48,678 bases of DNA from Pseudomonadota bacterium (lineage in GTDB: Bacteria; Pseudomonadota; Gammaproteobacteria; Steroidobacterales; Steroidobacteraceae). The stretch lies in NCBI GenBank assembly GCA_021785405.1, contig JAJYFF010000016.1, forward strand, positions 1 through 48,678, read 5' to 3'. The translations under genes were made by a program, and so were the position numbers. Below the pieces are notes generated by a model, which ran no database searches, had not been told where the DNA came from, and saw nothing but the letters and a program-made list of their open reading frames with translations. Shown piece after piece: positions 1 through 48,678 of this stretch (the first letter of the stretch is position 1; the number at the start of each line of letters is the position of its first letter).

Positions 1-156
1 CGCGGCCTGTTGGTGCTCGCGGTCCTCGAGGCCCATCATTCGAGCACCCGTCGGCTCGCCGCCGCGGCGCCGACGCGCCTGTCCGATCTGTTCCTCGCGT
101 GGCGCACCGCCCGGCGCGCCGCCCGGGCGGACCCACGCAACCCGGAGATTCCATGA
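1..156 (+). CDS. C-terminal end of an unrecognised protein (partial)
   Basis: The frame is open from the first base and ends in a TGA that overlaps the ATG of the next gene (ATGA). This is the arrangement of a translationally coupled operon. The visible 51 residues are Ala/Arg-rich, with a short segment containing LSDLFLAWRTARRAAR near the end. I do not recognise a family. The coupling suggests it is co-transcribed with the downstream short-chain dehydrogenase. The frame could be chance in such GC-rich DNA, but the exact ATGA junction argues for a real gene. Confidence 0.5.
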   Translation, partial: RGLLVLAVLEAHHSSTRRLAAAAPTRLSDLFLAWRTARRAARADPRNPEIP

Positions 157-911
157 CGACGACCATCGATCCGAAAACCTACGTCGCGCCGCCCGACCTG
201 CTCGCCGGCCGCGTGATCCTGGTCACCGGCGCGAGCGGTGGGCTGGGCGGTGCGATCGCGGTCGCGTGCGCCCGAGTCGGCGCGAGCGTGATCCTCTCGG
301 GCCGCAACGAGCGCAAGCTCGACGCGATATACGACCGGATCGAAGCCGGCGGCGGTCCGAAGCCCGCGCTGGCGCCGCTCGACCTGGCGAACGCGACCGC
401 CACCGCCTACGACGCGCTCGCCGCGACGATCGAGCGGGAGTACGGCCGGCTCGACGGCCTCGTGCACGCGGCCGCGATCCTCGGCAACCGCACGCCGCTC
501 GAGATGTACGACGTGCCGACCTGGTGTCGGGTGTTGCACGTGAACTTGACCGCGCCGTTCATCCTGACCCAGGTGCTGCTGCCGACGCTGCGCCGATCCG
601 AGGATGCGTCGGTGGTGTTCGCGAGCAGCGGCGTCGTGCAGCGTCCCCGTCCGTTCTGGGGTGCGTACGCGGTCGCGAAGAGCGGCCTGGAGACGGTCCG
701 CGCGATGCTCGCGGAGGAACTCGCCGGGATCACGAACATCCGCGCGAACAGCGTGAACCCCGGGCCGATGCGCACGCCGATGCGTTTCGCCGCCTATCCC
801 GCCGAGGATCCGAACACGCTCCCGACCCCGGATCGGGTGACCGGCGCGTTCCTGTACCTGCTCGGGCGCGACGGCCGCGAGGTCAACGGCCGCTATTTCG
901 ACGCGCAGTAG
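153..911 (+). CDS. yciK: YciK-family short-chain dehydrogenase/reductase
   Basis: A 252-residue classical SDR of the YciK type (NAD(P)-dependent oxidoreductase of unknown physiological substrate). The nucleotide-binding motif TGASGGLG lies near residues 31-38. The catalytic Ser is in FASSGVV and the catalytic pair is in YAVAK (Tyr, Lys), so the active site is complete. The start is the ATG at 153, preceded by GGAG and overlapping the upstream stop codon. An in-frame GTG at 99 lies inside the preceding frame and is less likely. The C-terminal VNGRYFDAQ is typical of the family. The last 29 bp overlap the 3' end of the convergent RluB-like gene. Confidence 0.88.
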   Translation: MTTTIDPKTYVAPPDLLAGRVILVTGASGGLGGAIAVACARVGASVILSGRNERKLDAIYDRIEAGGGPKPALAPLDLANATATAYDALAATIEREYGRLDGLVHAAAILGNRTPLEMYDVPTWCRVLHVNLTAPFILTQVLLPTLRRSEDASVVFASSGVVQRPRPFWGAYAVAKSGLETVRAMLAEELAGITNIRANSVNPGPMRTPMRFAAYPAEDPNTLPTPDRVTGAFLYLLGRDGREVNGRYFDAQ

Positions 912-1824
912 GGGCGATCCGGCCGGCGCTGCCGCGCTTCGCCGGCCCGCGCCGCGCCGTCGGCGCAGGGTCGGCGGGCGGCACCGCGTCGTCCCCGGTC
1001 TGCGCGTCTTCGATCGTCCCGTCCGCGGTTCCCTCGCCCGCGATCGCGGCGAGCAACGCCTCGCGCTCGCCGGCCGTGATCGGCCGCGACCGACCGCGGG
1101 GCAGTTCGCGACCGAGCCGCACCGGCCCGACGCGCACCCGCATCAGGCGGCTGATCACGAAGCCGCGCGCGCCCCACCAATGTCGAACCGACGCGGGGCG
1201 CGTCGCCCGCACCGTCACCGTGAGCCAATGATTCGCGCCTTCGCCGTACTGCGCGGTCGCCGCGAGGATCTCCATCCGCTCGCCCTCGCAGTCGGTCGCC
1301 GCGAGGAACTCGGCGACGCGGACGTCGTCGAGCGGTCCGCGCAAGCGCAGCAGGTAGTCTTGCTCCAGCCGGTGAGCGCCTCGCGACACGCGATGCGCCC
1401 AGGCCCCGTCGTCGGTCAAGATCTCGAGACCCCCGTCGACCGGCGGCAACGGTTGAATCGCGAGCCAGCGTCCGCCGGCGCGCGACAGGCGCAGCTGATC
1501 GGGCGAACGCGACGCCGCCTCCTTGAGATCGAGCGGGTCGCCGGGCGAACGATGGTAGAGCAGCACGCGCGCCGCGCGGTGCGACTCGGCCCGAAAGCGC
1601 ACGGGGCGCCCGTCGAGCGTCACGCGATCGCCCAGCGAGAGGCTCGCGCCGAGTGACGGCACGGCCCCATTGACCTCGAGGCGTCCCTCGCGGATCCAAC
1701 GCTCGATCTCGCGACGCGAACCCGCGCCCGCGGCGGCGAGCACCTTTTGCACCCGCCCGACCGGCGTCACGTCCTTGCGTCGAGGCGCGCGCGGTCGCAT
1801 GCGCTCAACCCCCGTCCGGCGCAT
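883..1824 (-). CDS. RluB-like pseudouridine synthase lacking the catalytic aspartate
   Basis: Last gene of the minus-strand operon, directly after scpB, where rluB usually sits. The N-terminus (about residues 22-75) is a clear S4 RNA-binding domain (GRVQKVLAAAG, GSRREIERWI). The rest aligns with the RsuA/RluB fold: RVLLYH, GGRW, then a stretch ending LTDDG. In active enzymes this stretch reads GRLD-x(9)-TxDG, with Asp as nucleophile. Here QPLP occupies that place and Pro127 takes the Asp position. The later motif usually like GRNREVRR is also degraded (RATRPASVRHWW), while ISRLMRVRVGP is kept. The tail from about residue 260 is low-complexity. It probably binds RNA without making pseudouridine (inference). 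The start is uncertain: ATG 1824 overlaps scpB and ATG 1800 is an alternative. Confidence 0.82.
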   Translation of the reverse strand: MRRTGVERMRPRAPRRKDVTPVGRVQKVLAAAGAGSRREIERWIREGRLEVNGAVPSLGASLSLGDRVTLDGRPVRFRAESHRAARVLLYHRSPGDPLDLKEAASRSPDQLRLSRAGGRWLAIQPLPPVDGGLEILTDDGAWAHRVSRGAHRLEQDYLLRLRGPLDDVRVAEFLAATDCEGERMEILAATAQYGEGANHWLTVTVRATRPASVRHWWGARGFVISRLMRVRVGPVRLGRELPRGRSRPITAGEREALLAAIAGEGTADGTIEDAQTGDDAVPPADPAPTARRGPAKRGSAGRIAPTARRNSGR

Positions 1825-2431
1825 CGGTCGGCGGGGGCGGTGCCTCCGCCGGCGGCGCCTCCGCCGCGTCGGCGCCCGGGAGACTCAACTGCACCCGCAG
1901 GTCCTCGAGTTCCTTCAGCTGCGCGAGCGTCGGCAGGTCGTCGAGTTTCTTCAAGCCGAAGTAATCCAGGAATTCCCGGGTGGTGCCGAGCAGTTCGGGC
2001 TTGCCCGGCACGTCGCGATGACCGACGACGCGGATCCAGTTGCGTTCGAGCAAGGTCTTCACGATGTTCGGATTGACCGCGACGCCGCGGATCTGTTCGA
2101 TCTCGCCCCGGGTGATCGGCTGCCGGTACGCCACCAGCGCGAGCGTCTCGAGCAACGCGCGCGAATACTTCGCGGGCCGTTCGACCCACAGTTTCGAGAC
2201 CGGCTCGGCGAGCGCAGGCCGGATTTGCACGCGAAAACCGCTCGCGACCTCGGTCAGCTCGATCCCGCGATTCGCGTAGTCCGCGCGCAGCACGTCGAGC
2301 GCCGTGCGCAATGCGACCGCATCGACGCCGTCCCGCTCGTCGAACACCGAGGCCAGTTCGTCGAGACCGAGCGGACGTCCCGCCGCGAGCAGCGCCGCCT
2401 CGACGACGTTCTTCACGTAGTCTTCATTCAT
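1805..2431 (-). CDS. scpB: Segregation and condensation protein B
   Basis: ScpB, a kleisin-associated winged-helix protein that acts as a dimer with ScpA and SMC in chromosome condensation and segregation. The 208-residue product shows family sequence throughout: the first winged helix at about 5-80, then SRALLETLALVAYRQPITR and EIEQIRGVAVNPNIVKTLLE, and GTTREFLDYFGLKKLDDLP at about 145-165. The last 40 residues are an Ala/Pro-rich tail. Its ATG overlaps the end of scpA by 8 bp, which indicates coupled translation. The presence of smc and scpA in the same window supports a complete SMC-ScpAB condensin. Confidence 0.95.
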   Translation of the reverse strand: MNEDYVKNVVEAALLAAGRPLGLDELASVFDERDGVDAVALRTALDVLRADYANRGIELTEVASGFRVQIRPALAEPVSKLWVERPAKYSRALLETLALVAYRQPITRGEIEQIRGVAVNPNIVKTLLERNWIRVVGHRDVPGKPELLGTTREFLDYFGLKKLDDLPTLAQLKELEDLRVQLSLPGADAAEAPPAEAPPPPTDAPDGG

Positions 2432-3341
2432 TCTGCATTCCCACGCTATCCCCGTTCGCCGCGCTCGGCGCGCCGATCTCGCCGGCCGCGCGCCCCGCGC
2501 CGCGCCGCACGTGCAGCGGGCCGTAGAGCTCGGGCTGCTGGATCTCGATCAGGCCCTCGCGGAGCAATTCGAGCAACGCGATGAACGTGACCGTGACGCC
2601 GAGACGCCCCTCCTCCGCGCGGAACAACCGCACGAAATCCACGAAATCCCCGGTCTCGAGCGCCGCCAGGACGTCGGTCATCCGTTGCCGTACGGACAGC
2701 GCCTCGCGCTGCACGTGGTGATGCGCGAACATGTCGCTGCGCGCGAGCACCTCCTGGAACGCGACCAGCATCTCCTGCAGCGTGACCTGCGGCGGCAGGC
2801 GCACCACCTTGCGCCCCGGCAGTTCGGCCGCGGCGACCCAGGTGTCCCGCTCCAGCCGCGGGATCCGATCGATCCCTTCGGCGGCGCGCTTGAAGCGCTC
2901 GTACTCCTGCAAGCGCCGCACGAGCTCGGCGCGCGGATCGGTCTCCTCCGCGCCCTCGTCGCCGCGCATGCGCGGCAGCAGCATCCGCGATTTCACTTCC
3001 GCGAGCGTTGCCGCCATCAGCAAGTACTCGCCGGCGAGTTCGAGCTGCAGCACCTGCATCAGTTCGATGTAGCGCATGTACTGGCGCGTGATCTCGGCGA
3101 TCGGAATGTCGAGGATGTCGAGGTTCTGTCGACGGATCAGGTACAGGAGCATGTCGAGCGGCCCCTCGAATGCCTCGAGGAACACTTCGAGCGCCTGCGG
3201 CGGGATGTACAGATCGCGCGGCAACTCCGTGATCGGCTGCCCGTCGACGACCGCGAACGGCATTTCGGCCTGCGCCGGCTGCGGGCGGAGCGCCTGCGCC
3301 GCCTCCTCGCCCGCCGGGTCCGCGTCGCTCGCGCCGGTCAT
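2424..3341 (-). CDS. scpA: Segregation and condensation protein A
   Basis: ScpA is the kleisin subunit that bridges the SMC heads. The 305-residue product starts at the ATG at 3341, which overlaps the trpS stop codon (ATGA). The open frame continues upstream only as out-of-frame trpS sequence. An acidic/Pro N-terminal stretch of about 45 residues precedes the kleisin core (VFLEAFEGPLDMLLYLIR, then NLDILDIPIAEITRQY). The middle has AATLAEVKSRMLLPR and the C-terminal winged helix carries FVDFVRLFRAEEGRLGVTVTF. These are strong ScpA signatures. The neighbours (scpB downstream, trpS upstream) match the arrangement seen in other gammaproteobacteria that use SMC rather than MukBEF. Confidence 0.95.
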   Translation of the reverse strand: MTGASDADPAGEEAAQALRPQPAQAEMPFAVVDGQPITELPRDLYIPPQALEVFLEAFEGPLDMLLYLIRRQNLDILDIPIAEITRQYMRYIELMQVLQLELAGEYLLMAATLAEVKSRMLLPRMRGDEGAEETDPRAELVRRLQEYERFKRAAEGIDRIPRLERDTWVAAAELPGRKVVRLPPQVTLQEMLVAFQEVLARSDMFAHHHVQREALSVRQRMTDVLAALETGDFVDFVRLFRAEEGRLGVTVTFIALLELLREGLIEIQQPELYGPLHVRRGAGRAAGEIGAPSAANGDSVGMQNE

Positions 3342-4552
3342 CGATAGTCCAGCGACATCGCGTGCCGCACGACTTCCATCGTGTCGCGCGCGACGTCGCG
3401 CGCCCGGTCGCAACCCTGCGCGATGATCCCGCGAACGACGTCGGGGTTCTCCTCGAACTCCCGGGCCCGCGCGGCGATCGTCGAGGTCTCCTCGACGATC
3501 TTGTCGATCAACGGCTTCTTGCAGTCGAGACAGCCGATCCCGGCCGAGCGGCAGCCGGCCTGCACCCAGTCGCGCGTCTCGACGCTCGAATAGACCTGAT
3601 GCAGATCCCAGACGGGGCACTTCTGCGGATCGCCCGGATCCGTGCGCCGCACGCGCGCCGGATCGGTCTGCATCGTCTTGAGCTTGCGCACCACCGAATC
3701 GCTGTCCTCGCGCAGACCGATCGTGTTGCCGTAGGACTTCGACATCTTGCGCCCGTCGAGACCGGGCACCTTCGGCGTCGCGGTCAACAGCACTTCCGGC
3801 TCGGGCAGCACCGCGATGCCGGCGCCCTCGAGGTAGCCGAGCAAGCGATCGCGGTCCGCGACCGTGAGCCGTGCGTTCGACTCGACCAGGGCGCGTGCCT
3901 TGCCGAGCGCCTCGGCATCGCCCTTCTCCTGGAATTCCTTGCGCAAGGTCCGGTACAGCGCGGCGTTGCGCGCACCGAGACTCTTGATCGCCTTGTCGAC
4001 CTTCGCCTCGAACTCGGCCTCGCGGCCGTAGATGTGGTTGAACCGCCGCGCGATCTCGCGGGTGATCTCCACGTGCGCGACCTGGTCTTCGCCGACCGGG
4101 ACGTACTCGGGCCGATACAGCAGGATGTCGGCCGACTGCAGCAGCGGATAGCCGAGGAATCCGTACGTGGCGAGGTCGCGGTCCTGGAGCTGCGCCTGCT
4201 GGTCCTTGTACGACGGCACCCGCTCGAGCCAGCCGAGCGGCGTGATCATCGACAGCAGCAGGTGCAGTTCCGCGTGCTCGGGCACCTTCGACTGCACGAA
4301 CAGCGTCGCGACGCCCGGGTTCAATCCCGCGGCCAGCCAGTCGATCGCCATCGTCCACACGTGTTCCTCGACGCGCGAGGTATCCTCGTAACCGGTGGTG
4401 AGCGCGTGCCAGTCGGCGATGAAGAAATAGCACTCGTACTGGTACTGCAGGTCGATCCAGTTCTTCAGCGCACCGTGATAGTTCCCGAGGTGCAGTTGGC
4501 CGGTCGGACGCATGCCGGACAGCACCCGGCGATTCGGCGGCGCGACGCTCAT
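3338..4552 (-). CDS. trpS: Tryptophanyl-tRNA synthetase with a cysteine cluster
   Basis: Class I aminoacyl-tRNA synthetase that charges tRNA-Trp, 404 residues. The start ATG at 4552 overlaps the M50 protease stop (ATGA). The HIGH-type motif is PTGQLHLGNYHG (16-27) and KMSKS lies at 269-273 within GRKMSKSYGNTI. This is the long form with an insertion at about 210-260. Cysteines at 312, 334, 341 and 344 form C-x21-C-x6-C-x2-C, close to the C-x22-C-x6-C-x2-C set that binds a [4Fe-4S] cluster near the anticodon-binding region in Thermotoga maritima TrpRS. The cluster is inferred from the spacing. The rest of the protein is ordinary for the family. Confidence 0.95.
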   Translation of the reverse strand: MSVAPPNRRVLSGMRPTGQLHLGNYHGALKNWIDLQYQYECYFFIADWHALTTGYEDTSRVEEHVWTMAIDWLAAGLNPGVATLFVQSKVPEHAELHLLLSMITPLGWLERVPSYKDQQAQLQDRDLATYGFLGYPLLQSADILLYRPEYVPVGEDQVAHVEITREIARRFNHIYGREAEFEAKVDKAIKSLGARNAALYRTLRKEFQEKGDAEALGKARALVESNARLTVADRDRLLGYLEGAGIAVLPEPEVLLTATPKVPGLDGRKMSKSYGNTIGLREDSDSVVRKLKTMQTDPARVRRTDPGDPQKCPVWDLHQVYSSVETRDWVQAGCRSAGIGCLDCKKPLIDKIVEETSTIAARAREFEENPDVVRGIIAQGCDRARDVARDTMEVVRHAMSLDYR

Positions 4553-5208
4553 GCGGAACTCCCGATCAAGGCCCCGATCAGATGGCCGATCAACCGATAG
4601 GCCGGATCGAAGATCCAGCCGAACACGCCGACCGCGGTGAGCCCGAGCACGATCAGCAGACCGAACGGTTCGAGCTTCTCCACGGCCGCCGCCGCCCGCG
4701 GGGGCAGGATCCCGACCAGCACCCGACCGCCGTCGAGCGGCGGGATCGGGAACAAGTTGAACAACGCGAGGACCACGTTGATCACGATCCCCGCCTGCGC
4801 CATCAACGCGAGCCAGCCGACGACGGTGAGCGATCCATCGAGTCGCGCGACCCCGGCGAGCACCGCGCACCACGCGGCCGCCATTGCGAGGTTCGCCGCC
4901 GGTCCGGCGAGCGCGACCCAGATCATCGAGCGGCGCGGATCGCGCAACGCGCGGGGCGAGATCGGCACGGGCTTCGCCCACCCGAACAACGGGCCGCCCA
5001 GTGCGAGCAGCAGCGCCGGCACCAGCACCGTGCCGACCGGATCGATGTGCCGCAAGGGATTCAGGCTCAACCGTCCGAGCATCTCCGCGGTGCGATCACC
5101 GAAATGGCGCGCGACCCAGCCGTGTGCGACCTCGTGCAAGGTGATCGCGAACAGCACCGGAATCGCCCACACCGAAACCTTGGTTAGAAATACTGATAAA
5201 TTAATCAC
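4549..5208 (-). CDS. Site-2-protease-like M50 zinc metalloprotease
   Basis: A 219-residue polytopic membrane protein of the short M50 group (YwhC/SREBP-S2P-like), with no PDZ domain. The zinc motif HEVAH is at 25-29 inside the first hydrophobic helix. The third zinc ligand is the Asp of NLFPIPPLDGG near residue 159. AGPAANLAMA at about 101-110 is also typical. The start is a GTG at 5208 in an unusually AT-rich patch. It heads the operon with trpS, scpA, scpB and the rluB-like gene; each junction up to scpB is an overlap. Its substrate cannot be inferred from the sequence. A close relative of this gene often sits beside trpS and scpAB in related bacteria (general knowledge). Confidence 0.9.
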   Translation of the reverse strand: MINLSVFLTKVSVWAIPVLFAITLHEVAHGWVARHFGDRTAEMLGRLSLNPLRHIDPVGTVLVPALLLALGGPLFGWAKPVPISPRALRDPRRSMIWVALAGPAANLAMAAAWCAVLAGVARLDGSLTVVGWLALMAQAGIVINVVLALFNLFPIPPLDGGRVLVGILPPRAAAAVEKLEPFGLLIVLGLTAVGVFGWIFDPAYRLIGHLIGALIGSSA

Positions 5209-5262
5209 TTATAACTTTTTTCAAGAATTAATCTAAAGATTTTGGCCGCGATTCGAGCGCGC

Positions 5263-5268
5263 ATTATA
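5263..5268 (-). promoter_or_regulatory. -10 box for the M50-trpS-scpAB operon
   Basis: Read on the minus strand this is a perfect TATAAT followed at once by GCGCGC, a GC-rich discriminator. It overlaps the yciO stop codon and lies about 55 bp before the GTG start of the protease gene. I find no good -35 element at 16-18 bp. The 50-nt leader is strikingly AT-rich. The GC-rich discriminator is a feature of promoters under stringent (ppGpp/DksA) control; that link is inference. Confidence 0.5.
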
Positions 5269-5899
5269 CGGGCGGCGGCCCGACAAATGGGCTCACGTCG
5301 CCCCGACCCTTGCGCACGACCACCGGATGGTCGGCCGACAGGTCGATCACCGAGGTCGGCACCAAGCCGCAATGGCCGCCGTCGAGCACCAGATCGACGC
5401 GGTTGCCGAGGACCTGGTGGATCTCCGCCGCATCGGTGCGCGGCGCATCCTCGCCGGGCAACCACAGGGTCGAACTCATGATCGGCTCGCCGAGTTCGGC
5501 GAGCAGCAGCGCGGTCACCGGATGGTCGGGGACGCGCAGGCCGATCGTGCCGCGGCGCTCGTGCTTGAGCCGGCGCGGCGTCTCCTTCGAGGCTCGCAGG
5601 ATGAAGGTGTAGGCTCCCGGCGTGTACGCGCGCAGCAAGCGGTACTGCCAGTTCTCCAGCAACGCATACTTGCCGACGTCGGCGAGATCGCGGCACACCA
5701 GCGTGAAGTGATGGTGCCGATCGACGTTGCGGATCGCGCTGATGCGCGCGAGCGCGCCTTTGTCGCCGATGTGGCAACCGAGCGCGTAGCACGAATCCGT
5801 CGGGTAGACGATCACTCCGCCGCCGCGCAGGCACTCGACCGCCTGTCGGATATAGCGGCGCTGCGGCGAGACGGGATGCAGTTGCAGGTAAATGCTCAT
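5264..5899 (-). CDS. yciO: YciO-type Sua5/YrdC family protein
   Basis: A 211-residue YrdC-domain protein of the YciO subgroup. The family includes threonylcarbamoyl-AMP synthases (TsaC/Sua5) of the tRNA t6A pathway; the role of YciO itself is less certain. Visible family blocks are GGGVIVYPTDSCYALGC (about 27-43), HHHFTLVCRDL, PGAYTFILRASKETPRRL and TIGLRVPDHP. I chose the ATG at 5899 (MSIYLQLHPVSPQRR), the usual family N-terminus. The open frame extends 33 bp further into the divergent promoter region. It is divergent from yciB and lies upstream of the M50-trpS operon, to which it may contribute read-through. Confidence 0.88.
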   Translation of the reverse strand: MSIYLQLHPVSPQRRYIRQAVECLRGGGVIVYPTDSCYALGCHIGDKGALARISAIRNVDRHHHFTLVCRDLADVGKYALLENWQYRLLRAYTPGAYTFILRASKETPRRLKHERRGTIGLRVPDHPVTALLLAELGEPIMSSTLWLPGEDAPRTDAAEIHQVLGNRVDLVLDGGHCGLVPTSVIDLSADHPVVVRKGRGDVSPFVGPPPV

Positions 5900-5910
5900 G
5901 GTGAAGACGG

Positions 5911-5916
5911 TATAAT
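5911..5916 (+). promoter_or_regulatory. -10 box of yciB, spaced for a leaderless transcript
   Basis: A perfect TATAAT ends exactly 6 nt before the yciB ATG (5923), and no Shine-Dalgarno lies between them. With the usual 6-8 nt from -10 to the transcription start, the mRNA would begin at or next to the A of ATG. No convincing -35 is present at 16-18 bp. See the finding on leaderless spacing. Confidence 0.5.
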
Positions 5917-5922
5917 AGCCGG

Positions 5923-6477
5923 ATGAACACACTGCTCGAGTGGCTTCCGCTCGCGATATTTTTCGCGGTGTTCAAGGCCTTCGGGATCTATCCGGCCACC
6001 GCGGCGCTGATGGTCGCGTGCGTCGTGCTGCTGCTCGCGCACCGGTGGCGCACGGGCAAGGTGAAGCCGATGCACGCGTTCACCGCGGCGACGGCGCTGG
6101 TGCTCGGCGCCGCGACCCTCGCGTTCCACGACGAGCGCTTCATCGAGTGGAAGCCGACGGTGTTGCTCGGGATCGCCGCGATCGCGTTCCTCGCGAGCGC
6201 GCGGTTCGCGCGGGAACCGCTCGCGCGCCGGCTGCTGCAGAGCGCGTTCACCGAGGAACTGAGCGTCGAGCCCCACGTCTGGCGCCGGATCAACGGACTC
6301 TGGGTCGCCTGGTTCGCGCTGCTCGCGGCCGCGAACCTCTACGTCGCCGGGCATTACCCCGATGCGGTCTGGGTGAATTTCAAGGTCTTCGGCCTGTCGA
6401 TCGCGATGTTCCTGTTCCTGATCCCGCAAGTGCTCTGGCTCGCCTCGCGGGCGAAGCCCGCGGCGGACGCCGGATGA
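5923..6477 (+). CDS. yciB: Inner membrane protein YciB (septation protein A family)
   Basis: A 184-residue polytopic inner-membrane protein of the YciB/IspA family, linked in enterics to cell-envelope integrity and the division machinery. Hydrophobic segments are visible at about 7-40, 48-65, 76-92, 122-142 and 152-172. Family signatures include WLPLAIFFAVFKAFGIYPAT near the N-terminus, WKPTVL, and WVNFKVFGL near the C-terminus. The gene overlaps the downstream BolA-family gene by ATGA. It appears to be read from a -10 box lying immediately before the ATG. Confidence 0.92.
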   Translation: MNTLLEWLPLAIFFAVFKAFGIYPATAALMVACVVLLLAHRWRTGKVKPMHAFTAATALVLGAATLAFHDERFIEWKPTVLLGIAAIAFLASARFAREPLARRLLQSAFTEELSVEPHVWRRINGLWVAWFALLAAANLYVAGHYPDAVWVNFKVFGLSIAMFLFLIPQVLWLASRAKPAADAG

Positions 6478-6743
6478 GCCCCGCCGATCGTACGCAGCGG
6501 CTGCGGGAACGGCTCACCGCCGCGTTCGCGCCCCGCGAGCTCACGATCGTCGACGAGAGCCACCTGCACGTCGGACACGCGGGCGCGGCCGGCGGCGGGG
6601 GTCACTTCCGGATCCGGATCGTCGCCGATGCGTTCGCCGGCCTCCCGCCGGTCGCTCGGCACCGGCGAGTCTACGAGGCGCTCGGCGACCTGATGACGAG
6701 CGAGGTCCACGCCCTCAGCATCGACGCGCGCGCGAGCGACTGA
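6474..6743 (+). CDS. BolA family protein
   Basis: An 89-residue BolA/IbaG-type protein. These act with monothiol glutaredoxins in iron-sulfur cluster trafficking, and BolA itself also affects morphology. The class II KH-like fold is recognisable from HLHVGHAGAAGGGGHFRIRI (about 30-49), with His residues typical of cluster-liganding positions, and from the helix RVYEALGDLM followed by VHALSIDA. The ATG overlaps the yciB stop codon, so the two are co-translated. The yciB-bolA pairing recurs in several proteobacterial lineages. Confidence 0.9.
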   Translation: MSPADRTQRLRERLTAAFAPRELTIVDESHLHVGHAGAAGGGGHFRIRIVADAFAGLPPVARHRRVYEALGDLMTSEVHALSIDARASD

Positions 6744-6791
6744 GCAATCGACGCCGGGCCGCCCGCCGATGGGCCGTCCGAACGCACTTTT

Positions 6792-6821
6792 TTGGCGCGA
6801 GGGGGCCGCACAGGCTACACT
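6792..6821 (+). promoter_or_regulatory. Sigma-70-type promoter for the PPIase lipoprotein gene
   Basis: TTGGCG at 6792-6797 and TACACT at 6816-6821 are separated by 18 bp. Transcription would start near 6828, giving a leader of about 90 nt before the ATG at 6919. The elements lie in the 175-bp gap after the BolA gene, so the PPIase gene probably has its own promoter. Visual match only. Confidence 0.5.
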
Positions 6822-6918
6822 TCCCCGCTCTTGGCGCCGGGACCGGATCCGCTCGGGGACCCCCGGGCGGCCGTTCGAGACGCCTTTCGCCTCCACCACA
6901 CTGCACCTGAGGGATTCC

Positions 6919-7773
6919 ATGCAGCACATTCATTCGACGCTACGGAGCCGGCTCTGCGCCGCGGCCGTGCTCGTATTGTCGCTCTCCTCGCTCGCGGCCT
7001 GCGCGAAGAAGCCGGAGACGGCTCCTGCCGCGTCCACGACGCCTGCGAACGCGGTCGCGACCGTGAACGGGACGCCCATCTCCCGCGATGCCTACGAGTT
7101 CTACGTGAAGACGGTCACCGGCGGCAAGGAGCCGGCCCAGCTCACGGCCGATCAGCGCGGCCAGTTGCTCGACGCGATGATCGGGATGGAGCTGATGGCG
7201 CAACAGGCGGACAAGGACGGGTTGCAGAAGGACCCGCAGACCTCGGCCGCGATCGCGGTCGACAACATGCACATCCTCGCCGACGCCGAATCGCAGCACT
7301 ACCTGAAGGACAAGGAGCCGACCGATCAGGAATTGCAGGCCGAGTACTCGGGCGCGGTCGCGAAGATGGACAAGGTCGAGTATCACGCGCGGCACATCCT
7401 CGTCGCGAACAAGGATCTGGCGGTCGCGCTGATCAAGCGCTTGAAGGCCGGCGCGAAATTCTCGCAGCTCGCGCGCCAGAATTCGATCGACGCGTCCAAG
7501 ACGAACGGTGGCGACCTCGGCTGGTTCCAGGCCTCGCGGATGGTCAAGCCGTTCGCCGACGCCGTGCGTTCGCTGAAGCCCGGTGAGATCACGCCGCAAC
7601 CCGTCCAGACGCAATTCGGCTGGCATATCATCCAGCTGATCGCGACCCGGCCGGTCACCCCGCCGCCGTTCGACGAGGTCAAGCAGCAGGTCGCGAACCG
7701 CGTGCTGCAGAAGAAGCTGCAGGCGTACGTCCAGCAACTCGAGAAAACCGCGACGATCCAGAAGAGCCTCTGA
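6919..7773 (+). CDS. Parvulin-type peptidyl-prolyl isomerase lipoprotein
   Basis: A 284-residue PpiC-domain foldase probably anchored at the periplasmic face of the envelope. The N-terminus is a lipoprotein signal with lipobox LAAC (Cys28). Ala at +2 would favour outer-membrane sorting by the enteric rule. A SurA/PrsA-like helical region follows (about 45-150). The parvulin domain lies at about 155-250: EYHARHILV, then GGDLGWFQ and TQFGWHIIQL. The ATG at 6919 follows CTGAGGGA and gives the correct signal sequence; an upstream in-frame extension to 6769 would bury it. Likely role: assisting folding of secreted or outer-membrane proteins. It converges on ligA. Confidence 0.92.
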   Translation: MQHIHSTLRSRLCAAAVLVLSLSSLAACAKKPETAPAASTTPANAVATVNGTPISRDAYEFYVKTVTGGKEPAQLTADQRGQLLDAMIGMELMAQQADKDGLQKDPQTSAAIAVDNMHILADAESQHYLKDKEPTDQELQAEYSGAVAKMDKVEYHARHILVANKDLAVALIKRLKAGAKFSQLARQNSIDASKTNGGDLGWFQASRMVKPFADAVRSLKPGEITPQPVQTQFGWHIIQLIATRPVTPPPFDEVKQQVANRVLQKKLQAYVQQLEKTATIQKSL

Positions 7774-7788
7774 TCGTCGCCGCGAGCG

Positions 7789-7813
7789 CCGGCGCGGCGG
7801 GTCGCCGCGCCGG
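7789..7813. terminator. Perfect 11-bp hairpin between convergent genes
   Basis: CCGGCGCGGCG at 7789-7799 and its exact reverse complement at 7803-7813 flank a 3-nt loop. The structure sits between the PPIase stop (7773) and the ligA stop (7850). No T-run follows on either strand, so it is not a textbook intrinsic terminator, but it could terminate or stabilise the 3' ends of both transcripts. Confidence 0.45.
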
Positions 7814-7849
7814 TGCACGCCGTTTCGATTCGCGACTCGAGCGACTCGA

Positions 7850-10796
<2,947 letters not shown>

Positions 10797-10806
10797 GGGC
10801 GCCTTC

Positions 10807-13800
10807 CTACATCGCGGCCATGCGCACCGCTTCGTCGACGTCGACCGCGACCAGCCGGGACACACCCGGCTCGTTCATCGTGACGCCGACGAGTTGCGAT
10901 GCGAGCTCCATCGTCGTCTTGTTGTGCGTGATGAAGATGAACTGCACCGAGCGCGACATCTCGCGGACGATTTCGCAAAAGCGTCCGACGTTGTTCTCGT
11001 CCAACGGTGCATCCACCTCATCCAGCAGGCAGAACGGCGCCGGGTTCAAGTCGAAGATCGCGAACACCAGCGCGACCGCGGTCAGCGCCTTCTCGCCGCC
11101 GGAGAGCTGGCTGATCGTGCTGTTGCGCTTGCCCGGGGGTCGCGCCATCACCGCGACGCCGGCCGAGTTCGTCTCCTCGCCGATTCGCTCGAGGTACGCG
11201 TGGCCACCGCCGAACAGGCGGGGAAACTTCTCCTTCAAGCCGGCGTTCACCCGATCGAAGGTATCCTGGAAGCGCGTCCGCGTCTCCCGGTCGATCTTGT
11301 GCATCGCCGTTTCCAGCGTCTCCAGCGCGTCGGTCAGATCCTTGAACTGCCGATCCAGGTACTCCTTGCGCTCGGACTGTTCCTTGAATTCGTCGATCGC
11401 GGCGAGATTCACTTGCCCGAGCCGCTCGATCTTCGCGCCGACCTCGGCGAGCGTCGCCTCCCAGGCCTCGATCGACGCCTCCGGCGCGAGCCCGGCGAGC
11501 AAGGTCTCGAGCTCGAATCCGGTCGCCGCGAGCTGCTCGGCGATGCCTTCGCGGCGCACGCGCACTTGCTCCGCGGCGAGGCGCGCCGCGTCGAGTTCGC
11601 TTCGCGCGCGCTCGACTCGCGCATCGATCCCGTTGCGGTGTTGCTCGAGCTCCCGGAGCCTTGCGTCGATCTCCTCCGCCGCGAGGCGTGCCGCGTGCAG
11701 TTCGCGGTCGATCGCGCTGCGCGCCCGCAGCGCCGCCTCGAGCGCGGCTTCGAGCGCGACCAGCGGCGCATCGCCGTCGGCGAGCTGCGCGGCGAGCTCG
11801 TCCCGCCGCTGTCGCACCGCCGCGAGCTGCGAGTCGACGCGGGCGAGCCCCGCGGTCAGTGAATCGTGCGTCGAGCGGCGCGACTGGACCTGCAACGCGA
11901 GTTCGCGGGCGCGCCGCTGCGTGTCCGCCGCCGCGCCCCGAGCGTCCTGCAGCTCCGCACGCAGCCGCTCCCGGCGCGCCTCGAGCTCGGCCCTGGCCGG
12001 CTCGAGCGCGGCGAGCGCGTCGATCGCGCTCTCCATCCGCGCGCGCGCCGCGCGCAAATCGACGTCGATCCGGTCGATTTCGGTGCGCACGTCCTCGAGC
12101 GCGGTCTGCAGCATCGCGAGCCGCCGCGCCGCATCCTGGGCGCGCGCGCGGGCGGTGTCCCGCGCCGAGCGGCGATCGACGTGTTCGCGGTGCAAGCGAT
12201 TGACCTCGCCCTGCAGCCGCTCGCGCCGATCCTCGTGCTCGCGAATCCTCTCGCGAGCATCGGCGTGCGCCTGCTCGGACGCGCGCAACGCCTCCGCGAG
12301 CGCGGCCACCTGCCCGCGAATCTCGCGCAAGCTCTCCTCACGCTCGATCACGCCTTGGTGGACGTCGTGGTCGCGCGCCACCCGCAGCCAGTCGCGTCCG
12401 ATCCAGATCCCGTCCCGGGTCACGAGCGACTCGCCGGGCGCGAGCGTCGCCCGGCGCGCGAGGGCTTCGCGCAGATCCTCCGCCGCGAATACCCGCGCGA
12501 GGAGCGACTCCAGCGCCGCGGCACCCTGCACCTTGGCGCGCAGCGAGTCCGCCGGGGCCGGGGGCGCCTCGGTCCGGCGCTCGACGAAGGCGAGGTGCCC
12601 GCCGTCGAAGCTGCCGATGATCTCGGCCACGTCGGCGAGGCCCTCGACGCACACCGCCTCGAGATACGAGCCGAGCACCGTCTCGACCGCCCGCTCCCAG
12701 CCGCGTTCGACGCGCAGCTGCTGCGCGAGCCGCGGCTCGCCATCCAGGGACTTCGCGCGCAGCCACTCCGCGACCTTGCCGGACGCCTTGCCGAGTGCCG
12801 CCCGCTGCAGCGCCTCGGTCGAGACCTGCTTGCTGACCGCGTTCTGCCAGCGCGTGCGCGCGTCGGCGACCCCTTGCGCGAGCGTCCGCTCCTCGTCGCG
12901 CGAGCGTGCGAGGTCGGTGAGCACCGCCTGCAGCGCCTCCTGCGCCCCGCGCGCAGCCGCCTCGGCGCCGCTCACGTCCGCCTCGAGCGCCTCCAGCGAG
13001 GCCTCGGGCTTCGCCTCCGAGAGCTGCACGTGCTCGTCGCGCTGCCGCTGCTGCTGCAGGAGCAGATGGCGTTGCTGGCCCTCGAGTTGTTCGATGCGGG
13101 CCCGCTCGACCTGGGTCTGACGCTCGCTGGCCGCGACCGACTCGGCGTGCGCATTCCAGGCCTGCTGCCAAGCCGCGAGCGCCTGCTCCGCCGCTCCGAG
13201 CGCCGCGGCCGCTTCGCGCTCGCCGGCGTGCGCCGCATCGAGCGCGGGCACCATCGTCGACAGGTCCGCGGCGAGTGTCGCGATCGTGCCGCGATCGCGT
13301 TCGATCGACTCGGCCAGGTCGCGCGCCTGCCCATCGATCCGTTCCAGGTCCTGCCGCTGACGCTGGCGCGTCTCGCGTTGATGCCGGATGTCCTGCTCGA
13401 CCTTGGTCACTTCGCCGCTCGCGGCGTAGAGCCGCGCCTGGATCGCACCGACCGCGTCCGCGGCCGAGGCTTGCTCGCTCCGGGTCCGTTCGATCCCCGC
13501 TTCCGCCTCGCGCAGATCGGCGACCGCCGCCTGCAGTTCGGCTTCGTCGCGCGCGACCCGGTCGGCACGCTCGGCCTGATCCGCGTCGAGGCCGCGCAGC
13601 CGCAGCGCCAGCGCTTCCGCCTGGAGCTTGCGTTGCTCCTCGACCAGTTGCTGGTAGCGCTTCGCGGTCGTCGCCTGCCGTTGCAGGTGGCGAATCTGCT
13701 TGTCGACCTCCTCGCGCAGGTCGTTCAGCCGGTCGAGGTTCTCGCGGGTCTGGGCGATGCGGTTCTCGGTCTCGCGCCGGCGCTCCTTGTAGCGCGAGAT

Positions 13801-14307
13801 GCCGGCCGCTTCCTCGAGGAACGCGCGCAGATCGTCGGGCCTCGCCTCGATCACGCGCGAGATCATCCCTTGTTCGATGATCGCGTAGCTGCGCGATCCG
13901 ACGCCGGTGCCGAGGAACAGCTGGGTGATGTCCTTGCGACGCACCTTCACGCCGTTGATGAAGTAATCCGAGGTGCCGTCGCGACTGACCGTGCGGCGCA
14001 GCGAAATTTCGTTGTAGTTCGCATACTGTGCGCCGATCGATCCGTCGGCGTTGTCGAATACCAGCTCGACGGACGCGGCACCGAGCGGCTTGCGCACGGA
14101 TGAACCGTTGAAGATCACGTCCGACATCGACTCGCCGCGCAGGTGCTTCGCGGAGATCTCGCCCATCACCCAGCGCACGGCGTCGATGATGTTCGACTTG
14201 CCGCAGCCGTTCGGCCCGACCACGCCGGTGAGGTTGCTCGGAAATGAGATCGTCGTCGGGTCGACGAACGACTTGAATCCGGCGATCTTGAGTTTGGTCA
14301 GACGCAT
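10807..14307 (-). CDS. smc: Chromosome segregation ATPase SMC
   Basis: A 1166-residue SMC protein, full length for the family. Walker A GPNGCGKSN is at 31-39. The long N-terminal coiled coil starts at about 170. The hinge lies at about 500-650 (HLAFVERR region). A second coiled coil follows to about 1000, and the C-terminal head has signature LSGGEKALTAVALVFA and Walker B FCLLDEVDAPLD. The start ATG 14307 gives MRLTKLKIAGFKSFVDPT, the canonical beginning. It heads the smc-zipA-ligA operon (10 bp to zipA). With scpA and scpB at 1.8-3.3 kb it completes the condensin that replaces MukBEF in this lineage. Confidence 0.97.
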   Translation of the reverse strand: MRLTKLKIAGFKSFVDPTTISFPSNLTGVVGPNGCGKSNIIDAVRWVMGEISAKHLRGESMSDVIFNGSSVRKPLGAASVELVFDNADGSIGAQYANYNEISLRRTVSRDGTSDYFINGVKVRRKDITQLFLGTGVGSRSYAIIEQGMISRVIEARPDDLRAFLEEAAGISRYKERRRETENRIAQTRENLDRLNDLREEVDKQIRHLQRQATTAKRYQQLVEEQRKLQAEALALRLRGLDADQAERADRVARDEAELQAAVADLREAEAGIERTRSEQASAADAVGAIQARLYAASGEVTKVEQDIRHQRETRQRQRQDLERIDGQARDLAESIERDRGTIATLAADLSTMVPALDAAHAGEREAAAALGAAEQALAAWQQAWNAHAESVAASERQTQVERARIEQLEGQQRHLLLQQQRQRDEHVQLSEAKPEASLEALEADVSGAEAAARGAQEALQAVLTDLARSRDEERTLAQGVADARTRWQNAVSKQVSTEALQRAALGKASGKVAEWLRAKSLDGEPRLAQQLRVERGWERAVETVLGSYLEAVCVEGLADVAEIIGSFDGGHLAFVERRTEAPPAPADSLRAKVQGAAALESLLARVFAAEDLREALARRATLAPGESLVTRDGIWIGRDWLRVARDHDVHQGVIEREESLREIRGQVAALAEALRASEQAHADARERIREHEDRRERLQGEVNRLHREHVDRRSARDTARARAQDAARRLAMLQTALEDVRTEIDRIDVDLRAARARMESAIDALAALEPARAELEARRERLRAELQDARGAAADTQRRARELALQVQSRRSTHDSLTAGLARVDSQLAAVRQRRDELAAQLADGDAPLVALEAALEAALRARSAIDRELHAARLAAEEIDARLRELEQHRNGIDARVERARSELDAARLAAEQVRVRREGIAEQLAATGFELETLLAGLAPEASIEAWEATLAEVGAKIERLGQVNLAAIDEFKEQSERKEYLDRQFKDLTDALETLETAMHKIDRETRTRFQDTFDRVNAGLKEKFPRLFGGGHAYLERIGEETNSAGVAVMARPPGKRNSTISQLSGGEKALTAVALVFAIFDLNPAPFCLLDEVDAPLDENNVGRFCEIVREMSRSVQFIFITHNKTTMELASQLVGVTMNEPGVSRLVAVDVDEAVRMAAM

Positions 14308-14389
14308 GTTCCGGTGCTGGACCTCGACGTGAGACGCGGCCCGCTCTACGATTGGCGATGACTGACGCGTGGCCGCCGGCGTGGCGCGT

Positions 14390-14417
14390 AGTGTAAAGTA
14401 AATGCCGGCTTCGTAAA
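14390..14417 (-). promoter_or_regulatory. Candidate smc promoter
   Basis: On the minus strand TTTACG (14412-14417), a 16-bp spacer and TACACT (14390-14395) are followed by a GC-rich ACGCGCC discriminator. Transcription would start near 14383, about 75 nt before the smc ATG. A TAAAGT on the plus strand at 14394-14399 overlaps it and could serve queF, but I see no -35 for that. Confidence 0.4.
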
Positions 14418-14430
14418 CCCCTGGCGGCCC

Positions 14431-14838
14431 ATGGCCCCGCATCCTCCGATGACCGCACCCACCAAGACGCTGGAAACCTTCGAGAACCCGTCGCCGGAAC
14501 GCGACTACACGATACGGATGACGATTCCGGAATTCACGTGCCTGTGCCCGAAGACCGGGCAGCCGGATTTCGCGACGCTGCACCTGGAGTACGTGCCGGA
14601 CCGGGCCTGCGTGGAGCTGAAATCGCTGAAGCTCTACGTCTGGTCGTACCGCGACCAGGGGGCGTTCCACGAAGCCGTCACGAACCGCATCCTCGCCGAC
14701 CTCGTCGCGGCGACCGCGCCGCGTTTCATGCGCTTGAGCGCGCACTTCAACGTGCGCGGCGGCATCACCACGACCGTGGTCGCCGAGCATCGATCGAGCG
14801 GCTGGCAAGCCGCCGCACCGGTGAGTTTGCCCCCCTGA
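14431..14838 (+). CDS. queF: 7-cyano-7-deazaguanine (preQ0) reductase, short QueF
   Basis: NADPH-dependent nitrile reductase of the queuosine tRNA-modification pathway, converting preQ0 to preQ1. It is the short unimodular form (135 residues). The catalytic Cys is in [14 protein letters not shown] (second Cys, residue 39 from this start). The substrate-binding motif is [15 protein letters not shown] at about 69-83, and HFNVRGG lies near the C-terminus. The start is ambiguous between ATG 14431 and ATG 14449; neither has a strong Shine-Dalgarno. It is divergent from smc. GluQ, which acts on the queuosine in tRNA-Asp, is encoded about 1 kb downstream. Confidence 0.93.
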
Positions 14839-14859
14839 CCGATTGCTCCCCCTGACCGA
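14827..14859 (+). repeat. 16/17-bp tandem duplication at the queF stop codon
   Basis: TTGCCCCCCTGACCGA at 14827-14842 is followed directly by TTGCTCCCCCTGACCGA at 14843-14859, differing by one inserted T. The TGA of the first copy is the queF stop. A 12-bp palindrome, GGCGGGCCCGCC, lies just beyond at 14872-14883 and may help 3'-end formation. Confidence 0.7.
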
Positions 14860-14967
14860 CGGGAACGGCACGGCGGGCCCGCCCGCCACTCGCTTCGGGT
14901 CCTTGGCGATCGGTTACACTCCCTCGGGAGAACCCTTGGCCGACGTGTACAGGACGTGCGGCATCGG

Positions 14968-14973
14968 TATAAT
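14968..14973 (+). promoter_or_regulatory. -10 box of dksA with GC-rich discriminator
   Basis: A perfect TATAAT is followed by CCCGCGC, about 25-34 bp before the dksA start candidates. The -35 region is poor (GTGTAC at 17 bp). The mRNA leader would be 18-27 nt and carry the AGGAGG at 14990-14995. The GC-rich discriminator resembles promoters inhibited by ppGpp and DksA, which would permit autoregulation (inference). Confidence 0.55.
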
Positions 14974-15006
14974 CCCGCGCTCTTTGGTTAGGAGGCGATG
15001 ACGCAG

Positions 15007-15804
15007 ATGCCCGCGAAAAAGACCGCCAAGGCCAGGAAAGTCGCGAAGACCGCGACTCGGAAGGCCACCGCAAAAGCCGCAGCGCCAAAGAAGACGACGC
15101 GTCCGCCGGCGAAACCCACCGTGAAAGCGGGCGCCGCCAAGCCGGCACCCAAGCCGAAGAAGCCGGTCACGAAAGCGACCGCGAAGCCGAAGGCGCCGGA
15201 AAAGAAGGCATCGGACGGCAAGAGCCGGGCGAAACCCGCGCCGGCCGCGAAGCCGACGCCCGGCCCCGCGACGCCTGCGGTGACCGCGAAGCCGCCGCTC
15301 GCCCTCGGCGCGGTGCGCCAGCTGTTCGCCGACGAGGAAACCGACTTCGAATCGCAACACTCCAGCCTGCTCGCCGGCCCACGGAACGTCAAACCGTACA
15401 TTCCGCGCCGTGGCGAGCAGTACATGAGCAAGGAGCAGCTCGAGCACTTCGCGCAAATCCTGCAGAACTGGAAGCGCGATCTGATGGAGGAAGTGGATCG
15501 GACCGTGCTGCACATGAAGGACGAGGCCGCGAACTTTCCGGATCCGAATGACCGGGCGACCCAGGAAGAGGAATTCAGCCTGGAGCTGCGAACCCGGGAC
15601 CGCGAGCGCAAGCTCATCCGCAAGATCGACGAGGCCCTGAAGCGCATCGAGGAAGGCACCTACGGGTACTGCCTGGAGACCGGCGAAGAGATCGGGATCA
15701 AGCGGCTCGAAGCACGCCCGGTCGCGACGCTGTCGGTCGAGGCCCAGGAACGGCGCGAGCGCCGCGAGAAGCAGTACGGGGACCGCGACGACCGTTATCG
15801 TTGA
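15007..15804 (+). CDS. dksA: RNA polymerase-binding transcription factor DksA with long basic tail
   Basis: DksA enters the RNA polymerase secondary channel and works with ppGpp. The first ~95 residues are a Lys/Ala/Pro-rich, histone-H1-like tail. The coiled-coil domain follows, with the tip motif FPDPNDRATQEEEFSLELR keeping the two Asp and Ala needed for activity. Of the four zinc-finger positions of E. coli DksA only the first is Cys. The others are Thr (YGYCLETG), Ser and Ala (ATLSVEAQ), so no Cys4 zinc site exists. The start is probably ATG 15007, 11 nt after AGGAGG; ATG 14998 is only 2 nt from it. gluQ follows after 13 bp. Confidence 0.93.
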   Translation: MPAKKTAKARKVAKTATRKATAKAAAPKKTTRPPAKPTVKAGAAKPAPKPKKPVTKATAKPKAPEKKASDGKSRAKPAPAAKPTPGPATPAVTAKPPLALGAVRQLFADEETDFESQHSSLLAGPRNVKPYIPRRGEQYMSKEQLEHFAQILQNWKRDLMEEVDRTVLHMKDEAANFPDPNDRATQEEEFSLELRTRDRERKLIRKIDEALKRIEEGTYGYCLETGEEIGIKRLEARPVATLSVEAQERRERREKQYGDRDDRYR

Positions 15805-15817
15805 GCGCGGCGATTCC

Positions 15818-16747
15818 TTGAATCCGCCGTCGGGCCCGCGGCCCGGCGGCTACGTCGGTCGATTCGCGCCGTCGCCAACCGGCGACCTGCACCTCGGCTC
15901 CCTCTACACGGCCACCGGTGCGTACCTCGACGCGCGATCTCACCAGGGCCGCTTTCTGCTGCGCATCGACGATCTCGATCGTCCCCGGGAGCGCCCGGGC
16001 GCCGCCGATCGGATCCTGCGTACGCTCGAGGCGTTCGGTTTCGCGTGGGACGGACCGGTCGTGCAGCAGAGCGCTCGCGCCGCGGCCCACGGGCGCGCCC
16101 TCGCGGCGCTGCGCGCGCTCGAGCGACTGTACCCCTGCGACTGCACCCGCCGCGAGCGGGCCCTCGGCGTCGGCGCCTATCCCGGGACTTGCCGTCACCG
16201 GCGCGAGCCGATCCGCGGACCGCACGCTCTGCGGGTGCGGGTCGATCCCATCGAGATCGACATCGACGACCGCATCCAAGGCCGCTGGCGCCGGAATCTC
16301 GCGGCCACCGGCGATTTCATCGTCCAGCGGCGCGACGGCATCGTCGCGTATCCGCTCGCGGTCGTGGTCGACGATGCCGCGCTCGGCGTCACCGACGTGG
16401 TGCGCGGCGCTGACTTGCTGGACAGCACGCCGGCACAGCGCTTCCTGCAGACCCTGCTGTCGCTGCCGACGCCGCGCTATGCGCATCTACCGGTGCTGAC
16501 CGAACCCGACGGCGCCAAACTCGCGAAATCCCGGCGCAGCGTTCCGCTCGACGCACGGATCGCGGGCCCCCAGCTCGCGACGGTATTCGATCTGCTCGGC
16601 CTCGCCCCCCCGGCGGGGCTCGCACGGGCGCGCATCGAGGAGCTCTGGGCCTGGGGCGTCGCGCACTGGAACGCGCAGCAGGTGCCCCGACGGCCGAATT
16701 TACCCCTGCCCGCGCCCACCGCTGCGCCACTGGGGCCCGCCGGCTGA
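15818..16747 (+). CDS. gluQ: Glutamyl-Q tRNA(Asp) synthetase
   Basis: A 309-residue truncated GluRS paralogue, without the anticodon-binding domain, that attaches glutamate to queuosine in the wobble base of tRNA-Asp. The HIGH-like motif is in RFAPSPTGDLHLGSL (15-29). The zinc site is Cys107-x-Cys109, Tyr121 and Cys125, the usual GluQ set. The KMSKS-like motif is KLAKS. No ATG or GTG precedes the conserved region, so the start is the TTG at 15818, 13 bp after dksA. The dksA-gluQ linkage is conserved in many gammaproteobacteria. The C-terminal Pro-rich end is not conserved. Confidence 0.93.
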   Translation: MNPPSGPRPGGYVGRFAPSPTGDLHLGSLYTATGAYLDARSHQGRFLLRIDDLDRPRERPGAADRILRTLEAFGFAWDGPVVQQSARAAAHGRALAALRALERLYPCDCTRRERALGVGAYPGTCRHRREPIRGPHALRVRVDPIEIDIDDRIQGRWRRNLAATGDFIVQRRDGIVAYPLAVVVDDAALGVTDVVRGADLLDSTPAQRFLQTLLSLPTPRYAHLPVLTEPDGAKLAKSRRSVPLDARIAGPQLATVFDLLGLAPPAGLARARIEELWAWGVAHWNAQQVPRRPNLPLPAPTAAPLGPAG

Positions 16748-16754
16748 TCTCGAC

Positions 16755-16782
16755 TTGCCTTGCCGCTGCATTGCGTTATGCT
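16755..16782 (+). promoter_or_regulatory. phaR promoter with PhaR-operator-like core
   Basis: TTGCCT (16755-16760), a 16-bp spacer and TATGCT (16777-16782) form a good sigma-70 promoter about 95 bp before phaR. The spacer holds GCTGCATTGCG (16765-16775). This resembles the TGC/GCA-rich sites (TGCTGCATTGCAGCA-like) bound by PhaR in front of phasin and phaR genes in other proteobacteria. A repressor bound here would cover the promoter, which suggests autoregulation (inference). Confidence 0.5.
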
Positions 16783-16876
16783 GGTTTGGCATCGCAGCGG
16801 CCCAACGCGGCGCAACGCGTTGGTTCGTCATCTCGCCGGTCCTCGAGAAACCGGCCCAACACGAGCGAGGAGCCCT

Positions 16877-17332
16877 ATGAGCGAACCGCGAGTGATCAAA
16901 AAATACCCCAATCGACGGCTCTACGACACGGTCGAAAGTCGTTACATCACCCTGGCCGACGTCCAACGCCTGGTGCTCGAGAAGGCCGACTTCGTGGTGA
17001 TCGACAAGAAGAACAACGCCGACATCACGCGCAGCATCCTGCTGCAGGTGATCGCGGAACAAGAGCAGCACGGTGAGCCGGTACTGACCCAGGAGTTCCT
17101 GACGCAGGTGATCCGCTCACACGGCGGGCAGGACCAAGACGTCGTCAGCGGCTATCTCGAACAGAGCTTGAAGACCTTGATGAGCAATCCGCACAGGGTT
17201 CGCGAGCGCGTCGGCGCAACGCCGTCCATCGGCGCGGTCAGCGTACCGAGCAGCCGACTGCGCGAGGTCGGCCGTGATCTCGCGCGCGAACTGTACCGGG
17301 AACCGGAGAAGGATCGGCTCGACCCGAAGTGA
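16877..17332 (+). CDS. phaR: Polyhydroxyalkanoate synthesis repressor PhaR
   Basis: A 151-residue PhaR. It represses phasin genes and is titrated onto polyhydroxyalkanoate granules. The N-terminal DNA-binding domain is nearly canonical: RVIKKYPNRRLYDTVESRY, then ITLADVQRLVLEKADFVVID. The accumulation-regulator region follows at about 60-105 (LLQVIAEQEQ, LTQEFLTQVIRSHGG). The C-terminus is somewhat short compared with the roughly 180-residue Cupriavidus protein. The ATG has a clear GAGGAG 5 nt upstream; a longer in-frame extension to 16760 runs through the promoter. No PHA synthase or phasin gene lies in this window. It converges on pnp. Confidence 0.9.
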   Translation: MSEPRVIKKYPNRRLYDTVESRYITLADVQRLVLEKADFVVIDKKNNADITRSILLQVIAEQEQHGEPVLTQEFLTQVIRSHGGQDQDVVSGYLEQSLKTLMSNPHRVRERVGATPSIGAVSVPSSRLREVGRDLARELYREPEKDRLDPK

Positions 17333-17343
17333 GCCGAGCACGC

Positions 17344-17380
17344 GCGGCGGCCGAGCACCCGGAGTGGTGCCCGCCGCCGC
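17344..17380. terminator. Strong hairpin between convergent phaR and pnp
   Basis: An outer stem GCGGCGGC (17344-17351) pairs with GCCGCCGC (17373-17380). An inner stem GCACC (17355-17359) pairs with GGTGC (17366-17370) around a 6-nt loop. It lies between the phaR stop (17332) and the pnp stop (17408) and can fold on either strand. No T-run follows, so the terminator role is inferred from position. Confidence 0.45.
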
Positions 17381-17407
17381 GGCCTGAATCGCGGGTCGGG
17401 GCGTCTC

Positions 17408-19495
17408 TCAGCCGACGTCGACGTTGCGCATCGACAGGCGCACGCGCCCCTGGCGGTCGACTTCGAGCACTTTCACGCGGACGACGTCGCCTTCCTTGAG
17501 CTTGTCGCTGACCCGCTCGACCCGTTCCTCCGAGATCTGCGAGATGTGCACCAAGCCATCGCGGCCGGGCAGGATCGTCACGAAGGCGCCGAAATCCATC
17601 AAGCGGGCGACGCGGCCCTCGTAGATCCGGCCGACCTCGACGTCCGCGGTGATCAGTTCGATGCGGCGCTGCGCCTCGCGGCCCGCCGCGCCCTGCACCG
17701 AGGCGATCTTCACCGTGCCGTCGTTCTCGATGTCGATCGAGGTCCCGGTCTCCTCGGTGATCTGCCGGATCACCGCACCGCCCTTGCCGATCACGTCCCG
17801 GATCTTCTCCGGATCGATCTTGAGGGTGATGATCGTCGGCGCCCACTCCGACATGTTCTCGCGCGGCTTCGCGAGCACCTTGTTCATCTCGCCGAGGATG
17901 TGCATCCGGCCGTCGCGCGCCTGATCGAGCGCGACCCGCATGATCTCGCGCGTGATGCTCGTGATCTTGATGTCCATCTGCAGCGCGGTGATCCCGTATT
18001 TCGAGCCGGCGACCTTGAAATCCATGTCGCCGAGGTGGTCCTCGTCGCCGAGGATGTCGGTGAGCACCTGGAATCGATCCCCTTCCTTCACGAGACCCAT
18101 CGCGACGCCGGCCACCGGCGCCGCGATCGGCACGCCCGCGTCCATCAGCGCGAGGCTCGTGCCGCAAACGCTCGCCATCGAACTCGACCCGTTCGATTCG
18201 AGGATCTCGGACACGACGCGGATCACGTACGGAAACTTGTCCATGTCCGGCATCACCGCACGCACGCCGCGCTTCGCGAGGTTGCCGTGACCGATTTCGC
18301 GCCGCTTCGGCGAACCGATCATGCCGGTCTCACCGACGCTGAACGGCGGGAAGTTGTAGTGCAGCATGAACGGCTCCTTGCGCTCGCCGGTCAGGCCGTC
18401 GATGATCTGCGCGTCACGACCGGTGCCGAGCGTCGTGACCACGAGCGCCTGCGTCTCACCGCGCGTGAACAGCGCCGAACCGTGGGTGCGCGCGAGCACG
18501 CCCGTGCGGATCGAGATCGGGCGCACGGTCTTCGTATCGCGCCCGTCGATGCGCGGGTGACCGTCGAGGATGCGCTCGCGCACCAGACGGTACTCGAGAT
18601 TGAAGAACTCCGTGCCAACCTGGTCGGCCGTGAACTTCGGCGCCTCGCCGCCGGCCAGCTTCTCGAGCGCCGCGGCCTTGATCTCGCCGATGCGCGCATG
18701 GCGCTGCTGCTTCTCGGTGATCGCGTACGCTTCGGACAGCGGCTTCTCGACGAGCGCCCGCAGCGCATCCTTCAGTTCCGTGTTCGGCGGCGGCGCGACC
18801 CAATCCCATTTCGGCTTGCCGGCCGCGGCGGCGAGTTCGTGGATCGCCTTGATCGCCGTCTGCATCTGTTCGTGGCCGAACATCACGGCCCCGAGCATCA
18901 CGTCCTCCGGCAAGCCGTCGGCCTCGGACTCGACCATCAGCACGCCTTCCTCGGTCCCGGCGACGACCAGGTCGAGCTGCGAATCCCGCAACTGGGTCGC
19001 GGTCGGATTCAGCACGTATTCACCGCCGATGTAGCCGACGCGCGCGGCGCCGATCGGCCCGAGGAACGGCATCCCGGAAATCGCGAGCGCCGCGGACGCG
19101 CCGATCAGCGACGCGATGTCGGGATCCACTTCCGAATTCACCGACAAAACCGACGCGACGACCTGCACCTCGTTGGTGAAGCCTTCCGGAAACAGCGGCC
19201 GGATCGGTCGGTCGATCAATCGCGACGTGAGCGTCTCTTTCTCGCTCGGACGACCTTCGCGCTTGAAGAAGCCGCCCGGTATCCGACCGGCCGCGTAGGT
19301 CTTTTCCTGATAGTTCACCGTCAGCGGGAAGAAATCGCGGCCCGGAATGGCCTTCTTCGCACCGACCGCGGTGACCAGCACCACCGTTTCGCTCATCGTG
19401 ACGAGCACCGCGCCGTCCGCCTGGCGTGCGAGTTCGCCGGTCTCTATCGTGACCGTGTGGTCTCCATACTGAAAGCTTTTCTTGGTAGCGCTCAC
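17408..19495 (-). CDS. pnp: Polynucleotide phosphorylase
   Basis: 3'-5' phosphorolytic exoribonuclease, a homotrimer and degradosome component, 695 residues (E. coli 711). Two RNase PH domains are visible: the first with [21 protein letters not shown], the second with [28 protein letters not shown] and [13 protein letters not shown]. Next come a KH domain ([15 protein letters not shown]) and a C-terminal S1 domain ending [12 protein letters not shown]. No ATG lies near the expected N-terminus. The GTG at 19495 gives [20 protein letters not shown] and has CAGGGGG about 8 nt upstream, so I chose it. It lies 83 bp after rpsO, the conserved order. Confidence 0.96.
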
Positions 19496-19578
19496 GTCGG
19501 CTGCCCCCTGGGAATTGGTCTTCGGATCGAACGATTCGGCAACGCGGACGCCGCGGATCGCGGCGTCGGCCCGTCCGG

Positions 19579-19848
19579 CTAGCGGCGCAAGCCGAGCCGC
19601 TCTACGATTTCGGCGTACTTCGCCGGCGTCGTGCTCTTCAGGTAGTCGAGGAGCTTGCGGCGCTGGTTCACCATCTTCAACAGACCGCGGCGGGACGCGT
19701 GGTCCGCCTTGTGCGTCTGGAAGTGCTGGCCGAGACCATTGATACGCTCCGAAAGCAGCGCGATTTGTACTTCTGGCGATCCGGTGTCGTGCGCGGCGCG
19801 TTGGAACTTGGCGACGATACCGTTCTTGTCCGTTGACGTCATAGGCAT
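19579..19848 (-). CDS. rpsO: 30S ribosomal protein S15
   Basis: An 89-residue S15 primary 16S rRNA-binding protein with the family sequence throughout ([49 protein letters not shown] end). The first ATG (19848) gives [13 protein letters not shown] two codons later is also possible. The gene has its own promoter between truB and itself and is followed by pnp, as in E. coli. In E. coli S15 represses its own translation through a pseudoknot in the leader. The 48-nt leader here is not obviously the same structure. Confidence 0.97.
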
Positions 19849-19895
19849 TGAAATCGAACCTCAATCAATCACTTAGACCCTGGAGGAAGCCGCGC

Positions 19896-19924
19896 ATTGT
19901 ACCCGTCGGGCGGCTCGCCCTCAA
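19896..19924 (-). promoter_or_regulatory. rpsO-pnp promoter
   Basis: On the minus strand TTGAGG (19919-19924), a 17-bp spacer and TACAAT (19896-19901) are followed by GCGCGGC. This is the best complete sigma-70 match in the window. The -35 box overlaps the truB stop codon. The start point near 19889 would give a leader of about 40 nt. The GC-rich discriminator is as expected for a ribosomal-protein promoter under stringent control. Confidence 0.65.
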
Positions 19925-20820
19925 GCGCGATTCGCAGCGGCGGCAATCAACCGCAGCGGCGCCAGTCGACCTCCCTCGCGAATTTCACCGAGGCCGAAAA
20001 ACCCCATATCTTCCGAATACATACGAACCACGCCCGACGCGTCCTGCGCGAGCTCGACGGCACGCCCCTGGCGCAATGCGGCAACCACGGTCGCCGACAG
20101 CTCGAGCCGCGGCACCGACTGCAGCGCCGCGTCCACCGGCAGCAGCGTGCGGCGCCGCTCCCCGAGGTCCAGCGATTCGAGCGCCTCGAAGCCGCGCAGC
20201 GGTTGATCCACGAACGGCGCAACTCCAGTGCGCCGCAGTGCGCACAGATGGGCGATCGTGTCGAGCGTCGCCGCGATATCCTCGGCGAGCACGCGGATGT
20301 AAGCGCCTTTCGAGCAGCGCACCGAGAACCGCAGGTCCGGCGCCTGATAGCCGAGCAAGCGCAACTCGTGGATCTCGATGCGTCGCGCTGCGCGTTCGCG
20401 CGTCTCGCCGGCGCGCGCATATTCGTACAGCGGTCGTCCCGCCTGTTTGATCGCCGAATGCATCGGGGGCACTTGCTGGTAGTCGCGCGGGAACGCCGCG
20501 ATCGCGGCCTCGAGATCGGCCTCGGACCAATCCGGGAGCGCGCGCCGTTCGATCACCGGCGACTCCCGGTCGGCGCTCGCGGTGCGCTCGCCGAGCCGGG
20601 CCGTGACCTCGTACGACTTGTCCGCGGCGAGCAGGCCCGCGGCGAACTTCGTGGCCTCGCCGAAGCAGATCGGCAGCATGCCCTCGGCGAGCGGGTCGAG
20701 CGAACCGGTGTGACCGGCCTTCGCGGCCGCGAACAGCCGCTTCGCGCGGGCGACCGCCGCGGCCGAACTCAGCCCGAGCGGTTTGTCGAGCAACAGGATT
20801 CCGTGGACCTCGGCCGTCAT
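19921..20820 (-). CDS. truB: tRNA pseudouridine-55 synthase
   Basis: Makes pseudouridine 55 in the T-loop of tRNAs. The 299-residue product begins GILLLDKPLGLSS. The catalytic motif GHTGSLDPLAEGMLP has the nucleophilic Asp at 42, so this enzyme is intact, unlike the RluB-like protein in this window. The thumb region follows (YQQVPPMHSAIKQAG) and then SVRCSKGAYIRVLAEDI. A C-terminal PUA-like domain lies at about 245-295. Its ATG overlaps the rbfA stop (TGATG), indicating coupling within the rimP-nusA-infB-rbfA-truB operon. Confidence 0.96.
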   Translation of the reverse strand: MTAEVHGILLLDKPLGLSSAAAVARAKRLFAAAKAGHTGSLDPLAEGMLPICFGEATKFAAGLLAADKSYEVTARLGERTASADRESPVIERRALPDWSEADLEAAIAAFPRDYQQVPPMHSAIKQAGRPLYEYARAGETRERAARRIEIHELRLLGYQAPDLRFSVRCSKGAYIRVLAEDIAATLDTIAHLCALRRTGVAPFVDQPLRGFEALESLDLGERRRTLLPVDAALQSVPRLELSATVVAALRQGRAVELAQDASGVVRMYSEDMGFFGLGEIREGGRLAPLRLIAAAANRA

Positions 20821-21191
20821 CAGCCGTTCGAACCGGGATCGTCCGGCTCGTTCGCCTCCTCGATCAGACGGGTGAGGCGCACGCCCCGCTCGATCGACTC
20901 GTCGATCTCGAACGTCAGCGTCGGCGCCTGGCGGATTTCGAGCGCGCGGGACAGCGCATTGCGCAGGAAACCCGCCGCGCTCTCGAGTCCCTGTTGCACC
21001 TTCGGATCCGGCCCCTCGTGCCCGAACACGAGGTAGTAGACCTTCGCGGTCCGCAGGTCGCCGCCGACCTCGACCTCGGTGATCGTCACGTTGCCGATGC
21101 GCACGTCCTTGACGTCACGCCGCAGCGTGTCGGTGAGCACCCGCTGGATCTGCGCCGCGAGTCGCTTCGCGCGCGGATTGTCCTTCGCCAT
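20820..21191 (-). CDS. rbfA: Ribosome-binding factor A
   Basis: A 123-residue KH-fold 30S maturation factor needed for 16S rRNA 5'-end processing and cold growth. Sequence signatures are RAKRLAAQIQRVLTDTLRRDVKD at the N-terminus, VTITEVEVGGDLRTAKVYY in the middle, and APTLTFEIDESIERG followed by the Asp/Glu-rich C-terminal tail. It lies 28 bp after infB and overlaps truB by one base, the conserved gammaproteobacterial order. Nothing unusual is seen. Confidence 0.96.
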   Translation of the reverse strand: MAKDNPRAKRLAAQIQRVLTDTLRRDVKDVRIGNVTITEVEVGGDLRTAKVYYLVFGHEGPDPKVQQGLESAAGFLRNALSRALEIRQAPTLTFEIDESIERGVRLTRLIEEANEPDDPGSNG

Positions 21192-21219
21192 CGCGTCCCC
21201 CCGGAGTCGCGCGCGGCGC

Positions 21220-23733
21220 TCACAGCGCGCGCGCCACCTCGACCCGCGAGTAACACTCGATCTGGTCGCCCTCGCGGACGTCGTTGTAGTTCTTCACGCC
21301 GATGCCGCACTCGGTGCCCGCGCGAACCTCGCCGACGTCGTCCTTGAAGCGCCGCAGCGATTCGAGCGCGCCTTCGAAGATGACCACGTTGTCGCGCAGC
21401 ACCCGGATCGGGAAATTGCGCCGCACGTAGCCGTCGATCACCATGCAGCCGGCGACCGTGCCGAACTTGCTCGAACGGAACACGCTGCGAACCTCGGCCA
21501 AGCCGACGATCTGCTCCTTCACCTCCGGCGCGAGCAAGCCGGTCAGCACCGCGCGCACGTCGTCGATCGCTTCGTAGATCACGCTGTAGTAGCGGACGTC
21601 GACGCCGTGCTCCTTGATCGCGGCGCGAGCCGCCGCGTCGCCGCGCACGTTGAACGCGATGATCTGCGCCTTCGACGCCGCGGCGAGCGTGACGTCCGAC
21701 TCGGTGATCCCGCCGACGCCGGCGGCGATCACGTTCACGGCGACCTCGGACGTGGACAGGCCGACCAACGCGTCGCGCAGCGCCTCGACGCTGCCCTGCA
21801 CGTCCGCCTTCACCACCACCGGCACGATGCTCGCCTTCGCCTCGCCCATCGTCGACAGCACGTCCTGCATGCTCGCGCTCTGCTTCGCGAGCTTCACGTC
21901 GCGGGACTTCGTCTGCCGATGCAGCGCGACTTCCCGCGCCTTGCGCTCGCTCTCGACGACGAGCAGTTCGTCACCCGCGTTCGGCGCCGCGGACAGGCCG
22001 AGCACGACGACCGGCGTCGCCGGGCCGGCGGTCTCGACCGGACGGCCCGCCTCGTCGAACAGCGCACGCACGCGCCCGAACTCCTGGCCGACCAGCACGG
22101 GATCGCCGAGCTTGAGCGTGCCGCGCAACACCAGCACCGTCGCGACCGGACCGCGGCCCTTCTCGATGCTCGATTCGATCACGTAGCCGGCCGCGAAGCC
22201 GTCGACGGGCGCCGTCAATTCCAGCACTTCGGCCTGCAGCAGGAGGCTCTCGAGGAGCTGTTCGACGCCCTGGCCGGTGCGAGCCGACACCGGGACGAAG
22301 ATGTTCTCGCCGCCCCATTCCTCGGGAATCACGCCGTATTTCGTCAACTCCTGCTTCACGTGTTCCGGATCCGCCTCCGGCTTGTCGATCTTGTTCAGCG
22401 CAACGACGATCGGCACCTTCGCCGCCTTCGCGTGCTGGATCGCCTCGATCGTCTGCGGCATCACGCCGTCGTCGGCCGCGACGACCAGGATCACGATGTC
22501 GGTCACCTGCGCGCCGCGTGCGCGCATCGAGGTGAAGGCGGCGTGGCCCGGCGTGTCGAGGAACGTGACCACGCCCTTCGGCGTCTCGACGTGGTACGCG
22601 CCGATGTGTTGCGTGATCCCGCCCGCCTCGCCGGCCGCGACCTTGGTGCGCCGGATGTAGTCGAGCAATGACGTCTTGCCGTGGTCGACGTGTCCCATCA
22701 CCGTCACGACCGGAGGCCGCGGCAGCATGGCGAACGTGCCCTGCTGCCCGCTCTGCAGGTCGGACTCGATCGCGTTCTCGTTGCGCAAGACCGGCTTGTG
22801 GCCCATCTCCTCGACGACGAGCACCGCGACGTCCTGATCGATCGTCTGATTGATCGTCGCCATCACGCCCATGGTCATCAGCACCTTGATGACCTCGGTC
22901 GCCTTCACCGCCATCTTCTGCGCGAGTTCCGCGACCGTCATCGCCTCGCCGACCGGCACTTCGCGCACGACCCGGGCGGTCGGCATCTCGAATCCATGCT
23001 TCGCGTCCGAATCGCCGAGGGTGCGCCGGCGCGTGTCCCGCGATTTCTTCTTCTTGTGCCGCGAACTCACGTCGCCGACGATGTGCAGTTCCTGCCGGCC
23101 GTAGCGCGTCGCCCGGTCGTCGTTCGCGTCGCGCACGGGCGGCTTCGGCGGCACGGGCTTCGTGGCCGCCGTCTTGCGCTCGCGTTCCGCGGCCTCGCGT
23201 GCGGCGGTCTCGGCCTGCCGGCGCGCCTCTTCCTCGGCGGAGCGCTGACGCGCTTCCTCGTCCGAGCGCCGGCGGCTCTCCTCTTCCTGGCGCTCGCGAT
23301 CGAGCCGCTCGCGCTCGCGTCGCTCCTGCTCCTCGCGCTCGAGCGCGGCGCGTGCCTGCTCCTCGGACTCGCGCTGCCGGTCGACCTCTTCCTGCTGCAA
23401 ACGCGCCTGGTCCTCGAGGACCTCGCGTTTCACGTAGGTGCGCTTGCTGCGCACTTCGACGTTCACCGTGCGGGCACGGCCCTGGGAACTCGCGAGCCTG
23501 AGCTCGGACTGCGACTTGCGCCGCAACGTGATCTTGCGCGGCGCCGCGTCGCCCTTCGCATCGTCTCGTCCGTGCGTGCGCCGAAGGTGCGTCAGCAGCT
23601 CGTGCTTCGCCTCCTCGCTGATGATTCCGTCCGGTCCGTCCACCTGGATGCCCGCCTGACCGAGCTGCTGCAGCAGTCGGTCGACCGGGACCTTCAGGAC
23701 TTCGGCGAATTGTGAAACCGTGACATCGGCCAT
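21220..23733 (-). CDS. infB: Translation initiation factor IF-2
   Basis: GTPase that delivers initiator tRNA to the 30S subunit, 837 residues. The N-terminal IF2_N domain is at 1-50 ([23 protein letters not shown]). A long charged Glu/Arg/Ala-rich coiled region lies at about 100-205. A second IF2_N-like domain lies at about 262-310 ([22 protein letters not shown]). The G domain has G1 [12 protein letters not shown] near 347, DTPGHAAF and NKIDKPEA, then the C1/C2 domains. Ends [10 protein letters not shown]. Start ATG 23733 is 10 bp after nusA. Confidence 0.97.
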
Positions 23734-23743
23734 CGTCGCGCTC

Positions 23744-25255
23744 CTAAACCTTCGCCTGTTCGGTGGTCGCGTCCTGCTCGAACCAGTGCTTGCGCGCCTC
23801 CATGATCAGTTCCGCCGCCGTCTTCTCGTCGACGCCGCCGATCTCGACGAGCTCGTCGACCGCGAGGTCCGCGAGGTCATCGCGCGTCCGAACGCCCTTC
23901 GCGGCGAGCGCCGCCGCGAGTTCCCGGCCCGTGAGCTCGATCAGCTCCGGAGTCGGCGTCCCGTCCGTCGCGGATTCCTCGCTCGCGATCGCCTGCGTGA
24001 GCAGCACGTCGCGGGCGCGGGTGCGCAACTCCTTCACGATCTCCTCGTCGAACTCCTCGATGCTGTTGAGTTCGCTCGCCGGCACGTACGCGATCTCCTC
24101 GATCGTCGAGAACCCTTCCTGCACCAGGATCGTCGCGACGTCCGCATCGACGTCGAGCTGCTTCATGAAGGTCTCGCGCAAGGTCTGCGACTCGGTCTCG
24201 CTCTTCGCCTCGGCCTGCGACTCGCTCATCACGTTGAGTTCCCAGCCGGTGAGCTCGCTCGCGAGACGGATGTTCTGCCCGCCGCGGCCGATCGCCTGCG
24301 ACAGCTTGTCCTCGGCGACCGCGATGTCCATCGCATGCGCATCCTCGTCGACGACGATCGAGGTGACCTCGGCCGGCGCCATCGCGTTGATGACGAACTG
24401 CGCGGGATTCTCGTCGTACGGGATGATGTCGACGCGCTCGCCGGCGATCTCGTTGGACACCGCTTGCACGCGCGAGCCGCGCATGCCGACGCACGCGCCG
24501 ACCGGATCGATGCGCGGATCGTTGCTGCGCACCGCGATCTTCGCGCGCACGCCCGGATCGCGCGCCGCCGCGAGGATGTTGATCAGGCCCTGTCCGACTT
24601 CCGGGACCTCGAGCTTGAACAACTCGACGAGGAACTCCGGTGCAGTGCGCGACATGAACAGCTGCGGTCCGCGCGGCTCCGAACGCACTTCCTTCAGGTA
24701 CGCCTTGATGCGGTCCTGGGACCGCACGGGTTCGCGCGGGATCATCTCCTCGCGCGGGATGAAGCCTTCCGCGTTCGAGCCGAGGTCGACGAACACCCCG
24801 TTCCGGTCGACCCGCTTGACGATTCCGCTGACCAGCGTGCCGGCCCGATCCCGGTAGGCATCGACGACCTGGGCGCGCTCGGCTTCGCGCACCTTCTGCA
24901 CGATCACCTGTTTCGCCGTTTGCGCGAGGATCCGGCCGAACGGAACCGATTCCATCGGTTGCTCGACGAAATCGCCCGGCGCCGCGTCGGCGTCCAGGTC
25001 GTGTGCGTCCTCGAGCCGCAGTTCGCGCTCCGGCACCTCGAGCTCGGTCGAATCGTCCGCGAACACCTTCCAGCGGCGGAACGTGTCGTAATCGCCGGTC
25101 TTGCGGTTGATCGCGACCCGAACGTCGAGTTCCTCGCCGTGCTTCTTGCGGGTCGCCGACGCGAGCGCCGCCTCGAGCGCTTCGAAGATGATTTCCTTGT
25201 CGACGCCCTTCTCGTTGGAGACCGCGTCGACGGCCATCAAGATCTCTTTGTTCAT
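23744..25255 (-). CDS. nusA: Transcription termination/antitermination factor NusA
   Basis: A 503-residue NusA that binds RNA polymerase and nascent RNA and modulates pausing, intrinsic termination and antitermination. The N-terminal RNAP-binding domain spans 1-130, then S1 ([21 protein letters not shown]), KH1 and KH2 ([35 protein letters not shown]). Two acidic AR repeats lie at about 365-420 and 435-495, as in E. coli. The start ATG 25255 ([18 protein letters not shown]) is canonical. It follows rimP after 59 bp. Given the terminator-like hairpins in the rimP leader, NusA is a natural candidate for control of its own operon. Confidence 0.97.
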
Positions 25256-25314
25256 GATCCTCAAGACTCCTGCATCAGTACGGCCCATCGCTCGCGCCAG
25301 CGACACTCGCGCGT

Positions 25315-25770
25315 TCACGCCGGCCGCAGTCTCGCTTTCTGAATCCGATCGAACGGCAAGACGAACCCTCGCCCATCGACATCGACCTCGATCGCCTCGC
25401 CGCCGACCGCGCGCAGCACCCCGACGAAGCGGCGGCGCCCGTCGAGCGGCAACTTCAGCTCCACGAACACGCGTTCGCCGACGAAGCGCTCGAAATGCGC
25501 CGGAGTGCGCAGTACCCGATCCAGGCCGGGCGAAGACACCTCGAGGGTGTACTGCCCGGGAATCGGGTCCGTGCGGTCCAGCACGGCGCTGACCGCGTCG
25601 CTCACCCGTGCGCAATCGTCGACCGTGACCGAGCCGCCCTCGCCTGCTGCGCGGTCGATGAACACCCGCAGCACACCGCCGCGACCGGCGCGAGCGAACT
25701 CCACGTCGACCAGTTCGAAATGCAGCGCGGCGACCGTCGGTTCCAACAAGCGCACAAGGTCGTTGCGCAT
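25315..25770 (-). CDS. rimP: Ribosome maturation factor RimP
   Basis: A 151-residue 30S assembly factor, first gene of the nusA-infB operon. Signatures are [21 protein letters not shown] at the N-terminus, [25 protein letters not shown] and the core [22 protein letters not shown]-terminal SH3-like domain follows (about 95-150). The start ATG 25770 has GAAGGG 9 nt upstream; longer in-frame extensions pass through the leader hairpins and are rejected. The U-run of the nearest hairpin ends only about 20 nt before this ATG. Confidence 0.95.
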
Positions 25771-25791
25771 CGTCAAGATCCCTTCGCGGAC

Positions 25792-25815
25792 AAAAAAGGG
25801 GACCATCGGCCCCCT
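25792..25815 (-). terminator. Second terminator-like hairpin in the rimP leader
   Basis: In the minus-strand RNA, GGGGGCC and GGUCCCC pair (7 bp including one G-U) around the loop GAU and are followed by six U. This is a complete intrinsic-terminator shape. It lies downstream of the only promoter I see and 20 nt before rimP, so it must be read through or overridden for operon expression. Its 5' arm can also pair with the 5' arm of the first hairpin, giving a possible antiterminator. Confidence 0.65.
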
Positions 25816-25821
25816 GTAATG

Positions 25822-25843
25822 AAAAAGCCCCGTCATCGGGGCT
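25822..25843 (-). terminator. First terminator-like hairpin in the rimP leader
   Basis: In the minus-strand RNA, AGCCCCG and CGGGGCU form a perfect 7-bp stem with loop AUGA, followed by UUUUC. It is only about 7 nt upstream of the second hairpin. In the opposite direction the stem is followed by CTTTCC, a weaker tail. Confidence 0.65.
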
Positions 25844-25866
25844 CTTTCCACCAAAGCGCGTTCATT

Positions 25867-25891
25867 CGAACGGCCCCCGGGAGGCCGTTCG
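25867..25891 (-). other. 9-bp leader hairpin upstream of the tandem terminators
   Basis: CGAACGGCC (25867-25875) and GGCCGTTCG (25883-25891) form a perfect 9-bp inverted repeat with a 7-nt loop. It has no U-run. It lies in the rimP leader between the promoter and the two terminator-like hairpins and could act as a pause or binding site. Confidence 0.6.
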
Positions 25892-25938
25892 CGAGGGCGT
25901 CGCGTCCGATCGCCAACCGTCCCCGCCGAACACCACAA

Positions 25939-25966
25939 GTATAGTGTGCGACGGTCGCCTGGTAAA
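25939..25966 (-). promoter_or_regulatory. Promoter of the rimP-nusA-infB operon
   Basis: On the minus strand TTTACC (25961-25966), a 16-bp spacer and TATACT (25939-25944) form a plausible sigma-70 promoter. Transcription would begin near 25932, giving a structured leader of about 160 nt before rimP. It lies about 30 bp beyond the terminator of the RRM gene, so the operon appears to be insulated from upstream transcription. Confidence 0.5.
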
Positions 25967-25995
25967 CCCCGCGCGCGCCCATCGCGGCGCGAGGA

Positions 25996-26032
25996 CAAAA
26001 AAAGCCGGGACCACGAATCGCGATCCCGGCTC
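25996..26032 (-). terminator. Intrinsic terminator of the RRM gene
   Basis: On the minus strand AGCCGGGA and TCCCGGCT form an 8-bp stem around a loop of about 13 nt, followed by a run of seven T. It starts about 30 bp after the stop codon of the RNA-binding protein gene. This is the clearest intrinsic terminator in the window. Confidence 0.8.
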
Positions 26033-26061
26033 TTCGGGAACCCGTCAGTTCCCGCCGGTAC

Positions 26062-26358
<297 letters not shown>

Positions 26359-26700
26359 TGAAAAGAACCCTAGCACTTTGGAAAGACCACCGGCGGAACG
26401 TCCATGCAGCCGGTTCGGCTCGCTCGGAACACCCGCCACCTCGGTCGAGGAGACCTGCTTTGTGGGTGATGGCCGAACGGGACGGTGAGTCCACGCGTCG
26501 GCCAGCCACGATACAAATTAGATATTCGCAACCGACCGGGAGTGTACACGATCCGCAATCGCTTGAAAATCAGAATATTTATCGTTTTCGCCGGGCGGAT
26601 CTGGCGCCGCAACATCGGTAGCCGACGCACCGCCGCACTGCCCGCTGGCGGACGATTTGGGTATCCTAGTGGGCTTTCGCTCCGCCGAGACCCGCCACCC
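26359..26700. other. 342-bp divergent intergenic region between the RRM and icd genes
   Basis: No gene is supported here. The part nearest the RRM gene would be its long 5' leader. An AT-rich patch at about 26510-26590, unusual for this DNA, holds the RRM promoter candidate (separate entry). On the plus strand a TATCCT at 26662-26667 lies 33 bp before the isocitrate dehydrogenase ATG, without a convincing -35. I see no conserved small ORF or tRNA. Confidence 0.6.
26541..26569 (-). promoter_or_regulatory. Candidate promoter of the RRM gene
   Basis: On the minus strand TTTTCA (26564-26569), a 17-bp spacer and TACACT (26541-26546) lie in an AT-rich patch. The predicted start near 26534 gives a leader of about 175 nt to the ATG at 26358. 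A long leader fits a cold-responsive RNA-binding protein gene, but no specific thermosensor fold was identified by eye. Confidence 0.4.
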
Positions 26701-27732
26701 ATGCCCGCGACCCTCGCTGCCACGCTGATCCCCGGAGACGGGATCGGGCCCGAAATCGTCGAATCGACCGTGAAAGTCCTCGAAGCGCTCGGCGCACCCT
26801 TCCAATGGGACGTGCAGGTCGCCGGTCTCGAAGGCGTCCGCTCGGCCGGCGATCCCTTGCCCCCGCGCACGATCGAGAGCATCAAGCGCACCCGGCTCGC
26901 GCTCAAGGGTCCGCTCGAGACCCCGTCGGGCGGCGGCTACCGGTCCTCGAACGTGCGGCTGCGCGAGGAATTCAAGCTGTACGCGAACCTGCGGCCGGCA
27001 CGCACCTTGATTCCCGGCGGGCGTTTCGACGCGGTCGACCTGATCGTCGTCCGCGAGAACCTCGAGGGCCTGTACATCGGCCACGAGCACTACATCCCGA
27101 TCGACGACGACCCGCACGCCGTCGCGATCGCGACCGGCGTGAACACCCGCCAAGGTTCGCGCAAGCTCCTGGAGTTCGCGTTCGAGCATGCGATCGCCGC
27201 GGGCCGCAAGAAGGTCACGATCGTGCACAAGGCGAACATCATGAAAGCCCTCACGGGGATCTTCCTCGAGACCGGGTTCGATCTCTACGAGCGGCGGTAC
27301 CAGGGCAAATTCGTGCTGGACTCGGTGATCGTCGATGCCTGCGCGATGAAGCTCGTGCAGAACCCGTGGCAATTCGACGTGCTGGTCACGACGAACCTGT
27401 TCGGCGACATCCTCTCCGACCTGGTCGCCGGCCTCGTCGGCGGACTCGGCGCGACACCGGGCGCCAACATCGGCGCCGACGCGTCGATCTTCGAGGCCGT
27501 GCACGGTTCCGCGCCCGACATCGCCGGCAAGGGCGTCGCGAATCCGACCGCGCTGATGCTCGCCGCGGCAATGATGCTCGACCACTGCCGTCTCGGCACG
27601 CTGGCGCAGCGGTTGCGCGCCGCGATCGACGCGACCTTGAACGTCGATCGGGTGCGCACCGCCGACTTCGGCGGTCACAGCGGGACCGCCGAGTACACGC
27701 GTGCGATCCTCGATCGCCTCGCGCGGCCCTGA
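26701..27732 (+). CDS. NAD-dependent isocitrate dehydrogenase (IDH/IPMDH family)
   Basis: A 343-residue beta-decarboxylating dehydrogenase, probably converting isocitrate to 2-oxoglutarate in the TCA cycle. N-terminal [12 protein letters not shown] and substrate-binding region [21 protein letters not shown] (including the phosphate/carboxylate-contacting Ser and Arg) favour isocitrate over isopropylmalate. Catalytic Lys and Asp regions are HKANIMK and [10 protein letters not shown]. The coenzyme site [15 protein letters not shown] has Asp-Ile where NADP enzymes have Lys-Tyr, which indicates NAD. The ATG at 26701 is chosen; the upstream extension is intergenic. An ABC exporter follows 31 bp downstream. 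Confidence 0.9.
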
Positions 27733-27763
27733 CGCCGCGGGTCCGCGCTCGCCGCCGTCCGCG

Positions 27764-28687
27764 ATGCAACCCGCGATCTCGATCCAGCGGCTCGTCAAGC
27801 GCTACGACTCGGGTCACGTCGCGCTGCACGGGATCGACCTCGAGATCCAGCCCGGCGAGATCTTCGCGCTGCTCGGACCGAACGGTGCGGGCAAGAGCAC
27901 CCTGATCAACATCGTCTGCGGGATCGTCACCCCGACCGAGGGACGGGTGCTCGCGGGCGGCCGAGACGTCGTACGCGAGTACCGGGCCGCGCGCGCGTTG
28001 ATCGGGCTCGTGCCGCAGGAACTCGCGACCGACAACTACGAGTCGGTGTGGGCGACCGTGAAATTCAGCCGGGGACTGTACGGTCGATCGCCGAATCCCC
28101 GGCTCCTCGAATCGCTCCTCGAAGCGCTGTCGCTCGCCGACAAGCGCGACGCGCGCATCATGACGCTGTCCGGCGGCATGAAGCGCCGGGTGATGATCGC
28201 GAAGGCGCTGGCCCACGAGCCGCAGATCCTGTTCCTCGACGAGCCGACCGCCGGCGTCGACGTCGAGCTGCGCCGCGACATGTGGGCGTTGGTGCAGCGC
28301 CTCCGCGACCAGGGCGTCACGATCGTGCTGACGACCCACTACATCGAGGAGGCCGAGCAGATGGCCGACCGGATCGGTGTGATCGATCGCGGCTCCCTGA
28401 TCCTCGTCGAGGACAAACGCACCTTGATCGACCAGCTCGGCGAGCGCCAGCTGCGCCTGGTGCTGCGCCGACCGCTCGATGCGATTCCCGCCGGCCTTGC
28501 GGACCTCCTCCTTGATCTCGGCGACCGGGGCGGCGAACTCGTGTTCACGTACGATGCGACCCGGACGATCGACGTGTCGGCGCTCCTTCGCCGCCTGACC
28601 GAACTGTCGATCGACATCTCGGACATGCAGACGCGCCAGTCGTCGCTGGAGGAGATCTTCGTGAAACTCGTGGGACGCCGATCGTGA
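27764..28687 (+). CDS. ABC transporter ATP-binding protein (ABC-2 exporter)
   Basis: A 307-residue ATPase of the ABC-2 export type, similar in architecture to YadG. Walker A is GPNGAGKST, the Q-loop region is LVPQEL, the signature is [15 protein letters not shown], Walker B is [12 protein letters not shown], and the H-loop is [14 protein letters not shown]. The region after 220 is the accessory domain typical of drug/polysaccharide exporters. Start ATG 27764 ([17 protein letters not shown]); a longer frame overlaps the preceding gene. The permease overlaps by GTGA, so they form one transporter. The substrate cannot be inferred. Confidence 0.9.
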
Positions 28688-29490
28688 GCGCGCCACTGCC
28701 GCGCCCGGCGCCGTTCACCCCGCCGCGCTTCAACGCTCACGGCGTCCTCGCGATCTACCGTTTCGAACTCGCGCGCGCGGCGCGGACCTTGATCCAGACG
28801 CTCGTGACGCCGGTGATCACCACCTCGCTCTATTTCATCGTGTTCGGATCGGCGATCGGCGCGCGGATGCAGAGCGTCGGCGGCGTGCCCTACGGGGCAT
28901 TCATCGTGCCGGGCCTGATGATGCTCACCCTGTTCACCGAGAGCATCGCGAACGCCTCGTTCGGGATCTTCTATCCGAAGTTCACCGGTACGATCTTCGA
29001 ACTGCTGTCCGCACCGGTCTCGCCGCTCGAGACGGTGCTCGGCTACGTCGGCGCGGCGGTGACGAAATCGGTCACGATCGGCGCGATCATCCTCGGCACG
29101 TCCTCGCTGTTCGTACCGATCAGCATCCTGCACCCGGTCGCGATGGTCGCGCTGCTGCTGCTCACGGCGACGACCTTCAGCCTGTTCGGGTTCATCGTCG
29201 GCATCTGGGCGAAGGGCTGGGAACAGATCCAGATCATCCCGGCGCTGATCATGACGCCGCTGACCTTCCTCGGCGGGGCGTTCTACTCGATCGACATGCT
29301 GCCTCAGCCGTGGCGCACGCTGAGTCTGTTCAACCCGGTCGTCTACCTGATCGACGCGTTTCGCTGGAGTTTCTACGGAGCGGCCGACGTCGGCATCGGG
29401 ATCAGCATCGCGTTCACCCTCGGCTTCCTGGCCACGTGCGCCGCGGCCGTCGCGTGGATCTTCCGCACCGGATACCGGCTGAAGAACTGA
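28684..29490 (+). CDS. ABC-2 type permease
   Basis: A 268-residue membrane protein with about six transmembrane segments (about 37-57, 75-95, 120-140, 152-175, 183-200, 236-258). It has the ABC-2 family look of Yad[31 protein letters not shown] near the N-terminus and [18 protein letters not shown] before the last loop. The GTG start at 28684 overlaps the ATPase stop codon, which indicates coupled translation. It would dimerise and pair with the ATPase to export an unknown substrate. Confidence 0.9.
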
Positions 29491-29540
29491 GCGCTCGCGG
29501 CGCGCGCCCCGCCGCGGCCGACGCCCGCGGCGAGTTGCGC

Positions 29541-29546
29541 TATCAT
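29541..29546 (+). promoter_or_regulatory. -10-like box placed 7 nt before the hydrolase ATG
   Basis: TATCAT ends 7 nt before the ATG at 29554. No Shine-Dalgarno lies between them and no good -35 is present. The spacing matches a leaderless transcript, as at yciB and the AsmA-like gene. It is a single near-consensus hexamer, so this call is tentative. Confidence 0.35.
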
Positions 29547-29553
29547 CGCCGGC

Positions 29554-30525
29554 ATGAACCAGCTCACACGCCCTCGGATTCGACTCGCCGCGATCCTGCT
29601 CTGCACGCTCGCGCTCCCGGTGTTGCGCGCGCACGCCGCCGCTCCTGCCGCCGCTCCGGCCGCCGCGGCGGCCGAGGGACCGCCGCTCAAGATCAACCTC
29701 GACGCCTTCGAGGCGATGAAGAAGAAGGCCGCGTTGCCCGACGGGATCAAGCTCGCGTACCTGCAGATGGGCGATCCGCACGGCCAAGCCGTGGTGTTGA
29801 TTCACGGCTATACCGACAGCGCCCGCGATTGGGTGCCGATGCTGCCCTACCTGCCGAAGCGCTTCCGACTGATCGTCGTCGATCTGCGCGGCCACGGCCA
29901 ATCCAGCAAGCCCGATTGCTGTTACGACCTCTATGACTTCGCGTACGACGTCAAGCTGCTGCTCGACCAACTGCACGTGGGCAAGGCCGACATCGTCGGT
30001 CACTCGCTCGGCTCGCTGATCGCACAGCGCTTCGCCGAGACCTGGCCGCAGCGCACGAACCGCGTCGTGTTGATCTCCTCGACCGGCGGCCGCAATCCCT
30101 GCGGGCCGGCGAGCCAGCGGCAATTCGACTTCGCCGCGCAGATCCGCGCGCAGAAGGCGCCGCTGCAGGCCGACTCGCCGTTCATGCGGGAGTGGTGGAG
30201 CTCGCCGACGCCGGTGAACCGCGAATTCATCCGGCGCGAGCGCGAGGACGCCGCCAAGATCCCGTTGCGCGTCTGGCTCGCGGTGCTCGATCAAGCACTC
30301 ACGAACCCGGACTTGCGGACGATGCTGCCCCGGCTGAAGGCGCCGACGCTGCTGATCTGGGGAAGCCGGGATCCGATCATGGGCCCGCAGGATCGCGCCT
30401 CGCTGGAGGCCGGCCTACCGCACGCGCAAGTGAAGATCTTCAAGGGCCTCGGCCACAACCCGTTCTGGGAACGGCCCCGCGCAGTCGCCGCGGTGATCGC
30501 CCGCTTCCTCGAGAAGCGCAGCTGA
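29554..30525 (+). CDS. Secreted alpha/beta hydrolase
   Basis: A 323-residue alpha/beta-fold hydrolase with a Sec signal peptide (1 to about 28, cleavage after RAHA) and an Ala/Pro linker. The oxyanion region is VVLIHGYTDSARDW, the nucleophile elbow is GHSLGS with Ser151, the acid is in IWGSRDPIMG, and the catalytic His is in GLGHNPFWERP. VVDLRGHGQSSKP is typical of the esterase/haloalkane-dehalogenase-like group. A cap region lies at about 180-250. The substrate is unknown; periplasmic ester or lactone hydrolysis is likely. It converges on the NCS1 permease gene with a 25-bp gap. Confidence 0.88.
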   Translation: MNQLTRPRIRLAAILLCTLALPVLRAHAAAPAAAPAAAAAEGPPLKINLDAFEAMKKKAALPDGIKLAYLQMGDPHGQAVVLIHGYTDSARDWVPMLPYLPKRFRLIVVDLRGHGQSSKPDCCYDLYDFAYDVKLLLDQLHVGKADIVGHSLGSLIAQRFAETWPQRTNRVVLISSTGGRNPCGPASQRQFDFAAQIRAQKAPLQADSPFMREWWSSPTPVNREFIRREREDAAKIPLRVWLAVLDQALTNPDLRTMLPRLKAPTLLIWGSRDPIMGPQDRASLEAGLPHAQVKIFKGLGHNPFWERPRAVAAVIARFLEKRS

Positions 30526-30550
30526 TCGGTTCAGTCCGCGCGGGCCGCCG

Positions 30551-32038
30551 TCACAGCGCCTCGGGCGCGATCGCGGCGGCGGCCGGTGCGGGGTCGCTCG
30601 CGGGCGGCGTCGCCGGATCGAGCCCGATGTCCGCGCGCGCGGCGTCGGCCCGGTCCTTCTGCAGGTCGAGCGACCGGCAAGTCCACACATAGACGAGTGC
30701 CGACACCGGCAGCCCGACCAACATCGCGACGTCGGCACCGCCGAGCGCCCGCGCGATCGGCCCCTTGTACAGGTCCGTGCTGAAGAACGGGATCATCGCG
30801 GCGAATCCCACGAAGTACGCGGTGAGTCCGCGCCAGTTCCAGCGCCCGTACATCCCGTGCGGATTGAAGATCTCCCGCACCGAATAATGGCCCTTGCGCA
30901 CCCAGTAGAAGTCCACCAGGTTGATCGCCGTCCACGGCGTGAAGAGGTACAGCAGGATCGCGAGGAACTCGCCGAATCGCGTGACGAAGTCGTGCGACGC
31001 GGCGAGCGCGAGGCCGGTCGCGGCGACGGCCGACACGCCGAGCGCGAGCATCCGCTTGGCGATCGAGGGCTTCACCGCGGCGAGCGAGTCGGCGACGCTC
31101 ATCAAGGTGAGCGACGCCCCGTAGAAGTTCAGCGACGTGATCGTGACCAACCCGAGCAGCGAACAGATCAGCAGCGGCTTGCCGAAATGCGGCAGCACCG
31201 CGTCGGCCGCCTGGCGCAAGGCCGCGACCACCTCCAGGTGCGGGAACGCGGCCGCGGCGACGGTGCCGACGAGCATCGTCCAGGTGCCGCCGATGAACGC
31301 GCCGAGGTAGGTCCACCAGAACGACGCGGTCACGCCGACGTCGCGCGGCAGGTAACGCGAGTAATCGGACACGTAGATCGACCACGAGACCTGGTAGGAA
31401 GCCGCCGCGAACACTTGCGCGAGGAACGGGACCGCGACGAATTGCCGCCAGTCGAGTTCCGCCGGATCGAAGCCCGCATGCAAGGACACCGCCACGGTGA
31501 ACACCAGCAGCGCGACGATCAGCGTGTAGGCGATCAGGCGCTGCGCGAGGTGGATCAAGTCGTAGCCGACGACCGCGAAGAACACCGACAGCACCGTGAA
31601 CCCGATCATCGTCGGGGCCGGGGCGCCGCCGTAGAGACTGTGGATCGTCTGCGCGGCGAGGATCTGATTGAACGCGTTGTACCCGATGTACGCGATCAGC
31701 GCGACGCCCCAGACGAGCAGCGCACCGACGTAGCCGAACTGCGGCCGCGACTGGATCATCTGCGGCAAGCCGAGCTGCGGGCCCTGGGTCGAGTGGAAGG
31801 CCATGAAGAAGGTGCCGAGCGCCGACCCCAGCACGACCGCGACCGCCATCCAGACCAGGTTCCCGCCGAGCGCGACGCCGACGACGCCGGTCGCGACGGT
31901 CGCCAAGTGGGCGTCGCCAGCGAACCAGACCGGCCACAGGTGCCAGACCTTGCCGTGTCGCTCGGCGAGCGGCACGTAATCGATCGAACGGCGCTCGATC
32001 AGCCGACCGCCGCCGCGGTCCTGTTCCGCTTTACCCAA
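30551..32038 (-). CDS. NCS1-family nucleobase permease
   Basis: A 495-residue, roughly 12-helix secondary transporter of the purine-cytosine permease (NCS1) family, which imports nucleobases or related compounds such as allantoin, hydantoin or thiamine precursors with H+ or Na+. Family signatures are IERRSIDYVPLAERHG before helix 1, MAFHSTQGPQLGLPQMIQSR, GYNAFNQ and SWSIYVSDYSRYLP. The start is the TTG at 32038, because the conserved pre-helix segment precedes any ATG; GTG near 31976 would remove it. The last 45 residues are an Ala/Pro/Asp-rich tail. No catabolic partner lies nearby, so the substrate is open. Confidence 0.88.
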   Translation of the reverse strand: MGKAEQDRGGGRLIERRSIDYVPLAERHGKVWHLWPVWFAGDAHLATVATGVVGVALGGNLVWMAVAVVLGSALGTFFMAFHSTQGPQLGLPQMIQSRPQFGYVGALLVWGVALIAYIGYNAFNQILAAQTIHSLYGGAPAPTMIGFTVLSVFFAVVGYDLIHLAQRLIAYTLIVALLVFTVAVSLHAGFDPAELDWRQFVAVPFLAQVFAAASYQVSWSIYVSDYSRYLPRDVGVTASFWWTYLGAFIGGTWTMLVGTVAAAAFPHLEVVAALRQAADAVLPHFGKPLLICSLLGLVTITSLNFYGASLTLMSVADSLAAVKPSIAKRMLALGVSAVAATGLALAASHDFVTRFGEFLAILLYLFTPWTAINLVDFYWVRKGHYSVREIFNPHGMYGRWNWRGLTAYFVGFAAMIPFFSTDLYKGPIARALGGADVAMLVGLPVSALVYVWTCRSLDLQKDRADAARADIGLDPATPPASDPAPAAAAIAPEAL

Positions 32039-32187
32039 TGACCGCCCCCAGCCGTGATCCCGAATACGCGAGCCTCACCGGCCCGGCCAAGCTTGGGATC
32101 CTAACCGGGAGGGACCGCCCGCGGCAATGCGCACCGGCCGGCGCGCCGACCTGCCCGCCGCGAGTTCGGGCTCACGGTGCGGCAGCC
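32039..32187. other. Intergenic gap upstream of the NCS1 permease
   Basis: This 149-bp gap separates the permease start from the 3' end of the secreted-protein gene. Both are read on the minus strand. I see no clear promoter, terminator or small ORF. A TTAGGAT on the minus strand near 32098 is a weak -10 candidate only. Confidence 0.3.
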
Positions 32188-32670
32188 TCAGCGGCCGCCG
32201 TCGCCGTGTCGATCGCCGTGATCGTCGCCGCGCCGATGCCAGTCGCGCCGGTCGTGGCCGCGATGCTCGCCGCGATCGTGACGCTCCCAGCCGCGATCCT
32301 CGCGGTAGCGTCGATCCCGGTGCTCGCGCTCGTCGTAGTCGCGCCGCGCGGGCATGTACACGTCCCGGTACCAGCGGTCACGGACGAAATACACCGGTCG
32401 GTCGCACGCATGGAACTCGGCGCAATGCACGCGCCAGTTGAGCTCGTAGCCCGGCGGCACGTGCAGGTAGACCGGCGGCAGCGCCGGCGCCGCGTACGGC
32501 GGTGGCGCGACCAGCACCGGCTGCGCGTAGACCAATTGCGGCGCCGGCACGTTGCCGAGGTTGATCTGTCCGTAGAGGCCGGGCTGGTTGAACGAGAGCG
32601 AGATTCCGACGTTGCCGGCGAAAGCGGCGGGTGCCGCCAACATCGCCGCGACCCAGAGGAGTTTTCTCAT
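32188..32670 (-). CDS. Secreted protein with His/Arg/Asp-rich C-terminus, function unknown
   Basis: A 160-residue protein with a Sec signal peptide (MRKLLWVAAMLAAPAAFA, cut near residue 18). The body at about 20-65 has LSFNQPGLYGQINLGN and a Pro/Val-rich segment. A conserved-looking core with two Cys and Tyr/Trp residues follows (VHCAEFHACDRPVYFVRDRWY). The last ~55 residues are a highly charged His/Arg/Asp/Gly tail (HRGHDRRDWHRRGDDHGDRH), suited to metal or polyanion binding; that is inference. The start at 32670 has GGAAG 8 nt upstream; ATG 32685 is an alternative. Similar small secreted proteins occur in many proteobacteria without an assigned function. Confidence 0.75.
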   Translation of the reverse strand: MRKLLWVAAMLAAPAAFAGNVGISLSFNQPGLYGQINLGNVPAPQLVYAQPVLVAPPPYAAPALPPVYLHVPPGYELNWRVHCAEFHACDRPVYFVRDRWYRDVYMPARRDYDEREHRDRRYREDRGWERHDRGEHRGHDRRDWHRRGDDHGDRHGDGGR

Positions 32671-32946
32671 TGATCCACTTCCCATGATGGTTGCTCCGAT
32701 TGGCGCCGATCCCGCCGCAGGAGCCTGACGGCGATCCCGGAACGGCGCGCTCGACCTGACCGGAGTATCGACGAATTCGCGATGAATAAGCGAGACATTT
32801 ACGGCAGTTTTACGCCTTTTTCATGAACTGTACGAAATCACATGCAGCCGTTTGGCGACAGTTGCGCGGATCGCTTGCAGGATCCCGCAAACCTGGCTTG
32901 CGAGCCGCAGCGGGTGCGGTCGCCCGGCCTCGCAGGAGCCATGCGC
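32671..32946. other. Intergenic region with an AT-rich core
   Basis: This region is divergent between the secreted-protein gene and the AsmA-like gene. An AT-rich core at about 32768-32840 stands out from the GC-rich surroundings. A GATACT on the minus strand (32764-32769) is a possible -10 for the secreted-protein gene, without a good -35. No ORF or RNA gene is supported. Confidence 0.4.
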
Positions 32947-32952
32947 TATACT
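32947..32952 (+). promoter_or_regulatory. -10 box of the AsmA-like gene, spaced for a leaderless transcript
   Basis: TATACT ends exactly 6 nt before the ATG at 32959, the same spacing as at yciB. If this is the promoter, the earlier in-frame ATG at 32941, which has AGGAG only 2 nt upstream, is not in the message. No convincing -35 is seen. Confidence 0.45.
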
Positions 32953-32958
32953 TCGTCG

Positions 32959-34968
32959 ATGCGCGCGATGAAGTGGATCGGTATCACGCTGGGAGCGCTG
33001 GTCGTGCTGATCGCCGCCCTGCTCGCGTCGGTCGTCGCGTTCGTGAATCCGAACGACTACAAACCCCAGATCGAGCAGCTCGCCTTCCGTGCGACGGGCC
33101 GCGAGCTCTCGCTGCCCGGCGCGATCCACCTGTCGGTGTTTCCCTGGATCGCGTTGAAATTGGGGCCGGCCACGCTCGGGAACCCGCCGGGCTTCGGGAA
33201 CCAGCCGTTCGCCGCGGTGCGCCGGGTGTCCCTGCGGGTCAAGCTGCTGCCCCTGCTGTTGCATCACCGCCTGCAGATCGGCCGCGTCGAGATCGACGGA
33301 CTGGACCTGCTGCTCGAGCGCAACGCGACCGGCCAGGGGAACTGGCAAGGGCTCGGCGGCGCCGCGAACGCCGCGAACCCGCCGGGCGCGACCGAGGGCG
33401 GCCTCGGCGCCCTGCCGCAGCTCGCCGGCATCACGCTCGCCGACGGTCGCATCCGCTATGGGGCGCTCGTCGCGGACCACGTCGATCTCGACGTCGGGCA
33501 TCTCGGCCCCGGCGTCGAAGTCCCGGTCAAGCTCTCGCTGGATCTCGCAACCCATGCCGGTGCGCCGGCGTTCCCGATCGCCGCGAATTTCGACTTCACG
33601 CCGGGTGCCGCCTTGCGCCGATTCCGCTTCGCGACCCTGACGCTGCACGGCAAGCTGCCCCCACGAACGCCGGGTGCGGCGGCGGCTTGGGATTTCTCGG
33701 CGCCGGGCTCGAGTCTCGACCTGCGCGCCCAAAGTGCCGATATCCCCCGGTTCACGCTGCACCTGGCGGATGCGCGCGTCACCGGCCACCTCCGTGCCAG
33801 CCAGCTGCTGGGGACCCCGCAAGTCGCCGGCGGCCTGCACCTCGATCCGCTCTCGCTGCGTGAATGGTTCGACCATCTGGGGTTGAAACTCCCGCGGACG
33901 CGCGACGCGAAGGCCCTGACGCGGTTCGCGGTGACGACCGACTTCGCGTACTCGGCGCCGTCGGTGCGGCTCTCGAACCTTCGGTGCCAACTCGACGACA
34001 CCGCCGTACGCGGCCGTGCGCTGGTCACGAATCTCACGACCCACGCGACGACCTTCGATCTCAACGTCGATCGGATCGATCTCGGTCGTTACCTGAGCCC
34101 GGATTCCGCGACTGCACCCGCCGCGGGCGCGCCCGCCCCCGCCAGCGACCCGTTGAAGGGCTTGAACCTCGCTGGACGCCTCGCGATCGGCGACCTGCGC
34201 GTCGCGGGGCTCGAGCTCAGCCAGGTCCGCATCGGCATCGCGGCCGGGGGCGGCATCCTGCGGCTCGCACCGGCGAATGCGGCACTGTACGGCGGGCGCG
34301 CGACGGGCCACGTCACGATCGACGACAGCGCGTCGATTCCCGGCGTGCGGGTCACGGAGAGCCTCGCCGGCGTCGACGTCGCCCGGTTGCTGCAGGATTT
34401 CACGAAGACCCATCGGCTCTCGGGCCGGGGCAACCTCAGCGCGACCGTGACCGCTCGAGGCCGCGGGACGAATGCGATGCTACGCAGCCTGAGCGGTCAC
34501 GTCGCGGCGAACGTGACCGGCGGTGCGCTCGAGGGCATCGACTTGTGGGCGGACGTCAATCACGCGCTCGCGCTGTGGCAGCACCACACGCTCCCGACGA
34601 ATTCCGGGTCCGGACGCACGGCATTCGATGCGCTCTCGGCGTCCGCGACCATCGTCGACGGCATCGCGACCACGAAGGACCTGACGATCGTTTCCCGAAG
34701 CCTGCGCGTGACCGGCGCGGGCACGACGAACTTGCCGACACGCGCGATCGACTATCGGCTGCAGGTCAAGCTCCTGAGCTCCCCGAGCGCGCGCGCGCCG
34801 ACGCTCGCCGACGTACCGGTCGCGGTCACCGGGACGCTGACCGCTCCAAAGGTCAGTCCGGACATCGAGGGGCTCGCGAAAGCCCAGTTCGGCCGACAAC
34901 TCCGCCAACGCGGCGACGCGCTGAAGAAGAAACTCGAAGAGAAGTTGAAGAGCCTGCTCGGCCACTAG
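32959..34968 (+). CDS. AsmA family protein
   Basis: A protein of about 669 residues of the AsmA/YhjG type, bridge-like envelope proteins implicated in phospholipid movement and outer-membrane homeostasis. An N-terminal membrane anchor (about 4-30) is followed by FVNPNDYKPQIEQLAFRATGRELSLPG, the classic AsmA N-terminal block. It continues as beta-rich repeats to a conserved C-terminal region (about 500-640) containing LSGHVAANVTGGALEGIDL and TTNLPTRAIDYRLQVKL. The start could be 32941, 32959 or 32968; I chose 32959 because of the promoter spacing. The basic end KKLEEKLKSLLGH is usual for the family. The DUF885 gene follows after 18 bp. Confidence 0.88.
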   Translation: MRAMKWIGITLGALVVLIAALLASVVAFVNPNDYKPQIEQLAFRATGRELSLPGAIHLSVFPWIALKLGPATLGNPPGFGNQPFAAVRRVSLRVKLLPLLLHHRLQIGRVEIDGLDLLLERNATGQGNWQGLGGAANAANPPGATEGGLGALPQLAGITLADGRIRYGALVADHVDLDVGHLGPGVEVPVKLSLDLATHAGAPAFPIAANFDFTPGAALRRFRFATLTLHGKLPPRTPGAAAAWDFSAPGSSLDLRAQSADIPRFTLHLADARVTGHLRASQLLGTPQVAGGLHLDPLSLREWFDHLGLKLPRTRDAKALTRFAVTTDFAYSAPSVRLSNLRCQLDDTAVRGRALVTNLTTHATTFDLNVDRIDLGRYLSPDSATAPAAGAPAPASDPLKGLNLAGRLAIGDLRVAGLELSQVRIGIAAGGGILRLAPANAALYGGRATGHVTIDDSASIPGVRVTESLAGVDVARLLQDFTKTHRLSGRGNLSATVTARGRGTNAMLRSLSGHVAANVTGGALEGIDLWADVNHALALWQHHTLPTNSGSGRTAFDALSASATIVDGIATTKDLTIVSRSLRVTGAGTTNLPTRAIDYRLQVKLLSSPSARAPTLADVPVAVTGTLTAPKVSPDIEGLAKAQFGRQLRQRGDALKKKLEEKLKSLLGH

Positions 34969-34986
34969 CGCGAGGATCCGAATCAC

Positions 34987-36843
34987 ATGCGCCTGTCCCG
35001 CCTGATCGTCGCCGCCGCCCTCGTGCCGCTCCTCGCGACCGCGGCGACAGCGCCCGCCGCGTCCACCGCTTCCGTCACGCCCATCGCACCCCCCGCGCCG
35101 GTGGCAACGGCCGCGGCGACGCGCGCGCTGCACCGCCTGTTCCGCAGCGACTGGGATCGCCAGATGCGCGAGCATCCCTTGCGCGCCTCCGACCTCGGCG
35201 ATCGTCGCTACAATGACCGGTGGCCGAACCTGAAGATCGCGGCGATCCAGCGCGCCCACCGCGAGGACGCGGACGCTCTCGCCGCGCTGCGCCGGATCGA
35301 CCGCGCGGCGCTCGATCCGCAGGACCGGATCAGCTACGACTTGTTCGAGTGGCAGCACGAAGACGCGCTGGATGCCTACCGCTTCCACGAGTACCTGTTC
35401 CCGCTGAACCAGTTGGGGGGCATTCAGACGGCTGGCGACTACGCGCAGACGCTGCGGTTCGCGACGCCGAAGGACTACGCGGATTGGCTGAACCGTCTGC
35501 GGACGTTCGGCGCCTACATGGACCAGACGATCGCGCTGCTGCGGCTCGGCATCGCCGAAGGCTACACGCTGCCGCGCGTCGTCGCGGCGCGCATTCCGCC
35601 GCAGATCGCGCTGAACGTCGTCGCCGACCCGACGCGCAGCCCGTTCTACGCGCCGTTCGCGAAGATCCCGGCGGCCATCGACACGGCCGACGCGCAGCGC
35701 TTGCGCGCCGAAGCGCGCGCGGCGATCGCGACGGTGGTCGTGCCGGCCTATCGGCGACTCGGGCGCTTCTTCGCCGACGACTACTTGCCGCATTGTCGCA
35801 CGAGCATCGCGGCCGACGCGCTGCCCGACGGGGCGGCCTACTACGCGTACCTGGTGCGTCACTTCACGACGACGAACCTGACGCCGGCGCAAGTGCACGC
35901 GATCGGTCTCGCGCAGGTCGCCCGGATCCACCGGCAAATGCTCGCGATCATCCGCCAAGTGCACTTCACCGGCGGATTCCAGGCGTTCCTGCGGTATCTG
36001 CGCACCTCGCCGCGCTTCTACTACAAGAACCCGGCGCACCTGCTCGAAGCCTACGAGGCGCAGGCGAAGATCATCGATCCGCTGTTGGTCACGGAATTCC
36101 ATCGTCTGCCCCGGATCCCGTGGGGAATCAAGGTGATCCCCGCCGACCAGGCGCCGAACACCTATCCGGCGTACTCCTATCCGCCCGCCGCGGACGGCAG
36201 CCGCGCCGCCTACATGTTCGTGAACCTGTACAAACCGCAGACGCGGCCGAAGTACGAGATCCCGGTCCTCACGTGCCACGAGGGTCGGCCCGGCCATGCG
36301 CTACAGCTGTCCCTGGCGACCGAGATGCGCGGCCTGCCGAAGTTCCGGCGCTTCGGCTACTACAACGCGTACGGCGAAGGCTGGGCGCTCTACGCGGAAG
36401 TGCTTTGCGGCGAGATGGGCGTCTACCGGACGCCCTACCAGCGCTTCGGCGCGCTGTCCTACCAGAGCTGGCGTGCGGTACGCCTGGTCGTCGACACCGG
36501 CATTCACTCGGAAGGCTGGACGCGGCAGCAAGCCGTCGACTACATGAAGGCGAACACGGCCTTGAGTGATCAGAACATCCAGACCGAGGTCGATCGGTAC
36601 ATCGCCTGGCCCGGTCAATCGCTCTCGTACATGATCGGCGAGATGACGATCCTGAAGCTGCGGGCCGACGCGCGCCGGGCGCTGGGCGCCCGCTTCGACA
36701 TCAAGGCGTTCAACGACGAGGTCCTGTCGGGCGGCACGCTGCCGATGAGCGTGCTGAGCCGCGCGGTGCACGCCTGGATCGCGCGCACCGCGGCCGCCGC
36801 ACCCGCCCCGGCCGCCGGCGCGGCGCACCCGGATCCGCGTTGA
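34987..36843 (+). CDS. Secreted DUF885 family protein (putative metallopeptidase)
   Basis: A 618-residue DUF885 protein with a signal peptide (about 1-25) and an Ala/Pro-rich linker. DUF885 proteins carry a zinc-peptidase-like motif, usually HExxPGH. Here it is HEGRPGH (His431, Glu432, His437), followed by ALQLSLA. The conserved AYGEGWALYAE follows (about 462-472) and then VDTGIHSEGWTRQQAVDYM, both typical. The N-terminal half has DRISYDLFEWQ and FPLNQLGG, also family blocks. Likely a periplasmic or surface peptidase; the specificity is unknown. It is probably co-transcribed with the AsmA-like gene and converges on the aminotransferase operon. Confidence 0.9.
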   Translation: MRLSRLIVAAALVPLLATAATAPAASTASVTPIAPPAPVATAAATRALHRLFRSDWDRQMREHPLRASDLGDRRYNDRWPNLKIAAIQRAHREDADALAALRRIDRAALDPQDRISYDLFEWQHEDALDAYRFHEYLFPLNQLGGIQTAGDYAQTLRFATPKDYADWLNRLRTFGAYMDQTIALLRLGIAEGYTLPRVVAARIPPQIALNVVADPTRSPFYAPFAKIPAAIDTADAQRLRAEARAAIATVVVPAYRRLGRFFADDYLPHCRTSIAADALPDGAAYYAYLVRHFTTTNLTPAQVHAIGLAQVARIHRQMLAIIRQVHFTGGFQAFLRYLRTSPRFYYKNPAHLLEAYEAQAKIIDPLLVTEFHRLPRIPWGIKVIPADQAPNTYPAYSYPPAADGSRAAYMFVNLYKPQTRPKYEIPVLTCHEGRPGHALQLSLATEMRGLPKFRRFGYYNAYGEGWALYAEVLCGEMGVYRTPYQRFGALSYQSWRAVRLVVDTGIHSEGWTRQQAVDYMKANTALSDQNIQTEVDRYIAWPGQSLSYMIGEMTILKLRADARRALGARFDIKAFNDEVLSGGTLPMSVLSRAVHAWIARTAAAAPAPAAGAAHPDPR

Positions 36844-36861
36844 CCCGCGGTCTCGCCCGGG

Positions 36862-38196
36862 TCAACGCGTCGCGACGACCGCGCTCGCCTCGAGCAGGCT
36901 CGTCTCGAGGATCTCGATCGCCTCGTCGACGTCGCTGCGGGAGATCATCAACGGCGGCATGAAGCGCACGGTGCTCTGTCCGCACGACAGCAGGATCAAG
37001 CCGTTCTCGAACGCCCGCCGGATCAGCGCGTCGCACAGCGCCCTCGCCGGCTCCCGGCCGACGCGATCGACGACCAATTCCATGCCGATCATCAAGCCGC
37101 GCCCGCGCACCTCGCCGATCACGTCGTGATGCGCCATCAGCGCGCGCAACCGGTCCATGAAATAGGCGCCGACTTGGGCGGCATTGTTGCAATACTCGCG
37201 CTCGACGAGATCGAGGGTCGCCAAGGCCGCCGCGCAACACACCGGGTTCCCGCCGTAGGTATTGCCGTGAGCCCCCCGCGTCCACTTCGACATGATCGAC
37301 GCCTTCGCGACCACCATGCCGATCGGCATGCCGCTGCCGAGACCTTTCGCGAGCGTCATCACGTCGGGCACGACGCCCCAGTGCTCGCACGCGAACAGCT
37401 TGCCGGTCCGGCCGACGCCCGACTGAACCTCGTCGAAGATCAGCAAGATGCCGTGCCGGTCGCACAGCGCGCGCAACCCCTCGAGAAAGCCGTCCGGCGG
37501 GACGAGATACCCCCCCTCGCCTTGGATCGGCTCGACCAGGATCGCCGCGACCTCGCTCGGCGGCACGTTGCTCGCGAACAGCACGTCCTCGATGTACCGC
37601 AGCACCGCGCGGCCTTGGTCGGCGCCGGCGAAGATCGGCCGGTACTGGTTCGGGTACGGGACGTGCGTGACGCCCGGCATCGTCGGGAAGAATCCCTTCT
37701 GTTGGGTGTACTTGCTCGCAGTGAACGACAGCGAGCCCATCGTGCGGCCATGGAAGCCGCCGAGGAAGCCGATGAACCGCGATCGTCCGGTCACGTACCG
37801 CGCGAGTTTCAGCGCGCCCTCGACGGCCTCGGTGCCGGACTGCGCGTAGAAGCTCATCACCGGTTCGTGCATCGGTGCGAGTTCGTTGATCCGTTCGCCG
37901 AGCCGCACCTGCCCCTCGTGCCAGTAATCCGAGGAGATGTGCAGGAACTGCTCCGCGGCGTCCTTGATCGCCTGCACGACCTGGGGATGGCTATGGCCGG
38001 TGCTGCAGACCGCGATGCCGGCCGCGAAGTCGAGGAAGCGGTTGCCGTCGACGTCCCAGATCTCCGCGCCCCGGCCATGCGACATCACGAACGGATAGTC
38101 GCGCGGATAGGAGGGGGAAACGACCTTCGCGTCGCGCGCGAGGAGCGCACGAGCCTTCGGTCCGGGCAATTCGGTCACGATGCGTTGGGTCTTCAT
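36862..38196 (-). CDS. Class III aminotransferase (GabT/omega-amino type)
   Basis: A 444-residue PLP-dependent enzyme of the 4-aminobutyrate/ornithine/acetylornithine group. N-terminal YPFVMSHGRGAEIWDVDGNRFLDF is followed by FLGGFHGRTMGSLSFT. The PLP-contacting Asp is in FDEVQSGVGRTG (Asp255) and the Schiff-base Lys is in TLAKGLGSG (Lys284). IQGEGGYLVPP and AGIAVCSTGHSHP are close to GabT-like enzymes. ATG 38196 has GGAG 6-7 nt upstream. A GTG at 38214 overlapping the preceding stop is the alternative. Third gene of the operon; a role in removing an omega-amino group (GABA, ornithine or similar) is inferred. Confidence 0.88.
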   Translation of the reverse strand: MKTQRIVTELPGPKARALLARDAKVVSPSYPRDYPFVMSHGRGAEIWDVDGNRFLDFAAGIAVCSTGHSHPQVVQAIKDAAEQFLHISSDYWHEGQVRLGERINELAPMHEPVMSFYAQSGTEAVEGALKLARYVTGRSRFIGFLGGFHGRTMGSLSFTASKYTQQKGFFPTMPGVTHVPYPNQYRPIFAGADQGRAVLRYIEDVLFASNVPPSEVAAILVEPIQGEGGYLVPPDGFLEGLRALCDRHGILLIFDEVQSGVGRTGKLFACEHWGVVPDVMTLAKGLGSGMPIGMVVAKASIMSKWTRGAHGNTYGGNPVCCAAALATLDLVEREYCNNAAQVGAYFMDRLRALMAHHDVIGEVRGRGLMIGMELVVDRVGREPARALCDALIRRAFENGLILLSCGQSTVRFMPPLMISRSDVDEAIEILETSLLEASAVVATR

Positions 38197-38210
38197 CTCG
38201 CTCTCCGTCG

Positions 38211-39776
38211 TCACTCCACCACCGTCTGCGATTGCTCGCGCAGATACTGCGGCAGGTAGTAAAAGGATCCGATCGCCTTGTTCGTCGAGCCCGACCCCTT
38301 CCAGCCGCTGAACGCTTGGTACCAAGGCCAGGCGCCGGTCGTCGCGCCTTGCGGACGATTGACGTACACGGTGCCCGCTTCGACGTGCTCGAGGAAGACT
38401 TCCACGTCGGCCGCGTCACCGTAACAACCGGCCGTGAGGCCGAGCGACGACGCGTTCGCGCGCGCGACGCCCTCGGCGAAGCTCGCGACCGGCGCGATCA
38501 TCAGGATCGGCAGGAACATCTCCCGAGCGAACAGCGGATGCGCCGGCGGCGCCGTCGCGATCGTCGGCGCGACGTAGCTCCCGGCGCCGAGGGCGCCCGC
38601 GGTGAGCCGTCGGCCGCCTTCGAGGATCCTCGCGCCCTGGCCACCCAGTTCCTGTGCGTAGCCGAGGTAACTCTCGATTGCCCGCTCGTTGATCACCGGT
38701 CCCATCCAATGATCGCGGTGCGTCGGATCGCCGATGCGCAGCGCCCGGGTGGCCTCGACGAGTCGCTCGGTCAGGCGCGTCGCCAGCGATTCGACGACGT
38801 AGACCCGCGACAGCGCCGAACACTTCTGCCCGCTGAGCCCGAACGCGGAACGCACGATACCCGGGACGGCGCGATCCAGATCCGCGGCCGCACCGACGAT
38901 ACACGCGTTCTTGCCGCCCATTTCGGCGATGCACGGCCGTGGCCAGGCGCCGGCGACCATGCGACGGCACAAGCTCATGCCGACCGCGTGCGAGCCGGTG
39001 AACGTGATCCCGGATACGTCGGGGTGGCCGACGAGCGCTTCGCCCGCCTCGGCGCCGCTACCGGTCACGAGATTGAACACTCCGGGCGGATAGCCCGCAT
39101 CGCGGATGCAATCCGCGAGCAAGCGCGTCGCCCACGGCGTATCGGTCGCACCCTTCGCGACCACGGTGTTCCCCGTGATCAACGCGGCCGCGGTCGGTCC
39201 ACCGGCGAGCGCCAGCGGGAAATTGAACGGCGAGATCACCGCCCAGACCCCGTGCGGCTTCAGCACGCTGCGATTGCGCGAGCGCGGTCCCTGGACCGGA
39301 TCGTCAGCGAGCGCCCGATCGAATCCCTCGTAACGCAGGAAGTCTTCGGCGTACCCGGTGAAGAAGTCCGCGGTCTCCTGGGTCTCGCCCAGTGCCTCCA
39401 TCCGGTTCTTGCCGACCTCGAGACTGAGCGCGGCGGCGACCGTATACACCCGCTCCTCGAGCAACGCCGCGACGCGCCGCGACAAGCGAACTCGCTCGAC
39501 GAGCGGCGTCGCGCGCCAGGCCGGGAACGCTGCCTTCGCCGCCGCGACCGCCGCGTTGACCTGGGTCCGGTCCGCGGTCGCGAACCGCCCGAGCAGCGTC
39601 CCGTCGATCGGGCTGCGATCCTCCACCGAGCGCGTCGCGTCGACGTCGCGACCGCCGATGTGCAGAGGATGCGATGCGCCGAGCGTGGCCCGCAGGTCGC
39701 GGAGCGCCGCCTCGAAACGCTGGTGCATTTCCTCCGGCGGATCGAACATCGTCGAATAGGTCAGCTTGAAGCTCAT
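38211..39776 (-). CDS. Aldehyde dehydrogenase, P5C/semialdehyde dehydrogenase-like
   Basis: A 521-residue NAD(P)-dependent aldehyde dehydrogenase. ISPFNFPLALAGGP (about 181-194) and FTGSHAVG are coenzyme-fold motifs. The general base is Glu285 in AEMGGKNA and the nucleophile is Cys319 in SGQKCSALSRVYV. Overall it looks closest to 1-pyrroline-5-carboxylate dehydrogenases (RocA/PutA C-domain), so glutamate semialdehyde or a related omega-semialdehyde is a reasonable substrate class. Its ATG overlaps the stop of the upstream aminotransferase (ATGA). It lies between two class III aminotransferases that could supply and use amino aldehydes. Confidence 0.88.
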   Translation of the reverse strand: MSFKLTYSTMFDPPEEMHQRFEAALRDLRATLGASHPLHIGGRDVDATRSVEDRSPIDGTLLGRFATADRTQVNAAVAAAKAAFPAWRATPLVERVRLSRRVAALLEERVYTVAAALSLEVGKNRMEALGETQETADFFTGYAEDFLRYEGFDRALADDPVQGPRSRNRSVLKPHGVWAVISPFNFPLALAGGPTAAALITGNTVVAKGATDTPWATRLLADCIRDAGYPPGVFNLVTGSGAEAGEALVGHPDVSGITFTGSHAVGMSLCRRMVAGAWPRPCIAEMGGKNACIVGAAADLDRAVPGIVRSAFGLSGQKCSALSRVYVVESLATRLTERLVEATRALRIGDPTHRDHWMGPVINERAIESYLGYAQELGGQGARILEGGRRLTAGALGAGSYVAPTIATAPPAHPLFAREMFLPILMIAPVASFAEGVARANASSLGLTAGCYGDAADVEVFLEHVEAGTVYVNRPQGATTGAWPWYQAFSGWKGSGSTNKAIGSFYYLPQYLREQSQTVVE

Positions 39777-41104
39777 GTCCAGTCGAACTCCCCTAGCAAT
39801 CGATCCAGCAGCGCGAGCGCGTCGATGAGTTCGCGTTCACCGATCACGAGCGGCGGCGCGAGGATGATCAGGTTCCCGCGGGTCGCGAACGACACGCCCG
39901 CCTCGCGTGCCCGATCGACCAGCGCGCGCAGCGACGCATGGGTCGTCGCCCACGGCGCGAGCGGCTCACGCGTCGCGCGGTCCCGCACCAGCTCGAGCAC
40001 CGCGAACAAACCGGCGCCGCCGCGCACCTCGCCGACGACCGGGTGCCGCGCCGCGATTCGATCGAGCGCCGCGCGCATCTCGGCGCCGAGCCGGCGCGAG
40101 CGCTCGATCAGACCGTCCTCTTCGTAGGCCTGGACCGCCGCGACCCCCGCCGCACAGGCGAGCGGGTGCCCGCAATAGGTGAGTCCGGTGTAGAGCATCG
40201 CGTGTTCGAGCGGCGCCGCCACGCCCGCCGAGAGCACCACCGCGCCGAGCGGCAGGTGCGCACCCGTGAGCCCCTTCGCGAGCGTCATCAGATCGGGCCG
40301 GCCGGCCTCACCGTAACGCTGCCATGCGAACCATTCACCGCAGCGGCCGAAGCCGCTCATCACCTCGTCGGCGATCAGGTAGACGCCGCGCAGCGCGGTC
40401 GCCTCGCGCACGCGCGGCCAGAAGTTGTCGGGTGCGACGATCCCGTTGGTCCCGGCGTTCGGCTCCATCAGCACCGCGGCCACCGCGCCGGCGCCCGCGC
40501 CGTCGATCACTTGCGCGACCCGCGCCGCCGCGGCGGCACCGCAATCCTCGTCGTTCGTCGTGCCGAACGGGCAGCGATACGCGTACGGCGGCGGTACCCG
40601 CAGCACGCCGAACGACGCGGCATCCACCTGGCTCTCGGTCCGCGCATCGCCCGACAGGGCCATCGCCGCGTAACTCGCGCCGTGGTACGAGCGCTCGCGC
40701 GTGATGATGCGGCCGCGGGCCTTGCGGCTCGCCTGGCGCGCGAACTTGACCGCATGCTCGTTCGCATCCGCGCCGCCGAGCGTGAAGAACACGCGTCCCC
40801 CGGCGAACCCGCTCTTCTCGAGCAGGAGCTGCGCGAGGCGCGCCCGCGGCTCGGCGCCCCACGCGGCCGTCACGAAGCACAGCGTCGCGGCCTGTTCCTG
40901 GATCGCGCGCACGACCCGCGGATGCTGGTGCCCGAGGTTCATGCACTCCGCGAGGCTGCTCATGTCGAGGAATCGCCGACCCTGGTCGTCGATGAAGTGC
41001 GCACCCTCGCCGCCGACGATCGTCGGCGCGCGCCAATCCGCCTGGACGCACCAACTGTGCATCACCGTGCGGCGCTCGATCTCGGCGGGTGTCTCGGTGG
41101 CCAA
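39773..41104 (-). CDS. Class III aminotransferase (taurine/beta-alanine-pyruvate type)
   Basis: A PLP enzyme of about 443 residues resembling taurine-pyruvate and related omega-aminotransferases. The N-terminal block is VMHSWCVQADWRAPTIV, then FLDMSSLAECMNLGHQHP. FFTLGGADANEHAVKFAR and RERSYHGASYAAMALSGD are typical of that branch. Asp246 lies in ADEVMSGFGR and the PLP Lys277 in TLAKGLTGAHLPLGAV. No ATG precedes the conserved start, so I use the TTG at 41104; ATG 41062 would give a shorter form. First gene of the operon, divergent from the IclR gene. The substrate is not determined by the sequence. Confidence 0.85.
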   Translation of the reverse strand: MATETPAEIERRTVMHSWCVQADWRAPTIVGGEGAHFIDDQGRRFLDMSSLAECMNLGHQHPRVVRAIQEQAATLCFVTAAWGAEPRARLAQLLLEKSGFAGGRVFFTLGGADANEHAVKFARQASRKARGRIITRERSYHGASYAAMALSGDARTESQVDAASFGVLRVPPPYAYRCPFGTTNDEDCGAAAAARVAQVIDGAGAGAVAAVLMEPNAGTNGIVAPDNFWPRVREATALRGVYLIADEVMSGFGRCGEWFAWQRYGEAGRPDLMTLAKGLTGAHLPLGAVVLSAGVAAPLEHAMLYTGLTYCGHPLACAAGVAAVQAYEEDGLIERSRRLGAEMRAALDRIAARHPVVGEVRGGAGLFAVLELVRDRATREPLAPWATTHASLRALVDRAREAGVSFATRGNLIILAPPLVIGERELIDALALLDRLLGEFDWT

Positions 41105-41122
41105 GGAGAGGATACGCGATGG

Positions 41123-41161
41123 TTGTACGATTAACGAACGTTTAGTACGCTTACCGTACAA
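41123..41161. promoter_or_regulatory. Inverted repeat and promoters between the aminotransferase operon and iclR
   Basis: A perfect 7-bp inverted repeat, TTGTACG (41123-41129) and CGTACAA (41155-41161), is separated by 25 bp in an AT-rich stretch. On the plus strand TTGTAC-17 bp-TACGCT (41146-41151) is a good promoter for the regulator, so one arm is its -35 box. TACAAT at 41157-41162 is a second -10 candidate. The arrangement suits a regulator that controls both itself and the divergent operon. Confidence 0.55.
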
Positions 41162-41217
41162 TTTTAGGCGATCCGGAACGATGCCGTCAAAGCGGCTCGA
41201 GTCCAGGATCCCGAACG

Positions 41218-41229
41218 AGGACCGGTCCT
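41218..41229. promoter_or_regulatory. 12-bp perfect palindrome over the iclR Shine-Dalgarno
   Basis: AGGACCGGTCCT is a perfect palindrome ending one base before the TTG start at 41230. Its left half supplies the GAGGA-type Shine-Dalgarno. It could be an operator half, an RNA hairpin lowering translation, or chance. Confidence 0.4.
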
Positions 41230-42126
41230 TTGCCGATGTCGGCCCGACGAATGCGCCTTGCGACCGGGTCGCGTCCCGCGGCGGACACGCCGCGCCCGGC
41301 GGACGCGTTCGATCGCGGGCCCGACTACGTGCAGTCGCTGCATCGCGGCCTCGACGTGATCCGCGCCTTCGGCGTCGATCGACCCGCGTTGTCGCTCGCC
41401 GAGATCGCCCGCGAGACCGGCTTGTCGCGCGCGGTCGTGCGGCGGCTCCTGATGACGCTTGGATATCTCGGCTACGTCGACAAGCGCGGCCGGGAGTTCA
41501 CGCTGACGCCGCGCGTCCTCGATCTCGGCTACCGCTACCTCTCGTCCCTCCCGGTCGCCCAGTTCGCGCTGCCGGTGATGGAACGTCTCGCGCGAGGCAT
41601 CGACGAATCCTGCTCGCTCGGCGTGCTCGACGGCCGCGACGTCGTGTACGTTCAGCGCGTCGCGGTCCGCAAGGTGATGACGATCAATCTGAGCGTCGGT
41701 GCGCGACTGCCCGCCTACTGCACCTCGATGGGCCGCGTGCTCGTCGCGAATCTCGTCGACGCCGAACGGGAGCGGTGGCTCGCCGAGGTCGAACCCGCCT
41801 CCCGTACGCAATTCACGATCGCCGACCGCGGTGCGCTCGGCCGGGAACTCGACCGGGTGCGATCCCAGGGCTTCGCGTACGTGCAGCAGGAACTCGAACT
41901 CGGTCTGTGCTCGGTCGCGGTCCCCGTGCACGGCCGCAGCGGCGAGACGATCGCCGCGCTCAACGTCGGCCTGCCCTTCGGACCGGGTGCCCGCGCGCGG
42001 GCGCTCAGCGAGATCCTCCCGGCGTTGCGCCGCGCGTGCCGGGAGATCGACAGCACCTACCCCGATCGGCTCGACGCGGTGGGCTCGGCCGAGCGGATCG
42101 ATCGACGCACGAGCCGGGGCGCCTGA
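41230..42126 (+). CDS. IclR family transcriptional regulator (PcaR/PobR-like)
   Basis: A 298-residue regulator with an N-terminal winged helix-turn-helix at about 32-90 (SLHRGLDVIRAF, LSLAEIARETGLSRAVVRRLLMTL). The C-terminal IclR ligand-binding domain carries LTPRVLDLGYRYLSSL, SCSLGVLDGRDVVYVQRV, GARLPAYCTSMGRVLVA and SVAVPVHGRSGETIAALNVGL. These blocks are closest to the PcaR/PcaU/PobR branch, which usually responds to aromatic acids or beta-ketoadipate. The ligand here is unknown. TTG 41230 lies 8 nt from GAGGA; ATG 41236 or 41251 are alternatives. Its divergence from the aminotransferase-ALDH operon suggests that it controls it. Confidence 0.88.
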   Translation: MPMSARRMRLATGSRPAADTPRPADAFDRGPDYVQSLHRGLDVIRAFGVDRPALSLAEIARETGLSRAVVRRLLMTLGYLGYVDKRGREFTLTPRVLDLGYRYLSSLPVAQFALPVMERLARGIDESCSLGVLDGRDVVYVQRVAVRKVMTINLSVGARLPAYCTSMGRVLVANLVDAERERWLAEVEPASRTQFTIADRGALGRELDRVRSQGFAYVQQELELGLCSVAVPVHGRSGETIAALNVGLPFGPGARARALSEILPALRRACREIDSTYPDRLDAVGSAERIDRRTSRGA

Positions 42127-42171
42127 GCCGCGCGCGGCACGCGCGGATCCGCCACGGGATCCTCGGCGCCC

Positions 42172-43131
42172 TCAATCGGCGCGCTGGCGAAACAACTGGC
42201 CGTTGACCACGAGGATCCCGAGCAGCACGAGCAGCGCGCCGATCGCGAACGGCGGATTGATCGGATCGTGCAGGATCAGTGCGCCGAACAACACCCCGAA
42301 CAACGGCGTCAGCAAGGTCATCAACATCAGCCGCGACGTGAGGTAGTGCCGCAGCAGCCAGAACCACACGAGGTAGCTCGCGATCGCGATCACGAAGGTC
42401 TGGAACACCAAGGACTCGAGCGCCGGCAGCGTCCACACGATCGCGGTCTGCCCGGTCGCCGCCGCGTAGGCGTAGATGAGCGGCGCCGCGAGCGCGACTT
42501 GATAGAACACCGTCTTCGCGGTCGACGCGCCGCCGATGCGTCCGCGGCGCAGCACGACGTTCGTCAAACCCCAGGTCGCTCCGGCGAGCAGCGCCAAACC
42601 GTCGCCGACCACCCATTCGAGGACCGGCCGGTCACCGGGCCCGACGAACGCGATCACGATGCCGACGAACGCGGTTGCGATGCCGATCCACTGCGCCCGG
42701 TGGAGACGCTCGTCCGGCAGGAATTGCACGCCGAGCGCGGTGAAGATCGGCGAGGTGTACAGAAACACCACCGTGTGCGCCGCCGTCGTGTGCGCGAGCG
42801 CCTCACCGACGAGCAGGAACTCCAAGCTGAACAACGCGCCGATCAGCAGCCCGCTGCGCAAGGTGCCGTCCGCGAACGTCGTCGGGCCTTCCCGCCACAG
42901 GACCCAGGCACCGTAGAACACGGCCGCGATCGCGAACCGGATCGCCAACTGCATCACCGGGGCCACGTCCGTCACGATCGCCTTCATCGCGACCTGCTGG
43001 AACCCCCAGATCACGCACAAGCCGAGCACCAAGCCGACCGCGCGGCCATCGAGCGGGTACCGTCGCGTCGAATTCGCCGTTCGCTTCAGAACGGCTCCGT
43101 GTGGCTGCGCAGCTCGAGCTCCCAGCTCCAT
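42172..43131 (-). CDS. EamA/DMT superfamily permease
   Basis: A 319-residue protein with ten predicted transmembrane helices in two EamA repeats (about 31-165 and 177-312). The first repeat begins GLVLGLCVIWGFQQVAMKAIV and the second DGLALLAGATWGLTNVVLRR. Such proteins mostly export amino acids or other metabolites. The start ATG 43131 follows GGGGG and overlaps the 3' end of the SDR gene by 46 bp; no later in-frame ATG precedes helix 1 (only a TTG). Co-transcribed with the SDR. It converges on the IclR gene with a 45-bp gap. An exporter beside amine catabolism could relieve intermediate build-up (inference). Confidence 0.88.
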   Translation of the reverse strand: MELGARAAQPHGAVLKRTANSTRRYPLDGRAVGLVLGLCVIWGFQQVAMKAIVTDVAPVMQLAIRFAIAAVFYGAWVLWREGPTTFADGTLRSGLLIGALFSLEFLLVGEALAHTTAAHTVVFLYTSPIFTALGVQFLPDERLHRAQWIGIATAFVGIVIAFVGPGDRPVLEWVVGDGLALLAGATWGLTNVVLRRGRIGGASTAKTVFYQVALAAPLIYAYAAATGQTAIVWTLPALESLVFQTFVIAIASYLVWFWLLRHYLTSRLMLMTLLTPLFGVLFGALILHDPINPPFAIGALLVLLGILVVNGQLFRQRAD

Positions 43132-43760
43132 GCCCCCGGCGGCTGCGCGAGCGCCCCCATGAAGGACTGCGCGATCGCCCGTGGCGTCAAGACGCCGGGC
43201 TCGTGACTGTCCGTGCGGACGGATCCATCGATCACGAAATGCACGACGTGAATCCCCGCGGGCCCGAGCTCGCGCGCGAGGCTCTGCGCCAGTCCGCGCA
43301 CCGCGAACTTCGCCATCGCGAACACCGACGAGCGCGCGAAGCCCTTGACCGACGCCGTCGCGCCGGTGAAGAACAGACTCCCGCGTCCCATCGGCAGCAT
43401 CCGACGCGCGGCCTCCTGCGCGGTGACGAGCGCGCCGATCGCCGCCGTCTGCACCGCGGTCGACGCGGCCCCCACGTCGAGACTCAACAGGTCCCCGCGA
43501 ATTCGCGCGCTCGGATTGAAGAGCACCACGTTCGGCGCCCCGATCTCGCGGTCGACCGTCTCGAACAAGCGCACGATGCTCGGCGGCGACACGGCGTCGG
43601 CCTCGAACGCCATCGCGCCGAGTCCTGCGGCGAGCGGCCGTAGTTTCGCCAGATGCCGAGACGCGAGCGCGACCCGGTAGCCGTCCGCAATCAATGTCTC
43701 GGCGAACGCGGCGCTGATCCCCGGTCCCGCGCCGACGATCAGCGCACTGCGGCTCGACAT
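43086..43760 (-). CDS. Short-chain dehydrogenase with Phe in place of the catalytic Tyr
   Basis: A 224-residue SDR-fold protein. The cofactor motif is IVGAGPGISAAFA (8-20), a variant of TGxxxGxG. The usual NAG position reads LFNPSA. The Ser of FTGATASVKG (about 137) is kept. The active-site pair, normally YxxxK, is Phe147-Ala-Met-Ala-Lys151 (TTC codon checked on the strand), so the proton-donating Tyr hydroxyl is absent. The end (HVVHFVIDGSV) is typical of its subfamily. It may bind nucleotide without classical dehydrogenase activity or use different chemistry. Start ATG 43760; a longer frame to 43796 is less likely. It overlaps the EamA gene by 46 bp. Confidence 0.87.
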   Translation of the reverse strand: MSSRSALIVGAGPGISAAFAETLIADGYRVALASRHLAKLRPLAAGLGAMAFEADAVSPPSIVRLFETVDREIGAPNVVLFNPSARIRGDLLSLDVGAASTAVQTAAIGALVTAQEAARRMLPMGRGSLFFTGATASVKGFARSSVFAMAKFAVRGLAQSLARELGPAGIHVVHFVIDGSVRTDSHEPGVLTPRAIAQSFMGALAQPPGAWSWELELRSHTEPF

Positions 43761-44021
43761 GGTCCTCTCCGAACGTGAACAGTCGACCGAGACCATAGCG
43801 CCGACGGCGGCGTTCGTCGAGAGTCGGTCACGCTGGCCGAGCCCGGACGCCGACCCGGTGGTTCAGCGCCTCGCGGGTCCTGGCGCCACCCGCCACTCGA
43901 CGACGAACTCGGCGACGATGGACGCCGACCGAAAAGTCACGCATTCTCGCCGTGGAACGGGGGCGCGGGCGGTTGCGAGCCACTCGTCGAGTCGTGTCGG
44001 TCAACAGCGAGGACAAGGGTC
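43761..44021. other. Divergent intergenic region between the SDR and prpE
   Basis: This 261-bp gap must hold the promoters of the SDR-EamA pair and of prpE. I cannot identify a convincing -35/-10 pair on either strand. The short palindrome ACTCGTCGAGT at 43982-43992 is the only symmetric element noted. No ORF with family resemblance is present. Confidence 0.4.
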
Positions 44022-45938
44022 GTGGGAAAGTACCAGAACCTGTTCGAGCAGGCGCAGCAGCATCCGGAACAATTCTGGGCCGAAGCCGCATCGGGCATTC
44101 AGTGGTTCACGCCCTACCGCCAAGTGCTGGATGCTTCTCGGGCACCGTTCTACCGCTGGTTCGAAGGCGGTACGCTCAATACGTGCTACAACGCGATCGA
44201 CCACCACGTCGCCAACGGTCGCGCCGAACAACTGGCCGTGATCTACGACAGCCCGGTCACGGGGACCCAGCGTTCGTTCACGTACCGGCAGCTCCTCGAA
44301 CAGGTCGCGCGATTCGCGGGCGTCCTCGCGTCGCTCGGCGTCACGCGGGGCGATCGCGTGATCATCTACATGCCGATGGTGCCGGAAACCTTGATCGCGA
44401 TGTACGCCTGCGCGCGCATCGGCGCGATCCATTCGGTGGTGTTCGGCGGATTCGGCGCCAAGGAACTCTGTGCGCGCATCGAGGATGGCAAGCCCAAGGT
44501 CGTGCTGTGCGCGTCCAGCGGCATCGAGGGCACCCGGGTCGTCCCGTACAAACCGCTGCTCGACGATGCGATCGCTCGATCGAACCACAAGCCGATCTGC
44601 TGCGTGGTGCTGCAGCGGCCACAGCACCGTTGTGCGCTCGAACCCCGTCGGGATCACGATTGGGAGGAGCTGTTGGCCGGTGCTCGCCCCGTCGATTGCG
44701 TACCGGTCGCCGCGACCGATCCGCTCTACATTCTCTACACCTCCGGGACGACCGGGCAGCCCAAGGGCATCGTGCGCGACAACGGCGGGCATGCGGTCGC
44801 GCTGAAGTGGTCCATGGAGCACGTGTTCGACGCGAGACCCGGTGAGGTCTTCTGGGCGGCGTCGGACTTCGGCTGGGTCGTCGGACACTCCTACATCACC
44901 TATGCGCCGTTGCTCGCCGGCTGTACGACGGTGATTCACGAGGGGAAGCCCGTGGGGACGCCCGATCCCGGCAATTTCTGGCGAGTGATCGCGGAACACG
45001 GGGTCAAGGTGATGTTCACCGCGCCGACCGCGTTCCGTGCGATCAAGCGCGAGGATCCGGAGGGCCGCTACTATCGCCAGCACGACGTCTCCTGCCTGCG
45101 CTACCTGTTCCTCGCGGGAGAGCGCCTCGATCCGGACACCTATCACTGGGCGGCGCAGCTGCTCGACCGTCCGGTGGTCGACCATTGGTGGCAAACCGAG
45201 ACGGGCTGGCCGGTCGCCAGCAATTGCATGGGCATCGAGCCGATGCCGTTCAAACCCGGATCGCCCACCAAACCGGTCCCGGGATTCGACGTCGCGATCC
45301 TCGACGAAGCCGGCAAACGGCTGCCGCCCAATCACGACGGCGCCGTCGCGATCCGCACGCCCCTGCCGCCCGGCGCGCTCGCGACGTTGTGGAACGACGA
45401 CGCGCGCTATCGCGCCGTGTACCTCGACCGCTACCCGGGGTACTACCTCACCGGCGACGGCGGCTACATCGACGAGGACGGCTACCTGTTCATCATGGGT
45501 CGGATCGACGACATCATCATCGTGGCCGGACACAACCTCTCGACCGGCAGCATCGAGGAAGCCCTCGCGAGCCACGAGAACATCGCGGAATGCGCGGTCT
45601 TCGGCGTCAAGGACGCGCTGAAGACCCAACTCCCCGTCGCGATGGTCGTGCTCAAGGCCGGCGTCGAGCGGGACCCACAGACCATCGTCGCCGAATTGGT
45701 GCAACTGGTGCGCGAGATGGTCGGGCCGGTCGCCAATCTGAAGCACGTCGGGATCGTCAAACGGCTACCGAAGACGCGCTCCGGCAAGATGCTGCGCTCG
45801 ACGATGCGCAAGATCGCCGACGGTGAACCCTTCGTGGTGCCGCCGACCATCGAGGATCCGACGACGCTCGACGAGATCAAGGCCGCGCTGCAGGCACTCG
45901 GCTACGCGCAGGAATCCGCTTCGCGTATCGGCGGGTGA
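44022..45938 (+). CDS. prpE: Propionyl-CoA/acetyl-CoA synthetase (PrpE type)
   Basis: A 638-residue AMP-forming acyl-CoA synthetase of the PrpE/Acs group, activating propionate (or other short acyls) with ATP and CoA. N-terminal ACAS domain WFTPYRQVLDASRAPFYRWFEGG is followed by NTCYNAIDHHV. The P-loop YTSGTTGQPKG is at about 239-249. FWAASDFGWVVGHSYITYAPL and WWQTETGWP follow. The C-terminal catalytic Lys is in KTRSGKMLRSTMRKI (about 588), the usual site of acetylation control. GTG 44022 is the start, with GAGGA about 9 nt upstream. PrpE rather than Acs is chosen from the overall pattern (CYNAIDHHV, GTPDPGNFWRV). No methylcitrate genes are nearby. Confidence 0.88.
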   Translation: MGKYQNLFEQAQQHPEQFWAEAASGIQWFTPYRQVLDASRAPFYRWFEGGTLNTCYNAIDHHVANGRAEQLAVIYDSPVTGTQRSFTYRQLLEQVARFAGVLASLGVTRGDRVIIYMPMVPETLIAMYACARIGAIHSVVFGGFGAKELCARIEDGKPKVVLCASSGIEGTRVVPYKPLLDDAIARSNHKPICCVVLQRPQHRCALEPRRDHDWEELLAGARPVDCVPVAATDPLYILYTSGTTGQPKGIVRDNGGHAVALKWSMEHVFDARPGEVFWAASDFGWVVGHSYITYAPLLAGCTTVIHEGKPVGTPDPGNFWRVIAEHGVKVMFTAPTAFRAIKREDPEGRYYRQHDVSCLRYLFLAGERLDPDTYHWAAQLLDRPVVDHWWQTETGWPVASNCMGIEPMPFKPGSPTKPVPGFDVAILDEAGKRLPPNHDGAVAIRTPLPPGALATLWNDDARYRAVYLDRYPGYYLTGDGGYIDEDGYLFIMGRIDDIIIVAGHNLSTGSIEEALASHENIAECAVFGVKDALKTQLPVAMVVLKAGVERDPQTIVAELVQLVREMVGPVANLKHVGIVKRLPKTRSGKMLRSTMRKIADGEPFVVPPTIEDPTTLDEIKAALQALGYAQESASRIGG

Positions 45939-45981
45939 CGCCTCGCGCCGCGGTCGGTTCGCAAGGGGCGATCGCCGCGCG

Positions 45982-46305
45982 CTAGTGCCACAGGTTGCGG
46001 ACGATCGCGAGGATGAGCGGGACCAGCACGAACGCGAGCAGTATGCCCAACAGCCAGCGCAGGAGGCCGCCGCCGGCGCGTGGAACCGCTTGGCTGGCAT
46101 CGCCATGGTCGCGTTCGCGGCGTGCATCCTCGACCTGCGTATAGCTGAGCCCCGTCCCCGGCAACCCGACGGTCTCGCGTACCTTGCCGTGGCCGATCGT
46201 GACGTGCGCGCCACGCCGTCCGATCGAGGTGCTGACGCCCGACTTGCTGAGGTTCAGGCGGATGCCGGGTAGGACCTTGATCGTGCGGCGGAATCGGAAT
46301 CCCAT
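45982..46305 (-). CDS. DUF4236 domain membrane protein
   Basis: A 107-residue protein. The first ~55 residues are the DUF4236 domain (MGFRFRRTIKVLPGIRLNLS, then SGVSTSIGRRGAHVTIG and GLPGTGLSYT). A short charged linker is followed by one C-terminal transmembrane helix (about 80-100, LLGILLAFVLVPLILAIV). The start ATG 46305 begins exactly at the domain; an upstream extension to 46338 is rejected. The function of the domain is unknown. It lies between prpE (convergent) and the acyl-CoA ligase. Confidence 0.85.
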   Translation of the reverse strand: MGFRFRRTIKVLPGIRLNLSKSGVSTSIGRRGAHVTIGHGKVRETVGLPGTGLSYTQVEDARRERDHGDASQAVPRAGGGLLRWLLGILLAFVLVPLILAIVRNLWH

Positions 46306-46463
46306 GCGCAGAGCGTAATCGCTCGCGGATGCGCCCACAATGTCCCTCCACGCCGCCGAAATCCCTGGCCCGGGGCGGCCCGGACTCGATGGTGGTCGGG
46401 ATCACATGGGTCGCGCCCGGGCGCCGCTGCGTCGACGCCTTCGGCACCGATCGACGGCAGTGA
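46306..46463. other. Gap between the DUF4236 gene and the acyl-CoA ligase
   Basis: Of this 158-bp gap, the first part is the DUF4236 gene's upstream region on the minus strand. No promoter hexamers, terminator with a T-run or ORF can be supported. A GC palindrome CCCGGG near 46371 is unremarkable. Confidence 0.3.
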
Positions 46464-48110
46464 TCAGTCGGGACTTGCGCCCGGGGTCTTCGCACGGACG
46501 AGATGATCGGCGTAGCGCGCGCGGAGTTCTGATTTCAGGAGCTTTCCGGTCGCACCGTGCGGCAACTCATCGACGAAGATCACGTCGTCGGGAACGGCCC
46601 AGCGAGCGACCTTGCCCGCGTAGAAGTCGAGCAACTCTTCGCGGGTCACGGTCGCGCCGGGCTTGAGCGCGACGATCAGGACGGGACGCTCGTCCCATTT
46701 CGGATGCTTCGCGGCGATCGCCGCCGCCTCGGCAATGGCCGGATGCCCCATCGCGATGTTCTCGAGATCGATCGAGCTGATCCATTCGCCGCCCGATTTG
46801 ATCAAGTCCTTGCTGCGGTCGGTCAGGAGCACGAAACCATTGGCATCGAATACGCCGACGTCACCGGTCGGGAACCAACCGTCCGGCGTGGTGCCCGGCG
46901 GCGTCTTGTAATAGCCCGTGGCAACCCAATGACCACGCAGTTCGATGTCACCGGACGTCTCGCCATCCCAGGGTACCTCCGTCGAACCGCGGGTCGCGCG
47001 CAGATCGACGCCGAACAGTACGCGTCCCTGGCTGAGCCGCTGGCGGCGCGCCGTCGCGGGATCCACGCCCGACACGGGATTGGACAAGGTCGCCACCGGG
47101 CTGCTCTCGGTCATGCCCCATGCGTGGATGATGTTCACGCCGAGCGCCTCGTAGGCGTCGAACATCGATTCGGGACACGCCGAGCCACCGACGGCCATGC
47201 GCTGCAGCGTCGAGAATCGCGCGCCGATCTTGCGGACATGGGCAAGCACGCCGAGCCAGACCGACGGGACGCCGCTGGCGAAGGTCACGCGTTCGTCCTC
47301 GATCAACCGGTAGAGGCTCTCGCCGTCCAAGAACCGGCCCGGCATGACGAGCGAGGTGCCGGCAATCGTTGCCGCGTAGGGGAGCGACCACGCGTTGACG
47401 TGAAACATCGGCACGGCCGGCATCAACCGGTCCACCGCGCGCAGGCCGCAGGCGTCGGCCGCGTTCATCGCCATGGCCTTCAGCGTCGTCGACCGGTGCG
47501 TGTAGAGCACGCCCTTCGGCCGGCCGGTGGTCCCGGAGGTATAGCAGAGCGCACTGGCGCTGCGCTCGTCGAAGCGCGGCCAGCCATAATCGCCGTCTTC
47601 CGCCTCGAGCAACGCCTCATAGGCGACGACGTCGATGCCGCTCGGCAGATCGACCTGCGGTAGGGCATGCGCGGCGCAGAGGAACACCACCGTGCGCAGC
47701 AGCCCGGCGGGGAGCCTACCGACGACGTCCGCGACCAATGGCGCGAAATCGACCTCGGCGAACAGCACGTGATCCTCGGCATGGCCGATGATGTAGGCGA
47801 TATCGCCCGGTGCGAGACGCGGGTTGACCGTGTTCACCACCGCTGCCGATCCCGAGATCGCGAAGTACAACTCCACGTGCCGGTGGGTGTTCCACGCGAG
47901 CGTCGCGACCCGGTCGCCCGGCTTCACACCCAGCCGCGTGAGTGCTTGTGCGAGCTTGCGGGCGCGCAATTCGGTATCGCGATAGGTCTGGCGATGGATC
48001 CCCTCGGCAAGGTGCGAGACGATCTCGGCACGCGCGTGATGCCGCGCCGCGTGGACGATGAAGTCCGAGATCATCAGCTGTTCGTATTGCATCAGCCCGA
48101 GCACGGACAC
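46464..48110 (-). CDS. Fatty-acid-CoA ligase (AlkK/FadD-like)
   Basis: A 548-residue AMP-forming acyl-CoA synthetase of the medium/long-chain type. Starts GLMQYEQLMISDFIVHAARHH, typical of AlkK-like enzymes. The P-loop YTSGTTGRPKG is at 190-200, followed by VPMFHVNAWSLPY and HAWGMTESSPVATL. The C-terminal domain has WFPTGDVGVFDANGFVLLTDRSKDLIKSGGEWIS. The catalytic Lys is in PHGATGKLLKSELR. It activates fatty acids (or similar carboxylates) for beta-oxidation or lipid synthesis. The GTG start at 48110 follows AGGGGAGGT, a strong Shine-Dalgarno very close to the start; ATG six codons in is an alternative. Confidence 0.9.
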   Translation of the reverse strand: MSVLGLMQYEQLMISDFIVHAARHHARAEIVSHLAEGIHRQTYRDTELRARKLAQALTRLGVKPGDRVATLAWNTHRHVELYFAISGSAAVVNTVNPRLAPGDIAYIIGHAEDHVLFAEVDFAPLVADVVGRLPAGLLRTVVFLCAAHALPQVDLPSGIDVVAYEALLEAEDGDYGWPRFDERSASALCYTSGTTGRPKGVLYTHRSTTLKAMAMNAADACGLRAVDRLMPAVPMFHVNAWSLPYAATIAGTSLVMPGRFLDGESLYRLIEDERVTFASGVPSVWLGVLAHVRKIGARFSTLQRMAVGGSACPESMFDAYEALGVNIIHAWGMTESSPVATLSNPVSGVDPATARRQRLSQGRVLFGVDLRATRGSTEVPWDGETSGDIELRGHWVATGYYKTPPGTTPDGWFPTGDVGVFDANGFVLLTDRSKDLIKSGGEWISSIDLENIAMGHPAIAEAAAIAAKHPKWDERPVLIVALKPGATVTREELLDFYAGKVARWAVPDDVIFVDELPHGATGKLLKSELRARYADHLVRAKTPGASPD

Positions 48111-48328
48111 CTCCCCTCTACGCGGCGTAGGACTGTGGAGTCGTCCGCCATCCTCCCGCGGGTACGTGGACCCCGATCGCTCGGGTCGAGATCGCTCGCT
48201 CCGGATCCTTACGCCGGACAGGCCAACCCGCGGCGGATCGGTCTCATGGCGCGAACATGCTCCGCGGCCCGGAAAATCGTCAAGCGGGATTCCATTCCCT
48301 GTCGGTTGAGTTCCGTTTGCCGATATGG
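48111..48328. other. Upstream region of the acyl-CoA ligase
   Basis: This is the acyl-CoA-ligase-proximal part of the divergent gap to the MBOAT gene. It is GC-rich, and no promoter, repeat or ORF stands out. The Fur-box-like site and promoter immediately beyond it face the MBOAT gene. Confidence 0.3.
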
Positions 48329-48347
48329 GTTAATGAGAATCATAAGC
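48329..48347 (+). promoter_or_regulatory. Fur-box-like operator upstream of the MBOAT gene
   Basis: GTTAATGAGAATCATAAGC matches 15 of 19 positions of the classical Fur box GATAATGATAATCATTATC, including the central AATGA-AATCAT core. It ends 3 nt before a perfect TATAAT. A bound Fur dimer would therefore cover the spacer and block RNA polymerase. This predicts repression under iron-replete conditions. Confidence 0.65.
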
Positions 48348-48350
48348 AAC

Positions 48351-48356
48351 TATAAT
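48351..48356 (+). promoter_or_regulatory. -10 box of the MBOAT gene
   Basis: A perfect TATAAT lies 31 bp before the ATG at 48388. The -35 position is occupied by the Fur-like site and shows no good hexamer. The start near 48363 leaves a leader of about 25 nt made mostly of one hairpin. Confidence 0.55.
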
Positions 48357-48366
48357 GTTCTTGGAC

Positions 48367-48383
48367 GGCTCCGGGGAGGAGCC
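48367..48383 (+). promoter_or_regulatory. Hairpin containing the MBOAT Shine-Dalgarno
   Basis: GGCTCC (48367-48372) and GGAGCC (48378-48383) form a perfect 6-bp stem with loop GGGGA, 4 nt before the ATG. The GGAG of the ribosome-binding site is in the 3' arm, so folding would hide part of it, although the loop G-run may also serve. Confidence 0.55.
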
Positions 48384-48387
48384 TGGC

Positions 48388-48678
48388 ATGGTTTTCAACT
48401 CGCTCACCTTCCTGGTGTTCTTCGCGCTCGTGCTCACGTTGCACGCGATGCCGTTCAGCTGGCGCACTCGCAAGATCAACCTGCTGATCGCCAGCTACCT
48501 GTTCTACATGGCGTGGAATCCGCCCTTCGTGATCCTGCTGTGGATCTCGACGGTCGTGGACTGGTTCGCCGCGCAAAAACTGGTGCACGCCGAGCGCAAG
48601 CAGGTGCGACGCGCGTGGATGCTGCTGTCGGTGGTAGCCAACCTCGGCATGCTCGGCTACTTCAAGTACGGCCACTTC
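48388..48678 (+). CDS. MBOAT family O-acyltransferase, AlgI-like (partial)
   Basis: The first 97 residues of a membrane-bound O-acyltransferase are visible before the window ends. The N-terminus MVFNSLTFLVFFALVLTLH, then NLLIASYLFYMAWNPPF and LLWISTVVDWFAAQKL, is typical of AlgI/DltB-like polysaccharide O-acetyltransferases. It continues to NLGMLGYFKYGHF, again a family hallmark (GYFKY). The catalytic His lies beyond the window. The usual target is an exopolysaccharide or wall polymer in the periplasm. The Fur-like site at its promoter is unusual for this family. Confidence 0.88.
   Translation, partial: MVFNSLTFLVFFALVLTLHAMPFSWRTRKINLLIASYLFYMAWNPPFVILLWISTVVDWFAAQKLVHAERKQVRRAWMLLSVVANLGMLGYFKYGHF

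Follow-up and report, generated by a model that had tools for sequence, protein, structure and literature searches.

The closest described relative of the leader analysed here is the rimP-leader of Naville and Gautheret (2010), whose account gives most species a distal terminator of the GGGc..gCCC type and adds that several Gammaproteobacteria carry another terminator in tandem with it ahead of rimP, built on the inverse motif, CCCg..cGGG; NusA is proposed there as the ligand (PMC2965389). In E. coli, the terminators t1 and t2 have been described upstream of rimP, and mutants in which NusA terminates less are reported to have raised transcript levels (PMC6511841). A fusion of the rimP 5' UTR and open reading frame is reported to go down, not up, in an E. 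coli rho mutant (PMC7815308), an observation that concerns Rho and not intrinsic termination. Autoregulation of B. subtilis nusA through NusA-stimulated termination in its leader is summarized in a review (PMC12288461), and in S. agalactiae leader termination was detected by RNA-seq, the authors proposing the same NusA autoregulation (PMC4448216).

Our analysis covers a window of 48,678 nucleotides, a single stretch of one contig from a member of the Steroidobacteraceae, in which the leader adjoins rimP, by Pfam identities the first gene of rimP-nusA-infB (Table 1). An earlier note, made from the letters of this DNA, had described a promoter, a 9-bp hairpin and two stem-loops with U-runs before rimP. 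All of these could be located on the minus strand: the promoter as TTTACC-N17-TATACT, the hairpin, here called P1, exactly as placed, and the two stem-loops, T1 and T2, within a few bases of the positions proposed. Similar -35 and -10 elements, mostly TTTAC.../TATAAT, are visible by eye in most close relatives. The U-run of T2 consists of six U (25797-25792), the first of which is paired, and lies 21 nt from the rimP ATG. Farther upstream, the terminator of the preceding gene, which encodes a small RRM protein, separates that gene from the rimP transcription unit; a script found a strong hairpin at the same place in 7 of the 15 other close leaders (L082-L085, L089, L001, L003). The same RRM gene end (GSRGPKRW-stop) is seen by eye at this place in several close relatives.

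Table 1. Features of the rimP leader and of the genes around it, in window coordinates.
Feature	Position	Strand	Description
Gene for small RRM RNA-binding protein	26062-26439	-	RRM by Pfam; Gly-rich tail; directly upstream of rimP leader
Intrinsic terminator of RRM-protein gene	25999..26035	-	Hairpin -27.6 kcal/mol, U-run
Sigma-70-type promoter TTTACC-N17-TATACT	25938..25966	-	-35 TTTACC 25966-25961; -10 TATACT 25943-25938; spacer 17
Hairpin P1	25867..25891	-	At least 9 bp, exact; without U-run
T1, upstream intrinsic terminator	25822..25847	-	CCCC..GGGG type; AAAGAGCCCCG-AUGA-CGGGGCUUUUU, -16.5 kcal/mol
T2, downstream intrinsic terminator	25792..25815	-	GGGGCC..GGTCCCC type; hairpin 25815-25797, AGGGGGCC-GAU-GGUCCCCU, -13.4 kcal/mol
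rimP ATG	25770	-	
rimP	25315..25770	-	PF02576, PF17384
nusA (start codon approximate)	23744..25222	-	NusA_N, S1, KH_5
infB	21220..23733	-	IF-2, IF2_N
rbfA	20820..21191	-	PF02033
truB	19921..20820	-	PF01509
rpsO	19579..19848	-	PF00312
pnp (start approximate)	17408..19486	-	RNase_PH, KH, S1

With the tandem form of the rimP-leader, the window shares two serial intrinsic terminators before rimP-nusA-infB, their U-runs and a short distance to the ATG. T2, a distal stem of the GGGc..gCCC type followed by a U-run, is the general rimP-leader hairpin, with the small departure that its GGGG/CCCC core is followed by a G-U pair and then by C-G pairs; the upstream CCCg..cGGG motif corresponds to T1, GCCCCG-AUGA-CGGGGC with a U-tract. 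The same order of promoter, T1 (GCCCCGAUUUAUCGGGG), T2 (GGGCUUUAGGCCC) and rimP is found in the E. coli metY-rimP-nusA-infB leader, which is described as having metY in front and several promoters (PMC6511841), whereas the window has no tRNA in the 600 nt before rimP. The B. subtilis nusA leader, in which intrinsic termination is stimulated by NusA (PMC12288461), is likened here by description. What distinguishes the window from the rimP-leader, besides the G-U pair in T2, is a gap of only 6 nt separating the two terminator hairpins, a P1 of its own and the score obtained with the Rfam model RF01770, whose in-register alignment to the leader reaches 16.9 bits, below the gathering score of 47. 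Judged from the order and pairing of its elements, the architecture matches the rimP-leader although that score is not reached. The leader falls, on the same grounds, into the class published in 2010, a design that other organisms share.

Two covariance models bear on this assignment. At the gathering level, RF01770 recognized only E. coli (102 bits) among 29 distinct loci and none of the 28 others. Several of these 28 carry a clear T1/T2 pair. We built a second model, R1, without the window's own family: of 27 leader fragments we took 21, from 20 class genomes and E. coli, and left out L117, L136, L204, L259, L265 and L273 by judgement as long or aberrant. The top match of R1 within the window is the leader (25846-25792, 38.3 bits, E 1e-6), the second, at 13.3 bits, being T1 on the opposite strand; in the 2.9 Mb genome, the leader is the only match at E<=1 (E 6.4e-5). 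T1 is in register both with R1 and, below threshold, with RF01770. Over 100 family genomes, R1 gave 83 matches at E<=0.05 in 71 genomes. Directly upstream of rimP lie 64 of the 83, including all 57 with E<=5e-4, and the 19 found elsewhere all have E > 5e-4; counted by genome, 64 of the 89 with a located rimP have a match upstream of it at E<=0.05. RF01770 missed the leaders tried outside E. coli, and a more inclusive model, of which R1 is an example, would be of use.

Could the tandem pair have arisen by chance? A loose terminator-pattern scan over 16 kb returned 6 terminator-like sites, T2 among them and T1 not, against 6.8 expected, so that one match by itself is no proof. The whole leader folds better than its shuffles (z -2.89), 1 of 200 of which did as well. 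The comparative test is the decisive one. Counting as a site a hairpin of -7 kcal/mol or below with a U-tract, within 200 nt upstream of rimP, at least two sites are present in 7 of 8 genus leaders, 5 of 8 further close leaders, 61 of 81 family leaders and 64 of 131 class leaders; the antisense strand of the same four sets gives 0, 0, 1 and 0, and dinucleotide shuffling leads one to expect 0.0, 0.3, 7.7 and 3.7. Only one site of the E. coli leader passes this cut-off, its T2, at -6.2 kcal/mol, being too weak. Measured against these controls, the tandem pair is not a chance occurrence. The upstream region was taken up to 600 nt per leader, shorter at contig ends. The further close leaders come from named contigs picked by RimP identity and need not all be of the same genus. 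The family set together with the 8 genus leaders represents 89 of 90 matching genomes (G066, a gene fragment, was left out), and the class set, 30 given loci and 101 others out of 174 matching genomes, leans to better-scoring RimP, some low-scoring entries and one contig-edge leader having been omitted.

The two hairpins are not kept equally. The script detects T2 in every one of the 16 close leaders, that of the window among them, whereas 5 of them have a weak or interrupted T1, or none (L005, L006, L009, L010 and L085, where the script's T1 call is the terminator of the upstream gene), which speaks against a strict need for T1. Nor is either hairpin universal, the T2 motif being present in 67 of 81 family and 91 of 131 class leaders; the matches of the T2 pattern on the antisense strand (6 of 81 and 21 of 131) are probably T1 read backwards. 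The suggestion that the double hairpin is a lineage-specific design has to be given up: the pair is found across the family, the class and E. coli, and was published in 2010.

The 5' arms of T1 (AGCCCC) and T2 (GGGGGC) are complementary in the window (-11.8 kcal/mol), as had been pointed out before together with the proposal of an exclusive antiterminated fold. We compared native arms with arms swapped between species in 108 unique T1/T2 pairs, with a cut-off of 130 nt on T1-T2 spacing. Native arms pair better than swapped ones both in T1 (-13.14 versus -10.66 kcal/mol, p 0.0005, n=108) and in T2 (-12.51 versus -10.10 kcal/mol, p 0.0005, n=108), so that both hairpins are maintained; tables of pair types, built on hairpins selected for pairing, are not independent evidence. 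Unlike the hairpins, the alternative pairings show no covariation in this set, native pairs being no stronger than swapped ones either between 5' arms (-8.33 versus -8.28, p 0.27, n=108) or between 3' arms (-8.61 versus -8.62, p 0.55, n=108), in a test that can tell little where the CCC/GGG cores do not vary. Nor do the 84 tRNA-less leaders that combine T2 with a T1 of the CCC type show any enrichment of an upstream anti-T1 element over shuffles (mean z -0.08, s.e. 0.10). An RNA-switch attenuator, in which the 5' arms of T1 and T2, or their 3' arms, pair to give an exclusive antiterminated fold, could draw on the inverse CCC/GGG motifs, which make such complementarity general, and on the antiterminator to which Naville and Gautheret's account also points for the tandem form (PMC2965389). 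Against it stand these null results, a T1-T2 spacing that varies between 1 and 121 nt in the pairs retained, and the order of synthesis: the T2 5' arm is made only after the T1 U-tract and cannot, for that reason, prevent termination at T1. We consider such a switch quite unlikely; the complementarity is there, and the exclusive fold built upon it finds no backing. The missing covariation of the alternative pairs, the missing anti-T1 enrichment and the order of synthesis together favor a protein factor acting on T1 and T2 over an RNA switch. RNAalifold also offered a pairing between the 5' end of the leader and the stretch that follows T2; we rejected it, since its 3' side is not kept, by eye, in the more distant close relatives.

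What is the relation of T1 to the initiator tRNA? A tRNA-Met(CAT) gene, of initiator type where read, precedes the terminators within 600 nt in E. coli, in 83 of 131 class leaders, in 7 of 81 family leaders and in none of the 16 close leaders; the window's genome has an initiator-type tRNA-Met gene on another contig (C48). It is conceivable that T1 does no more than terminate an initiator-tRNA gene (metY) lying upstream, or is a relic of it, and that rimP is regulated by T2 alone. Consistent with this, the CCC-type hairpin is commoner in class leaders with the tRNA (59 of 83) than in those without (23 of 45, not counting three truncated leaders), it stands without T2, as the sole terminator found, in 27 of the 83 tRNA-bearing class leaders, and some close relatives that lack the tRNA show a decayed T1. 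The same hairpin is common without a tRNA, however, in 63 of 74 family, 7 of 8 genus and 5 of 8 further close leaders, and no tRNA fragment was detected in the window's leader. We regard this explanation as unlikely. Since the hairpin is common without the tRNA and, in the class, more frequent with it, it is plausible that T1 doubles as the terminator of the tRNA, yet in the window's family it is kept without the tRNA. Where T2 is found as well, CCC-type T1 hairpins number 5 of 7 (family) and 31 of 83 (class) with the tRNA and 49 of 74 and 23 of 48 without it, a count in which the requirement for T2 underrates tRNA-bearing leaders with a single hairpin; a stricter CCC pattern counts 2 of the 7 tRNA-bearing family leaders, several stems there beginning with GGGCCC, which that pattern excludes. 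A comparison of tRNA-bearing with tRNA-less genomes offers a way to test what T1 does.

Traces of the tRNA were sought in the 138 leaders without a tRNA call. Five contain an fMet-like fragment at E<=0.01 (reversed-query control, 0), three of which begin at the first available base (L286, L121, L238) and are perhaps truncated genes, and a short tRNA 3'-end motif occurs in 7 of the 138 (6 class, 1 family). Four leaders have only an initiator-tRNA 3' fragment (CCCCCGCTACC) upstream of the rimP-leader terminators; no tRNA is called there by ARAGORN (L232, L225) or by Rfam (L021, L022), and these fragments look as if metY had decayed in place.

Alignment of close relatives provides information on P1. 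Nine of the 16 close leaders were aligned (A1; L002 stands for L082), with L084, L085, L086, L005, L006, L009 and L010 left out as too divergent. P1 has three pairs changed on both sides (for example GC/AU/CG) and 93.8% of its cells paired, whereas T2 hardly varies among the nine and carries little information. The covariation score of the whole structure lies above all 500 shuffles; the count of pairs changed on both sides, four, is equalled by 48 of the 500. From this pattern of changes, P1 is probably a real helix, and perhaps it shapes the folding of T1, or pausing. One may go further and consider the tandem pair as the operon's own regulator, once linked to metY and kept after the tRNA left, with a lineage-specific P1 tuning the response of T1 and T2 to NusA; we put this forward tentatively, as a rather unlikely extension.

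We propose the following model for the leader, which we think likely on the whole: an attenuator of the rimP-leader class, in which a factor, most likely NusA, sets the read-through at T1 and T2. RNA polymerase would start at about 25931, by the rule of thumb of 7 nt past the -10 element, and would meet T1 and then T2 in series before rimP. Read-through of both would yield the operon mRNA, the remainder giving leader RNAs of about 110 and about 140 nt. The fraction reading through would be set by a protein factor, with NusA as the best candidate, rather than by a switch between alternative RNA folds, and the outcome would be a negative feedback in which more NusA leads to more termination and hence to less nusA mRNA. 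We infer that termination takes place at both sites in vivo and is under NusA control. Of the earlier proposal that expression of the operon is set by attenuation, the attenuation-type leader with the t1/t2 architecture of E. coli stands, and its lineage-specific and antiterminator-switch parts find no support. Knowledge of the attenuator system itself is unchanged; what the analysis adds is that nusA, infB and their neighbors appear to lie behind two terminators in a lineage for which the relatives compared are mostly metagenome-assembled.

An alternative use of the terminated transcripts has to be weighed. The pair had also been suggested to end a short leader RNA, which is plausible, the rimP leader being listed with the attenuator-derived small RNAs that associate with ProQ (PMC5391140). 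That the leader mainly yields a stable small RNA acting elsewhere, with control of the operon secondary, we hold to be highly improbable: the conserved part is the terminator pair, and the sequence upstream of T1 differs, by eye, between lineages. Attenuation of rimP-nusA-infB remains the reading that we prefer.

Near the predicted transcription start, the stretch TCGGCGGGG (25937-25900, minus strand) is conserved in close relatives, where it follows a GC-rich segment; as a guess, this could mean growth-rate (ppGpp/DksA) control of the promoter. Elsewhere, a sequence like AAGTG(C/A)TTGATTT recurs, by eye, shortly before T1 in the family leaders L090, L094, L095, L098, L100, L102 and L144.
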